DNA from: Kordiimonadaceae bacterium
Lineage (GTDB): Bacteria > Pseudomonadota > Alphaproteobacteria > Sphingomonadales > Kordiimonadaceae
Assembly (NCBI GenBank): GCA_017640725.1
Contig: JAEPQB010000003.1
Span: 310,001 to 374,000 of the forward strand
Length of the DNA stretch: 64,000 nt
Reading direction: 5' to 3'
Notes under the pieces: model-generated
The model's input: the letters and a program-made list of their open reading frames with translations, nothing else
The model's database searches: none
Told to the model about the DNA's origin: nothing
Position numbers and translations under genes: made by a program
In this document: piece by piece, positions 1 through 64,000 of the stretch
How positions within the stretch are numbered: position 1 is the stretch's first letter
How the letters are laid out: each line of letters starts with the position of its first letter

Positions 1-58
1 TGGCGAGAAAAGTTTTTCGCGGAAAATCAGATGCTTAAGCGCATGAAAGGCAGGCAAA

Positions 59-877
59 ATGGTACAGGTGTATCGTGGAACAACTGATAAACTGGTGAAA
101 ATTGCCCGATTAGCGTCGACTGCAGGAGCGCTATTGGTACTCTCTGCATGCGGAAGTCAAAACCTTTGGCAGGGTGAGGAAGTCCTTGTTGAGGCACGGC
201 AAGAAGCGCTCGAACAGAACGTTGGATTTGTGTCCGAAGATCATCGGGAACTGAAAGACAGATTTGACGCTCTAGAACGATTGTATGTTGAACTGGTTCG
301 CCATGTTCAGGCACAGGAGACCCAAATTTCTGCGATGAGCCAAAAAATGGCGACGGTGGAAAAAGATCCGCAAGTAGAGGCGTCTGTCAATCGAGTTCGC
401 AATGACATGACGGTTATTCGTGACCAGCTCAAGGAACTCGAGAACAGATTGTTTTCAATGGAGATGGCTGACGCAAGTGAACCAGCTTTTGTTGCGGAAG
501 CTGCACCAACAGGCCGCGCTGAAACAGCAGCCGACGCCGGCACGTCTTCTCCAGTGATTGCAGATGATGCAACACCTGTTGCAAATGTGGAACGCAATGA
601 CGAATCATTCTTCGGTGTGCATCTGGCGTCATTCCGCAGTCGGGATCAGGTCGACAGTGGCTGGAGCAATCTTGCACAAACCTTTGCTGGCGACTTGCAA
701 GGGTTGACACCATTGCTCTACATCCAAAGCCAAGAAGGTATTGGAACTTTCATGCGGTTGGTTGCTGGTCCGTTGATCAACGAACAAGAAGCGGATGCTT
801 TGTGTACCCGTATCAAACGGGTTAGTCCTGACCAATATTGCCGCGTGTCAGAATATCAGGGCGAGCCAATCGGCTAG
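59..877 (+). CDS. Lipoprotein-like envelope protein with C-terminal SPOR-like domain
   Basis: ORF track; N-terminal signal with lipobox-like LSAC; coiled-coil middle; C-terminal FGVHLASFRSRDQVDSGW...RLVAGPL resembles SPOR. Confidence 0.7.
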   Translation: MVQVYRGTTDKLVKIARLASTAGALLVLSACGSQNLWQGEEVLVEARQEALEQNVGFVSEDHRELKDRFDALERLYVELVRHVQAQETQISAMSQKMATVEKDPQVEASVNRVRNDMTVIRDQLKELENRLFSMEMADASEPAFVAEAAPTGRAETAADAGTSSPVIADDATPVANVERNDESFFGVHLASFRSRDQVDSGWSNLAQTFAGDLQGLTPLLYIQSQEGIGTFMRLVAGPLINEQEADALCTRIKRVSPDQYCRVSEYQGEPIG

Positions 878-897
878 GCTAAAAAAACTACCGTGAA

Positions 898-925
898 AAA
901 GCTCGCCGGTTGGCGGGCTTTTTTT
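898..925 (+). terminator. Rho-independent terminator after 59..877
   Basis: gctcgccggttggcgggc followed by a T run. Confidence 0.75.
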
Positions 926-990
926 GTGCTGTTTTTTGGTCACAGAATTACACCGAATTTGCGAATTATTAATTTTTTGTGAACGGAAAC

Positions 991-1019
991 TTGACAGCAG
1001 CGCTCGAATACAGTTCGAT
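991..1019 (+). promoter_or_regulatory. Putative sigma70-type promoter of the small transcript
   Basis: TTGACA (991-996), 17-nt spacer, weak -10 TTCGAT (1014-1019). Confidence 0.4.
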
Positions 1020-1045
1020 GGCAATCCGTCGGGCGATTTAGGCTT

Positions 1046-1150
1046 ATGATTGACGAACTTGGGGAGGTGATGTCAGTCGAAAGGCGCAAGAAATTGCAGC
1101 CGCCTAAGGTCCTGACACCGGGCTTCACCTGGGGGTTTCGCTCGGAATAG
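1046..1150 (+). CDS. Candidate small protein MIDELGEVMSVERRKKLQPPKVLTPGFTWGFRSE (34 codons, or 26 codons from ATG 1070)
   Basis: Manual translation; GGAGGTGAT at 1063-1071 matches the 16S anti-SD; stop at 1148-1150 abuts the terminator stem. Not in the supplied ORF track (too short). Confidence 0.3.
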   Translation: MIDELGEVMSVERRKKLQPPKVLTPGFTWGFRSE

Positions 1151-1196
1151 GCGCGGTGCCAATGCCATTCGGCAAAGCACCGCGCCTTTATTTTTT
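1150..1196 (+). terminator. Strong Rho-independent terminator
   Basis: GGCGCGGTGC(1150-1159)...GCACCGCGCC(1177-1186) then TTTATTTTTTT; inner TGCC/GGCA stem. Confidence 0.9.
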
Positions 1197-1214
1197 TACA
1201 ACCCAAAAAATTAG

Positions 1215-1240
1215 AAAACGCTTGGCTATAAAGCTAAGCG
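1215..1240 (-). terminator. Putative terminator of the 60-aa minus-strand gene
   Basis: CGCTTgGCTataaAGCtAAGCG (1219-1240); on the minus strand followed by TTTT. Confidence 0.55.
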
Positions 1241-1270
1241 CTTGGCTACATTTTACCGAAAAACAGGGTG

Positions 1271-1453
1271 CTACTTCCAGGACAGTTTTTGGCTATCGAC
1301 AGTAGACGTCAACGCAAAGACACTAGCCTTACCAACGGGGTTGGACCTTTTAAAGGTAGAAAAAATAAGTGACAAAGACGTCTGCATAGACGCTAAACCT
1401 AAGCTACCAAAGAATACAAAAAATCCAAGAATAAAAATGTGGCCAATAGTCAT
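1271..1453 (-). CDS. Small (60 aa) putative membrane protein under LexA control
   Basis: ATG preceded by GAGGGG SD; N-terminal hydrophobic segment MTIGHIFILGFFVFFGSLGLA; LexA boxes flank the promoter; terminator downstream. Confidence 0.7.
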   Translation of the reverse strand: MTIGHIFILGFFVFFGSLGLASMQTSLSLIFSTFKRSNPVGKASVFALTSTVDSQKLSWK

Positions 1454-1467
1454 CGTGTGCCCCTCAT

Positions 1468-1482
1468 GTTCTGTTTATGTTC
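1468..1482. promoter_or_regulatory. LexA box (proximal)
   Basis: GTTC-TGTTTAT-GTTC, matching the alphaproteobacterial GTTC-N7-GTTC. Confidence 0.8.
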
Positions 1483-1507
1483 TATTTTCGATTATATGTT
1501 TTGTCAA

Positions 1508-1522
1508 GAACAAAAAAAGAAC
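1508..1522. promoter_or_regulatory. LexA box (distal)
   Basis: GAAC-AAAAAAA-GAAC (reverse complement of GTTC-N7-GTTC). Confidence 0.75.
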
Positions 1523-1651
1523 AAAAGGCCAAATATTGCGAATTGGGGACCAGCATAAATTCCAGCTGCTCCATTGGCAGAGCGCGTTTTTGCTGATAGA
1601 AAGGGGGCAAGTGAGCTGATCTTTCAGCGAAAAGAATGAACGAGAAAATTG

Positions 1652-3010
1652 ATGTCTCTGGATACAACAGTAAACCAGAGCGCGGAACGTCAGTCCGGCG
1701 AGACAGATAAAAGCCGGAAGAACAGGGCCAAAAACAGGGAAGCTGAACCCAATAAGGCCCCATTTGACGACCGAGACCAAGATGTCTCCCGCGCCAAGAA
1801 CAAGAGTTCCGAAAAACGCTCCAAGTTTGGAAAGCGCGGAAAATCTTTCAGATCTGGCAATAACAAAGGCGCTGGCCATCGCAATGATGATGGTGGCTCA
1901 TCCAGTAAAAGTTCGTCTGGTAAAGATCAAAAACACCCTGCGGACAATTCGGCTAAACCCGTCAAACAAAAACGCGCCCCGCGTCATCGCAAAAGTTTCA
2001 CATACAGTGCCATTGATTTGGGCACCAATAACTGCCGTTTGCTTATCGCGAAACAAACCAAGCATGGGTTTCGCGTAGTTGACGCATTTTCGCGCATAGT
2101 TCGATTGGGTGAGGGCGTTGCAAAAGACAATCGTCTGTCGGAAGAGGCGATGGATCGCACCATTGACGCTCTTAAGGTATGTGCCGAAAAACTGGCGCGC
2201 AGAAATGTAATGTTCATGCGGCATGTGGCAACTGAAGCCTGTCGAATTGCAGAAAACTCTGATGAATTTGTCGCACGGGTAAAAAAAGAAACCGGAATAA
2301 ATTTGGATGTCATCTCAGCCGGCGAAGAAGCGAGGTTGGCTGTTCTGGGATGCCAGTCGCTGATTGCGCCGGACAAACGCAATGTCCTTGTCTTTGATAT
2401 TGGTGGAGGCAGCACAGAACTTATCTGGGTGAAAGTGCGCCCAGGCAAAGCTAATGAAATTCGGGGGTGGATGTCGGTGCCATGGGGCGTGGTGAATTTG
2501 ACCGAACAATTCGCTAAACCCGGCAAGACGCCAAAACCAAAGAAGTATTCAAAAATGATTGCCACCATGCGCGAACAGCTGGAGGCCTTCGAGGAAGCCC
2601 ACGAACTTAGCAAAGTTCTAAAAGGTCGGCACACACAGTTCCTGGGCACATCCGGCACTGTTACAACACTTGCCAGTTTGCATTTAGGCTTGCCCAAATA
2701 TAACAGAGAACGAGTGGACGGCGCCTGGATGAAATCGAAAGATATTCGGAAACTTTCCCGCCGTGTGGCAGAGATGACGCCAGAACAAAGAGCCGCGGAA
2801 CCCTGCATCGGGTCAGAACGCGCAGACCTTGTAGTGGCAGGCTGCGCCATTCTTGAGGCAATCCTCAGCATGTGGCCGGTGCCAAGTTTGCGTGTGGCGG
2901 ATCGTGGAATTCGTGAGGGCATTCTGCGTGGACTGATGGAACTCGACAAACCACCTCGACACGTGCCAATGAAGGCGGGGCAAAGCAAAAAGCAGCAGGA
3001 GTTGCGCTGA
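1652..3010 (+). CDS. ppx: Ppx/GppA family exopolyphosphatase/pppGpp phosphatase with Lys/Ser-rich N-terminal extension
   Basis: SAIDLGTNNCRLLIA and FDIGGGSTELIW motifs; ORF track start 1649 (TTG), ATG at 1652. Confidence 0.9.
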   Translation: MSLDTTVNQSAERQSGETDKSRKNRAKNREAEPNKAPFDDRDQDVSRAKNKSSEKRSKFGKRGKSFRSGNNKGAGHRNDDGGSSSKSSSGKDQKHPADNSAKPVKQKRAPRHRKSFTYSAIDLGTNNCRLLIAKQTKHGFRVVDAFSRIVRLGEGVAKDNRLSEEAMDRTIDALKVCAEKLARRNVMFMRHVATEACRIAENSDEFVARVKKETGINLDVISAGEEARLAVLGCQSLIAPDKRNVLVFDIGGGSTELIWVKVRPGKANEIRGWMSVPWGVVNLTEQFAKPGKTPKPKKYSKMIATMREQLEAFEEAHELSKVLKGRHTQFLGTSGTVTTLASLHLGLPKYNRERVDGAWMKSKDIRKLSRRVAEMTPEQRAAEPCIGSERADLVVAGCAILEAILSMWPVPSLRVADRGIREGILRGLMELDKPPRHVPMKAGQSKKQQELR

Positions 3011-3714
3011 TGGCAAAGGGTTGGAACAGGCAGTCACAAACCAGAAGTCGTGCCCGCGGTGCAAAGGTGCGCGTTAAAACGGCGCGTGGTCGCAAACCAT
3101 CGTCAACACGTTGGCTGCAGCGCCAGTTGAATGACCCGTATGTGGCCGAAGCGAACCGATTGGGCTATCGCTCGCGGGCGGCCTTCAAGGTTGCCGAACT
3201 GGATGACAGGTACCAGTTCCTGAAAGGCGCCAAAAGAGTTGTGGATCTGGGATGCGCACCTGGTGGTTGGTTGCAGGTGGTTACTGAAAAACTGCCGGAA
3301 ACAGCGCAGGTCATTGGTATTGATTTGCAAGAAGTTGAGCCGGTTCCAGGCGCGGACATATGGGTTATGGATTTTCTGGCTGAAGACGCAGAAGAGCGAC
3401 TGATGGATGCGCTGGATGGTCCGGTTGATGTGGTGCTCTCAGACATGGCGAACTCGGCGACGGGTCACCGCCAGACCGATCAAATTCGGACTATGGCGCT
3501 ATGTGAAGCGGCGCTGGATTTCGCGATCAAAGTGTTGGGCGAGGGCGGAACATTTGTTGCGAAGGTGCTGCAGGGCGGCAGTGACAATGCATTGATGACA
3601 CGCATGCAGCAGCATTTCAAATCAGTGAAACACGCCAAGCCTCCTGCAAGCCGTGCCGATTCAAAAGAATGGTTCGTTTTGGCGCAGGGGTTCAAAGGTA
3701 AGCAGAGCTCATAA
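3010..3714 (+). CDS. rlmE: 23S rRNA (uridine-2'-O)-methyltransferase RlmE/FtsJ
   Basis: YRSRAAFKVAELDDRYQFLKGAKRVVDLGCAPGGWLQV; TGATG overlap with the upstream stop. Confidence 0.95.
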   Translation: MAKGWNRQSQTRSRARGAKVRVKTARGRKPSSTRWLQRQLNDPYVAEANRLGYRSRAAFKVAELDDRYQFLKGAKRVVDLGCAPGGWLQVVTEKLPETAQVIGIDLQEVEPVPGADIWVMDFLAEDAEERLMDALDGPVDVVLSDMANSATGHRQTDQIRTMALCEAALDFAIKVLGEGGTFVAKVLQGGSDNALMTRMQQHFKSVKHAKPPASRADSKEWFVLAQGFKGKQSS

Positions 3715-3833
3715 ATCCATTGTTTTCCACGTCTTTTTGACAGATTTGGCCTGTTGGAAAGATTCACATTGTCTTTGATGCCGCTTCGGGTTATTGAACG
3801 GCGAACATCCAAACCCTGGATCCTTGTGGAAAT

Positions 3834-3858
3834 GCCTCTCCCACATAAGTTGAGAGGC
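3834..3858 (+). promoter_or_regulatory. Hairpin in guaB 5' leader
   Basis: GCCTCTC(3834-3840)/GAGAGGC(3852-3858), no T run. Confidence 0.35.
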
Positions 3859-3897
3859 AGGGCTGGCGTTCAAACCATGGCGGCAGCCTCAGTTTAA

Positions 3898-5376
<1,479 letters not shown>

Positions 5377-5388
5377 GTGATGTAAGCA

Positions 5389-6711
5389 ATGCAGCCGGCG
5401 GCGCGGCTTCAGGCCGTCATAGAAATACTTAATGAGATTGAATCAGGTATCCAATGGCTATCCGTGCCAGCCGATGTCGCTGTAGCCAGTTACACGCGTT
5501 CAAGGCGCTACATTGGCTCCAAGGACCGCCGTGCCATTATCGATCTTGTGTACGCAATTGTTCGTCAGCGCGGTCGACATATTTGGCGACTGACCGAGAC
5601 TGGGTTGTCGCTGACCGGGCGTAATCTGGCGATAAGTCACTCGGCGTTAAACGAACCGAATTTAGCCAGTTATTTTGGTGCAGATATTCCTCATGCACCG
5701 TCGGCTCTGACGAAAACCGAGCAGTCGGCTGCGCAGATGATGCCCAAGAATTTAGAGGGTGCGCCTCTTTTTGCTACCCATGAGGTTCCATATCCTTTGG
5801 CAGAGGGTTTTAGGGAAAGATTTGGATCAAAGTTTGATGAGGCGATGGCAGCATTGAACGGAACCGCACCTTTGGACATCAGGTCTAATCCTATCAAGCC
5901 AAAAAAAAATCTAAGCAGAGGATTGAGGGAACTAGAAGAAAACATAGAAAAAACAGTGTTTTCTCCAATTGGATATCGGTTGGCATCGAAGCTGAATCTC
6001 AATGGCAACCCACTTTTTAGAGAAGGATACGTTGAGGTTCAAGATGAAGCAGCTCAGCTGGCTTGTTACCTTGTAGATTTGGATTCAGATATGTCCGTAA
6101 TGGACTTATGCGCGGGTGCCGGTGGGAAAACGTTACTTCTTTCTGCGCTTATGAAAAACAAAGGTCAGATATTCGCATTTGACACATCCGCAAATCGTCT
6201 CAAAAAAGCAAAACCGCGAATCGATCGGGCTGGTTGTCGGAACATCCAAACCAAGGTTCTGCCGAGAGAGGCCGATGCTCGAAAAAGCATTTTGTCTGGG
6301 TTTATTGGCAAAGTAAACCGCGTGGTGGTTGATGTTCCATGTTCAGGCTCGGGAACTTTGCGCAGAAATCCTGATCAGCGTTGGCGCATGAGTGGGATGG
6401 GGCTTGAAAACCTTCGCATGGAACAATCGTCCCTCTTAGAAGAGGCTTCCAGAATGGTCAAGCCAGGTGGGAGGATTGTCTATATGACTTGTTCGGTTCT
6501 GCCACAGGAGAACGAGAGGGTGGTGGAGTATTTTTTAGAGCAAGCTGGAAGCGATTGGTTTGCGGTCGACTATAAAGACGTTTGGCGACGAGTGCTTCCC
6601 GGTACGCCGCCTGAAACAGCCTCTTCAAACCCTTCGTGCCTGCAACTCGTCCCACATATGCACCAGACCGACGGCTTTTTTGTTGCGATTTTGGAGCGAC
6701 GCTTGTCTTGA
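5389..6711 (+). CDS. RsmB/NOP family class I SAM-dependent RNA m5C methyltransferase
   Basis: DLCAGAGGKTLLL, DVPCSGSGTLRRNPD, YMTCSVLPQENE motifs. Confidence 0.92.
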   Translation: MQPAARLQAVIEILNEIESGIQWLSVPADVAVASYTRSRRYIGSKDRRAIIDLVYAIVRQRGRHIWRLTETGLSLTGRNLAISHSALNEPNLASYFGADIPHAPSALTKTEQSAAQMMPKNLEGAPLFATHEVPYPLAEGFRERFGSKFDEAMAALNGTAPLDIRSNPIKPKKNLSRGLRELEENIEKTVFSPIGYRLASKLNLNGNPLFREGYVEVQDEAAQLACYLVDLDSDMSVMDLCAGAGGKTLLLSALMKNKGQIFAFDTSANRLKKAKPRIDRAGCRNIQTKVLPREADARKSILSGFIGKVNRVVVDVPCSGSGTLRRNPDQRWRMSGMGLENLRMEQSSLLEEASRMVKPGGRIVYMTCSVLPQENERVVEYFLEQAGSDWFAVDYKDVWRRVLPGTPPETASSNPSCLQLVPHMHQTDGFFVAILERRLS

Positions 6712-6747
6712 TACACCAAAGGGGCTGAAAGCCACTGGAAACGAGAC

Positions 6748-7173
6748 ATGCAAGACCAAGAAAACAGATCAACTCTACTTCAAACGCCGCTACAAATGGT
6801 TTTGTTTCGCGTGCTAGTTGCTGCTCTTATAGGCGTTCACGGATGGGCTCGCTTGTTAGCTGATGCCATTTATCCCTTTGGTGGTTTTCTCGATGCACAG
6901 GGGTTTCCTTTTGGAATTGCGATTGCTTGGGCAATCACCCTTCTCGAAATTGTAGGCACAATCTTGGTCATGGTCGGTTCCAGGCACACATCAATACTGT
7001 GCCTGGTGTTTGCCACAGTTTACATCGTTGGTATTGCTCTGGTGCATGCTGCAGAAGGATGGTTCGTCGTGGGGTTGGGGCGTAACGGCATGGAGTATAG
7101 CGTTTTGTTGGTTGCCAGTTTGCTATTGGTGGCGCATGCGCACTGGCAAAAACGTGAAGGTCCTACCGAGTAA
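6748..7173 (+). CDS. DoxX family membrane protein
   Basis: Four hydrophobic segments, DoxX-like organisation. Confidence 0.65.
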   Translation: MQDQENRSTLLQTPLQMVLFRVLVAALIGVHGWARLLADAIYPFGGFLDAQGFPFGIAIAWAITLLEIVGTILVMVGSRHTSILCLVFATVYIVGIALVHAAEGWFVVGLGRNGMEYSVLLVASLLLVAHAHWQKREGPTE

Positions 7174-7248
7174 TTCTGCCGAAAACATACAGACAATTAA
7201 CAAATTGCAGTTATAGTGTGGCCACCAAACAAGTGAGAGTAATGGGAA

Positions 7249-7743
7249 ATGAATAAAGTAATTGGGTTTTTGTCTGCTGCGACTGTTGGTGGGGTCGTCG
7301 CGTTTTCGGGCCCGGCATTTGCCAGTGACAAATACAAAGATACCTCGCGCATATTGGTTAGCGAGGCCTCCATGGCTCTTGCTTCAGAAAAAGCGGAAGA
7401 CGCCCAATTGTTGTTTGAGCGCGCCATTGTAGCCGACCCGGCTAATTTGGAAGCGCTTGTTGGCCTGGGTAAATCCCACGAAGCGCAAGGTCGTGTTGGT
7501 CGTGGCCTGAAATATTACAGGCAGGCGCTGTCGATTGACCCAAATGCTCATGCCGCGCTCGAAGCGCAAGCGCTGGCATTTCTCAAGCGTGATATGAAAG
7601 ACCGCGCAGAGACTAATCGAGACAAGCTCGCGCGTCTTTGCACCGCGGGATGTGATGCGCTCAGCAACGTGGAGGCGGCTTTAGACGGTTACACCGCCAA
7701 AGACGCGATTGTTGCCGACGCATCGAACGGTCAAGACGAATAA
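7249..7743 (+). CDS. Tetratricopeptide repeat protein, exported
   Basis: Signal peptide; TPR pattern AQLLFERAIVADPANLEALVGLGKSHEAQGRVGRGLKYYRQALSIDPNAHAALE. Confidence 0.8.
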   Translation: MNKVIGFLSAATVGGVVAFSGPAFASDKYKDTSRILVSEASMALASEKAEDAQLLFERAIVADPANLEALVGLGKSHEAQGRVGRGLKYYRQALSIDPNAHAALEAQALAFLKRDMKDRAETNRDKLARLCTAGCDALSNVEAALDGYTAKDAIVADASNGQDE

Positions 7744-7765
7744 TTCAATCAGATTTCGTGAGAAA

Positions 7766-7792
7766 AAGGAGCCAGCCGGCTCCTTTTTTTTG
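7766..7792 (+). terminator. Rho-independent terminator
   Basis: GGAGCCAGCCGGCTCC followed by T8. Confidence 0.85.
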
Positions 7793-7802
7793 TTTGAGGC
7801 TC

Positions 7803-9209
7803 TTAGTTAAAGCGCCCAGGCCATTCAGCAGCCATGTATGCGAATATGGCCCATGCGGCCAGATTTTGGCGCAAGTTGGCTGGGTCAACTTTATCGAGCG
7901 TATCGTCTGCTGTGTGATGCAAGTCGAAGTAATCCGTTCCATCTTGCATCAAGTCCATAACGGGCATTCCAATCAGGCCTAATTGCCCGACATCAGGACC
8001 ACCCATGGCAATACGACTGTGCCGCACAATCCCGAGTGGGCCCATCAGTTTCGCCATTTCATCCACAACATGTGTGGCCCCCGGCCCAACGCGGGACGCA
8101 AGCGCCCATATGGGGCCCGCGCCAAAGTCTGATTCCGCGCCAATTATAAGATTTGGCAAATCGTCTTTGTGTGCGGCAGCATATTGGCGTGCACCAATCA
8201 AGCCGAGCTCTTCTGAGCCAAACAAGATGACGCGAATGGTGCGCCGTGGACGCTGTGGTGCGAGCCGCTTGATCAGGTCAGCTGTTGCGATGTTTAGGGC
8301 GACACCGGCGCCGTCGTCCACGGCACCGGTTCCCAGGTCCCAGCTATCAATGTGGCTGCCCACAATCACGACTTCCTCCGGGTTTTCGCGGCCGGCAATT
8401 TCACCAATTACGTTGGCTACTTCGACCACACCGTGGAATTTGGTTTGAATATCCAAATGCACTTGAATGGGCTGGCCGCGCTTAAGCAGGCGTTCCAATT
8501 GGTCGGCATCCGGATTGGAAAGGGCCGCTGCTGCAATTTTTGGTGCGTCCGCAGCATAGTTCAAACCACCGGTATGAGGCAGCCGGTGGCTGTCGGTTCC
8601 AATGGAGCGAATGATGATTGCTTTGGCGCCCTTGCGCGCTGCTTCACTGGCGCCCTGGCCGCGGGCGCGCACGGCTGGCCGGTAACCTGCACCATCCTTG
8701 AAGCGTTCCATCCGGTTGGAGATGAAGACAATCTTTCCCTCAACGAGACCCGCGTCAGCAGCGACCAAATCTTCATAGGTATTGAAGTGAACGATTTCTG
8801 CGGTCACGCCGCCATCAGGCGTGGCAACAGATTTGCCAAGAGCCGTGATCTCAAGCGGTTGATTGTAGTTGCCAACGACGGCCGCGGCTTCGCTGATGCG
8901 TTCCCATTTCTCTACCTGAACCGGCTCTGTGTAAACCTTGTCAAAACCCATTTCATTGAGACGCTTGACGGCCCAAGCGATGGCTTCCAACTCTTTGGCA
9001 CTGCCACCAAGGCGGGGGCCTATTTCAGTTGTCAGTTCTTCCAGAACTTCATACGCCGTATCATCATTGAGCGCTGCGTCGCGCAGCATCGCTGCAGTTT
9101 CAATGGTAGCGGCGGCAACTGGAATGGGTTCTTGTGCTTGCGCGGAACCAATAAACGAAAAACTGGTTGCCGCGAACGCAGCCGCAACCAAGGAATTTTT
9201 GAGTGACAT
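7803..9209 (-). CDS. Secreted M28 family metallopeptidase (carboxypeptidase Q-like)
   Basis: Signal peptide; GSHIDSWDLGTGAVDDGAGVA, LFGSEELGLIGA, ESDFGAGPIW motifs. Confidence 0.9.
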   Translation of the reverse strand: MSLKNSLVAAAFAATSFSFIGSAQAQEPIPVAAATIETAAMLRDAALNDDTAYEVLEELTTEIGPRLGGSAKELEAIAWAVKRLNEMGFDKVYTEPVQVEKWERISEAAAVVGNYNQPLEITALGKSVATPDGGVTAEIVHFNTYEDLVAADAGLVEGKIVFISNRMERFKDGAGYRPAVRARGQGASEAARKGAKAIIIRSIGTDSHRLPHTGGLNYAADAPKIAAAALSNPDADQLERLLKRGQPIQVHLDIQTKFHGVVEVANVIGEIAGRENPEEVVIVGSHIDSWDLGTGAVDDGAGVALNIATADLIKRLAPQRPRRTIRVILFGSEELGLIGARQYAAAHKDDLPNLIIGAESDFGAGPIWALASRVGPGATHVVDEMAKLMGPLGIVRHSRIAMGGPDVGQLGLIGMPVMDLMQDGTDYFDLHHTADDTLDKVDPANLRQNLAAWAIFAYMAAEWPGRFN

Positions 9210-9251
9210 TTTTATCCCCGAATAACTGTGACGGGGTGCAAAATCGCTGAG

Positions 9252-10586
9252 CTAGGCGGCGCCGTCAAGCCTTTCCATCCATGTTGAAAGGTCTTCGAGC
9301 GCACGTTTCGCTTTGGCCGGTTTACGGTCCTTGCGTTTAAACCGCCCTTCAAGTGGCGGGAACAGACCAAAGTTCACATTCATCGGCTGGAAGGTTTTTG
9401 CATCTGCCCCACCAGTGATATGACTGATCAACGCACCAAAAGCGCTAGTAGAGGGTGGCACAACGGGGGTGCCGCCAAGGCGTTCGGTCGCCGCGAAAAT
9501 GCCTGTCATAAGACCCATAGCGGCACTTTCAACATAACCTTCCACACCAGTGATCTGGCCTGCAAACCTCAGTCTGGGGTCGGCTTTCATGCGCATGGTT
9601 CCATCCAGAACCAATGGGCTATTTATAAACGTATTGCGATGTAAGCCGCCAAGGCGTGCGAACTGCGCGTTTTCAAGGCCAGGAATAGTCTTGAAAATTC
9701 GCGTTTGCTCGCCGTATTTCAGTTTGGTTTGGAAACCAACCATGTTGTAGAGCGTGCCCAGTTTGTTGTCTTGGCGCAACTGAACCACCGCATGGCATGG
9801 CCCCTCCATGTGAGGGCTTTGCAGCCCAACGGGTTTCATGGGCCCAAACCGGAGCGTTTCTGGGCCACGTTCGGCCATAACTTCAATCGGCATACAGCCT
9901 TCAAAATAGGGCGTGTCTGTTTCCCATTCTTTGAAGTCTGCCTTATCACCGGTGTTGAGAGCATTTATGAAGGCCTCATATTGTTCTTTGTTCATCGGCA
10001 AGTTGATATAGTCAGCCCCTTCGCCTTTATCGTAACGGCTTTGGAACCAGGCGATGTCGAAGTCAATGCTGTCCTTGTAAACAATCGGTGCAATGGCATC
10101 GAAAAACGCCAGACTGTCTTCCCCGCAAAGTTCAAGAATTGCTTCTGAAAGCGACGGTGACGTAAGAGGACCCGTCGCAACAATCACACTGTCCCAGTCT
10201 TTTGGTGGAAGGCCGACGACTTCGCCGCGTTCAATTGAAATCAGCTCGTGATTTTCAAGCGTTTGTGTGACTTCTTGAGAAAACTCATCACGGTCAACCG
10301 CAAGTGCAGAACCCGCGGGTACTTTATGTTTGTCCGCGGCAGACATAATAAGCGAGTTCATGCGCCGCATTTCTTCATGCAGTAAGCCGACCGCGTTGTT
10401 TTCTGCGTCATCAGAACGAAACGAGTTTGAGCACACGAGTTCTGCGAGGCCATCGGTGTGATGAGCGTCAGTTTTACGTTCCGGGCGCATTTCATGCAGA
10501 ACAACGGGTACACCCCGGCTCGCTATCTGCCAGGCGGCCTCTGAACCGGCCAGACCGCCGCCAATAATGTGAACTGGTTTACTCAT
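9252..10586 (-). CDS. trmFO: Methylenetetrahydrofolate-tRNA-(uracil-5-)-methyltransferase TrmFO
   Basis: [40 protein letters not shown]. Confidence 0.97.
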
Positions 10587-10680
10587 TACGTTTGCTCCAT
10601 TGCGTTCGGCGCTTGTTTACCGAAGCCGAGACGATAATGTAAGAAAAATCGCACTATGTGTGTGGCGAGGGGAAGAGACA

Positions 10681-11838
10681 ATGCCGCTTCAGGCATCAGA
10701 CATATTCAATAAGCTCAAAGAATGGCCTCACCGCGGCGTTGGCACGGAACAAGAGCTTGAGGCGCGGGAAATGCTGATCACGTTGCTTTCCGCAGAGTAT
10801 GAGGTCGACATCGTCGAAGAAGGGTTTGATTCCCCACCCACGTACATCCGTTTTTTTTGGCTGAATGCTTGTGTCTGTGCGGCTGCAGTGATGGGCGCCA
10901 ACCTTATGCCGGCAATAATGGTGTTGGTCGGCTTACTTGGCTTTGCCAGCCACTTCCTCTTCATAGATTGGCGCGTCAGTCCGCTTATATGGTGGGGGGC
11001 GCAAACGCCTACGGCGAACTTGGTGGCTAGAAAAGGCCGCGGGAGCAAACTCTATATTCTAATGGCTCATCTAGATAGTGCGCCCGCATCGTTTGCTTAC
11101 CGGCCTGGGCAGGTGCAGAATTTTGCTCTCTCAGTACATGTGGCAACGTTTTTGTTGGGGTGCGGTGTTCTTGTGCCGTTAGTTGCGGGCTTTGGCGCCG
11201 GGATAGACCTGACAACGCGTTTGGTTATTGCAACAGCAATACTGGGGCAGGCGCTATTGGCCTCTATCGACTTTTGGAGACTGGGATACACGCCGGGTGC
11301 AAACGACAATTTGTCGGGCGTTGTCGCAGCAACCGCCGCGGCAAGTCATTTGTGGCGCCATATGCCTGAAGATGCTGAAGTACGTTTGGTTTTAACAAGC
11401 GCGGAAGAGGCCGGCATGTTAGGGGCGCAACATTATTGGCAAACCCACCGGGATGAGTTGAAGGCGCGGGAAACCTATTTGATCAATATCGATACCGTTG
11501 GCAGTCAAGAGCTAAAGTATGTGAAAAACAGCGGCACATTCACCAACTCACACTATGACAATGCACTGACCGACGCCGCCTTCGTGGCTGCGTCTTCCAA
11601 TCCAAATTTTTCGGGCATTGAAGCTGGGACACACAAAGTGGGTGACTTTGACAGCATTTGGTTCCACAGAGACAAAATTCCAGCAATCACGATCGCCTCA
11701 TACAACAAACATGCGCTTATGCCAGCAATACACACAATGGCTGACACGGCTGAAAAGGTCGACCTCAGCCAAGTAGCAAAAGCGGCCAAATTTGCTGAGG
11801 CATTGGTACGAATGACGCCTGGCAGCGGCAGGCGCTAG
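10681..11838 (+). CDS. M28 family peptidase with transmembrane segments
   Basis: ILMAHLDSAPAS, PGANDNLSGVVAA, TSAEEAGMLGA; ATG 10681 has an SD (gaggggaagag), preferred over the track start 10600. Confidence 0.85.
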   Translation: MPLQASDIFNKLKEWPHRGVGTEQELEAREMLITLLSAEYEVDIVEEGFDSPPTYIRFFWLNACVCAAAVMGANLMPAIMVLVGLLGFASHFLFIDWRVSPLIWWGAQTPTANLVARKGRGSKLYILMAHLDSAPASFAYRPGQVQNFALSVHVATFLLGCGVLVPLVAGFGAGIDLTTRLVIATAILGQALLASIDFWRLGYTPGANDNLSGVVAATAAASHLWRHMPEDAEVRLVLTSAEEAGMLGAQHYWQTHRDELKARETYLINIDTVGSQELKYVKNSGTFTNSHYDNALTDAAFVAASSNPNFSGIEAGTHKVGDFDSIWFHRDKIPAITIASYNKHALMPAIHTMADTAEKVDLSQVAKAAKFAEALVRMTPGSGRR

Positions 11839-11854
11839 GCAAGGAGGGCTTCCA

Positions 11855-12394
11855 TTGAGACCCGAAGATATATTGAACTTTTGGTTTGCCGAATGTGCAC
11901 AAAGCGATTGGTGGCAAAAATCCAGGTCATTTGATGCCCGCCTGCAAAGAAGGTTTGGTTCAGTTCATGAAGCGGCGACAAAAGGAGAGCTTGCCCCCTG
12001 GCGGACGCGTGGAAAAGGACGCCTGGCTGAGGTCATCGTTTTGGACCAGTTTTCCCGCAACATGTACCGTGACACGCCGCAGGCCTTCGCGTATGACGCT
12101 ATAGCGCTTGTGCTGGCGCAAGAAGCGGTCGGTTTGGGAGTGCATGCCAATTGGCCGCCTGACTTCAAGTCGTTCCTCTATATGCCGTTCATGCATAGCG
12201 AAAGCCTTTGGGTGCATGAACAGGCTGTGGAACTGTTCAGTGAGCCTGGCTTGGAAGACAATTTGAAGTTTGAATTTGCTCACAAAGCTATTATTGAGCG
12301 ATTTGGACGCTATCCTCACCGCAATGCGATTTTAGGAAGACAGAGTACCGCCGAAGAAATTGCTTTCCTGAAACAGCCGGGCAGCAGTTTCTGA
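11855..12394 (+). CDS. DUF924 family protein
   Basis: ILNFWFAECAQSDWWQKS...VIVLDQFSRNMYRDTPQAFAYD. Confidence 0.9.
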   Translation: MRPEDILNFWFAECAQSDWWQKSRSFDARLQRRFGSVHEAATKGELAPWRTRGKGRLAEVIVLDQFSRNMYRDTPQAFAYDAIALVLAQEAVGLGVHANWPPDFKSFLYMPFMHSESLWVHEQAVELFSEPGLEDNLKFEFAHKAIIERFGRYPHRNAILGRQSTAEEIAFLKQPGSSF

Positions 12395-12402
12395 GAGTGG
12401 AG

Positions 12403-13245
12403 TTAGTCTTGAATCGCTGAACCGCCGTTTTCGGCCTCGGCAAGTTCTGTGTCGTAGATTGTTATCTGGGCAGAAATCCGGTCCAGATGGCTGCGCGTGA
12501 TCATATTGTAGATGCCGTTGTTACGGATCGTATCCAATCCAATGTTAAAGGCATCACAAATACGTTGGTCTTGAAACCGTGCGCCATAATTGGTGACGGG
12601 CAGAATGCGGTGGATTGTAAGCGGTTGATACTCACCCGAAAGCTCTCGTTGGTTTACTTGAGCAAGGCGCAAAATCCATTCATCACCGATCGCGGCATCA
12701 AAATACCCCGCATACAATAGCGAGACATGTGTGTTTTGATCGGATGACTCAACATATCTCGGTGAGAGTGACGCAGCGGATGCAAATGCACTGCCCAAGA
12801 ATCGTGTCGCTCCATCAAAAGTGATGATTGAATGTTGGGCTACGTCGGACAAATTGTTAAACGCCACATCACTTGATGTGAGAGTGAAGCCTACATTTTG
12901 GTGCTGAATATACCAATTGGTTAAGCAACCTTCGCCGGGAACCGTCACATTTGAGGTGAGTACGCCGTCCATAGCTCCCGCATTAAACGACTGGATCATC
13001 CGCACCCGCGGCATCTGCACAAAGTTGGGAGTATAGTCCATCTCAGCAAACACTGCCTTGACGATATCAATCTCCATTCCGCCCGAACCCTGGTTCGCGA
13101 CATAGGGTCGAACATCATACCGAATGGCTATGTCCACTTGTTCTTGGGCCTTGGTGGGTTGAAAAAAGCCGCCAGCAAGGAGCATTGCCATTGAAGCCAA
13201 TCCTGTCAGCTTGGAAGTGGCAAATGTCCCTAGTTGAAAATTCAT
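12403..13245 (-). CDS. Periplasmic solute-binding (SBP family 3-like) protein
   Basis: Signal peptide; GGMEIDIVKAVFAEMDYTPNFVQMPRVRMIQSFNAGAMDG. Confidence 0.7.
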   Translation of the reverse strand: MNFQLGTFATSKLTGLASMAMLLAGGFFQPTKAQEQVDIAIRYDVRPYVANQGSGGMEIDIVKAVFAEMDYTPNFVQMPRVRMIQSFNAGAMDGVLTSNVTVPGEGCLTNWYIQHQNVGFTLTSSDVAFNNLSDVAQHSIITFDGATRFLGSAFASAASLSPRYVESSDQNTHVSLLYAGYFDAAIGDEWILRLAQVNQRELSGEYQPLTIHRILPVTNYGARFQDQRICDAFNIGLDTIRNNGIYNMITRSHLDRISAQITIYDTELAEAENGGSAIQD

Positions 13246-13341
13246 TGGTGACTGGTCCCAAGTCGCTTGAACAATGGATGATTCAATTCAATAGCATACG
13301 AGAGTTAAAGCTTTCCTATCTAAAACAGACTAGTCAACCCG

Positions 13342-15012
13342 CTATTGTTGTACAACTGACATGTCAGTTGGGAAACTGACGCGGTACCAGTGATTAATCT
13401 CCCATTTTTCACCAGGCGCAACGGTTTTCCGCCACATAACAATGCCTGGCTGGTCATCATAATCTGTTTCTGTTGTACGTGTAGAGCCGCGCAACAGTTC
13501 AATTTCAAGATCCTCATTCATCGAATTGGGGCGGGTGTCCAGCACCTCGATTGTCATGGCCACATCATGATTGTTTGTGACGATAAACCGTCTTTTGGTT
13601 TCGTCCACCTGTTTGCGATTGAAAATGCCCTCGTCACCATCCTCGGAAGGAACTGTTACAACCTCGACATCAATCTTGGTGTCTACACCAAACGGAAGCT
13701 GCAAATTTTTGCCTGACTGCAGGGTAGGCCAAGCACCGTTTCCTACAAAATTATTGTCTCGGGCAATTGAGACATAGGGAGCTTCAATGAAAGGAATGCC
13801 ATCGAACGCTGCATTGGCGTAAATGAAACCGCTACGTGATGACTGTGGTACTACCCGGATTGTGTGATCAGACTTTGCAGCATGTTCCTGCAGCAAGAAA
13901 CGTTGTTCTGAACCGTCAGCGGCTAAAGAAATCGTGCCACTCAACTCAAATTCGGCATCGAACTGGGATGAGTTGTACTGCTTGAGGCGCGAACCTGTCA
14001 CAACGATCTCTTCCAGTCGTGCAGACTCGGTTATCCGACCGGAGCGAACCTTATCAAGTAACCCCGCTATAGCTTTGCCCGCGTCTTCCAGGTTGAAATA
14101 TACAGGAACCGGGGAGTTTACACTGATGTTGTTGCTCGGCCGCGTGGTCGACAGGGCCACCGGTACATTGTTCCAGTCTTCATCCGTTTCCTGGCTTACG
14201 CGAGCGAATAGTTTGAGCTCGGTTTCATTTGATGCCGTATTCAAATTGGCTTCAGCGTCAATATCCCAGGTGGCATCTTCCACCAGATAGTTTACTGCAA
14301 TAGTCACTGGCGCACTTGCCGAAGACGACACAACCAGCGTGCCTTCCATCACGCTTTCGCGGGTGCCGCCAAGCTGACTGAGCTCACGTTTCAGTACCTT
14401 TATCTGGTCCGCTCGGTCCTTCATGGCTGATTCCAGCGATTGACGTTCGTTCAAAAGCGAGCCGCTATTGGCTTTGACAAAATCAAATGTCTGTTGAAGT
14501 GCTTCCATCAAGTCTGCTGGGCTTGAATAGTCGCCGCTTTTCGTCGCTTCTTTGGCCATGCCTTGAATGAACGAGAGCTGCATGGTGATGGCTTCAATCG
14601 CCGTTCGGTCATTGGACTGTGCTGTCTCGAGACTTTCGAGTTGAGCGAGCAGATTTGCTTGTGCCTCGCGCCCAACATTGGGCAGAAAAACTTCATCGAG
14701 CTGCACTTGGTTGATGGCGGCGTTTCCGGACACGACTGACGCGCGTAGTGCATAGTCTTCATTAAGTTGGTCTGTAAGATCTGAGATTTTGATCCTATGC
14801 TGGCCAATGGGCAGGTTAAGCGAGAAACTGCGGGTTACAATGGCGCCAAAGTTGCGATGAATCTTCACACCTGTGATTGGTGCATCCGGCACAAAATCTT
14901 CTGCAATGACTGAAGTTGATGCCATCAGGGCTGCCAAAGTTGCCGCCACACCGCTCAATTGAACTAGTTTCACGCCGTCCTCCTGTCCTCGCTTTGGTGC
15001 TGTAACCATCAT
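13342..15012 (-). CDS. DUF4139 domain-containing protein
   Basis: ITGVKIHRNFGAIVTR N-terminus, coiled-coil middle, C-terminal MWRKTVAPGEKWEINHWYRVSFP. Confidence 0.75.
   Translation of the reverse strand: MMVTAPKRGQEDGVKLVQLSGVAATLAALMASTSVIAEDFVPDAPITGVKIHRNFGAIVTRSFSLNLPIGQHRIKISDLTDQLNEDYALRASVVSGNAAINQVQLDEVFLPNVGREAQANLLAQLESLETAQSNDRTAIEAITMQLSFIQGMAKEATKSGDYSSPADLMEALQQTFDFVKANSGSLLNERQSLESAMKDRADQIKVLKRELSQLGGTRESVMEGTLVVSSSASAPVTIAVNYLVEDATWDIDAEANLNTASNETELKLFARVSQETDEDWNNVPVALSTTRPSNNISVNSPVPVYFNLEDAGKAIAGLLDKVRSGRITESARLEEIVVTGSRLKQYNSSQFDAEFELSGTISLAADGSEQRFLLQEHAAKSDHTIRVVPQSSRSGFIYANAAFDGIPFIEAPYVSIARDNNFVGNGAWPTLQSGKNLQLPFGVDTKIDVEVVTVPSEDGDEGIFNRKQVDETKRRFIVTNNHDVAMTIEVLDTRPNSMNEDLEIELLRGSTRTTETDYDDQPGIVMWRKTVAPGEKWEINHWYRVSFPTDMSVVQQ
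13353..13370. repeat. 18-bp perfect palindrome CAACTGACATGTCAGTTG
   Basis: Seen directly; overlaps the C-terminal codons of the DUF4139 gene. Confidence 0.95.
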
Positions 15013-15111
15013 GCGTGCTTTGATGTCAGCATTGTGACAAGCATAGTCGCCCAGCTTCTATGAAGCTGAGCTGAACAGGGTGTTTAGTTGGGGGAGGGAG
15101 AGTGAGGCGGT

Positions 15112-17961
15112 TTACTCTGCCGCCTGGCGCGCAAGAACGGGTGCCAGATATTGGCCCGTGTAGCTCTTCTTGCTGCGGGCAACATCTTCAGGCGTGCCGA
15201 CGGCCACGATTTCGCCACCGCCATCACCACCCTCTGGCCCAAGATCAATAATCCAGTCAGCGGTTTTGATGACTTCGAGATTGTGTTCGATCACAACGAC
15301 TGTGTTGCCTTGCTCGACAAGTGCCTGAAGCACTTCCATCAGCTTGCGAACATCTTCAAAGTGAAGGCCGGTGGTGGGCTCGTCCAGGATGTAAAGTGTC
15401 TTACCGGTTGACCGTTTGGAAAGCTCTTTGGCCAGTTTCACACGCTGGGCCTCACCGCCTGAAAGGGTAGTCGCTTGCTGACCAACGCGGATGTAGCCCA
15501 GTCCAACTTTTTCGAGCATCTCGAGCTTGTTTCTGATGGCTGGAACCGCTTTGAAAAACTGAACGCCATCTTCAACTGTCATATCAAGAACATCTGATAT
15601 CGATTTGTCTTTAAAGCGAATTTCCAGTGTTTCACGGTTATATCTTTTGCCTTTGCACTGATCACACTGAACATACACATCTGGCAAAAAGTGCATTTCA
15701 ATTTTGATCATGCCATCACCGCGGCATGTTTCGCAGCGCCCGCCTTTCACATTGAATGAAAAGCGACCGGGTTTGTAGCCACGTGCTTGTGCTTCTGGAA
15801 GACCAGCGAACCAATCCCGAATGGGAGTGAAGGCATCAGTGTATGTGGCTGGGTTCGAACGCGGCGTACGTCCAATCGGGCTTTGGTCAATGTCGACAAT
15901 TTTGTCCAGGTGCTCCAGCCCTTCGACCGCCTCATGCGCACCCGGGATAACCCTGCTTTTGTTCAGATGCCGCGCAACAGCTTTATAAAGAGTTTCAATG
16001 GTGAAAGTGGACTTGCCTGAGCCGGACACGCCGGTGATGCAGGTGAGCGTTCCCAGCGGGATGCTGCCCTCAACGGATTTCAAATTGTTCGCTGTTGCGC
16101 CCTTAACGGTGACAAATTTGCCTTTGCCCGGCCTGCGGTCTGTTGGAATAGGGACAGCTTTGATGCCATTCAAATACTTGCCTGTCAGGCTCTTACTATT
16201 TGACATGACGGCTTCTGGCTTGCCCTCAGCAACCACAGTGCCGCCATGCTCACCTGCACCCGGTCCCATATCGATGACATAGTCAGCGGTTCTGATGGCA
16301 TCTTCATCGTGCTCCACAACCAGTACGGTGTTGCCAATATCGCGCAGGTTTTTAAGCGTTTCCAGCAAGCGGTCATTGTCGCGCTGATGCAAGCCAATGG
16401 AGGGTTCGTCGAGCACATAGAGTACACCCGTAAGGCCGGAACCAATCTGTGAAGCAAGACGAATACGCTGGCTTTCGCCGCCAGAGAGTGTGCCAGACGA
16501 CCGGCTTAGCGTCAGATACTGCAGCCCTACATTGTTGAGGAAGCCAAGCCGGTCCTGAATTTCTTTCAGGACTTTCTCTGCAATTTGCTGCTGTTTTTCC
16601 GTGAGCCGGCCAGGCAGTTCCTGGAACCAGGAATAGGCAGCTGAAACAGACAATGCGGTCACGTCACTGATATGGGTGCCGTCGATTTTTACCGCCAACG
16701 CTTCTGGTTTCAGTCGCGCGCCATGGCAAGACGTGCATGTTGTTGAGGCCTGATATTTGGAAAGCTCGTCGCGCATCCAATTGCTGTCGGTTTCGCGCCA
16801 GCGCCGCTCGATGTTATTCAAAACACCTTCAAATGGTTTGTTTACCTCAAACCGACGCTTGCCGTCGGCATAAACTATCGTGATGGGCGTTTTGCCGGTG
16901 CCGTATAGAAATCCCTCTTGCGCTTTTTTCGGGAGATCTGACCAAGGCGCATCAATCGAAACGCCGTAATGGTCCGCCACTGCCTCAAGCGCCTGAAAAT
17001 AAAAGGGCGAGGGGTTGTTTGCTTTGTTCGCCCAAGGGGCAAGCGCACCCTGGCGAATGGTCTTTGATTTATCAGGCACCGCAAGGTCAGGGTCGAAATA
17101 GAGTTTGCTGCCAAGGCCATCACATTCAGGGCAGGCGCCAAATGGGTTGTTGAAGGAAAACAAGCGCGGTTCGATTTCTTCAATGGTGAAACCAGACACG
17201 GGGCAGGCGAACTTTGCGGACATGAGGTGACGCTCTGGGTCATCAGTCGCAGTTTCGAAGGCAACCAGGCCGTCTGTCAGGTCCAGTGCGGTTTCAACGC
17301 TGTCTGCCAGACGCTGTTCCAGCCCTGGCTTCAACACCAGACGATCCACAACAACGTCAATGTCATGCTTGTATTTTTTATCGAGCGCCGGCACGTCTTC
17401 GATCAGGTAAAATTCACCGTCCACTTTGACGCGTTGAAAGCCACGTTTTTGCAGGTCGGCAAACTCTTTTCTGTATTCTCCCTTGCGGCCGCGCACAATT
17501 GGCGCCAGCAGGTAGATCCTGGAGCTTTCATCCAGCAGCATAATACGGTCCACCATCTGGCTAACCGTTTGGCTTTCAATGGGTAATCCGGTCGCGGGAG
17601 AATAGGGCACACCAACTCGTGCCCACAAAAGCCGCATGTAATCATAAATCTCTGTAACGGTGCCCACAGTTGAACGCGGGTTCTTACTTGTTGTTTTCTG
17701 CTCAATCGAAATCGCAGGTGACAGTCCTTCAATATGGTCAACGTCCGGCTTTTGCATCATCTCCAGAAACTGGCGTGCATAAGCCGACAAGCTTTCCACG
17801 TAACGGCGTTGGCCTTCGGCATAGATGGTATCGAACGCCAAGGATGACTTGCCCGAACCTGAAAGCCCCGTAATCACCACCAACTGGTCGCGCGGGATGT
17901 CCACATTCACGGATTTCAGATTGTGTTCGCGGGCGCCGCGCACAGAAATTTCGGTCAGCAT
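15112..17961 (-). CDS. uvrA: UvrABC system protein A
   Basis: [38 protein letters not shown], two ABC ATPase halves, zinc-finger cysteines. Confidence 0.99.
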
Positions 17962-18062
17962 ACTCGTGTCTCACAGATATCTGCGCCGAAGGGGAGGGCG
18001 CACCCATCAAGTGGGCCGGAAATGGCCCGCTGTCAAGCATTGAGACACTATTATGCGGCTTG

Positions 18063-18077
18063 GAACAAAGAAAGAAC
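18063..18077. promoter_or_regulatory. LexA box upstream of uvrA
   Basis: GAAC-AAAGAAA-GAAC; lies between TTGTTC and CATAAT on the minus strand. Confidence 0.8.
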
Positions 18078-18087
18078 AATTTGATCT

Positions 18088-18110
18088 CTCCTGACATAAA
18101 GTGTCAGGAG
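18088..18110. other. Perfect 9-bp hairpin between uvrA and the DUF1624-like gene
   Basis: CTCCTGACA-TAAAG-TGTCAGGAG. Confidence 0.8.
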
Positions 18111-18134
18111 CAGGGGAGTTTTGGGCGCAAGTGG

Positions 18135-19310
18135 TTAAAGATAGCTCAACCACCAGTCTTTTCGTCGCGATTTTAAAGTGCAGAACCACTTGCATGCCGG
18201 TAACAATGTCGCGATTACCAGCGCCCAAACGCACCACACAACCCACAAGTCAAAGCCATAGCCCTGTGGCAACTGCCAAAACCCGACAAGCAAGCTTTGG
18301 TATGCGCCACCTTGAAGTTCGGCGGCACCAACCGCCAGAGCATGAATGAAGTAGATATGAATAATATAGAAAAAGAACGGTACGCGACCAAAGACGATGA
18401 GTGCATCTTTCATGGGATGCTGCCATCTATCAGCAAACGCCAGGAATAACAGCCCCGGCCCTATGGTCATCAATAGAAAAGTTAGGGAAGGCGGGTATTT
18501 GAGGGCGTGCACAAAATCCAGCAAAGTGAACCAGATTGAGGACTGCGGTTCCCAGTTTTGGGGTGCGCCATACGCGTTCAATAGCCTGATCACGACAAAC
18601 ATCGCCATGCAGAAAAGCCCGAGGCGAACCAGTGCAGAGGACCGCTGTTTGTCGGGAAGCATAAATAGTTTCGCGAGCGCAAATCCAAGGGGCATCACGC
18701 CTATCCATGGCAGCAGGGGGTAGAGCATTAAACTTGGTATGCCAAGGTCTGTGGTGAAACCCTGATTGTGGATTATGTGCCAGATGGGTTGTGGGCCGGA
18801 CCAGCTTTGCGCCGGAAATAATCCATAGTCGAGAAGGTTGTGGCCCAACACAATAATCAGCCCAACCGCACTGATTGCCCAAAACGGCAACCACACCAAG
18901 GCAGCCATCGCGATCATCGAGGCGCCAATGACCCAGATAACCTGTAGGGCAAATACGAAGCTGGGCCCCAAGTTAAATTGCCAGCCAAATGAAACAATGG
19001 TGAGTTCAACAAAAATCAGCCATAAGCCACGGCTAAGCAAAAAGACACTTAGGTCTTTGGTGCTTTTTCTATCGGCCATCAAGCCCGCACTGACACCGGC
19101 CAGAAGAACAAAAATCGGTGCGCAGAAATGAGTGATCCAGCGCGTGAAAAAGAGGGCGGTTCCACCTTGCGTAAAGTCTTCAGGGTCGAATCGCACATTG
19201 GTGAAAAAGTCTCGCGTGTGATCCACCGCCATCAATATGATTACCAGTCCTCGCAGCGCATCTATTGATGTTATGCGAGCTTTGGTGTTGGGCGATTCAA
19301 CCACAGGCAT
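18135..19310 (-). CDS. DUF1624 / heparan-alpha-glucosaminide N-acetyltransferase-like membrane protein
   Basis: RITSIDALRGLVIILMAVDHTRDFF; about 10 hydrophobic segments. Confidence 0.85.
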   Translation of the reverse strand: MPVVESPNTKARITSIDALRGLVIILMAVDHTRDFFTNVRFDPEDFTQGGTALFFTRWITHFCAPIFVLLAGVSAGLMADRKSTKDLSVFLLSRGLWLIFVELTIVSFGWQFNLGPSFVFALQVIWVIGASMIAMAALVWLPFWAISAVGLIIVLGHNLLDYGLFPAQSWSGPQPIWHIIHNQGFTTDLGIPSLMLYPLLPWIGVMPLGFALAKLFMLPDKQRSSALVRLGLFCMAMFVVIRLLNAYGAPQNWEPQSSIWFTLLDFVHALKYPPSLTFLLMTIGPGLLFLAFADRWQHPMKDALIVFGRVPFFFYIIHIYFIHALAVGAAELQGGAYQSLLVGFWQLPQGYGFDLWVVWCVWALVIATLLPACKWFCTLKSRRKDWWLSYL

Positions 19311-19323
19311 CAGCGGTGGTGCC

Positions 19324-19869
19324 TCACTCCGCCGAAGCAGTTTTCACATAGCGACCGTCGAACCAGGTGGCCCACTCTTTGTTTTCAGCATTAAACTGTT
19401 CGAAATGCTGGCGCACGCTGCCGTCTTCCTGAGGTGTCCAGGTGCCTTTAAACGGAATGGAATTTTTTTGGGCGTAGTAATATATGGTGCCTTCAAGCGC
19501 CATGGCGCCTTCTTTCAGACCACCTTCAATGTCAATTGCATAACCACCCGCAACCCAAACCTGGCGCCATTTGCCCGTATTGGGGTTATAGTAATTGATG
19601 GATTGGCCCGTGCCGCCTTGCACATTCGTCCAGTGTTCGGTCAATACGCAGCCACCTTCTTCCGAGCGAATGGTGTTTTTCCCTGCGACAGCACCTCCGG
19701 CCCAGGGTGTTACCTCCCAGGTACCTAACCAAAAGTCAAAGGCACGAAAATTGTCATCTTGGGTGCAGGGTGGTGGTGGCGGTGTTTGGCTTTCCTGTTG
19801 GGCTGACGCCAAGGGTGCCAGCAATAGTGTTGCCAGGCTGGCAGCTGCTACCGTATTTGAAAATGTCAT
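19324..19869 (-). CDS. Exported hypothetical protein (lipocalin/DUF1579-like)
   Basis: Signal peptide; FDFWLGTWEVTPWAGG. Confidence 0.55.
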   Translation of the reverse strand: MTFSNTVAAASLATLLLAPLASAQQESQTPPPPPCTQDDNFRAFDFWLGTWEVTPWAGGAVAGKNTIRSEEGGCVLTEHWTNVQGGTGQSINYYNPNTGKWRQVWVAGGYAIDIEGGLKEGAMALEGTIYYYAQKNSIPFKGTWTPQEDGSVRQHFEQFNAENKEWATWFDGRYVKTASAE

Positions 19870-19995
19870 GACTATCCCCTCCGTAAGTCAATTATCTCAG
19901 CAATATCCTATGATTGCCGCCGACCGTTTCCAGCCCCGCGCGATGGGTTGGGGTATGCCATCGGTGAATTGAACAAGTGCTTAAACTTGCGTTGA

Positions 19996-20010
19996 GAACA
20001 AAAATAGAAC
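19996..20010. promoter_or_regulatory. LexA box upstream of ssb
   Basis: GAAC-AAAAATA-GAAC. Confidence 0.8.
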
Positions 20011-20133
20011 ATATTTAGTTACATAAGGCTTTGCTTCGACACCTGACAATGGTCTAAGGTGCCGTTCACAAACCGGTCAGGCACGTACAGCAATCGACCT
20101 GATCGGCAAGAAGAATTGAGTAAGGGGGCCCTA

Positions 20134-20625
20134 ATGGCTGGAAGTGTAAATAAAGTAATTTTGGTTGGCAATTTGGGTCGTGATCCAGAAGTTCGCACCA
20201 TGCAGGATGGTAATCCTGTGGTGAATTTGTCTGTGGCAACGTCTGAAAACTGGCGTGACCGCAACACCGGTGAACGCCGCGAGAAAACTGAGTGGCACCG
20301 GGTGGTGATCTTTAATGAGAACCTGGCCAAGGTTGCGCAAAATTATTTGAAAAAAGGCTCCAAGGTATATGTGGAAGGTCAGCTTCAGACACGCAAGTGG
20401 ACTGACCAATCCGGCATGGAAAAATACTCCACGGAAGTTGTTCTTCAACGTTTCCGTGGTGAATTGACAATGCTGGATGGGCGCGGCGATGGCCAGGGTG
20501 CCGGCGGTGGCTTCAATGATGGCCAGTCAAACTATGGCGGACAATCACAAGGTGGCGGTTTTGGCGGCGGCCAGGCGGCGCCAGCGGCTGGGCCAGCGGA
20601 CCTGGACGACGAGATCCCATTCTGA
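20134..20625 (+). CDS. ssb: Single-stranded DNA-binding protein
   Basis: [21 protein letters not shown]...DDEIPF acidic tip; track start 20059 judged too far upstream. Confidence 0.98.
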
Positions 20626-20651
20626 TTTTGTCTCTGTTGAGCGAATATAAA

Positions 20652-20685
20652 AAAAGCGCGGCCCGCAGGTCGCGCTTTTTCTTAT
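20652..20685 (+). terminator. Rho-independent terminator of ssb
   Basis: AAGCGCGgCCcgcaGGtCGCGCTT then TTTCTTATT. Confidence 0.75.
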
Positions 20686-20698
20686 TGTACACCGTCAA

Positions 20699-21103
20699 TT
20701 ATCCAACAACAACGCGGGCGCCGCGAGGCCGTTTCACGACAACAAAACCCTTTTGACCAGAGCGGTAATAGGTATTTCCATGCCTATAGTATCGGGTGCC
20801 GTTTAGGTTAACCGCTACAAACCCCGCTGGCAGGGTGGCAACCCGAAGCCCAACTGGCGCGGCAACTACCCGAAAGTTCCTGCCTTGTCCGCGGTAGTAA
20901 ACACCATTGTGCACAAAATAGCGTTTTTTCCCGACGACAACGGTTCGATGACCAACCGGCAATACATTCACCGATACGCCAACAGCATGCACTCTGTGAG
21001 CCTCAGCAGGGCTGCTGGCGCATGCGCTCAATAGCGTTGCTGTTACGGTAGTTGCGAGAAGTAGTTTTGTGATTGAGCGTGCCATTTGTTGCTCCTGTGT
21101 CAT
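20699..21103 (-). CDS. Exported DUF6515-like protein
   Basis: Lipobox-like LSAC; YFVHNGVYYRGQGRNFRVV and RYYRHGNTYYRSG repeats. Confidence 0.55.
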   Translation of the reverse strand: MTQEQQMARSITKLLLATTVTATLLSACASSPAEAHRVHAVGVSVNVLPVGHRTVVVGKKRYFVHNGVYYRGQGRNFRVVAAPVGLRVATLPAGFVAVNLNGTRYYRHGNTYYRSGQKGFVVVKRPRGARVVVG

Positions 21104-21155
21104 AGTGAGTGTTTGTTTCTCAGCTAGTACGCAGAAGCAGCGACATTCCCTTTCT

Positions 21156-22036
21156 TCACTCTGCCCAATTTTGAAATTTGTCGGTTAAAAACTGAACAGC
21201 AAGCCGCACTCTTGCGGGCATATGGCGTCTGTTTGCGTACAATAGCCAGGTGCCGATACCTTTGGTCCAATAAGGTTCCAGCACAGGTATCAATCGCCCG
21301 TCTTCAATAGCGCCTCGGTAACTTGTGCTCGGCATATAAGCGATGCCAAGCCCCGCCAAACAGGCGTGAGTGAGCGAGTCAGCATCATTGGAGCGCCAGC
21401 GGCCACGCACGCGCACATTCATGGGGCCATCCCTCGTATCGAAAAGCCAAAGATCATTATTGGTGATCAGGCAGTTGTGCTGGCGCAAATCTTGTGGGTG
21501 CTCGGGAACACCATGTTTAGCGAGATAGTCCGGGCTAGCTGCGGCCACGATTCTCCGGTTAACGAGTTTGCGTGCGATCAGACTGCTGTCCTGCAAGCGC
21601 CCATATCGAATGGCGAGATCCAAACCTTCTTCAACAAAGTTCGCCACACGGGCGCTAAAGTCCAGATCGATGGAGAGATTGGGGTGCATTTGGGCAAATT
21701 CAGTCAGCAAAGGGGCCACGAACTCAGAGACAAACTTGCCCGCAGCTGAAATTCGCAGCGTACCAGTGAGGCTTATGGTTTCATTAGACACCGCTTCATT
21801 TGCTTCCTCCAGCCCATCAACAAGCCCAGAGCAATGCCGGTAGTAAGTCTCGCCGGCATCGGTCAGGCGAACTTGGCGGGTCGTTCTGACAAACAGCGCA
21901 ATACCAAGAGATTGCTCCAAAGCCGCTATTCGCCGGCTAACGTGAGCGGTGGAAACACCCAATCGCCGGGCAGCTGCCGAAAAACCCTGAGATTCCGCAA
22001 CTGCAACAAATTCAGTAATGCCCTCAAATTTATCCA
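21156..22036 (-). CDS. LysR family transcriptional regulator
   Basis: N-terminal HTH FVAVAESQGFSAAARRLGVSTAHVSRRIAALEQSLG; start MDKFEGITEF preferred over the track start. Confidence 0.92.
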
Positions 22037-22038
22037 TT

Positions 22039-22065
22039 ATTACACCTGAGTAATAGTTAATTAAC
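22039..22065. promoter_or_regulatory. Candidate LysR operator in the divergent intergenic region
   Basis: ATTAC-N6-GTAAT (22039-22054, T-N11-A) plus palindrome GTTAATTAAC (22056-22065). Confidence 0.55.
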
Positions 22066-22134
22066 AAAATAGCCAATTATCAATTTATGGGCAATGGCCT
22101 AGGTATGTCGCAAGCAATTCGAAGGAGACATCCG

Positions 22135-22809
22135 ATGGCAAAAATACTGATCTTACTGTCCAATCACGCGACACTCGGTGACACGGGCGAAGCGAATGGC
22201 ACCTATGCCCCTGAACTCACCCATACGGTTCATGAGTTTGATGCCGCGGGTGTGGCCTATGACCTGGTGTCTATCGAAGGTGGCGCTGCGCCAATTTATG
22301 GCGCTGAAGTTGAGGATGGCATTAATGACGTCATTCTTGCCAATGCCGAATTCCAACAGCAGGTACAAAATACGATAGCGTTCGAAGACATTGATGCCGC
22401 TGACTATTCAGGTGTCTTTTACCCCGGTGGCTACGGTGTGCTTTATGATCTCGCCTTCAATGAGACCGTGGGCTCGGCAGTTGCTGGCCTTTATGAGGCT
22501 GGCGCCCCGGTTGGCGCAGTGTGCCATGGCCCTGCCGGGTTGCTCCCTATCAAGCTGTCTAGCGGCAACAGCATCCTCTCCGGCAAATCGGTGACGGGTT
22601 TCACCCGCGAGGAAGAGATCGATTTTAACACAATCGAACATATCCCGTACCTGCTTGAAGAAAAGCTGGCGCGCGCAGCAGGCAAATACAGCAAAGTTGG
22701 CCCGTGGGGCGAGCATGTCATTTCGGATGAGCGCATTATCACTGGCCAAAACCCGGCTTCAGCTGCCGGTGTTGGGCGCGCCATCATCCAACAAATTCAA
22801 TCTGCTTAA
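22135..22809 (+). CDS. DJ-1/PfpI-like type 1 glutamine amidotransferase domain protein
   Basis: VGAVCHGPAGLL nucleophile-elbow motif; SD AAGGAGA before ATG 22135. Confidence 0.88.
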   Translation: MAKILILLSNHATLGDTGEANGTYAPELTHTVHEFDAAGVAYDLVSIEGGAAPIYGAEVEDGINDVILANAEFQQQVQNTIAFEDIDAADYSGVFYPGGYGVLYDLAFNETVGSAVAGLYEAGAPVGAVCHGPAGLLPIKLSSGNSILSGKSVTGFTREEEIDFNTIEHIPYLLEEKLARAAGKYSKVGPWGEHVISDERIITGQNPASAAGVGRAIIQQIQSA

Positions 22810-22828
22810 TTCGAGAGGAAAAAGACAC

Positions 22829-23872
22829 ATGTTACGCTACAAAATGCTTGGCCAGTCTGGCCTTCGAGTTTCAGAAATCTGCTTGGGAACCATGAGCTTT
22901 GGTCAGGACTGGCCGTTTGGCGCTGATGAGGCAACCAGCCACAAGGTGCTGGACGCCTATGCAGAAGATGGCGGCAATTTTCTGGACACGGCAAACAAGT
23001 ATCACAACGGTGAAACAGAAGAATATTTGGGCAACTGGATGGCAGCCAATCAGCGTGACCGCATGGTTGTCGCGACCAAATATTCGCTCGCGATGGACCA
23101 CACGGACCCGAATGCCGCCGGTAACCAGCGCAAAAACATGATGCAGTCTGTCGAAGCTAGCCTGCGCCGCATGAAAACTGACTATATCGACCTCTTGTGG
23201 GTGCATGCTTACGACGATGATACACCTATCGAAGAAACGATGCGTGGTTTGGATGACCTGGTTCGTATGGGCAAGGTGCATTATGTGGGCATCAGTGACA
23301 CGCCTGCCTGGATTGCCAGCAAAGCCAATACACTTGCTGACCTGCGTGGCTGGAGCCAGTTTATTGGCATGCAGTGTGAGTATAGCCTGCTGGAGCGCAC
23401 GCCAGAGCGCGACCTGATACCAATGTCACAGCATTTTGGAATGAGCGTTACAGCCTGGGCCCCGCTAGCTGGTGGTGTTCTGTCCGGCAAATATACGCGC
23501 GGTGGCAATAACGACAGTCTGCGTGTTAATGGCAATGACGAAAAACAGCGCACATCGGCTGCCAACCTTGCGATTGCTCAAAAAGTAGATGCAATAGCTG
23601 ACGAATTGGGCGCAACATCCGCGCAAGTAGCAACCGCATGGGTTATGGCGCAGGGCTATCACATGATACCGATTGTAGGTGCACGCAAGCCTGAACAAAT
23701 CATTGATGTGATCGGGGCTTCGCAGGTGCAGCTGACCGAGGACCACCTGCAGTTACTCAGCAAGGCTTCACAAATTGAGCTAGGGTTCCCGCATGATTTT
23801 CTGGCCAGTGAACATATTTTGGATATGGGCAAAGGCGAAATCAGAACACAGGTTGACCCGCGTCCGCGCTAG
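22829..23872 (+). CDS. Aldo/keto reductase
   Basis: MLRYKMLGQSGLRVSEICLGTMSFG...DLLWVHAYDDDTPIEETM; start revised to 22829. Confidence 0.95.
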   Translation: MLRYKMLGQSGLRVSEICLGTMSFGQDWPFGADEATSHKVLDAYAEDGGNFLDTANKYHNGETEEYLGNWMAANQRDRMVVATKYSLAMDHTDPNAAGNQRKNMMQSVEASLRRMKTDYIDLLWVHAYDDDTPIEETMRGLDDLVRMGKVHYVGISDTPAWIASKANTLADLRGWSQFIGMQCEYSLLERTPERDLIPMSQHFGMSVTAWAPLAGGVLSGKYTRGGNNDSLRVNGNDEKQRTSAANLAIAQKVDAIADELGATSAQVATAWVMAQGYHMIPIVGARKPEQIIDVIGASQVQLTEDHLQLLSKASQIELGFPHDFLASEHILDMGKGEIRTQVDPRPR

Positions 23873-23885
23873 CCACCAGAGCAAA

Positions 23886-24476
23886 TCAGGGGTTGTTCAG
23901 CAGCTCCTGAACTTTGTTGCGCAGTGGCGGCAGAAGTTCGTCTTCAAACCAAGGGTTTTTCTTTAGCCAAATGTTGTTGCGCGGGCTCGGATGAGGCAAC
24001 ACCAGTTTGCTGGGCCAGTGGTCCCGCCAGTTTTTTACGGTTTCGGTTAGGGTTTGCCGCTTTGCGCCGGGAACATGCCAATCAATGGCATACTGACCGA
24101 TAACAACCGTCAGCTCTATTTGGCTCATTTGCTCGAGCAGTGAGCTGTGCCATGTGCTCGCGCACTCTTTGCGTGGTGGCAAGTCGCCGGACTTGCCCGT
24201 ACCTGGGTAGCAAAAACCCATCGGCACAATTGCGATCTTGTCTGGGTCATAGAACACAGATTTATCCACGCCGAGCCATTGCCGCAGGCGGTCGCCGCTT
24301 GGGTCATCAAATGGAATACCACTTTCATGCACACGGCGACCAGGCGCCTGGCCCGCGATCAGGATTTTTGCCTTTTGAGACACCTGCAGAACAGGGCGAG
24401 TGCCATGCGGCAGTTTGTCTGCACAAATTGTGCACGAGTGGATATCACCAACAAGGTTCTTAAAGTTTTCAGCCAT
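23886..24476 (-). CDS. Uracil-DNA glycosylase family protein
   Basis: ILIAGQAPGRRVHESGIPFDDPSGDRL and LPHPSPRN motifs. Confidence 0.85.
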   Translation of the reverse strand: MAENFKNLVGDIHSCTICADKLPHGTRPVLQVSQKAKILIAGQAPGRRVHESGIPFDDPSGDRLRQWLGVDKSVFYDPDKIAIVPMGFCYPGTGKSGDLPPRKECASTWHSSLLEQMSQIELTVVIGQYAIDWHVPGAKRQTLTETVKNWRDHWPSKLVLPHPSPRNNIWLKKNPWFEDELLPPLRNKVQELLNNP

Positions 24477-24647
24477 TTGGACAAACTTGCATGGCCGGCA
24501 GGCGGTAGCAATTCACGGTATGTTTATGCCAATGCCGGATCATGCAGGTTTTGGGGCGACTGATGCCAGGCATTGAGCGACTCTCCCTAGATTGAATTTC
24601 ATGAGCCAATGTTTCGGTATAGTGCGCTGCTCAATAAGGAAAAACCG

Positions 24648-25613
24648 ATGTCAATAAAACGCTCTTCACTCACACTGGTTCTCATTTTATCAGCGGCTTG
24701 CACTCAAGTGACTGCCAGTGAGGTCTCCGGCGGCGAAATGCGCTTAATGTATGCCTCTGAGCGCACAAGAGCGACCTTGTCGATCGTGAGCGCACGCGCT
24801 GATGGCTCTGATTTGCGCGAACATGTTCCTGTGGCTGTAGCCCGGCGCGGTGAATATGAACCCAGCGTTTCGCCCGATGGCAAATTCATCGCCTTCACCA
24901 CCTATCGCTATAGCGGATGGAAAATTGCTATCAGCGATACGAATGGCCGCAATGTGCGCAGGCTTACGGCGGACCCACAATATGTTTACGACGCCAGTTG
25001 GTCTCCAGACGGAGCGCAGTTGGTGTACAGGCGCATTGTAAACCATGGCGGCGCGTATTTCCGAGGCAATGGCGATATTTTCCTGATCAATGTGGACGGC
25101 ACCGGAAATCGTAACATCACGAATGACGACACTGAGCATGCCCGCAATCCGTCATTCGCCCCGGAAGGGCAATCGATTGTGTATGATGCGTTTGTGGGAG
25201 AACAGTTGTTCATCGTCACCGTAAAGGCTGACGGAAGTGCTAAAGCGCGCATCGAAATTGGCCAGAGCCACGCCTTTGCCCCAAGCTGGTCACCAGACGG
25301 CCAGTGGATTGCCCATCTGCGGCAGGCTGAAGACGAATACACTGATCTTTGGGTTATGAGGCCGGATGGTTCCGGCGCTCGCAACCTCACACAGAGTCGC
25401 GCGAAAGGCTATGCGCCAATTGGCGACAGAATTCAGCATTGGCAATATGGAACCAGTTGGTCGCCAGATGGCCAATTTATTGCTTTTACGGCGGACTATG
25501 AGGAAGAGGGCAATGTGGATATCTATTCGGTGAAAAGTGACGGTGGACCTGTTACGAGATTAACAAGTACAAAAGGGGCTGATACGCATCCTCACTGGTA
25601 TCGAGCCCCTTAA
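24648..25613 (+). CDS. TolB-like beta-propeller (PD40 repeat) exported protein
   Basis: Repeated SWSPDGQ(W/F)IA motifs; signal peptide from MSIKRSS. Confidence 0.85.
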   Translation: MSIKRSSLTLVLILSAACTQVTASEVSGGEMRLMYASERTRATLSIVSARADGSDLREHVPVAVARRGEYEPSVSPDGKFIAFTTYRYSGWKIAISDTNGRNVRRLTADPQYVYDASWSPDGAQLVYRRIVNHGGAYFRGNGDIFLINVDGTGNRNITNDDTEHARNPSFAPEGQSIVYDAFVGEQLFIVTVKADGSAKARIEIGQSHAFAPSWSPDGQWIAHLRQAEDEYTDLWVMRPDGSGARNLTQSRAKGYAPIGDRIQHWQYGTSWSPDGQFIAFTADYEEEGNVDIYSVKSDGGPVTRLTSTKGADTHPHWYRAP

Positions 25614-25640
25614 GTAACACATCAACTAACAATCAATAAC

Positions 25641-26201
25641 CTACAGTTTTGTATAGGTTATTGTGAAATTCGGTTGCCAACTTTTCCCGCCGTCATCAGA
25701 CTTGTGAATAACCATTTTTCTCGTGTCTCCGGTCAGGTCAATTGCGATCTGGAAGGCCCGAGAAGTGGTTTCGTTGATGGGGAAAAACGTACCGGATTTC
25801 AGGTTTGTAACAACGAGCTTGTTGTCTTCAATGGTGCCTTCGTAAAGGTCTACAATGCCCCAATAATCGTCAATCGCTATCAGTCGGTACACGTCCCGAT
25901 ACTGATCATATCCAAAGATGGTTTCCAGATGAAAACCGGGCTGGTCTGTATCAAGCGGGGTTTCAACCAGCATCATACCTTTTTGGCGGAGGGTAAATTC
26001 TGACCGTGCGGGCGGGCTTTTTTGCCAGGTTTTCCCGTTGTCTGGCGAATAATCGGTGACCATTTGCCAAGTGCCCAACATGTCTTTCAACTGCTCCATT
26101 GCAGCAAGAGGTTCTTTTGACGGTCCAGGTACATTTTCCTGTCCATGGGCCGCTACCGACCACGGACTGAGAAGTAACACTAATAGCAGTAGTTTTTTCA
26201 T
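25641..26201 (-). CDS. Exported hypothetical protein (DUF1579-like)
   Basis: Signal peptide MKKLLLLVLLLSPWSVAAHG; start revised from 26552, which would overlap the opposite gene. Confidence 0.6.
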   Translation of the reverse strand: MKKLLLLVLLLSPWSVAAHGQENVPGPSKEPLAAMEQLKDMLGTWQMVTDYSPDNGKTWQKSPPARSEFTLRQKGMMLVETPLDTDQPGFHLETIFGYDQYRDVYRLIAIDDYWGIVDLYEGTIEDNKLVVTNLKSGTFFPINETTSRAFQIAIDLTGDTRKMVIHKSDDGGKSWQPNFTITYTKL

Positions 26202-26358
26202 CGCTGTTTCCCTGTGTTTTTGTGCGCGCACTATTGGGGGTGCATGCCGGCGGGTCAAACCAAGGTTTTGACATATTGCCCAACGACCCTTGATCAGGGA
26301 CGAAACCCTTGCAGTTTCTCCCAGCGTGCTTACGTCAAAAAGAAAGCGAGGAGAAACT

Positions 26359-27171
26359 ATGACAATAGGATTGGCGCTTGGCGGTGGTGCGGGGCTTGGA
26401 TGGGCCCATATCGGTGTGATCAATGTGTTGCAGGAAGAAGACATACCCATTGATGTCGTGTCAGGTACCAGCATTGGCTCAATTGTTGGTGCTTGCGTGG
26501 CTGCAGATATCATTGATGAACTTGAGACTATTGCGCGCGAGGTGACACTCAAGGAAATGTTGTCGATGGGGGAATTCGGGTTTTCGCAAGGGAGCCTAAT
26601 CGGCGGTGGGCGGATTGAACGCAGGCTGCGTGATCATTTTGGCACCGCAACGATTGAAGAGCTTCAACTGCCCTTTGCCGCTGTGGCGGCCGACCTTTAC
26701 TCTGGTGAGCGCATAGTTCTGGATGCAGGGGATGTTGTTACCGCGTTACGCGCATCATCGGCTATTCCCGGCATGTTGCCGCCAGTGGAAACCCAGCACC
26801 TTTTGTTGGTTGATGGTGGTATTGTTGACCCGGTGCCAGTAGCTGCTGCACGGGAGCTGGGCGCTGACAAGATAATCGCAGTGGATTTGCAAGGCGACTA
26901 TGAGGGTCGTTCAAGACGCTTGGGCTTCGACCCTATAAACGGCAAACCCGCGATGGCGGCGCTAAAGACCGCTCGGGCAGGGTGGTCCCTTGCCCTCAAG
27001 TCACTCAGTCAGGCTAATTTGGCGGCGGACCGTCCTGACGTAACCATTGTGCCCAGGATTGGGCATATCGATATGGCTGACTTTACGCAGGCAGACGAAC
27101 TCATCGCCTTAGGCAAAAAAGCAACTTACGACATGCTGACAGAAATCGAATGCATGCTGCAAAGAGATTAA
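26359..27171 (+). CDS. Patatin-like phospholipase
   Basis: GLALGGGAGLGWAHIGV, SGTSIGSIVGA, DGGIVDPVP. Confidence 0.93.
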   Translation: MTIGLALGGGAGLGWAHIGVINVLQEEDIPIDVVSGTSIGSIVGACVAADIIDELETIAREVTLKEMLSMGEFGFSQGSLIGGGRIERRLRDHFGTATIEELQLPFAAVAADLYSGERIVLDAGDVVTALRASSAIPGMLPPVETQHLLLVDGGIVDPVPVAAARELGADKIIAVDLQGDYEGRSRRLGFDPINGKPAMAALKTARAGWSLALKSLSQANLAADRPDVTIVPRIGHIDMADFTQADELIALGKKATYDMLTEIECMLQRD

Positions 27172-27249
27172 GCGCCTGCCATATTCCTGTCTCATTTACA
27201 CAGTTACCATCCAGCCGCGAGGTTAACTCTGTGCTTGTTGAGGAATATT

Positions 27250-27789
27250 ATGAAGTTTCAAAGTATTGCAGCATTGGCTGCACCATTTGCTCTTTTGTTT
27301 TCGGGGTCTGCCTTCGCGCAGGATGCCAGTGAAGAAGACAAACACTTCCAAGGTGTATATGGCGGTATAACCGCTGGCTACGGTGACTTTAGCAGCGGCG
27401 GGGACGGCGCGAACGTCGATTTTTTCTTGGGAGGCCGGTTGCAATCCGATAACGGGTTGGTTTACGGCATCGAAGGTGTCCTGGGAATATCAGACTCAGA
27501 GTCTCGAGAGCCATTCCTGGACCTTTTTGACGGCTACAACAGCGTGATCGGCAAAATTGGCTACACCCCCGATAACCGCGTTATGTGGTATGGCGGCGTA
27601 GGGTATACATCGGTCGACGTGGTAAATGAGCTTGTTAATTTGGATCGCGCGGACGGCGTCGTGTTTGAAGCTGGTGTTGAATATATGCCCAGCAGCTGGT
27701 TTGGATTGCGCTTGCGCGGACAGTATCACACCGCCAGCAATGAAGCCGATATAACTAACGTCGGCGCTGGTCTGTTTTTCAGCTTCTAG
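27250..27789 (+). CDS. Outer-membrane beta-barrel protein
   Basis: Signal peptide; alternating Gly/aromatic barrel pattern; C-terminal GLFFSF. Confidence 0.75.
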   Translation: MKFQSIAALAAPFALLFSGSAFAQDASEEDKHFQGVYGGITAGYGDFSSGGDGANVDFFLGGRLQSDNGLVYGIEGVLGISDSESREPFLDLFDGYNSVIGKIGYTPDNRVMWYGGVGYTSVDVVNELVNLDRADGVVFEAGVEYMPSSWFGLRLRGQYHTASNEADITNVGAGLFFSF

Positions 27790-27803
27790 GCTTTAGCCCA
27801 GCG

Positions 27804-28943
27804 TCAGCTCGCCTTGAGCTGGCGCTGGATAACAATGCGTTGAATGTCCGAAGTGCCTTCATAAATCTGGCACACTTTTACGTCCCTGTAGATGCGCTCC
27901 ACCGGATACTCAGACAGATAGCCATATCCGCCCAATACCTGGATTGCGGCGGAACATATTTTTTCCGCTGTTTCACTGGCGAATAGTTTTGCCATGCAGG
28001 CTTCCTGCAGGCAGGGCTGCCCGGCGTCCTTCTTGGACGCTGCATCGAGCACCATCAGCTCAGCCGCTTTCAGTTCGGTTGCCATGTCGGCCAGACGGAA
28101 ACCAACGGCCTGATGGTCAATGATGGCCTGGCCAAACGTCTCACGCTCTTTTGCGTACGAAAGCGCATATTCATAGGCGGCTTTTGCCATACCAACAGAC
28201 TGCGCCGCGATACCAATGCGGCCTGTTTCCAGGTTCGAAAGTGCGATTTTGTAGCCTTCGCCTTCGGCGCCCAACAAGCATTCGGTTGGCACTTCCATGT
28301 CCTCAAAAACAATCTGGCACGTATCAGAGGATTTTTGGCCAAGCTTGTGTTCAACGCTCGCGACGGTGTAGCCGGGTGTGTCGGTTGGCACCAAAAACGC
28401 CGAAAGGCCTTTTTTGCCAGCGTCCGGGTCGGTGACAGCAAAGACAATCGCCACGCCCGCAATCTTCCCAGATGTGATGAACTGCTTGGTGCCATTGAGC
28501 TTCCAGCCGCTATTAGTACGCGCCGCGCGAGTTTTTAATTGCGACGCGTCAGAACCGGCTTGTGGCTCTGTCAGGCAAAAAGCGCCAATCATGTCACCGC
28601 GCGCAAGCGGTTTCAGGAACTGTTCTTTCTGCACCTCTGTGCCGTTGGCAAGAATAGCGGCGCAAACCGGTGCGTTGTTCACGCTCATGAGCGTGGACAG
28701 GCCGCCATCGCCGCCGGCTATTTCAATCAGCGCCAAAGCGTATGACATATAGTCTGTGGCGGCACCGTCCCATTCCTCGGGAACCGTCATACCCATCAAA
28801 CCGAGCGCGCCCATTTGGCGCAAGAAGTCCATGGGGACTTCGCCCGCTTTTTCCCAGTCAGCGGCGCGCGGCGCAATCTCGTCGCGAGCAAAAGCTCGCG
28901 CCATATCTTGAACCATCCGTTGTTCTTCGCTGAGCATGACCAT
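27804..28943 (-). CDS. Acyl-CoA dehydrogenase
   Basis: CLTEPQAGSDASQLKT, QVLGGYGYLSEYPVERIYRDVKV, IYEGTSDIQRIVI. Confidence 0.96.
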   Translation of the reverse strand: MVMLSEEQRMVQDMARAFARDEIAPRAADWEKAGEVPMDFLRQMGALGLMGMTVPEEWDGAATDYMSYALALIEIAGGDGGLSTLMSVNNAPVCAAILANGTEVQKEQFLKPLARGDMIGAFCLTEPQAGSDASQLKTRAARTNSGWKLNGTKQFITSGKIAGVAIVFAVTDPDAGKKGLSAFLVPTDTPGYTVASVEHKLGQKSSDTCQIVFEDMEVPTECLLGAEGEGYKIALSNLETGRIGIAAQSVGMAKAAYEYALSYAKERETFGQAIIDHQAVGFRLADMATELKAAELMVLDAASKKDAGQPCLQEACMAKLFASETAEKICSAAIQVLGGYGYLSEYPVERIYRDVKVCQIYEGTSDIQRIVIQRQLKAS

Positions 28944-28958
28944 TCTCCGGGTTTTGTT

Positions 28959-30140
28959 TTAGGCGATTTCGATCGCGAGGGCTGTCGCTTCGCCGCCACC
29001 GATGCAAAGGCTTGCAACACCTTTGGAAAGTCCGCGTTTCTTGAGCGCGTTAATCAGCGTCACACAAATGCGAGTGCCGGACGCTCCAATTGGGTGCCCC
29101 AACGCACATGCGCCTCCGTTGACATTAACTTTGTCATGGCTGATGCCAAGTTCTTGCATCGCAGCCATTGGCACCACGGCAAAAGCTTCGTTAATTTCAA
29201 ACAGGTCAACGTCTTCCATGGTCCAACCCGCTTTCTCAACCACCTTTTTCATGGCAGTAACAGGCGCGGTTGTGAACCACTCTGGCTCGTGGGCGTGGCT
29301 TGCGTGCGCAACTACTGTTGCCAGTGGCGCAAGGTCGCGTTTCTGTGCTTCTGCATCTGACATCATCACAACTGCTGCGGCACCGTCTGAGATGGAGCTG
29401 GCGTTGGCTGCAGTTACCGTGCCGTCTTTTTTGAAAGCGGGGCGAAGGCCAGGGATCTTGTCCAGGCGGGCTTTCATGGGTTGTTCGTCCTGTGCCACCT
29501 CAACGTCGCCGCGACGGGATTTTACCAGTACTGGTGTCACTTCACCTTCAAAGCTGCCGTCCTCAATCGCACGCTGCGCCCGCTTCAATGACTCGATTGC
29601 GTAGGCGTCTTGTGCTTCGCGGCTAAATTGGTACCGCTCAGCACACAGTTCGGCAAAGTTGCCCATTGGGCCGCCTTCATAGGCATCTGTCAAACCATCA
29701 AACGCCATATGATCCACGAGTTGGCCGTTGCCAAACTTAATGCCTGTGCGGGCTGTTGGCATCATGTGCGGTGCTTGGGACATGCTTTCCATGCCGCCTG
29801 CAACAACAACGTCTGTGGAGCCAGCTTTAATGCTGTCATGGGCAAGCATCATGGATTTCATGCCAGAGCCACAAACTTTGTTAACTGTCACAGCGCCAGT
29901 GCCGTCAGGAATGCCGGCTTTTTTGCTGGCTTGGCGGGCAGGGGCCTGCCCTTGGCCGGCCGGCAGTACACAGCCCATGATGGTTTCATCAATTGTGTCG
30001 CCATCAACACCAGCGTTATTCATGGCAGCGGTGATTGCAGTGGCGCCCAGGTCTGATGCTGGTACAGATGAGATGTCACCCAAAAGGCCACCCATTGGCG
30101 TTCTGGCCATACCCACAATGACGATTTTTTCCTGAGACAT
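28959..30140 (-). CDS. Thiolase (acetyl-CoA C-acyltransferase)
   Basis: VCGSGMKSMM, GGACALGHPIGASGTRI, CIGGGEATA. Confidence 0.95.
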   Translation of the reverse strand: MSQEKIVIVGMARTPMGGLLGDISSVPASDLGATAITAAMNNAGVDGDTIDETIMGCVLPAGQGQAPARQASKKAGIPDGTGAVTVNKVCGSGMKSMMLAHDSIKAGSTDVVVAGGMESMSQAPHMMPTARTGIKFGNGQLVDHMAFDGLTDAYEGGPMGNFAELCAERYQFSREAQDAYAIESLKRAQRAIEDGSFEGEVTPVLVKSRRGDVEVAQDEQPMKARLDKIPGLRPAFKKDGTVTAANASSISDGAAAVVMMSDAEAQKRDLAPLATVVAHASHAHEPEWFTTAPVTAMKKVVEKAGWTMEDVDLFEINEAFAVVPMAAMQELGISHDKVNVNGGACALGHPIGASGTRICVTLINALKKRGLSKGVASLCIGGGEATALAIEIA

Positions 30141-30307
30141 AAATCTCTCCTACTGAAGAAGAGCGCTGGGGAATGCGCCCGGACCGGCCCTCGAAACAGG
30201 GCATAATAATTTGCCGGGACAATGGCCAAAATGCCGCAGTTTCGCAAGTGATAATTGTTTGACCGAACGTGAAGGAACTCTATAACGGAGCGCGGAAGGA
30301 AAATACG

Positions 30308-30475
30308 ATGGAAAAGAAACCGACAGTAACCGGAATTTTGGTGTTTGTAGGCCTTCTTGGCGGTGTACTGGTTGGCACTTGGTTGCCATTTATCCCAAGC
30401 CTGGAAGCACTGGGTGGCGGCATCATCGGTGGTCTAGTCGGCTTTGCCATCGACAAGCGGAATAGCCGCGGATAA
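30308..30475 (+). CDS. Small (55 aa) membrane protein
   Basis: SD GGAAGGA; MEKKPTVTGILVFVGLLGGVLVGTWLPFIPSLEALGGGIIGGLVGFAIDKRNSRG. Confidence 0.6.
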   Translation: MEKKPTVTGILVFVGLLGGVLVGTWLPFIPSLEALGGGIIGGLVGFAIDKRNSRG

Positions 30476-30483
30476 CGCCTGCA

Positions 30484-31458
30484 TTATTCCGCAGGAACTA
30501 CTGCTTCTGAAGCCGCTGTGTTTGACGGCTTTTGCGCTTTTTTCCGCTCTAACCAAGCCTGCCGGATCATATCACTTGTCATACGGGACCCGTCGGGCGT
30601 CCAGCCGGGTGGTGCGAGCAAAAACAAGGCTCTGTCTTTCCACGTTTTAGCGGACCAGACGTCTTTGAAGATGCCTACCCATTCATGTGTCGCGACGCGC
30701 AGCGGATTGAAGGTGCCCAAATCTGTCACCAACCCATATCGGCACGCCTCTTCCTTTTCCTCTGGAATGAATGACCCAAACATGCGGTCCCAAACCATCA
30801 GTACGCCTGCATAGTTGGCATCCAAATAGCGGGGGTTATTGGCATGATGAACGCGGTGATGGCTTGGCGTATTGAATAAATATTCAAACCAGCGCGGCAT
30901 TTTGTCGATGGCTTCTGTATGGATCCAGAACTGATAAATGAGGTTCATACCTGAAACAAAAAACACGATTGCAGGTTCGATACCGAGCACGTAGAGCGGC
31001 ATGCTGAATAGAAGACCAGGTGTGAACTTGCCGGTCCATGTCTGTCGCAGGGCTGTCGACAGATTATAGTGCTGGCTCGAATGATGGATAACATGGGCCG
31101 CCCACATCCACCGCATGCGATGCCCCATGCGATGCACCCAATAGTAAGTGAAATCATCGAGGATGAAGGCAAGTACAAACACCCACAATGCAGCGCCCAT
31201 GTCAAAAATAGCAAAATTTTGCCAAACCCAATAGCCAAGTCCAACTGAAAGAGCCGCAGTTAGTGCGCCGGAGATTGTGCTGCCTAGCCCCATGATGAGA
31301 GACGTGAAGGTATCCTTGCCCTCAAAGCGTGACCGGCCAGTTTTCCAGCCGTAAATCATTTCGATTAAAACGAGCAGCACAAATGCAGGCACAGCAAGTT
31401 GAGTTGGGGCCGGTAAATCAAGCATGAGCGTGGTTTGCATCCTTTGCGGTCGTGTCAT
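30484..31458 (-). CDS. Sterol desaturase / fatty acid hydroxylase family protein
   Basis: Histidine motifs HRMGH, HVIHHSSQHYN, HHRVHH. Confidence 0.93.
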   Translation of the reverse strand: MTRPQRMQTTLMLDLPAPTQLAVPAFVLLVLIEMIYGWKTGRSRFEGKDTFTSLIMGLGSTISGALTAALSVGLGYWVWQNFAIFDMGAALWVFVLAFILDDFTYYWVHRMGHRMRWMWAAHVIHHSSQHYNLSTALRQTWTGKFTPGLLFSMPLYVLGIEPAIVFFVSGMNLIYQFWIHTEAIDKMPRWFEYLFNTPSHHRVHHANNPRYLDANYAGVLMVWDRMFGSFIPEEKEEACRYGLVTDLGTFNPLRVATHEWVGIFKDVWSAKTWKDRALFLLAPPGWTPDGSRMTSDMIRQAWLERKKAQKPSNTAASEAVVPAE

Positions 31459-31858
31459 TCACTGCAGACAATAGGTTTGATACATCGTCCTCGCCTAGCG
31501 CTACAGTAAAAGAAGGCTGTGTGAAATCGTCGGTCACAAGGCTTAGTTTGCCATTTTCGAGGCGGAAATCCACCTCTGAAGTATCGGCATAGTGCCGCAC
31601 GACTACGCGGTCACCCAAAGCAGTAGCGGTTGCAATACCAAACCTGGCTTGGCCAAAAACGAAAATTGCATTTTTGTTGTCTTGGCTCAGATAGGTTTTG
31701 TCTGCACGGGCGTCCAACTCCGTGTCGGGACAGTAGCGGGCCACATTTCTGATGACACGGTCTTCTGTTAGTTCCGCCTTATTCGGATACAACCATCTGG
31801 CAATCAATGCCAAAATAACTATGGCCGCAAGCGAACCGCCAATTTGTACAAAGTCCAT
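31418..31858 (-). CDS. Hypothetical membrane-anchored protein
   Basis: N-terminal TM segment; overlaps the start of the desaturase gene. Confidence 0.55.
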   Translation of the reverse strand: MDFVQIGGSLAAIVILALIARWLYPNKAELTEDRVIRNVARYCPDTELDARADKTYLSQDNKNAIFVFGQARFGIATATALGDRVVVRHYADTSEVDFRLENGKLSLVTDDFTQPSFTVALGEDDVSNLLSAVNDTTAKDANHAHA

Positions 31859-31997
31859 GTCACTCTCCTGACATTAATTGAATGCATGATTGGCCAACGG
31901 TCAAGCTTCATATAAGGTGAGTAAACGCTATTTGTGCAATACAGTACCTCACCGAGCAGGAAACTTAAGTCTATATAAAGCAATGGGTTGGATCGAT

Positions 31998-32975
31998 ATG
32001 AACCGAGTTAAAGTGGCACTGGTATCTGCGGCGATTATGTTGTTTTCAAGCATGAATATACAGGCCGAAGAACCAATTGTGATCGCACACAGAGGGGCGA
32101 GCGGCTATTTGCCGGAACACACACTGGAAGCCTATAAACTCGGTATTGAGCAGGGTGCTGACTATATTGAGCCAGACTTGGTGATGACCAAAGACGGATT
32201 TCTTGTTGCGCGCCATGATATTTATCTCTCCACAACAACCAATGTCTCAAACAAACCAGAGTTTGCCGATCGCAAACGTACCATTGGTGATAAGACCGAC
32301 TGGTTTGTGATGGACTTCACTCTGGCTGAGCTAAAAACCCTTCGGGCAAGGCAACCATTTCCGGGTCGGGACAAGTCATTCGACGATCAATTGGAAATTG
32401 CGACGCTGGATGAAATTGTAGCGTTGGTTTTGGAGCAGCAGGCGGCGGGAACCACAGTTGGTCTTCATATTGAAATGAAGCGGCCAGACCTGTTTCAAGG
32501 CGCTGCTGGAGCCAGTTTGGCATCCAGGCTTTCCGGTGAATTTGCGCGCATTCTGGAAAATAAAATACCAATGTATTTTCAATGCTTTGACGGCAATTTT
32601 GTCCGGGAAATTGCCCCACTGACTGATGCACCTATCGTTTTGTTAGTGAGCGGAACTTACAACCAGCAAACCCAGTGGTTTGACTTGGGAATCAATCCTG
32701 ATGACTATTACGATTATGTTGACGGGTTTGGTCTCAATAAAGCGCTATTGTTCGATAGTAGTTTGAAGCCCAATGGGCTCGTGCAACGACTGCATCAAGC
32801 TGAAAAAGTCGTGCATATCTGGACGGCGCGCAACGATGCGCTGCCGGAGGGCGTTGAAACGCCTGAGCAAGAATTTAAGATGTTGTTTGCGACAGGAATT
32901 GACGGTGTGTTCACCGACTTCCCCGGCACAGCCGTCAAAATCAGGGCTGAAGTCGCCGACGCGAACACAAACTAG
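31998..32975 (+). CDS. Glycerophosphodiester phosphodiesterase (periplasmic GlpQ-like)
   Basis: IVIAHRGASGYLPEHTLEAYKLGIEQGADYIEPDLVMTKDG. Confidence 0.95.
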   Translation: MNRVKVALVSAAIMLFSSMNIQAEEPIVIAHRGASGYLPEHTLEAYKLGIEQGADYIEPDLVMTKDGFLVARHDIYLSTTTNVSNKPEFADRKRTIGDKTDWFVMDFTLAELKTLRARQPFPGRDKSFDDQLEIATLDEIVALVLEQQAAGTTVGLHIEMKRPDLFQGAAGASLASRLSGEFARILENKIPMYFQCFDGNFVREIAPLTDAPIVLLVSGTYNQQTQWFDLGINPDDYYDYVDGFGLNKALLFDSSLKPNGLVQRLHQAEKVVHIWTARNDALPEGVETPEQEFKMLFATGIDGVFTDFPGTAVKIRAEVADANTN

Positions 32976-32983
32976 GGGCAGCT

Positions 32984-33082
32984 ATGTTTGATTTGGCCAA
33001 AGCAATGATCGCCGCCGTATTTGCGATTATCATTTTGTATGTTGCGTCGCAGATGCTGTTCTCCGCCGTGGGCATTCAATAG
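32984..33082 (+). CDS. Very small (32 aa) single-pass membrane peptide
   Basis: SD AGGGG; MFDLAKAMIAAVFAIIILYVASQMLFSAVGIQ; 8 bp after the glpQ-like stop; not in ORF track. Confidence 0.5.
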   Translation: MFDLAKAMIAAVFAIIILYVASQMLFSAVGIQ

Positions 33083-33092
33083 CCACGGCGGA
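33062..33092 (+). other. 10-bp perfect hairpin overlapping the small-ORF stop
   Basis: TCCGCCGTGG(33062-33071)/CCACGGCGGA(33083-33092), 11-nt loop. Confidence 0.75.
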
Positions 33093-33119
33093 ACTCACTT
33101 TCGGGTAGGTCGCTTTTGA

Positions 33120-33767
33120 TTAGCTGGCGTCAGGCCATTTCCGCTCAAAAGGAAACGGCGTCTCGTCAGAAGCGAAACTCAAATAATCCAAAACATCATG
33201 GATGAAATTCGCTAGCTGCTTGATGATGCGCGTGAGGCTTGGGTTGGTTTCACCTGCAAAAATAGTGAAGATCACCTGTGTTGCAGCCAGGAAGAAGGCA
33301 ACCCAAAGCGCGGCCGAACCCAATACGCCAAAGAAGAACATCAGAAGTGCACGCGTCAGAATTTTGGGCCAGTCGCGTCCCTTCAAATCTTCCAATATTT
33401 GGGCTGATTGCTGACTGCCTGATTGCGAAGTGTTTTCTGTATTCATTGTGCTAGCTCCTGTAGTTTCCTCTTGTTGCGAAGCTTTTGGTTTAGCTTCTGT
33501 TTGTTTTGTGGCTGTCGCTTTTGCCGCAGTTGCTTTTGCGGCTGCTGCTTTTTTTGGTGCACTTGGCGTCGATTTGACTGCTTTGGCTTTCGAAGCCGTT
33601 GTTTTGGAAGCAGACGCCTTGCTTGCACTCGTTTTGCCGCGAGTGGTGGCCTTTGCCGCAGGTTTTTTGGCCGCGGCTGAGCCCGTTTTTGTTGTTTTGC
33701 GGCGGGCAGTTGTTTTCTTTGTGGTAGATGCAGCTGGTTTTTTTGTGCCGCCGGTTTCCTCGCTCAT
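33120..33767 (-). CDS. DUF4389-like membrane protein with histone-H1-like Lys/Ala-rich N-terminal extension
   Basis: About 90 aa KPAAK/KKTTA low complexity then MNTENTSQ... plus a membrane domain; internal SD/ATG at 33446. Confidence 0.65.
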   Translation of the reverse strand: MSEETGGTKKPAASTTKKTTARRKTTKTGSAAAKKPAAKATTRGKTSASKASASKTTASKAKAVKSTPSAPKKAAAAKATAAKATATKQTEAKPKASQQEETTGASTMNTENTSQSGSQQSAQILEDLKGRDWPKILTRALLMFFFGVLGSAALWVAFFLAATQVIFTIFAGETNPSLTRIIKQLANFIHDVLDYLSFASDETPFPFERKWPDAS

Positions 33768-33824
33768 GCTTTTCCTCGTAATGCTAAGGGCTTTCTTAGT
33801 ATTTGGGAGGGACTGTGCCGCACG

Positions 33825-35627
33825 TCAAGGGGTGGGGGGCTTGGCCCAGGGAAGTTTTCCGCGCACCATTTCTGACGCGTCAGAGCTTGAAACAGGCGCT
33901 GAATAATAAAAGCCCTGGGCAAACGCGAAACCCATTTCGGTAACCATGTCAATGTGATCCATGTCTTCCAGGCCCTCTGCAACCACTTCGTGGCCCAGAC
34001 TGCGCGCCAGCATGCCAATCATATCCAGTATTTTGTGCTGTGGATTGCCGCGCTCCAGCTGGTTGATAAAAACGCGGTCAATTTTGATGATGTCCATGGG
34101 AAACTGATGCAGATAATTAAGCGAAGAATATCCGGTGCCAAAGTCGTCAAGCGCGACTTTAACGCCTAGTGCCCTGATTTTCTTAAGAGTTTCGGAAATA
34201 CGTTCCGGGTTCGCCATGATTGAGCTCTCGGTGAGCTCAATGCGGAGCAAGTGACCAGGCAAATCGTATTTTTCAAGAACTTCTTCCACTACCTTGGCAA
34301 CATCGTCGCGTGCGAACTGAACACCAGAAACATTTACATTGATGGGGACCAGTCTGTCCTGACCAACTTCCATTTCCCAGTGCTTTAAGCAAGTGCAGGC
34401 GGCTTCAAACGCCCATCGACCCAGGGGCACAATAATGCCTGTTTCTTCGGCGAGCTGGATAAACTCTACGGGCGAGACAAAGCCATGATCTTTGTGTTTC
34501 CAGCGTGTAAGTGCCTCGAACCCATGCAGCTCAGCCGTGCGCACATCAATAATGGGCTGATAGTACAACTGGAGCTCTTCGCGCTCGACCGCACGGCGCA
34601 ACTCGGTTTCCAAATGGAATTGGGACCGTGCCTCCTGGTGCGATTCGCGCTGATAAATTTCCGTTCGTGCCTTACCTGCTAGCTTAGCTCGGTGCATCGC
34701 AAAATCAGCATCCCGGATCAAATCTTCAGGGTGGGTTGCACTTGAAATAGTGCTGGCAACCCCGATGGAGACGGACGTAAATACTTCATTGCCATCAAGG
34801 TCATAGGGTTGCCTCATCGCATCATGAATGCGTTCACATGTGCTGATAACCGACTCGATTGCCGTCATCCGGGGCACCAAAACCGCGAACTCGTCACCGG
34901 ATAGCCGCGCCAATATGTCGCCGCTGTCAATGCAGCGACGAAGTGTCGAAGCCATGGAAATTAAGAACCTGTCACCAGCACTATGACCAAAACTTTCGTT
35001 GATTTGCTGAAACCGGTCGATGTTCACAATCAGAACCGCGCAACCAAATGGCTGGTCGCTGCGCTGGCCGTTCATTACGGTTTCTTCGAGCTTGTTTCTG
35101 AACAACACACGATTCGGCTGGCCGGTGAGCGCATCATGGAAGGCATGATGCATAATATTTTTTTCGGCAAGCTTCTCTGCTGTGTGATCCTCGATCGTGC
35201 AGAGTATTTGGTAAGTGCCCAAAATATCATTGAAAATCGGTTTGAAGTGGCTGGTCAAATAGTGCTCGTGATTGTCGCGTGTCTTAATCCATTCCAACGT
35301 GGTCGCTTGCCGGCGGGACTGCGTTCTGCGAACAGAATCACAAAGCTTTTCCACATCTTTTTCACGCCAAACACTGCTGATGGCCAGAGGGAGGGCATCC
35401 TGATTGATGATGTCAAAAAGCGAAAGCGCTTGCGCGTTGGCTTCGCTGATCATCACTTCGCCGTCTTCTCGGACGTCAAAACAGATGACGCCAAAGGGCA
35501 GGGCTTCCAAAACCTGTGTGGCGTCTACCATTCTTGAGTTTGCTACCCTGTTTGGGCGATCAGATACGTGCGAGGACAAAACATTTGCCGCGGATTCTGA
35601 CATTTCTTGTCCCACGTGACCGTCCAC
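33825..35627 (-). CDS. PAS-GGDEF-EAL c-di-GMP signalling protein
   Basis: SGDEF site, EAL in HGFEALTRWKH, DDFGTGYSSLNYL. Confidence 0.95.
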   Translation of the reverse strand: MDGHVGQEMSESAANVLSSHVSDRPNRVANSRMVDATQVLEALPFGVICFDVREDGEVMISEANAQALSLFDIINQDALPLAISSVWREKDVEKLCDSVRRTQSRRQATTLEWIKTRDNHEHYLTSHFKPIFNDILGTYQILCTIEDHTAEKLAEKNIMHHAFHDALTGQPNRVLFRNKLEETVMNGQRSDQPFGCAVLIVNIDRFQQINESFGHSAGDRFLISMASTLRRCIDSGDILARLSGDEFAVLVPRMTAIESVISTCERIHDAMRQPYDLDGNEVFTSVSIGVASTISSATHPEDLIRDADFAMHRAKLAGKARTEIYQRESHQEARSQFHLETELRRAVEREELQLYYQPIIDVRTAELHGFEALTRWKHKDHGFVSPVEFIQLAEETGIIVPLGRWAFEAACTCLKHWEMEVGQDRLVPINVNVSGVQFARDDVAKVVEEVLEKYDLPGHLLRIELTESSIMANPERISETLKKIRALGVKVALDDFGTGYSSLNYLHQFPMDIIKIDRVFINQLERGNPQHKILDMIGMLARSLGHEVVAEGLEDMDHIDMVTEMGFAFAQGFYYSAPVSSSDASEMVRGKLPWAKPPTP

Positions 35628-35746
35628 TTTACCAACCCAACCAACTTGTGATTCAACCGAATGCCAAGAGTTTCGACTAAGCCGGTAAATATTTGGTAAA
35701 AAAGCGCGCCATTTTGTTAACTAATTCTCGATTTTTGACCGATGGC

Positions 35747-35775
35747 AAAAAAATTGGGGAAGGCAAGCCTTCCCC
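35747..35775 (-). terminator. Rho-independent terminator of nrdJ
   Basis: GGGGAAGG-CAAG-CCTTCCCC (35756-35775); on the minus strand followed by AATTTTTTT. Confidence 0.85.
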
Positions 35776-35781
35776 GAGATG

Positions 35782-35811
35782 ACCACCCACAGGGACGGGT
35801 TAGTGGGTGGT
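35782..35811. other. Second hairpin between the nrdJ stop and its terminator
   Basis: ACCACCCAC/GTGGGTGGT. Confidence 0.75.
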
Positions 35812-35830
35812 AGATACTTATAAAAACTCT

Positions 35831-38800
35831 TTAACTACAGCCGCTTGTGGAGCCGCAGGTGTCACATTTCATGCAGGTACCGTTACGCACCAGTGTAAAG
35901 TTGCCGCACTCACCGCAAGCGTCACCTTCATAGCCTTTCATCCTGGCGGCCATTCGGGCGTCTGGCGTTGCATCTGTTGCACCGTTAGTCATGGCTGACC
36001 CCATCGAAACCGATGTGCTGGCGCTGGCAGATGCCGCAATAGCAACAGTTTCGAGTTCAGTGTCTTCATCGCTTTGAGGTGATTTTGCCTTAGGTGGGTT
36101 CAAGACCACTAAGTTGCTGCCACGCACATAGCCTGACGATGCCAGCTTCTGTACGCGCTCCAGAGCTTGGGAAACATCGTCGTCCAGCTCTGGCAGCCCA
36201 TCATTTTTGTCACCGCGGCCCGTTGTGTCGTGCAAAAGGTCGGCTGGTGTTGCGTGCGCGAGATCTTCCCTGCCCAGATAGGAGATTGCAAGCTCACGGA
36301 AGATGTAATCCAGAAGTGACGTGGCCATCTTGATCGTGTCGTTGCCTTCCACACGCCCGAATGGTTCGAAGCGCGTGAAAGTGAAGGCGTCGACAAATTC
36401 TTCCAGTGGCACACCGTATTGCAGTCCGATAGATATCGCGATTGCGAAGTTGTTCATTAGGGAACGGAACGCGGCGCCTTCTTTGTGCATGTCGATGAAG
36501 ATTTCGCCAACCGAACCGTCGTCATATTCCCCAGTTCTCAGATAAACCTTGTGACCGCCGACAATGGCCTTTTGTGTGTAGCCCTTGCGACGCTCCGGCA
36601 GACGGCGGCGAGACTGCGCGGCTTCTCTCTCAACCTCAACAATGCGCTCGACGATACGCTCGGTAACGATCTCTGTTTTCTCATGGATTGTTTTGTCTTC
36701 AAGCTCATCGACAAGGTCTTCATCGTCCAGGAGCGAAGCGTTGAGCGGCTGGCTGAGCTTGGAGCCATCCCGGTACAGCGCGTTAGCTTTCAGGCCCAAT
36801 GACCAGCTAAGTTCATAGGCTTTCATGCACTCGCTGACTTCGGCGGTGCCAGGCATATTAATGGTTTTTGAAATCGCACCTGAAATGAAGGGCTGCGCAG
36901 CTGCCATCATACGAATATGACTTTCCCAAGAGAGGGAACGCTTGCCAATTTTCCCACACGGATTGGCGCAATCGAAAACATTGTAGTGTTCTTCTTTGAG
37001 ATGCGGCGCCCGTTCCAAGGTCATCGCGCCGCAGCAATATAAGTTTGCCGCATCGATGTCCCGTTTGGTGAAGCCGATTGCCTGCAGCAAGTTGAACGAA
37101 TAGTCGTTCAACTGATCATCCGTCAAACCCAAAACTTCTTTGCAGAAGTCTGACCCGAGAGTGAAGTGGTTAAACACAAACTTGATATCAAAAGCATTGG
37201 CAAGTTGTTCTTCTACAAGGGATAATTCCCGATCTGTGAACCCCTTTTCCATAAGGCTGGCATGGTTGATACCCGGTGCGTCCGCGAGAGTTGAATGACC
37301 GACAGCGTATTTTTCTATGTCGTCGATCTGCGTGTCTTTGTAGCCCAGAACCTTTAGCGCCTGCGGAACAATGCGATTGATGATTTTGAAATAACCGCCA
37401 CCCGCGAGTTTTTTGAATTTCACGAGGGCAAAATCAGGTTCAATGCCGGTTGTGTCGCAGTCCATCACCAGCCCAATGGTGCCGGTTGGTGCGATAACGG
37501 ACGACTGAGCGTTTCTAAACCCGTGAACTTCACCAATTTCCAAGGCGCGGTCCCACGCGTCTGCAGCGGCAACTGTAATCAGTTGGTCAGGGCAGTTTGT
37601 GATGTCCAATGCCACTGGGTTTGTGTTCAGTTCTTCGTAGCCGTCTTTTTGTCCATAAGCCGCGCGCCGGTGGTTCCGGATTACACGCAACATGTGGCTG
37701 GCGTTCTTGTCATACCCCGGGAAGGCGCCCAGTTCAGAGGCCATTTCTGCACTGGTCGCATAGCTTTCGCCCGTCATCAATGCCGTGATTGCACCGCAAA
37801 GGGCCCTGCCTTCGTCACTGTCGTAACCAAGGCCATTGCTCATCAAAAGACCGCCAATGTTGGCGTAGCCGATGCCAAGCGTGCGGTACTCATAGGACAG
37901 TTTGGCAATTTCTTTGGATGGGAACTGCGCCATAAGGACAGAGATTTCCAACACCATCGTCCACAGGCGGACACCATGTTTGAAGTTTTCAACTGCAAAG
38001 GTGCCGTCCTCGTTGCGGAACGTCATCAGGTTCAGTGAGGCGAGGTTACACGCGGTGTCGTCCAGGAACATGTATTCCGAGCACGGGTTAGACGCTCTAA
38101 TGTTTCCGGAAGCAGGGCAGGTGTGCCAATCGTTGATTGTGGTGTGGAACTGGATGCCCGGATCCGCACAAGCCCATGCCGCTTCACCCACATCCCGCCA
38201 AAGGTCTTTCGCTTTTATCTCGCGCGCTACGTCTCCATTTGTGCGGTTTTTCAGCGCCCACATGCCTTCGCCCTGAATGGCTTGCATGAATTCATCCGAC
38301 ACACGAATGGAGTTGTTGGAGTTCTGGCCTGAGACGGTCAAGTAAGCATCCGAATCCCAGTCTGTATTGTAGGTTTTGAAGTCGATTGACGCATAACCCT
38401 GTTTGGCAAACTGAATAACGCGTTGCACATAGTTTTCCGGGATCATCACTTTGCGTGCGGCGATGATCTGCTTCTTCAGTTCTTTGTTTGCTTTGGGCTC
38501 AAAAGCGGCGTCAGCAAGTTCGTCAACGGCATCATGACAGGCCTTCATGATGCGGTTCAGGTGAATCTCATTGAGTTTTGCACCAGAAACCAGCGCAGAA
38601 ACTTTCTGCTCCTCAACAACTTTCCAGTTGATGAATTCTTCTACGTCCGGGTGATCAATATCCACCACGACCATTTTAGCGGCGCGTCGTGTTGTACCGC
38701 CTGACTTGATAGCGCCGGCAGCCCGGTCTCCAATTTTCAAAAAGCTCATGAGGCCAGACGACATTCCACCACCCGAGAGAGGTTCCCCGTCACCGCGAAC

Positions 38801-39511
38801 ATTGGAAAAATTGGAACCGGTTCCAGAACCGTATTTGAACAAGCGCGCTTCACGCGTCCAGAGATCCATGATGCCGCCTTCGTTCACGAGGTCATCGGAA
38901 ACTGACTGAATGAAACAAGCGTGTGGTTGCGGGTGTTCATAGCTACTCTTGGAACGTGTGAGTTTGCCGCTTTCGAAATCAACAAAATAGTGGCCTTGAG
39001 CAGGACCATCGATACCGTAGGCCCAGTGCAGGCCAGTGTTAAACCATTGTGGGCTATTGGGGGCGGCCATTTGATTGGCAAGCATGAACCGCATTTCGTC
39101 GAAGAAAGAGCGAGCGTCTTCTTCGCTGTCAAAATAGCCGCCTTTCCAGCCCCAATAGGTCCAAGTGCCGGCAAGTCGGTCAAATACCTGCTTGCTGGAG
39201 TTTTCACTACCGAAGCGCTTTTCTTCTGGCATGCTATCGAGTGCTTTTTTATCAGCCTCTTTACGCCACAGCCAGCTGGGCACATCTTTCTCTTTCACGG
39301 GCTTCAGTGCTTGTGGAACACCCGCTTTTCGGAAGTATTTTTGCGCAATAATATCTGTTGCCACTTGGCTCCAGCTCTCAGGAACTTCAACATTATCCAT
39401 GTGAAACACAATTGATCCGTCAGGATTACGGATTTCGCTCACGGCAGTACGCCACTCCAGTGCGCTGTACGGACATGGATAATCGTTCGTGAACCGGCGT
39501 TCGATGCGCAT
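35831..39511 (-). CDS. nrdJ: Vitamin B12-dependent (class II) ribonucleotide reductase
   Basis: [42 protein letters not shown]-terminal zinc-ribbon cysteines. Confidence 0.96.
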
Positions 39512-39537
39512 GCGTTTCCCCCTTGCAAGCGGTACTC

Positions 39538-39723
39538 TTATCGGTCTGGCATTCGATAGTTTTTGGTATTGCCAGCCAGCTTTTTAATTCCGAAGAAAGC
39601 CCAGTCTTCGGCGGGAAATTCCCGTTTGATATCCAGCTTCGACAACACAATATGTTGGGGTGCCAGATAACTTGGGCACAAGAATAGGGGCGAAAATCCG
39701 CGGTTTTCAAGCCATTTTTTCAA
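39538..39723 (-). CDS. Hypothetical small protein (TTG start), upstream of nrdJ
   Basis: ORF track; [51 protein letters not shown]; no clear SD. Confidence 0.35.
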
Positions 39724-39733
39724 TATGTTGTGG
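39645..39733. promoter_or_regulatory. Two NrdR-box-like sequences upstream of nrdJ
   Basis: ACACAATATGTTGGGG (39645-39660) and TTTCAATATGTTGTGG (39718-39733) share CAATATGTTG. Confidence 0.35.
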
Positions 39734-40027
39734 TTGACATTAGCGATGGCACAAGTGGCGATCTCACGAATCGTTGATGTGCAATGAGTCGCAAAAATAT
39801 TGCCTTAATCTGCCCATAATGCCGGACTATCAGCTTTAGTCATATACATTGATGTCGATAACGGCGCTGATGGTAAAGTTGGCACAAAATGTACAGAATC
39901 GGCGAGTTCCTAAAAAGGGCGCCTTTTCTCGGCTCAATAAACATGATAAACGGGCGCAAATCCCTTAGTGGTCTTGTGCGTCATATGCACAGAACGCGAC
40001 CACGCGAGAACCGAACGGACAAAGTTT

Positions 40028-40423
40028 ATGGCTGGTTTGATTTCTAAGATATTCTCTTCCCCAATATTCACATGGTGGAACAGTGCCACCTTCGGCACGC
40101 TTCTGTTTACATCGCGCAAGGGTGTTAAAGTTGGAGAGGACGACCAGGGTAATGTTTACTATCAGGAAAAAGGTGGCCGCCGTCGTTGGGTTATATACAA
40201 GAACGGACCTGTAGAAGCATCGCGTGTTCCAGCGGATTGGCATGGCTGGCTGCATTACACCATGGATGATATTCCCGCTGAAAAGCCGCTGCCAACCAAA
40301 GACTGGGAAAAAGACCATCTGCCAAACCTCACTGGTTCCTCGGATGCATACCTTCCTTCAGGTGCGCAGTCGGGCGGCGAACGCGCTGCAACAGCGTCAG
40401 ACTATGAAGCGTGGCGTCCATAA
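40028..40423 (+). CDS. NDUFA12 family NADH:ubiquinone oxidoreductase subunit
   Basis: VGEDDQGNVYYQEKGGRRRWVIYKNGPVEASRVPADWHGWLH. Confidence 0.95.
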   Translation: MAGLISKIFSSPIFTWWNSATFGTLLFTSRKGVKVGEDDQGNVYYQEKGGRRRWVIYKNGPVEASRVPADWHGWLHYTMDDIPAEKPLPTKDWEKDHLPNLTGSSDAYLPSGAQSGGERAATASDYEAWRP

Positions 40424-40453
40424 GCGTTTTGCATACCAGTTTCGGAATTAAGT

Positions 40454-40906
40454 ATGTCCAGTAATCTTGTTGAGTCTCTAATCGGTGCAGTTGTTCTATT
40501 GGTAGCAGGATGGTTCCTGGTGTTCGCCTATGAGCGTACAGACATGGGAGCCGGCAATGGCTACACCCTGACCGCACGTTTCGACCGTATTGATGGTATT
40601 GGTATTGGAAGCGATGTGCGCATGGCCGGCATCAAAGTTGGAACCGTCACAGGAAGCCGCCTTGACGCACAAACCTTTCAGGCGGTTGTTACGCTGTCTC
40701 TGGACGATGAGATCGAGCTGCCATCAGACACTGCAATTGCTATCACGGCAGAGGGTCTGCTGGGCGGAACTTACATGAACTTACTGCCGGGCGGCATGGA
40801 CGATGTGCTGCAAGATGGTGACGAAATTGGCGAAACACAGGATGCAGTCGACCTGCTGGGTCTGATCAGCAAGTTTATTTACAGCGATGATGACTCAGGC
40901 AATTAA
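40454..40906 (+). CDS. mlaD: Outer membrane lipid asymmetry maintenance protein MlaD
   Basis: N-terminal TM plus MCE domain ARFDRIDGIGIGSDVRMAGIKVGTV. Confidence 0.93.
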   Translation: MSSNLVESLIGAVVLLVAGWFLVFAYERTDMGAGNGYTLTARFDRIDGIGIGSDVRMAGIKVGTVTGSRLDAQTFQAVVTLSLDDEIELPSDTAIAITAEGLLGGTYMNLLPGGMDDVLQDGDEIGETQDAVDLLGLISKFIYSDDDSGN

Positions 40907-41321
40907 GGCGCTACTGCTTGTTGCAATTGCAGGCTACTGCACTGTGGCGGTTGCAGCGCAAGACGTTCCGCTACCTGATGCATCGGCCACAGAAGCGCGA
41001 GATATTGTTGTTTTGCGGGCGCTGGACAAGATTACTGCGCGCATTACCGAAATTGAATTGCCGCTTGAGTCTGAAACGCGGTTCGGAACCCTCGTCATAA
41101 ATGCAAAATACTGCCGCACTCGACCGCCAATCGAAACACCCGAAACCTTTGCATATTTGGAAATCGACAATGTGAAGAGATCGGGGGAGCGCGCGCGTGT
41201 ATTTGAAGGCTGGATGGTCGCTTCCAGTCCCGCACTCAATGCGCTCGAGCACGCGGTTTACGACGTTTGGGTGATAGACTGCAAAATGGCTTCACCGGAC
41301 AGCCCAACTTCAAGCCGGTGA
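40887..41321 (+). CDS. DUF2155 domain-containing protein
   Basis: LRALDKITARITEIELPLESETRFGTLVINAKYCRTRPPIETPETFAYLEI. Confidence 0.88.
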   Translation: MMTQAIKALLLVAIAGYCTVAVAAQDVPLPDASATEARDIVVLRALDKITARITEIELPLESETRFGTLVINAKYCRTRPPIETPETFAYLEIDNVKRSGERARVFEGWMVASSPALNALEHAVYDVWVIDCKMASPDSPTSSR

Positions 41322-41917
41322 AAATCTGAATTTTCTACCTGCAGCGCTTGTTCCAGTCGTTCGTGGTAAGTCACGCGGGGTATTTCCACAACGCCGAATT
41401 GCGACAAATGCTCGGTGCCAAATTGTGTGTCCAAAAGTGTAAAACCACCATTGATTAGGCGAGCAACCAAATGCACCAGCGCCACCTTGCTGGCACCAGT
41501 CTCAGTGTGAAACATACTTTCGCCAAAGAAGGCACCTGCCAAGCATACACCATACAGTCCACCAACCAGCTTCCCACCCAAGTGGCATTCAATTGAGTGT
41601 GCAAAGCCATATCTGTGCAAGTCAGTATAAAGGTCTTCGATCTCTTCGCTGATCCAGGTGTTACTGCGTCCTCTGGCGGGTGCAGCGCAGCGGCCAACTA
41701 CGCTGCGGAAACACTGGTTAACAGTTACCGAGAAGCGGTTTTGGCGCACCAGTTTTTTGAGCGACCTTGGAATATGAAAACTGTTGAGGGGAAGCACACC
41801 GCGTTGATTGGGGTCGACCCAGAAAACATCTTGATCATCACGGCTGTCGGCCATGGGGAACACGCCTGATGCGTAGGCATTAAGCAGAAGTTCGGGTGTG
41901 ATGTCGCGTGCACTCAT
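41258..41917 (-). CDS. aat: Leucyl/phenylalanyl-tRNA--protein transferase
   Basis: LLNAYASGVFPMADSRDD, GGLYGVCLAGAFFGESMF, LLDTQFGTEHLSQFG. Confidence 0.97.
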   Translation of the reverse strand: MSARDITPELLLNAYASGVFPMADSRDDQDVFWVDPNQRGVLPLNSFHIPRSLKKLVRQNRFSVTVNQCFRSVVGRCAAPARGRSNTWISEEIEDLYTDLHRYGFAHSIECHLGGKLVGGLYGVCLAGAFFGESMFHTETGASKVALVHLVARLINGGFTLLDTQFGTEHLSQFGVVEIPRVTYHERLEQALQVENSDFHRLEVGLSGEAILQSITQTS

Positions 41918-41952
41918 GAACGCAACATCCTTATTTCTTGGCCAGGCAAGAC

Positions 41953-43299
41953 TTAATCTGCCCGGTCCTCCAGGAATTTTTCGAGCCAGTGAATATCATA
42001 ATCACCTGATAGGAACTCGTCATTGTCCATCAGTGCCTGATGCAATGGAATTGTGGTAATAACGCCATCAATTACATATTCTTCAAGCGATCGTTTGAGC
42101 CTTAGAAGGCATCCCTCGCGCGTGTAACCAGACACGATCAGCTTGGCGATCATGCTGTCATAGTATGGCGGTATCCGGTACCCGGCATAAACGGCACTGT
42201 CGCATCGTACATTCAAGCCACCTGGAGGGTGATACTGTGTCACGAGGCCAGGATTGGGCATGAAAGTGAACGGGTCCTCTGCATTGATGCGGCATTCAAT
42301 AGCGTGGCCAAAAAAGCGCACCATGTCCTGCGTGTAGGAGAGTTTTTCACCGGAAGCGACACGAATCTGTTCGCGCACAATGTCGATACCTGTGATCATT
42401 TCTGTCACAGGGTGTTCCACTTGAACTCGCGTGTTCATCTCAATGAAATAGAATTCACCGTCTTCATAGAGAAATTCGATTGTGCCTGCGCCGCAATATC
42501 CGAACTCAGCCATGGCGTTGGCAACAATGCCACCCATGCGTTCGCGAGTTTCGCTGTCAATGACGGGTGAGGGCGCTTCTTCAAGCACTTTCTGGTGACG
42601 GCGTTGAAGCGAACAGTCCCGCTCACCAAGGTGAATACAATTGCCGTGCTGATCACCGATCAACTGAAACTCGATATGCCGCGGTTTCGTCAGAAACTTT
42701 TCAATGTAAACTGCGTCATCACCAAAGGCTGCTTTAGCTTCTGTCCGGCAGGCATTGAGGGCGTCAGAAAGCTCGCTTTCCTCGCGCACAATTTTCATGC
42801 CGCGGCCGCCACCGCCTGCGGAAGCCTTAATAATTACTGGCAGTCCAATTTCTTTGGCGACTTTAAAGGCTTCTTCATCATCGGTGATGCCGCCCTCAGA
42901 GCCAGGAACTACGGGGATGCCAAGTTTCTTAACAGTTTCTTTGGCGGTTATTTTGTCCCCCATCATGCGGATGTGCTCTGGTGATGGGCCGATAAAAGTT
43001 ATGCCATGTTCGCTGACGATTTCTGAAAAGCGGGCATTTTCTGATAGGAAGCCATAGCCAGGATGGATCGCGTCTGCCCCGGTAATTTCAGCGGCCGACA
43101 GGATGGCTGGCATGTTCAGATAGCTGTCAACTGAGGCTGGCGGGCCGATGCAAACACTTTCATCAGCCAAGCGAACGTGCATGGCGTCTTCATCGGCCGT
43201 AGAGTGAATAGCAACAGTTTTAATGCCCATTTCATGGCAGGCACGGTGAATCCGCAGCGCAATCTCGCCGCGGTTTGCGATGAGAACTTTTTTGACCAT
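41953..43299 (-). CDS. accC: Acetyl-CoA carboxylase biotin carboxylase subunit
   Basis: [40 protein letters not shown]. Confidence 0.98.
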
Positions 43300-43309
43300 C
43301 GAACTGATC

Positions 43310-43795
43310 CTACTCAATGATGCAAAGAGGTTCGCCGAATTCGACCGGCTGACTGTCTGTAAACAGGATCTCTTTCACGGTGCCAGATTTAGGTGATGCG
43401 ATCTGGTTCATCACTTTCATAGCTTCAATAATCAAAAGAGTGTCGCCCTCTTTAACTTTGTCGCCGACCTTAATGAACTCGGCGGCATCCGGACTTGGCG
43501 ACGCATAAGCGGTCCCCACCATTGGTGAAGGCACCATGCCAGGGTGATCAGCCGCTGAAACAGCCGCAGCCTCTGGTGCTGCAGCGACAGGCGCTGGGGC
43601 AGCTGCAACAGGTGCAGCCGGCGCAACCGGGGCAGGTGCTGCCGCCGGGGCTGCATAATTCACCGCAGCGGGTACTTCGCGAGCAACGCGGATGCTAAAG
43701 TCGTCTTCCGCAACTTCAATTTCCGAAAGGCTGGATTTATCCAAAAGCTCTGCAAGCTCGCGGATCAGTTCCTTGTAATCTTTGATCTTAGACAT
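43310..43795 (-). CDS. accB: Acetyl-CoA carboxylase biotin carboxyl carrier protein
   Basis: Biotinylation motif [10 protein letters not shown]; Ala/Pro linker. Confidence 0.97.
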
Positions 43796-43841
43796 TCAGT
43801 CTTCCCCTTATCGTACCACACGAAGTATTAGAATCGCCCAA

Positions 43842-44285
43842 TCAGTTGGCGCGCAGCATACTCGCAATTGCGTCAACCGCAAGCACATATCCATTTGCCC
43901 CAAATCCGCATATGACGCCAACAGCTACATCCGAGATGTAGGAGTGATGTCGATACTCCTCCCGCGCGAAAACGTTGGATAAATGGACTTCAATCACAGG
44001 TGCACCAATCGCGGCAACCGCATCATGAATTGCTATCGAAGTGTGGGTGTAAGCAGCAGCATTCAAAATAATGCCATCGCACGAAGAACCCGTTTCCTGT
44101 ATCCAGTCCACAAGCTCACCCTCGATATTCGTCTGGCGAAAATCAACGTCGATTTGGTACTTGTTGCTTTGGTCAACAACCATTTGCTGGATCTCATCAA
44201 GGGTGGTTGATCCGTATGTATCTGGCTCGCGAGACCCTAATAGATTGAGGTTTGGGCCATTGAGCACAGCAATTTTTTTTGTCAT
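43842..44285 (-). CDS. aroQ: Type II 3-dehydroquinate dehydratase
   Basis: VLNGPNLNLLGSREPDTYG, ILNAAAYTHTSIAIHDA. Confidence 0.97.
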   Translation of the reverse strand: MTKKIAVLNGPNLNLLGSREPDTYGSTTLDEIQQMVVDQSNKYQIDVDFRQTNIEGELVDWIQETGSSCDGIILNAAAYTHTSIAIHDAVAAIGAPVIEVHLSNVFAREEYRHHSYISDVAVGVICGFGANGYVLAVDAIASMLRAN

Positions 44286-44406
44286 GAGTGGACCACCTTT
44301 TGACAGATCGCTTGAAGCAACCTGTATAATGCCATAATGAAGACGTGCAAAGCAGGAACAGCATAATTATAATGCGATTTCTGCTGCCAATCGGCACTTC
44401 CAGTCA

Positions 44407-44625
44407 GTGAGACCCGGTGTGAGTATTTCCATAACAGTGAACGGCGAAGCCAAAACTACAGAGACGGGCCAAAGCGTATGGTCTTTTCTAGAAGGCTTGC
44501 AGCTTGATCCAAAGAAGGTGGCTGTTGAGCGCAATTTGGAAATTGTCTCAAAGTCTCTGTTCAGGGACGTTACGATCGAGGAGGGGGACCAGCTCGAAAT
44601 TGTACATTTTATCGGCGGAGGATGA
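44407..44625 (+). CDS. thiS: Sulfur carrier protein ThiS
   Basis: [21 protein letters not shown]...IVHFIGGG, C-terminal GG; start GTG 44407 or 44419. Confidence 0.92.
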
Positions 44626-44630
44626 AACTC

Positions 44631-45431
44631 ATGGCACCTTTGGACAATAGCGCTCCTCAAATTGATGACACCTGGGAACTCGCAGGCAAAACATATGGCT
44701 CACGCCTGATTGTGGGTACGGGTAAATACAAGGATTTTGAAGAAACTGCGGCAGCAGTTGAGGCTTCTGGCGCAGAAATTGTCACAGTTGCTGTTCGCCG
44801 CGTTAATGTTTCAGACCCTAATCAGCCGATGCTTGTTGATTATCTTGATCCCAAGAAAATTACTTACCTGCCAAACACCGCTGGTTGTTTTGATGCGGCA
44901 TCCGCCATTCGAACATTGCGGTTGGCGCGAGAGGCGGGTGGATGGGACTTGGTCAAGCTGGAAGTCTTGGGAGATCAAAAGACACTTTACCCAAATATGC
45001 TTGAAACCTTTGAAGCTGCGGAAGCATTGATCAAAGACGGCTTCAAAGTCATGGTTTATTGCAGTGACGATCCCATAGCCGCCAAGAAACTGGAAGATCT
45101 GGGTTGCGTAGCGATAATGCCACTCGGTGCACCCATTGGTTCCGGTTTGGGGATACAAAACCCGGTGCAAATTCGGCTAATGATCGAGCAAGCAAATGTT
45201 CCGCTTCTGGTCGATGCGGGTGTCGGCACCGCGTCAGACGCTTCTATTGCCATGGAGCTTGGTTGTGACGGCGTGCTGATGAACACAGCTATTTCAGATG
45301 CGAAAGACCCCATCAAAATGGCGAAAGCCATGAAATTGGCAGTAGAGAGCGGGCGACTGGCATATCAAGCCGGTCGTATGCCCAAGAAGAAATACGCAGA
45401 CCCCAGTTCACCACTCTCTGGCCTTATTTAA
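44631..45431 (+). CDS. thiG: Thiazole synthase
   Basis: [41 protein letters not shown] favours ATG 44631 (track start 44622). Confidence 0.97.
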
Positions 45432-45481
45432 CTACCAGCCATCAGTCTTTTATGTCCAAGGATTAGTTTTCCGGCTGTTTT

Positions 45482-46258
45482 CTAGTTGCCAGCTGTTGCC
45501 GAACTTGTTGCTTTACGAGCACGGTTAACAGCCTGCAACAATCGGCCATATCCTCCTGCGCCAGTTACAACGTCATCACCGATGATGTAACCAGGCGTAC
45601 CTTCAAAACCGATGTCCTTGCCAATTGCCAACGTGTTCTGCACGTTTTTAATGATCAGAGGATCATTCATATCTGCCTTGAGCTTCGCAATATTAAGGCC
45701 CACTCGAGCCGCAATCGCATAGATGCCATCTTCTGTTAATGAGCCCTCAGAAGTCATCGCAGCAACATGAAACTCTTCAAATTTGTCTTGGCGTTTTGCA
45801 GCTAGTGCGGCGCGCGAGGCAATATAGGAAACAGGGTTTTCATTAGGACGGTCAAGAATTGGGAATTGGCGCGGTAAAAAGCGAATGTTGCCATCGTCTT
45901 TTACCAGCTTCATAACCTCAGGAAAGTGTCTTCGGCAAAAGCCACACCGATAGTCAAAAAATTCAACAATGGTCACGTCACCATTGGGATTGCCCAGAAC
46001 AGCAGCATTCTGTTCGTTTTCAAGAAAACCCCGATACATTTCAATTTGTGGGCCCATGCGAGCCAGCGTTTGACGCCGCTGTAATTCGCGGAAGGCGATT
46101 GCGATAATCTCGGGGTTTTCCAACAGGTAGTCTTGAACGATCTGTTCAATTTTCTCCCGTTCCTCAGGATCGATGGTTTTGTCTTGGGCGACAACAGGAG
46201 AAAATAATGTTCCAACAAGGGACATTACCGCGATGATGTTTAAGCTAAATCGATTCAT
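45482..46258 (-). CDS. DsbA family periplasmic thiol oxidoreductase
   Basis: Signal peptide from MNRFSLN; DYRCGFCRRHFPEV CxxC; EGTPGYIIGDDVVTG. Confidence 0.93.
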   Translation of the reverse strand: MNRFSLNIIAVMSLVGTLFSPVVAQDKTIDPEEREKIEQIVQDYLLENPEIIAIAFRELQRRQTLARMGPQIEMYRGFLENEQNAAVLGNPNGDVTIVEFFDYRCGFCRRHFPEVMKLVKDDGNIRFLPRQFPILDRPNENPVSYIASRAALAAKRQDKFEEFHVAAMTSEGSLTEDGIYAIAARVGLNIAKLKADMNDPLIIKNVQNTLAIGKDIGFEGTPGYIIGDDVVTGAGGYGRLLQAVNRARKATSSATAGN

Positions 46259-46262
46259 TTCA

Positions 46263-47666
46263 CTACTCGTTACTATTGCTCTCAACAGAGAAACTTGTTT
46301 GCAGGCGGCGCCGTCCACCGCGACGGCTTTGTCTGCGTGCAGCATCCTCAGCCGCTATCATGATGTCTTGCGCGCGAAGCCATTGCGGTGTTCCAGTATC
46401 AAAACCATCCATGGCACGCCGGGCGTGAACTAGGGCTTGTGAGGCGGCGCCCCCGGAATAAAACCGTTCTGCTGTAGCCAGGCTGGCTTCTGGTTGCATT
46501 TCGAGCCAGCTGTAGGCCTTCGCCAAATTGAACCACGCAAATGTATTGCCTCTGTCTTGCCGTGTTGCTGTTTCCAGAATAGGCACGGCTTCCCGCATGC
46601 GATCTGTGTCTTCGAAGGACACCAGCGATTGAGCAAGCGCTGTGGCAATCAGGGGTTCGCGCGGTGCCAATTCAACGGCCTGTCTAAGAACCGGCACACT
46701 CTCTTCTACGCGGCCGTTTTCAAAAAGGATTTGTCCTTTGATTTCATAGAAGTAGGGGTTGTTGGGCTCAGCTGCGATCAGTGCGTCGGCTTCTGCAATA
46801 GCCAAATCCCAATCTAATGCTTTGTGGTAGGCGTAAACGCGTGCGTACCTGGCCGCAATACTGCGATCCCCAAGCGGATACTTGCGCAACGTCTGACGTG
46901 GTTCCATCAGGTAGCCGGCCAATTTTGCCTGAAGACGCTTAAATCTCTCGTTCACAAACTCGTCCGGCGGACTGTTGATGTGTACCGCATCTGCGGTGTC
47001 TTCCTGCAAATTCAGAATGCGGGTTCTGTTCAGCGGGTGACTACGCACATATGGGTCTTGTCTGACTTGTGCCAGGATTTCCTGATCCCGCAACTTGTCG
47101 AAAAAACGGATCATACCCGATGCCGATACACCGACTTGATCAAGGTATCTGGCGCCCGCCAGGTCTGCTTCAGCTTCTTCGCCGCGCGTGTAGGCCAGGA
47201 ACTGTCTTTGAGCCACGGTTTGACCTGCTGACAATATGCCAATGCCAGCGTCACCACCGCCCAAGGCAATGGCAGCGGCGCCAAGAACCAGTGACAAGAT
47301 ACTGAACGTACCAGCTTGCCCAGCTGCTTCACCTCGGCGAATTCTGTGACCGCATGAAATGTGGCAAGTCTCGTGAGCAAGTACGCCCATAAATTCATCG
47401 ACATCATCGGCAGCGAGTATCAGTCCGGAGTGGAAGAAAATATTCTGCCCGCCGGTCACGAATGCGTTGATCGACCGTTCGTTCAACAAATATATGTGTA
47501 CCGACTGAGGTGTCAGTCCAGCGGCCTCAAAAACCGGATAAGATACTTGCCTGAAGAAAGCTTCCGTTTCCGCGTCTCTCAAAATGGATTGGGCTTGCGC
47601 TTGAAAAGAAAAGAAAGCGCCCGCAATCACAGCAGTCAGAAGTTTTTTGAAGCTCTTGAACAACAT
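46263..47666 (-). CDS. M48 family metallopeptidase with TPR (BepA-like)
   Basis: GVLAHETCHISCGH HExxH; TPR C-terminus; start revised to 47666. Confidence 0.92.
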   Translation of the reverse strand: MLFKSFKKLLTAVIAGAFFSFQAQAQSILRDAETEAFFRQVSYPVFEAAGLTPQSVHIYLLNERSINAFVTGGQNIFFHSGLILAADDVDEFMGVLAHETCHISCGHRIRRGEAAGQAGTFSILSLVLGAAAIALGGGDAGIGILSAGQTVAQRQFLAYTRGEEAEADLAGARYLDQVGVSASGMIRFFDKLRDQEILAQVRQDPYVRSHPLNRTRILNLQEDTADAVHINSPPDEFVNERFKRLQAKLAGYLMEPRQTLRKYPLGDRSIAARYARVYAYHKALDWDLAIAEADALIAAEPNNPYFYEIKGQILFENGRVEESVPVLRQAVELAPREPLIATALAQSLVSFEDTDRMREAVPILETATRQDRGNTFAWFNLAKAYSWLEMQPEASLATAERFYSGGAASQALVHARRAMDGFDTGTPQWLRAQDIMIAAEDAARRQSRRGGRRRLQTSFSVESNSNE

Positions 47667-47806
47667 AATCTCCAATTCGGGAGCCACGCTATGCGCCAGT
47701 GGCTGAACGGTCAATGAATTTTGCTTAACAAGCCTGTGATGAAAATACGGTGTTTGTTGGGCGAATCATCCGTTTTTCTATGGTGATTTTACAACGGTGG
47801 CAGAAG

Positions 47807-47836
47807 AAAAAAACGCGGTGAAGGATCACCGCGTTT
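47807..47836 (-). terminator. Rho-independent terminator of rne
   Basis: AACGCGGTGA-AGGA-TCACCGCGTT (47812-47835), T run on the minus strand. Confidence 0.85.
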
Positions 47837-47842
47837 TCATAT

Positions 47843-50698
47843 TTATCCGAAGGTGCGCTGCCACCAACCTTGGCGCTTGGGTTTGTCCCCGGTGTCGCTA
47901 GGTTCCGCTGCCGCGGTTTTCGAAGAGTCAGGCTTAGCTTCTGCAGGTTGCGTTGGCTCATCTGTCGCCGGTTTTGCGGTGGTTTTGCGTGGTCGGCCAC
48001 GTTTTGGTTTGTCCGCCTCAGCTTCTTGGTTGCCAGCATCTTCGGCTTTTGGTTCAGCCTTTTTCCTGGTCCTGCGACGCGGCTTTTTCTCTTCATCCGT
48101 CTTGCCAGCATCTGTGACAGCTTCAGCAGGCTCACTTTCGGCCGTTTTGCGGCGACGGCGCGGTTTTTTTTCCGCTTCGTCTTTTGCCTCAATATCTGCG
48201 CTGTCTGATTTGTCTGCTTCCGCTGCAGGCTTCCGGCGACGGGTGCGACGCGCTTTTGGCTTTTCTTCCGTCTCGGTTTGCTGTGTTTCCGCAGCCTCAG
48301 ACCCACCAGTATCTTCGTCGCTAGCAGTCTCTTTTTTCTTCACGCGGCGACGGCGTCTTGGTTTGTCTTCCTCGGCAGGCGCAGGATCGCTGGTGTTTGC
48401 CTCAGGATCGCCTGCAGACTCAGCGTCTGCGGCAGCTTCGTCCTGTGGGCCACGTTCTGCGCGTCGGCGCCCGCCGCGACTGCCTCTCCTGCGACGTGGT
48501 TTACGCTCTTCGCTATTGCCCTCTGAGCTATCCTCATCGGACTTGTCAGAAGCAACTTCAACTTCGCTGGTCTCGTTTTCATTGGCTGCTGCTGCACGTT
48601 CAGCTTGATCGCCGCCACCTCTGCGGCGTCTTCTGCGACGACGACGTTTCCGTGGTTGCTTTTCACCATCTTCGTTGTCATCCGAACTCGCTGCAGGCGC
48701 GGGCATATCATCGGCGCTGGTGTCAGGCTTAACAACCTGAGCGGTATTGTTGTTTGACGCACCGCTGCTCGCCTCGCGGGTAATTTCGATGTCTGACGGT
48801 CCCATGGAAGGCTGTGCCAGCACTTCAATTTCAAAACTATATTGAGTTTCCAGATCAGTCAGAATACGGCGTTTAGTGTTTAACAGATAGACCGCAACTT
48901 CAGGACAAACAGATACACGCACAATAGAGCTGCGAGTACGAATGCCTTCTTCCTCCAGAAGCCGAAGCGCCATCAAAGCTGCCGACTCCGTGGAGCGAAC
49001 AATTCCGGTGCCACTGCAGTGCGGGCACGTCTCCATCGACACCTCAAGCAAGTTGGAACGCAACCGCTGTCGGGACATTTCCATCAGACCAAAGCTGGAA
49101 ATGCGACCTACTTGGATGCGAGCCCGGTCTGACTTCAAGACTTCTTTCATGCGGCGTTCAACGGCACGATTGTTGGAGCGCTCTTCCATGTCAATGAAGT
49201 CAATGACAACCAAGCCTGCCATATCGCGAAGCCGCAATTGCCGCGCAACTTCTTCCGCGGCCTCCAAGTTCGTTTTGACTGCGGTTTCTTCAATATTGTG
49301 TTCTTTAGTGGCTCGCCCAGAGTTCACATCGATGGAGATCAATGCTTCGGTCGGGTTGATAACGATGTATCCACCGGACTTAAGCTGAACTACTGGTTGG
49401 TACATCGCCTCCAGATGACTTTCGACCTGATATCTGTGAAAGAGAGGAATAGGGTCTTGGTAATGTTGAACTTTTTTAGCATGGCTGGGCATCAACAGCT
49501 TCATGAAGTCCTTCGCTGCGCGATAGCCGGCTTCACCTTCCACCTGAATTTCATCAATATCCCGGGTATATAAATCTCGGATGGTGCGCTTAATCAGATT
49601 GCCTTCCTCATAGATGAGGGTAGGCGCCACTGACTTGAGGGTCAGGTCACGAATGCCATTCCAAAGACGCAACAGGTAATCATAGTCCCGCTTGATTTCA
49701 GTTTTCGTGCGTTCCATGCCTGCTGTGCGAACGATCAGTCCCATTTCGTCCGGCACTTCAAGGGAAGAGATGATTTTTTTCAGGCTTCTTCGGTCAGACG
49801 CATTAGAAATCTTGCGACTGATTCCACCAGAGTGCGTGCTGTTTGGCATAAGCACGCAGTAACGGCCTGCAAGTGACATATATGTTGTTAGGGCGGCACC
49901 TTTGTTGCCGCGTTCTTCTTTTACAACCTGAACCAGAAGAACCTGCCGACGTTTAATGACTTCCTGAATGCTATAGCGCCGCTTCAGTGCGCGCAAAGCT
50001 TGGCGACGTGCAGCTGCCTCAGCAATCTCGGCGTCTTTGTCGGCCTCATCGCTTTCTTTGCCGTCCGCATCCTCATCATCCGAGTCCGCTGTCTCGTCAG
50101 CGTCCGAGCTTTCGCTACTCTCATTTGAGGCTTTTTCTTCAGGTTCATCTTTCGATACGCTCTCGTCTGTTGCAGCCGCATCTTCAGAAACTATTGATTC
50201 GCCCACGGTCGATGCGGCTTCCGCAGCAGCCTCATCGCTTGTATCAGCTTTTTCAGTCGAAGCAGCTTCTGTGTCATCAGTGTTGGCGTCCGAGGTTTCG
50301 ACTTGATCGTCTTTCTTGCGACGACGACGACGGCGCGGTTTTTTCTTTTTTTCCGCTTCTTCGGCTTCTTTTTCGAGCTTTGCGTCCAGTTCCTGTGCGC
50401 GTTCCAACGCGGCTTTTGTTTCTGCCTCGATCAGCTCTTGCCGGTCTTCAACAGGAATCTGGTAATAGTCAGGATGAATTTCGCTGAAAGCCAGGAAACC
50501 ATGCCGGTTTCCGCCGTATTCTACGAAAGCTGCCTGCAGCGACGGCTCAACCCGTGTGACGCGTGCCAGATAAATGTTGCCTTTTAGTGGGCGTTTGGAA
50601 GCAGATTCGTAATCAAATTCTTCTACGCGGCTTCCCTTAACAACTGTAACCCGCGTCTCCTCAGGATGACGCGCGTCAATAAGCATTCTAGTTGACAT
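47843..50698 (-). CDS. rne: Ribonuclease E/G
   Basis: MSTRMLIDARHPEETRVTVV; DFIDMEERSNNRAVERRMKE; CPHCSGTG zinc link; start revised to 50698. Confidence 0.97.
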   Translation of the reverse strand: MSTRMLIDARHPEETRVTVVKGSRVEEFDYESASKRPLKGNIYLARVTRVEPSLQAAFVEYGGNRHGFLAFSEIHPDYYQIPVEDRQELIEAETKAALERAQELDAKLEKEAEEAEKKKKPRRRRRRKKDDQVETSDANTDDTEAASTEKADTSDEAAAEAASTVGESIVSEDAAATDESVSKDEPEEKASNESSESSDADETADSDDEDADGKESDEADKDAEIAEAAARRQALRALKRRYSIQEVIKRRQVLLVQVVKEERGNKGAALTTYMSLAGRYCVLMPNSTHSGGISRKISNASDRRSLKKIISSLEVPDEMGLIVRTAGMERTKTEIKRDYDYLLRLWNGIRDLTLKSVAPTLIYEEGNLIKRTIRDLYTRDIDEIQVEGEAGYRAAKDFMKLLMPSHAKKVQHYQDPIPLFHRYQVESHLEAMYQPVVQLKSGGYIVINPTEALISIDVNSGRATKEHNIEETAVKTNLEAAEEVARQLRLRDMAGLVVIDFIDMEERSNNRAVERRMKEVLKSDRARIQVGRISSFGLMEMSRQRLRSNLLEVSMETCPHCSGTGIVRSTESAALMALRLLEEEGIRTRSSIVRVSVCPEVAVYLLNTKRRILTDLETQYSFEIEVLAQPSMGPSDIEITREASSGASNNNTAQVVKPDTSADDMPAPAASSDDNEDGEKQPRKRRRRRRRRRGGGDQAERAAAANENETSEVEVASDKSDEDSSEGNSEERKPRRRRGSRGGRRRAERGPQDEAAADAESAGDPEANTSDPAPAEEDKPRRRRRVKKKETASDEDTGGSEAAETQQTETEEKPKARRTRRRKPAAEADKSDSADIEAKDEAEKKPRRRRKTAESEPAEAVTDAGKTDEEKKPRRRTRKKAEPKAEDAGNQEAEADKPKRGRPRKTTAKPATDEPTQPAEAKPDSSKTAAAEPSDTGDKPKRQGWWQRTFG

Positions 50699-51235
50699 AA
50701 TATAGTACTCCGAACGGCTTGCCGCGCTGTCTTGTTCCCTAAGGTAAGGGGCGCGCTGGCGTGTGCCGATAATGATATTGATTTTGTGGTGATGGAGCGG
50801 ACAAGAAATGTGCTGCAAAACGCAAAAAAGCTGTCACGACTAGCTGTTGCTAGACGCAATGCTGCAGATATAAAAATAACGCACAGCCTTTTGGCCATTG
50901 CTGTTCTTATCCTTATTTGGCTTCTCATCAGGGGCGCGATCGCTTTTTCGGTCGCATGCCTCGATCTTGTGGAAGCCTCGGTCCGCCGCTCATCTGGCGG
51001 CAGGCCGGTAAACTCGCGTCGCCAAGATAGGGGACATTTTTCTTGATTACAAACGAATAATTGCGACAGTTTCAATTGCTCTGGTTGGGTCATGCGCAAT
51101 GAAGTCATGGGCCATTGCAATAAAGTAACAGTTTAACTTGAGATCGATTCATCCTGCATCTAGTATTTGTTGGTAAGCACACAACTATATGCAAGATTTT
51201 CAGCTGGCCGGTACGAATTGAGTGAAGATTTTTTG

Positions 51236-52453
51236 ATGTTGCAAAAATCGCGTTTTGTCAGGCAATTGCTAAAAAAAGCTCGCGCGCTGGTCTTATGTTT
51301 AGCCGCGTTTGGGTCCGCTTCTTCATATGCAGTCGACGTTTCCGGTGTGCGATTTGGTCAAAATGGCGACACAACCCGTTTTGTTGTGGATCTGTCTGGT
51401 GATACCCAGCCGAAGATATTCCTTCTCGCAGACCCTTACAGAATAGTCATCGACCTACCGGAAGTCAGTTGGAAGGGGGGCGGTGCCGTAAATACGATGG
51501 GCATCGTAGATGGATATCGGCATGGACTATTCACCGATGGCATGTACAGAATAGTTCTGGACCTCAAAAACCCGGCTGTAGTTGCAAACGCATTTACCTT
51601 ACCTGCAAGTAATGGTCGTGAGCGCCGCTATGTTGTGGATATAAAGCCATCCAATCGATCTCAGTTTCTCGCGGCTGTTCAGTCTTCCAAGGCCCAGCGG
51701 TCGCAATATCGCACCACTGTGCAGTCGGCACCGGCGGTATCAAATACCCGGCGCAAAGACGGCAAGCATGTAATCGTTCTCGACCCTGGCCATGGCGGCG
51801 TTGACCCGGGCAATTTGGGTGTGATTGGTGTGCATGAAAAAGTCATCACGCTGAAAATCGCTCGAGCGATCAGAGACGAACTTAAAAGAACTGGTCGTTA
51901 TGAAGTCCACATGACCCGGAACAGAGACATTTTCCACAAAGTTCGGGAACGCTTCCAAATCGCCCGCCGCCTGAACGCAGATCTGTTTATCAGCATACAC
52001 GCTGACTCGATCAGGAACTCAAAGGTGAGGGGCGGCAGCGTTTATAATTTGTCGGAAAAAGCATCTGACAGAGAAGCGGAACGATTAGCGGCACGCGAAA
52101 ACAAGTCAGATTTAATCGCTGGAGTTAACTTGGATGTGGTTGAAGATGATGTTTCCGGCATCCTGATCGAGTTGGCGCAGCGGGAAACCATGAATTATTC
52201 CGCACAGTTCGCCGAAATATTGGTGGGCGAGATGAAAGGGCGTGTTCCCACACTGCAGAGGGCCCATCGGTTCGCAAATTTGGGCGTTCTAAAAGCACCA
52301 GACGTGCCGTCTGTTCTGCTAGAGGCCGGGTATTTAACCAATCGTTCGAATGCCCAGTTTTTGAACAGCAGCCGAGGTCAAAAGTTGATCGCCGAATCTA
52401 CTCGCCGCGCTATCGATAAATACTTCTCGACTATTGTCATTCAAAGCCGCTAA
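51236..52453 (+). CDS. N-acetylmuramoyl-L-alanine amidase (AMIN + Amidase_3)
   Basis: VIVLDPGHGGVDPGNLGVIGVHEKVITLKIA; LLEAGYLTNRSNAQ. Confidence 0.95.
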   Translation: MLQKSRFVRQLLKKARALVLCLAAFGSASSYAVDVSGVRFGQNGDTTRFVVDLSGDTQPKIFLLADPYRIVIDLPEVSWKGGGAVNTMGIVDGYRHGLFTDGMYRIVLDLKNPAVVANAFTLPASNGRERRYVVDIKPSNRSQFLAAVQSSKAQRSQYRTTVQSAPAVSNTRRKDGKHVIVLDPGHGGVDPGNLGVIGVHEKVITLKIARAIRDELKRTGRYEVHMTRNRDIFHKVRERFQIARRLNADLFISIHADSIRNSKVRGGSVYNLSEKASDREAERLAARENKSDLIAGVNLDVVEDDVSGILIELAQRETMNYSAQFAEILVGEMKGRVPTLQRAHRFANLGVLKAPDVPSVLLEAGYLTNRSNAQFLNSSRGQKLIAESTRRAIDKYFSTIVIQSR

Positions 52454-52538
52454 TTGCCTTATCCTTGTCACAATTGATTGTCATGTGAGAATAGGGCATT
52501 AGTGCTCATAACATATGAATTGGGAACCGACCGATCCG

Positions 52539-55061
52539 ATGACGGAAAAAGCCGACATTGAGAATAACCAACCAGAACGCACGAAGGCTAAAAAACCTTT
52601 GTGGCGGCGACTGTTTAAATTCGCATTGATTTCCGGTGGTGTTGGTGTTGTTTCCGCAGCTTTGCTCGTGCTTTGGGCAATTATCCATTATGGGCGCGAC
52701 TTGCCTGACTATCGCCAGCTTGCGAACTATGAACCGTCCGTTGTGACGCGCATTCATGCGGGCGACGGTAGCTTGCTGACAGAGTTCGCCAGAGAGCAGC
52801 GACTGTTTGTGCCCATTGAAGCTGTGCCGGAGCAGCTGATCCATGCTTTCCTGGCGGCGGAAGACAAGAACTTCTACGAGCATTCCGGGCTTGATTATAT
52901 GGGCATGGTGCGCGGTAACCTCAGGAATGTGCTGAACGTCATTCTAGGGCGCCCGTTGCAGGGTGGTTCGACCATTACTCAGCAAACAGCTAGAAACTTT
53001 CTTTTGACGCTCGATCAGCGGTTGGACCGCAAAATCAAAGAGATGATTTTGACGTTGAGGATCGAGCGCGCCTTCTCCAAAGACCGAATACTCGAGTTGT
53101 ATTTGAACGAGATTTATTTCGGAAACCGCTCGTACGGGGTTGCTGCTGCTGCTCTGAATTATTTCAACAAGTCGCTCAATGAACTGACGATCGATGAAAT
53201 GGCGTATCTGGCTGCTTTGCCAAAGGCGCCGAATAACTACCACCCAGTTCGGAACCGTGAGCGTGCGATGGGGAGGCGAAACTGGGTTTTGTCTCGAATG
53301 TTGGTGCTGGACTACATAGACGCTGACACTTATCGGGAAGCCGCGAGCCAAGAGATCGTTATGCGGAAGCGTGGCGGCGATGCGCGCTTTGAGGCGGGTT
53401 ACTTCGCGGAAGAAGTCCGCCGTCGTGTAGGCCGCATGTACGGCACCAAGGTGTTGTATGAGGGCGGACTGTCTGTCCGCACGTCACTGGAGCCGCGGCT
53501 TCAGGCGGTCGCTGAACGGACACTGAGAGATGGTTTGATTGCCTACGATCGCCGGCACGGTTGGCGCGGACCACTCGGCCGTTTGGATGTCGACAACGTT
53601 TGGCAAGAACGACTGGTTACCATCAAGACCCCATTGGGTGTGCCCAGTTGGCGTCATGCTGTCGTTCACGAAGTTCGTGCCGAAGGTGCAGTCGTTGGTT
53701 TGAAAACCGGCGAGTATGGTTTCATACCCTTCGCTGAGGTGGAGTGGGCACGTGCCTGGAGAACCGGAGAACGGCTGGGTCCCAAAATCAAAGACATCGG
53801 CGAAGTTCTGTCTATGGGTGATGTCATTGCTGTTGAGGCTATTCCCAATAGCGAACTAGTCGCCATTGCAGACTTTTATGATATTGACGGGACTGAGATC
53901 ACCTTGTTCCCACAATTTGGACTACGTCAAATTCCCGAAATTCAGGGTGCTCTCGTTGCGATGGATCCGCACACCGGGCGCACTCTTGCAATGGCCGGTG
54001 GTTATGATTTCGAATCCAGCGAATATAATCGTGCAACGCAAGCCAAGCGGCAGCCGGGCTCAGCCTTTAAACCGTTCGTCTATGCAGCGGGGCTGGACCG
54101 TGATTTCACGCCAGCGAGTTTGGTGTTGGATGCGCCGTTTGTGATTGACCAGGGTGAAGGTCTTGGCAAATGGAAGCCAAAGAATAGTTCTGACAAGTTT
54201 TACGGTCCAAGCACACTGCGTCTGGGTATCGAAAAGTCCAGGAACTTGATGACTGTGCGCTTGGCGCAGCATTTGGGCATGGGCACAATCATGGACTATG
54301 CCAAGCGCTTCAACCTTCATGAAAACATGGAGCCTTCGCTTGCAGCTAGCTTGGGCGCAGGGGAAGTGTCACTTCTTAAGCTCACTGCTGCGTACGGCAT
54401 GATTGTGAACGGTGGTAAGCAGATCCAGCCCGCATTGATTGATCGCATTCAAGACCGTCGCGGTCGCACAGTTTACCAACATGACGACAGAGTTTGCAGC
54501 GCTTGTGAACTGACTTGGCAGCTCAACTCTGATGAACCACCCGTTCCAGACAACAGAGAGCAGATACTTGACCCACTGACCGCATACCAACTGGTTTCAA
54601 TGATGCAAGGCGTTGTGGAGAATGGTACCGGCAGAAAGATCCGGGCCATTGGTAAGCCTTTGGCAGGCAAAACTGGTACAACAAATGACGAGCATGATGC
54701 ATGGTTTGTTGGCTTCTCTCCAGACCTGGTTGTCGGTGTGTTCACCGGTTTTGACCGCCCACGCTCCCTGGGGCGCGGTGAAGAGGGGTCAAGCGTTGCG
54801 GTACCCGTTTTCCGGGACTTTATGCGCGAAGCAATGAACGGTCAGCCAGGTGTTCCATTTAGAACACCTTCGGGCATCAGGCTTGTCCGCGTAAACGCTG
54901 AAACGGGCGCTCCTGCAAGCGTTGGCGATGCCCGAATTATCCTCGAGGCTTTCAAACCTGGCACAGAACCCAGAGCTGGTCAGCTCGCAGTGCTTGACGG
55001 CTCGCTCCCAATCGGTAAAACGAAAAGCTCAATTCGAAAAGGCACGGGCGGAATCTACTGA
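52539..55061 (+). CDS. mrcA: Penicillin-binding protein 1A (bifunctional)
   Basis: GT51 AAEDKNFYEHSGLDYMG and GGSTITQQTARNFLL; transpeptidase KRQPGSAFKPFVYAAGL, GKTGTTNDEHDAWFVGF. Confidence 0.97.
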   Translation: MTEKADIENNQPERTKAKKPLWRRLFKFALISGGVGVVSAALLVLWAIIHYGRDLPDYRQLANYEPSVVTRIHAGDGSLLTEFAREQRLFVPIEAVPEQLIHAFLAAEDKNFYEHSGLDYMGMVRGNLRNVLNVILGRPLQGGSTITQQTARNFLLTLDQRLDRKIKEMILTLRIERAFSKDRILELYLNEIYFGNRSYGVAAAALNYFNKSLNELTIDEMAYLAALPKAPNNYHPVRNRERAMGRRNWVLSRMLVLDYIDADTYREAASQEIVMRKRGGDARFEAGYFAEEVRRRVGRMYGTKVLYEGGLSVRTSLEPRLQAVAERTLRDGLIAYDRRHGWRGPLGRLDVDNVWQERLVTIKTPLGVPSWRHAVVHEVRAEGAVVGLKTGEYGFIPFAEVEWARAWRTGERLGPKIKDIGEVLSMGDVIAVEAIPNSELVAIADFYDIDGTEITLFPQFGLRQIPEIQGALVAMDPHTGRTLAMAGGYDFESSEYNRATQAKRQPGSAFKPFVYAAGLDRDFTPASLVLDAPFVIDQGEGLGKWKPKNSSDKFYGPSTLRLGIEKSRNLMTVRLAQHLGMGTIMDYAKRFNLHENMEPSLAASLGAGEVSLLKLTAAYGMIVNGGKQIQPALIDRIQDRRGRTVYQHDDRVCSACELTWQLNSDEPPVPDNREQILDPLTAYQLVSMMQGVVENGTGRKIRAIGKPLAGKTGTTNDEHDAWFVGFSPDLVVGVFTGFDRPRSLGRGEEGSSVAVPVFRDFMREAMNGQPGVPFRTPSGIRLVRVNAETGAPASVGDARIILEAFKPGTEPRAGQLAVLDGSLPIGKTKSSIRKGTGGIY

Positions 55062-55111
55062 GCCAGTCTACGGCAACTTGATTTCGTTCATTCATGCAGA
55101 GGATGAAGCTT

Positions 55112-56240
55112 ATGCGTGCGGAAGCTCAGGCAACCGTAGACCAACTCCAGCAGTCAATGGCGCTGCTGAGGAGGCATCTTTGACTGGGATCAGGCGAACC
55201 TGAGACTGGAAGAACTGAATGCTCTGGCGGAAGACCCAGACTTATGGAACGATCCTACAAACGCCCAAAAATTGATGCGGGAGCGGACGAAGCTTGATGA
55301 CTCCATCAAGGCCGTTTTGTCCATTGAAGGTGACCTCACCGATACCCTCGAAATAATGGAACTCGCCGAGATGGAAGGCGACGGTGACATGGAGGATGAA
55401 GCGGTCGAGCAGCTGTTGAGTTTGGCAGATTCCGCCAAGAAGGCAGAGTTGCAGGCTTTGCTTTCTGGTGAGGCCGACGGCAATGACACGTATGTCGAAA
55501 TACATTCAGGAGCAGGGGGTACGGAAAGCCAGGACTGGGCCAATATGCTTCTTCGCATGTATGCCCGCTGGGCAGAGCGCCGAGGTTTTAAAGTGGATAC
55601 CGTACAATATATGCCGGGAGAAGAAGCGGGGATTAAGTCCGCAACGCTTCAGGTGAAAGGTGAGGATGCCTATGGATGGCTAAAAACCGAATCCGGTGTG
55701 CATCGTCTGGTCCGTATTTCACCTTATGACAGCAATGCTCGACGGCACACCAGTTTTGCCTCGGTTTGGGTTTATCCCGTCATTGACGACTCAATCGACA
55801 TTGATATCAATGAAAGTGACCTCAAAGTAGATACATACAGGGCGTCTGGTGCTGGTGGTCAGCACGTGAACACCACGGATAGTGCGGTCAGAATTACCCA
55901 CCAACCCAGCGGTATTGTGGTGCAATGTCAGGCCGAGCGATCTCAACATAAAAACCGCGCTGCTGCCATGAGCATGTTGAAAGCTCGATTGTATGAGGAA
56001 GAGTTGCGGCGCCGGGAAGAAGAGGCCAATGCAGTTAATGCGCAGAAGACCGAAATTGGATGGGGGCATCAGATTCGGTCGTATGTGATGCAGCCTTATC
56101 AAATGGTGAAGGACCTTCGCACCGGCGAAGAGTCTGGGCAACCTGACAAAGTTTTGGACGGTGACCTCGACAGTTTCATGGCGGCGGCGCTTGCGGCGCG
56201 GGTGCATGGCGAGTCGACCGACGTTTCAGATATCGATTAA
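55112..56240 (+). CDS. prfB: Peptide chain release factor 2 with programmed +1 frameshift: join(55112..55180,55182..56240)
   Basis: Frame 0 [23 protein letters not shown], then AGGAGG CAT CTT TGA C, then +1 frame [28 protein letters not shown] motif [11 protein letters not shown]. Confidence 0.95.
55178..55184 (+). promoter_or_regulatory. prfB: prfB frameshift site CTTTGAC
   Basis: CTT TGA C with an internal SD AGGAGG upstream. Confidence 0.95.
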
Positions 56241-56260
56241 TTTTAGTGCAGAGAGCAATT

Positions 56261-56845
56261 ATGAACGAAGAAAACGACGATAATAAAAACGAAAAAGGCG
56301 CAAGCGAGCAGATTCAAAAAGTTCTTTTTGATGCTCGCAAAATATTCATTACTGGGGAAATCAATAAGGACGTTGCACGCGATACCTGTGCGCGACTGCT
56401 CGCAATGGCTCATGTCTCTGATGATCCGATCACGGTGATTGTGTCTTCACCGGGCGGGCATGTGGAATCAGGCGACATGATTCATGACATGATCAAGTTT
56501 GTCTCGCCTAAGGTTCGCGTTTTGGGAACTGGTTGGGTAGCAAGTGCGGGTGCATTGATCTATGTCGCAGCTGACAAAGAAGATCGTTACGCGCTGCCCA
56601 ATACGCGGTTCTTGCTTCATCAACCAAGCGGTGGTGTACGCGGTGATGCGACCAACATCGATATTGCGGCCCAGGAAATTGTTAAAATGCGGACGCGCCT
56701 GAATAAGATTTTCGCTGAGGCAACGGGTAACAGTTTGAAGAAAATTGAAGCCGATGTTGACCGTGATTTCTGGCTGGAATGTGAAGATGCCAAAAAGTAC
56801 GGAATTGTTGGCAAGATTATCCAGAGTGAATCGGAACTCGGATAA
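56261..56845 (+). CDS. ClpP-like ATP-dependent Clp protease proteolytic subunit (divergent)
   Basis: SSPGGHVESGDMIHDMI, GWVASAGALIY, LLHQPSGG; start revised to 56261. Confidence 0.9.
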   Translation: MNEENDDNKNEKGASEQIQKVLFDARKIFITGEINKDVARDTCARLLAMAHVSDDPITVIVSSPGGHVESGDMIHDMIKFVSPKVRVLGTGWVASAGALIYVAADKEDRYALPNTRFLLHQPSGGVRGDATNIDIAAQEIVKMRTRLNKIFAEATGNSLKKIEADVDRDFWLECEDAKKYGIVGKIIQSESELG

Positions 56846-56860
56846 TTGATCGAGTAATAG

Positions 56861-56893
56861 AAAAAAAGGGCGCCTCGTGGCGCCCTTTTTTTG
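56861..56893 (+). terminator. Rho-independent terminator
   Basis: GGGCGCC-TCGT-GGCGCCC flanked by A7/T7, probably bidirectional. Confidence 0.92.
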
Positions 56894-56911
56894 TTTTGAT
56901 ATGCGCTGCGG

Positions 56912-57373
56912 TCATTCAGCAGCAGGCTTTTTTGCCTCGACAAAAGAAGGTGTTTCAGCAGGCGTTTTTTTGCTGCCAGCGGTCAGTGCGCCAGATGTGT
57001 GAGCAAAGCGGCCTGTCAGTTTGGCGCCAGCTTCAACGGAAAGGCTTTCGTGATAAACGTCGCCTTCAACAACAGCCGTTTTTTCTAAGCGCACAGACTT
57101 GGCGCGTATTTCACCAGTGACGGAGCCCCTAACAGTCACAGTTTCAGCGGCAATGGTGCCGTTGACCTTTCCAGTTTCTCCCATCACGAGGCTACCACAA
57201 GCGAGGTCGCCCGTGATCGAGCCATCAAGCTGCAATTCGCCAACTGTTTTCACATTGCCTTCAATTTCCACGTCTGCACCGACAATCGAAGGTGTTGGTG
57301 CAGAACCAGGACGAGGCGTTGGTGTGTTGTTATTCATTGGTTTCTTCATGTCTTCCTTGGATTTTGAGAACAT
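56912..57373 (-). CDS. Bactofilin (polymer-forming cytoskeletal protein)
   Basis: IVGADVEIEGNVKTVGELQLDGSITGDLACGSLVMGETGKVNGTIAAETV. Confidence 0.93.
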   Translation of the reverse strand: MFSKSKEDMKKPMNNNTPTPRPGSAPTPSIVGADVEIEGNVKTVGELQLDGSITGDLACGSLVMGETGKVNGTIAAETVTVRGSVTGEIRAKSVRLEKTAVVEGDVYHESLSVEAGAKLTGRFAHTSGALTAGSKKTPAETPSFVEAKKPAAE

Positions 57374-58595
57374 TCTCTGCTGCCTTTAAGAAGGGCATTG
57401 GGTCACGGACTTTATCTGCAAACCATACTTCATAATGAAGGTGGGTACCGGTTGCCCGGCCTGTTTTACCCATTTCCCCCAATTTTTGCCCAAGTTCTAC
57501 TTGCTCATTTTTTTTCACTGACAGTTTCCGCATATGCCCGTATCGGGTGCGGAAGCCGTTTCCATGATCGACTTCGATCATATTTCCATATGGACCGTAC
57601 CAGCCAGAGTATACTACCGTACCCGGCGCAGTTGCCACGATCGAACTTCCCGGCCACCCAGCCATATCAAGACCATAGTGCTGAGACCTGATCTTTTTGA
57701 ACGGATCAATACGCGGGCCAAAACGATCTGAAATATAGTATTTCTCAACTGGTGTGCCGACGGGATAACTATTCAGTGCATTTGTGACCATCTTAAGGCG
57801 TTGTGTATTATCCCTCAGCGCCTTGTAGCGCACGCCGTCATTGGCCGCAAAAACACCATCAAATGTTCGCTCGGGGATGAATGGGCCACCGACTGCCGAT
57901 GTCGCTGAGTTTGGTTCAGGGATCAAATCCTCTGAGCTAATATTCGTCGGTGCCAGGGTCTCTTCAACAAATGCCATTTGTGTCGCAATGTCTGATAGCA
58001 TCAGTCCAACGACTTGCTGTTGCCGCTTGTCCAATGACTCGAGCCTTGCCAGCAGGCCGGAACGCCTCTCAGAGTTCCCGGGAGTGCTTGCTGTCACAGA
58101 CGCTTCGGAAAAAATTTGATCTATCAAAGATGCCTGAGGCTCTGCCACTGGCTCAGTCTTGGGCGCAGTGCTCTCTGAACGGTCCACGTCCACTGCCTCA
58201 GATGGTTCAACTTCTAGCATTTCCTCCAGAAATCTTTGACGTTCCTCAAGGAGTTGTGCCCGCCTTTCAACTTCAGCTTCCAGAGCTGAGAAGTCGCTTG
58301 AAAGCGTCTTATACTGGCTAGACATGGTTGAGATGGTTCTGTTTTTGCCCTCAAGAACACGGTCGCGGCTGAGGTAAGCATAGCTGGTGATTGAACCCCA
58401 GATTAATGCTGACAACAGGCTGCCGGCGATGCCCATTTGGACATAGCTATGAATTGTCAGAAAGCGCACACGTCCTTCTGAGCGCAGAAACAATTGCCGC
58501 TCTGGAAAATAGGTTAGTCGCCATGCATGAAATCGATTTGCAAAAGCTGTCAATTTGCTTGTGAGTGCAGTCAACGAATTCTCAACCCTGGTCAT
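57330..58595 (-). CDS. M23 family metallopeptidase (LytM)
   Basis: SDRFGPRIDPFKKIRSQHYGLDMAG, GTHLHYEVWF; overlaps the bactofilin start. Confidence 0.94.
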   Translation of the reverse strand: MTRVENSLTALTSKLTAFANRFHAWRLTYFPERQLFLRSEGRVRFLTIHSYVQMGIAGSLLSALIWGSITSYAYLSRDRVLEGKNRTISTMSSQYKTLSSDFSALEAEVERRAQLLEERQRFLEEMLEVEPSEAVDVDRSESTAPKTEPVAEPQASLIDQIFSEASVTASTPGNSERRSGLLARLESLDKRQQQVVGLMLSDIATQMAFVEETLAPTNISSEDLIPEPNSATSAVGGPFIPERTFDGVFAANDGVRYKALRDNTQRLKMVTNALNSYPVGTPVEKYYISDRFGPRIDPFKKIRSQHYGLDMAGWPGSSIVATAPGTVVYSGWYGPYGNMIEVDHGNGFRTRYGHMRKLSVKKNEQVELGQKLGEMGKTGRATGTHLHYEVWFADKVRDPMPFLKAAENVLKIQGRHEETNE

Positions 58596-58735
58596 GCTTT
58601 TCAAACGCTTGTTAGAAAAGCATTTTTTGTTTCCGTTGCGCATTATAGAATCAAAATGCCAACAATCGATTAAATTTCGCGCATTCCACCCATTTTTGGC
58701 GGTAACGTCAAGAAAGGAATTGTGGCAATTGGGTC

Positions 58736-59545
58736 TTAGGCCTTTTTGGCTAAGGGCTCATAGAAACTTGCAGGCATTCCAGCTCTGTTTCTAGCGTGAG
58801 TATTGAACGGTGGCTTTAATTGTCCATGGAAGTACTTTGAAACAAGTTCTTGGAACCAGGATTCAGCCTCTCGGTTGAGTTTTCCTGCCAAGAACTTGAA
58901 CCACCGGCTGCCAACAGCGACATGACCGATTTCATCATTGTAAATGGTTTGCAGCACGTCAGCTGAGGTTGCGTCTCCGGTGCTTTTGAATTGTTCAATC
59001 ATGGCGGGAGACACGTCAAGCCCTCTGGCTTCAAGCACCATCGGAACCACAGCCAGTCTCGCGGGTAAATTAGTGGCTGTGTCCATAGACGACTGCCACA
59101 GGCCGTCATGTGCAGGCAGATCACCATAGTAGCTCTGATGCGCTTTCAAGCGGCTGTTTAGAAGCATGAAATGACGCGCTTCATCGTCGCCAACGCCGAT
59201 CCAATCGTCCGTGAAACCGCGCGGCATTTTTGCACCAAATCTGGCAATGATATCAAAGGCGAGGTCAATTGCGTTCAGTTCGATGTGCGCGACAGCATGC
59301 AACAAAGCACGGCGATTAGATTCGTTGCCGCCTTTGCGGCGCCTAGGCATTTCATTTGGCGCCAGCAAATCTGGGCGATTTGGTCGCGCAGGCCTTGTTG
59401 GCGGGGTCTCTGTGAATTTGAAAGCCAGCGTTTCAGTGCGCCATTTTGCGGCAACTTGGCGCGCCACTGTCGCTTTGTCCGTCGCTTTCTCGGTGTTCAA
59501 GACAGCACATGCTGCTTCACTAATATTTTTCCAATCCTGCGCCAT
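58736..59545 (-). CDS. DUF455 family ferritin-like protein
   Basis: HAVAHIELNAIDLAFDIIARF, DDEARHFMLLNSRL, IYNDEIGHVAVGSRWF. Confidence 0.92.
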   Translation of the reverse strand: MAQDWKNISEAACAVLNTEKATDKATVARQVAAKWRTETLAFKFTETPPTRPARPNRPDLLAPNEMPRRRKGGNESNRRALLHAVAHIELNAIDLAFDIIARFGAKMPRGFTDDWIGVGDDEARHFMLLNSRLKAHQSYYGDLPAHDGLWQSSMDTATNLPARLAVVPMVLEARGLDVSPAMIEQFKSTGDATSADVLQTIYNDEIGHVAVGSRWFKFLAGKLNREAESWFQELVSKYFHGQLKPPFNTHARNRAGMPASFYEPLAKKA

Positions 59546-59557
59546 AGGTTTTAGTCT

Positions 59558-60022
59558 TTAAATTGCCTTTGCTTGTTCCAATACGTCTTCAGCATGTCCC
59601 TTGACCTTAACTTTTGGCCAAATATTTTTGATAACACCGTGTGCATCAATCAAAAAAGTAGCCCGCTGGATGCCCATGTATTTCCGGCCATACATATTTT
59701 TTTCGACCCAAACACCATATTCTTCAAGTGCAGTGCCGTCTTCGTCAGACGCGAGCAAAACCGTCAAGTCGTGCTTTGCGATGAATTTGTCGTGCTTTGC
59801 TGCCGTGTCTTTTGACATTCCGATGACAACTGTATTGGCACCCTCAAAATCCTTAGCCAGGCTCGTAAAATCTTTTGCTTCGGTAGTGCAGCCTGGTGTG
59901 TCGTCTTTCGGGTAGAAATACAAAACGACATTTTTGCCTGCGAAATCAGAAAGGCTGAGTGTGGAGCCTGCGTTGCCAGGTAAAGAAAACTGAGGCGCTT
60001 TGTCGCCAACCGTGAGTGTCAT
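59558..60022 (-). CDS. bcp: Thioredoxin-dependent peroxiredoxin (Bcp)
   Basis: [17 protein letters not shown]. Confidence 0.96.
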
Positions 60023-60150
60023 GCCTTTTCCTTTCCGAATGGACCATTCGAGTTGATGGCGACCCTACAGCCACCACTATGAGATGCAAGTTTTAATGGA
60101 GTCTGAAAAAGCCTCCAAAAGTGTATTCAATGTACGATTTTGTTGCAGTT

Positions 60151-63100
60151 TCAGTTCAGAGTAAGATTGAATTGGGTCAGAACTTCCCGCTGCGCTGACT
60201 GGAGGCCTGCTTCCAATGCGTCTAGACTGTCAAAATAGGTGTTTTCCAGAATTACCTGAACCAATCCAGCAGGTATTTGAGTTGCATCGCTTGGGGTGTG
60301 CTCAAGGCACAGTCTCAGCAATGCTTGCAGGGTTCTTTGTAACATAAATGCATTGACCAACTTCTGATAGCTGGCTTCTTCCAAAGCCCCTTTGTCATAC
60401 AATTGCTTCAAACAGTCGCTTGTGCTTTGAAGTGAAGCAACGTCCAGCCTCTTGCGCTCGCGAAGCGACAAAAATTGGCAAATGAATTCAATGTCAACAA
60501 GGCCGCCACGCACCTGTTTAACGTCCCAGATATTTTCCTTGGCAAATTGTTTAGCTAGCTTGTCTCGGATTTCCAGGACATCGCTTACCAGGTCTTCACG
60601 ATTTGGCCCAAGACTGAGGGCACTGAATGCTATTTTTTCTATCTTTTTGGCCAAATAAGAAGGGCCGTACACAACTCGGCCCCTGGTCAAAGCCATAAAT
60701 TCCCATACCCATGCGCCTTCTTGATAATAGTCACGAAAGCTTTGAGAAGAAACTGCAAGAGGTCCTTGGTTTCCTGATGGTCGCAACCGTGTGTCAACTT
60801 CGAACAATCGTCCTTCTGGCGTCAATGCGGTTATGGCCGTTATTATGTGTTGAGCAAGGCGAGTGTAGTATACGTTTTGTGATAAGGGCCTAGGACCATC
60901 AGAGAAAGCGCCATCAACATTTCCTTCATAAATGAAAACAATATCGAGGTCGGACGTGTGCGTTAGCTCGCGTCCCCCATACTTACCTAGCGCAAATACA
61001 GCCAGTCCACTTTCAGTCCCCGAGAACACACCGTGCTTTTTGGCGAAGTCCTTCTCAACCACAGGAATGAGGGCTGACAGAATTACGTCTGCCATGTCAC
61101 TCAGAGCATCGCCAATTTCCGCCACGCTGGCGATACCTTCTAGCATCAGGACACCGGTGCGAAATTTTTGTTCGGCTGCAAACCGGCGAACTATGTCGAG
61201 TACGTCCTGGTAATCGCGTGCAGTAGATAGTTGGATGTTCAGCTCTTCGTTGAGGTCTTCTTTGCTGAGAGGGGGGGCAAAAAAGTGGCGCCCCAAAACC
61301 AAGTCCCAAAGACCGGTATTTTTAGCGAGCATATTTGCAAGAGCTGGCGCAAGAGATATGACGCGAGCCAGCAACCCAAGAAGAGTTGGGTTTGCTTGCA
61401 GCAATGAAAAAAGCTGAACGCCTGCAGGTAGTTGCGCCAGAAAGGTGTCAAACCTGACAAGGGCAGAGTCTGGCGAATGCGCTTTCGAAAAAGCAGCAAG
61501 TAATTCTGGGATACATTGATTGAGCAATGACCTTGCCCGCGCTGTCCTTAGCGCTCGGTGTCGACCATACTTCCAAGCACTAATCGTCTCGAAGGCGGCG
61601 TTCTTGTCCTGCAGTCCGCACCGATCAAGCCACTTCAACAGTTGCTCGTCTGAGATTGATGCACCACCATCGCCGGCGTCAGGCAGAAACGTGTCATAGT
61701 GCCTTTTCACCCTCTTGGTAATGCTTAGAATATCATGTTCAAAATCATCCGAACTTGCGTACCCTAGAAAATTTGAAAGCCTGTCAAGTGCGTCATCTGA
61801 GCTAGGAATAGAATGAGTCTGCTCGTCGTTGATCATCTGGATCCTGTGTTCAACCATGCGCAAAAACCGATACGCGTCGGTCAGGTCCTCAATTACATCA
61901 CTCGGCGCTAATCCCAGGCGAGCTAATTCTTGAAGAGTTTCTATCGTGCCGCGAACCCGAAGCGACGGATTTCGTCCAGCATGAAGCAACTGATTGATCT
62001 GGGCGTAAAATTCGATTTCCCGAATGCCGCCCAAACCAAGTTTGACGTCAAACCCTGCGAATTTGGAATCTTCAACATCAAAATGGCGATTAATTTGATT
62101 CTTGATCGCCCCTATGTCCTTCAACGCTTCGAAGTCCATGTTTTTGCGCCATACCCAGCTTTCCAGCTCTTGCAAATACTGTCTGGCAGCGTTTGGATCG
62201 CCTGCGGCAAATGAAGCTTTAATCATCGCTGACCGTTCCCAATTGGCGGCAATGCTGTGATAATAGCCAAGAGCCGCTTCGACAGGCAGGGCGACAGGGG
62301 TTGCACCAGGATCGGGCCTCAGCCGTAAATCAACCCGAAACACGTATCCTTCGAACGTGCGCTGATCCATGAACTTAACCACGTCCTGTGTCAGTTTCAC
62401 GAAACAGTCAGAAAGTGACTTTCGACCCGTGTAAGTAATCTTGTCTGCGTCATACAAGACAATCAGGTCGACATCAGAAGAGTAATTGAGCTCACTGGCG
62501 CCCATTTTGCCAAGCGCAAGAATAAAAAAGCCGGATGATGTATTGAACTTAATGTCAATCGGGCTCCCTGTATTCGTGTTTTCTGGCCAGGGGAGGTCGC
62601 CAGCGTCCATTCTGAGGCGAAGGGCACGAGCAATTGAAGCTTCCAGGCACGCTTTGGCCAATTTGGTTAGATAGCAGGTTATTTTTTCTAAGGACCAAAC
62701 CGAATTGATGTCTCCTAACGCTATCAAAAGCGCGGCACAATTTTTTTGCACCCTCAAGTAACTGATAAACTCATCGATCGTTTCCGTGGCAGGCCTGGGC
62801 TCTTCGAGCACCTGCAATATTTTAGCCATTTCGGCTTCGAGTTGGCCTTCCAGAAACTGCTGTGCAATAGCCGGGTATCTGCGAACGAGGCTTGTTAAAT
62901 AAGGACTGTGTGCAGTGGCTAGTGCAAGTTCTGAAATATGCTCGGTGGATGCATTCGTGTCAGACAAAAACTCTCCGATTAATGCCGCATGTGCCTCCAG
63001 CCGAGATTTTTCTACAACCCGTGGTCGTTGGCCTAATTCAAAACGGAGATTCAATCCCAGATGCTCCCAACTTGTCCAAACCGAGGCAATTTCCCTGATT

Positions 63101-63180
63101 TTTGACCTAAAACAAGTAATTGCCTCATTTTGGGCTACATTTAAAGGCCTTAACACCCTTGTGTGTAGACGTAGGGTCAA
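60151..63180 (-). CDS. glnE: Bifunctional glutamine synthetase adenylyltransferase/adenylyl-removing enzyme
   Basis: Two nucleotidyltransferase modules: ALGKMGASELNYSSDVDLIVLYD and ALGKYGGRELTHTSDLDIVFIYE. Confidence 0.97.
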   Translation of the reverse strand: MTLRLHTRVLRPLNVAQNEAITCFRSKIREIASVWTSWEHLGLNLRFELGQRPRVVEKSRLEAHAALIGEFLSDTNASTEHISELALATAHSPYLTSLVRRYPAIAQQFLEGQLEAEMAKILQVLEEPRPATETIDEFISYLRVQKNCAALLIALGDINSVWSLEKITCYLTKLAKACLEASIARALRLRMDAGDLPWPENTNTGSPIDIKFNTSSGFFILALGKMGASELNYSSDVDLIVLYDADKITYTGRKSLSDCFVKLTQDVVKFMDQRTFEGYVFRVDLRLRPDPGATPVALPVEAALGYYHSIAANWERSAMIKASFAAGDPNAARQYLQELESWVWRKNMDFEALKDIGAIKNQINRHFDVEDSKFAGFDVKLGLGGIREIEFYAQINQLLHAGRNPSLRVRGTIETLQELARLGLAPSDVIEDLTDAYRFLRMVEHRIQMINDEQTHSIPSSDDALDRLSNFLGYASSDDFEHDILSITKRVKRHYDTFLPDAGDGGASISDEQLLKWLDRCGLQDKNAAFETISAWKYGRHRALRTARARSLLNQCIPELLAAFSKAHSPDSALVRFDTFLAQLPAGVQLFSLLQANPTLLGLLARVISLAPALANMLAKNTGLWDLVLGRHFFAPPLSKEDLNEELNIQLSTARDYQDVLDIVRRFAAEQKFRTGVLMLEGIASVAEIGDALSDMADVILSALIPVVEKDFAKKHGVFSGTESGLAVFALGKYGGRELTHTSDLDIVFIYEGNVDGAFSDGPRPLSQNVYYTRLAQHIITAITALTPEGRLFEVDTRLRPSGNQGPLAVSSQSFRDYYQEGAWVWEFMALTRGRVVYGPSYLAKKIEKIAFSALSLGPNREDLVSDVLEIRDKLAKQFAKENIWDVKQVRGGLVDIEFICQFLSLRERKRLDVASLQSTSDCLKQLYDKGALEEASYQKLVNAFMLQRTLQALLRLCLEHTPSDATQIPAGLVQVILENTYFDSLDALEAGLQSAQREVLTQFNLTLN

Positions 63181-63268
63181 TGGCGTGCTCTAACAAAATG
63201 CAAGAGGTTTGTTGCGCTCGCACATTGAAAGCTGTGGTTTTGGATAGCTGCCAGAAGGTCTTGTACGG

Positions 63269-64000
63269 TTGAAAAAAGTTGGTGGCGCATTCGTATCTGT
63301 CAGCCTGTGGATAACCACTTCCACGGTCCTTTTAGCCTGCATTCTCTTAGGGCGCTTGTTCTTCGCGCCCATTGATGTTGGGTTCGCGCGCGGACAAATT
63401 ATAGAAAGAGCCGCCGATGTTTTGCCCGGATGGAATGTCCGCTTTGCCCAAGCGCGCGTTGGCTGGGACTGGCGAGAAGTACGTCCTTGGGTGGTGCTGG
63501 AAGATGTAAGATTGGTTGATCGACGCAATCGGTTAACCGCTTCACTCCCCAGAGCAGAAGTAGGACTTGGGTTTGCCGGCATACTGTCTGGCCTGGGTGT
63601 TTCAACCATTGAAATCGAAAATGCGAACGTAAGAATTTCAGACCTTGGTGGTTTCAGTGATACCACAGATGACAGTTTGTTTGACGATCTGTTTGGCGAA
63701 AGCGGCATCCCACAGCCAGAAGTATTCATTCCGCTAACAGAGGCATTTAATCGCTTTACCCTTCGCTTGCTTGATAATGCGCCGGCACTCAGTCGTGTTG
63801 GTTTTAACCGGCTTTCTGTCAGCATTTATCGGGGAGAAGACCTCTCAGAAGCGCAAATTGCGGTGTCTTCTTTCGATCTGCGCCAAACTGGTGAGGACCT
63901 CACTTTGGCGGCTCAGTTGGAGGCGGCAGTGGGTGGCAATCCAATCAAAACACGTCTTGCTGGGCGCGCCAATCCCACGCGTGGTGATCTGTCAATCCTG
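63269..64000 (+). CDS. AsmA/YhdP-like protein, 3' truncated by the window
   Basis: Manual translation from TTG 63269: LKKVGGAFVSVSLWITTSTVLLACILLGRLFFAPIDVGFARGQIIERAADVLPGWNVRFAQARVGWDWREVRPWVVLEDVRLVDRRNR...; open to window end, so not in ORF track. Confidence 0.75.
   Translation, partial: MKKVGGAFVSVSLWITTSTVLLACILLGRLFFAPIDVGFARGQIIERAADVLPGWNVRFAQARVGWDWREVRPWVVLEDVRLVDRRNRLTASLPRAEVGLGFAGILSGLGVSTIEIENANVRISDLGGFSDTTDDSLFDDLFGESGIPQPEVFIPLTEAFNRFTLRLLDNAPALSRVGFNRLSVSIYRGEDLSEAQIAVSSFDLRQTGEDLTLAAQLEAAVGGNPIKTRLAGRANPTRGDLSIL

Follow-up and report, generated by a model that had tools for sequence, protein, structure and literature searches.

The window (the whole 64,000-nucleotide stretch of Kordiimonadaceae DNA analysed here) carries on its minus strand a 60-codon gene for a single-helix membrane micropeptide, and its sigma-70 promoter is bracketed by two LexA boxes (1468-1522). 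Judged from the sequence, LexA control of this gene (binding and induction) is near certain, and by analogy with known systems the micropeptide is likely to inhibit cell division. We propose that it is an SOS-induced single-helix division brake with the septal wall synthase (FtsW/FtsI/FtsN) as its docking partner, as SidA, YneA and SosA suggest, and we give this reading a probability of about 0.55. For the functional class of SOS-induced single-transmembrane (TM) division inhibitors, LexA control was found by sequence and one TM helix by prediction.

An earlier note on this DNA had described GTTC-N7-GTTC, TTGACA, 17 nt, TAGAAC within GAAC-N7-GAAC, a Shine-Dalgarno site and an ATG; each of these was found where it had been placed, and the translation of the 60-aa ORF was identical (Table 1). 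Single LexA boxes carry no statistical weight (the 64 kb hold 5, compared with 2.1 expected). The box pair is significant, unlike a lone box, because the composite pattern GTTCN7GTTCTTGAC-N17-26-GAACN7GAAC is found a single time in each of 20 Kordiimonadaceae genomes out of 30, and the reversed-pattern control gave no hits. A near-exact two-box promoter, with one change in the -35 or in a box, was present in seven more (G003, G008, G020, G019, G028, G025 and G027). In the remaining three genomes, G002 gave no match to ppx, and G004 and G009 gave only a weak ppx match, comparable to that of the second, paralogous ppx copy in other genomes. Named records place the host of the window, an alphaproteobacterium of a marine family, in the group of Kordiimonas and relatives. 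From distal to proximal, the boxes of the family lie 40-43 bp apart, start-to-start; these are about four helical turns, so that both LexA dimers probably sit on the same face of the DNA. The terminator that had been claimed after the gene fared less well: a mismatched hairpin with a T-rich tail is present and plausible but weak as the terminator of the 60-codon gene, and this hairpin (1243-1216) is absent from the listing of the consensus scan.

Table 1. Positions in the window of the micropeptide gene, its control elements, its neighbours and two other LexA boxes.
Feature	Position	Strand	Evidence and remarks
Distal LexA box GTTCTTTTTTTGTTC	1508-1522	minus	Sequence; pattern kept in family; directly abuts -35
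-35 element TTGACA	1502-1507	minus	Sequence; TTGAC at the same place in 20 family genomes
-10 element TAGAAC	1479-1484	minus	Sequence; 17 nt from -35; overlaps proximal box; TATAAG/TAGAAG-like hexamers at this position in relatives
Proximal LexA box GAACATAAACAGAAC (plus strand GTTCTGTTTATGTTC)	1468-1482	minus	Sequence; kept in family; reads GAACN7GAAC, the first GAAC overlapping -10
Shine-Dalgarno GAGGGG	1460-1465	minus	Sequence; purine-rich site present in most relatives
60-codon gene, single-helix membrane micropeptide MTIGHIFILGFFVFFGSLGLASMQTSLSLIFSTFKRSNPVGKASVFALTSTVDSQKLSWK	1271-1453	minus	Homologues, purifying selection, AlphaFold, hydropathy; ATG at 1453-1451, stop at 1273-1271
Candidate terminator hairpin	1216-1243	minus	Followed by TCTAATTTTTT, T-rich; fold about -14 kcal/mol, one internal mismatch
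SPOR-domain lipoprotein, convergent neighbour	59-877	plus	Pfam SPOR 3.6e-6; synteny; marks conserved position
ppx/gppA phosphatase, divergent neighbour	1652-3010	plus	Pfam Ppx-GppA 1.2e-55; synteny; marks conserved position
LexA box before uvrA	18063-18077		uvrA 15112-17961, minus; ordinary SOS regulon member
LexA box before ssb	19996-20010		ssb about 20134-20625, plus; ordinary SOS regulon member

SOS/LexA control of a small membrane protein, the central claim of the earlier note, is strongly supported since boxes, promoter, gene and position are conserved together; the genome also has a LexA gene (LexA_DNA_bind match, 5.6e-15) and LexA boxes before uvrA and ssb. Co-conservation of the boxes and the ORF in relatives had been set beforehand as a test, and it was observed: the ORF is conserved and the boxes are not those of another transcript. 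By tblastn, the divergent ppx/gppA gene adjoins the micropeptide gene in every family locus examined, and the convergent SPOR-domain lipoprotein gene lies beyond it wherever the retrieved stretch extends that far. In two further families of the order (L067/L083 and L074/L082) the slot and the promoter recur, and the peptide is strongly diverged.

Further LexA boxes lie outside the window. In the same genome, a box (L111, 1501-1515) precedes a gene for a PA0069-type radical-SAM protein, and in Acidiphilium (L050, L064) a double-box promoter precedes, by reading, a similar gene; a radical-SAM enzyme thus seemingly belongs to the SOS regulon. Boxes were also seen in the same genome before genes that read, by eye, as ComM-like and MmcB-like.

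Homologues of the micropeptide were detected in 24 of the 30 family genomes (E <= 2.1e-7), of which 19 are represented in the query alignment, either directly or by a near-identical row. Codons 2-30, which form the helix core, are under strong purifying selection (pooled pS 0.75, pN 0.40), and the codons of the C-terminal tail are near neutral (pS 0.77, pN 0.67); by its pattern of substitution, the ORF is a genuine protein-coding gene. Across Kordiimonadaceae the peptide is 53-74 aa long and consists of the conserved helix and a variable basic tail. AlphaFold predicted a single confident helix (residues 3-37, mean pLDDT >90 over the first 30 residues), the core of which has no charged residues; for the window peptide, the maximum 19-residue Kyte-Doolittle mean is 2.07 and the tail has a net charge of +4. 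All members have a neutral or slightly acidic N-terminus and a tail of net positive charge, therefore an N-out/C-in topology is expected by the positive-inside rule. Among 19 sequences, F12, G16, G19 and Q24 never vary, and 17 retain H5. H5, F12, G16 and G19 share one main helix face, outside which Q24, the best-conserved polar residue, is placed; conservation is significantly biased to one side of the helix (P about 0.002-0.03 depending on window and measure, in a permutation test that ignores phylogeny). These invariant residues and the one-sided conservation favour a specific helix-helix contact, and a conserved face of small residues fits a specific helix-helix dock.

The family is previously unnamed. 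The window peptide matched nothing in Pfam, NCBIfam or PHROGs, a single weak PHROG match (3.4e-3) was obtained with 1 of 19 members, and no match to this peptide type at E < 1e-3 was found outside Kordiimonadaceae in 387 genomes of the class. A phage origin of the gene was considered and is not supported, given its core-genome position and the lack of a PHROG match of the window peptide.

The following sequence of events is proposed. In undamaged cells, two LexA dimers would cover the -35 and the -10 and hold the gene very tightly off; we infer from this double repression a tight lock on a product that is costly if expressed by accident. After damage, RecA filaments would trigger LexA cleavage, the promoter would open and the 60-aa peptide would be made. 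It would insert as one helix, with the N-terminus out and the basic C-terminal tail in, and its conserved face (H5, F12, G16, G19) would dock on a helix of a membrane partner. FtsW/FtsI/FtsN would be the most likely partner, and septation would be paused until the damage is repaired. A division brake is favoured because known damage-induced division brakes have the same build, and because the helix face is conserved. The function does not follow from the single-helix build by itself, since the helices of SidA, TisB and DinQ look equally simple; moreover, family and profile comparisons gave no sequence link from the micropeptide to any proven division inhibitor.

The closest parallel is SidA, the SOS-induced division inhibitor of Caulobacter crescentus, a 29-aa membrane peptide acting on FtsW (PMC4211646). 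Both are LexA-controlled single-helix micropeptides of the inner membrane of an alphaproteobacterium; however, SidA is almost only helix, whereas the Kordiimonas family has 53-74 aa and a basic C-terminal tail. No profile similarity was found to SidA-like or Rhodobacteraceae-type LexA-controlled peptides of other orders. The likeness to SidA drawn in the earlier note consequently holds as an analogy (a LexA-controlled single-helix peptide), whereas homology is not supported, as judged against SidA-like peptides rather than the SidA sequence, and a 60-aa product with a basic tail differs from one of 29 aa. YneA of Bacillus, SosA of Staphylococcus and ChiZ of Mycobacterium are likewise damage-induced single-TM proteins that act late in division. 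The YneA TM helix binds TM7 of FtsW, and the same is predicted, with low confidence, for ChiZ, SosA and SidA (PMC13396833); FtsW is a demonstrated target for YneA and a predicted one for the other late-division proteins of this kind (PMC13396833, PMC6851548). YneA and ChiZ differ in having a LysM domain outside the membrane, and no family match connects YneA, SosA or ChiZ to the Kordiimonas micropeptide. DidA of Caulobacter is similar in length (71 aa), has one TM helix and is damage-induced, with FtsN as its target (PMC4211646), but it is SOS-independent and DriD-driven, whereas the Kordiimonas gene has a double LexA operator. Such an operator has a counterpart at the colicin E8 promoter, where the gene of a dangerous product is held shut by two LexA dimers at its promoter (PMC4482635); that product is, in contrast, a secreted nuclease encoded on a plasmid, and AsnC acts there as a further silencer.

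On the other side of the micropeptide gene, roughly 170 nt of the plus strand (1020-1195; ACTTGGGGAGGTGA ... CACCTGGGGGTTTCGCTCGGAATAGGCGCGGTG ... terminator) have kept their nucleotide sequence across Kordiimonas, and a 7-bp stem within them shows compensatory changes. Rfam gave nothing at gathering score for this region, which is a candidate undescribed small RNA. A 34-codon plus-strand ORF in it (1046-1150) was rejected as a gene: some relatives have stops in frame while the nucleotides are conserved.

The main rival to a division brake is a membrane toxin of the TisB/DinQ type, which on SOS induction would depolarise the inner membrane, lower ATP and leave damaged cells dormant, and which the double operator would keep silent. 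The E. coli type I toxin-antitoxin systems DinQ/AgrB and TisB/IstR also make a LexA-controlled single-TM peptide, and dinQ likewise has two LexA operators over its promoter (PMC3567139), with small RNAs of opposite direction nearby (PMC3567139); at the Kordiimonas locus, the conserved structured RNA 1020-1195 is transcribed towards the micropeptide gene from the other side. DinQ and TisB are however only 27-29 aa long and need an antisense RNA, for which a check of the neighbouring RNA gave no evidence here. Duplex z-scores between RNA 1020-1195 and the mRNA ranged from -2.1 to +1.6 in 13 genomes, and the longest perfect match was 6-10 nt in 12 genomes, about the level of shuffled sequences, compared with 31 nt for agrB-dinQ (PMC3567139). 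With no excess complementarity to the micropeptide mRNA, the neighbouring RNA was rejected as a type I antitoxin. The consensus scan returned no promoter-like site on either strand, and it also misses the micropeptide gene's own promoter. The uncharged helix core with one conserved face is unlike an amphipathic pore former, and the locus is a constant part of the core genome throughout the family; we consider a toxin quite unlikely.

Small proteins with one helix frequently act as modulators of larger membrane proteins, and the peptide could instead regulate, on SOS induction, a membrane process other than division (a protease, a transporter, respiration, or lipoprotein- or SPOR-linked envelope maintenance). 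The adjacent gene encodes a SPOR-domain lipoprotein, and SPOR is a domain of envelope and septum proteins, but the two genes are convergent and a terminator-like sequence lies between them, so they are not linked in an operon. Tight double LexA control also suits a growth-arresting product better than a modulator, and this reading is regarded as unlikely. It is highly improbable that the small ORF is incidental and that divergent ppx/gppA is the gene under the control of the boxes. In the window the distal box is just 129 nt from the ppx start; nevertheless, the promoter hexamers are oriented towards the small ORF, which evolves as a protein. Distances lead to the same result: the proximal box lies 10-22 nt from the start codon (12 loci measured), whereas the gap between the distal box and ppx ranges over 110-145 nt (10 loci where it was readable), therefore the boxes serve the small gene. 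Boxes serving ppx were rejected on this spacing and on the direction of the promoter.

An exact double-operator promoter was searched for in 85,462 species and 36 stretches were obtained, which were sorted by eye according to the downstream frame. A short predicted TM peptide follows in 28 of the 36: 17 belong to Kordiimonadales and their ppx locus, 2 are of Emcibacter type, 8 have 38- to 41-aa peptides of Rhodobacteraceae type downstream and 1 has a 34-aa Robiginitomaculum peptide. Seven stretches precede recA, imuA or a radical-SAM gene, and one is ambiguous. The micropeptides behind the double operator fall into no fewer than three types that look unrelated (Kordiimonadales, Rhodobacteraceae and Robiginitomaculum). 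With a small profile of the Robiginitomaculum-like peptide, LexA-box promoters were found before similar 32- to 44-aa peptides in several other alphaproteobacterial groups.

Several of these peptides have recognisable patterns. Those of Rhodobacteraceae type (L043, L049, L051/L056, L052, L057, L066, L075), TM peptides of 38-41 aa behind a double-LexA promoter, share an ED-x-x-GL-x-A core and are unrelated in sequence to the Kordiimonas peptide. In genomes of Emcibacter type (L045, L071, L077-L080) this promoter occurs outside the ppx locus, where it precedes a TM peptide of pattern M[DE]IL..I..LAF[IL]P. The 32- to 44-aa peptides follow the pattern KDxxALxxLG...W...W (L084/L130, L089/L169, L108/L170, L173, L176, L180, L181, L076) and look like a candidate wider SidA-like set.

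Much of Alphaproteobacteria might, as a tentative extension, share an SOS checkpoint locus with an ancient double LexA operator, at which the micropeptide would have diverged beyond recognition or been replaced, and all of these division brakes would act convergently on one septal synthase; we hold this to be possible rather than probable. In the literature found, post-damage division arrest in Alphaproteobacteria is worked out for Caulobacter only. Such brakes are too short and too variable for homology detection, and the fixed promoter signature makes candidates findable and testable in many lineages. They would constitute a natural set of unrelated helices, possibly all fitting the same site on FtsW/FtsI/FtsN.
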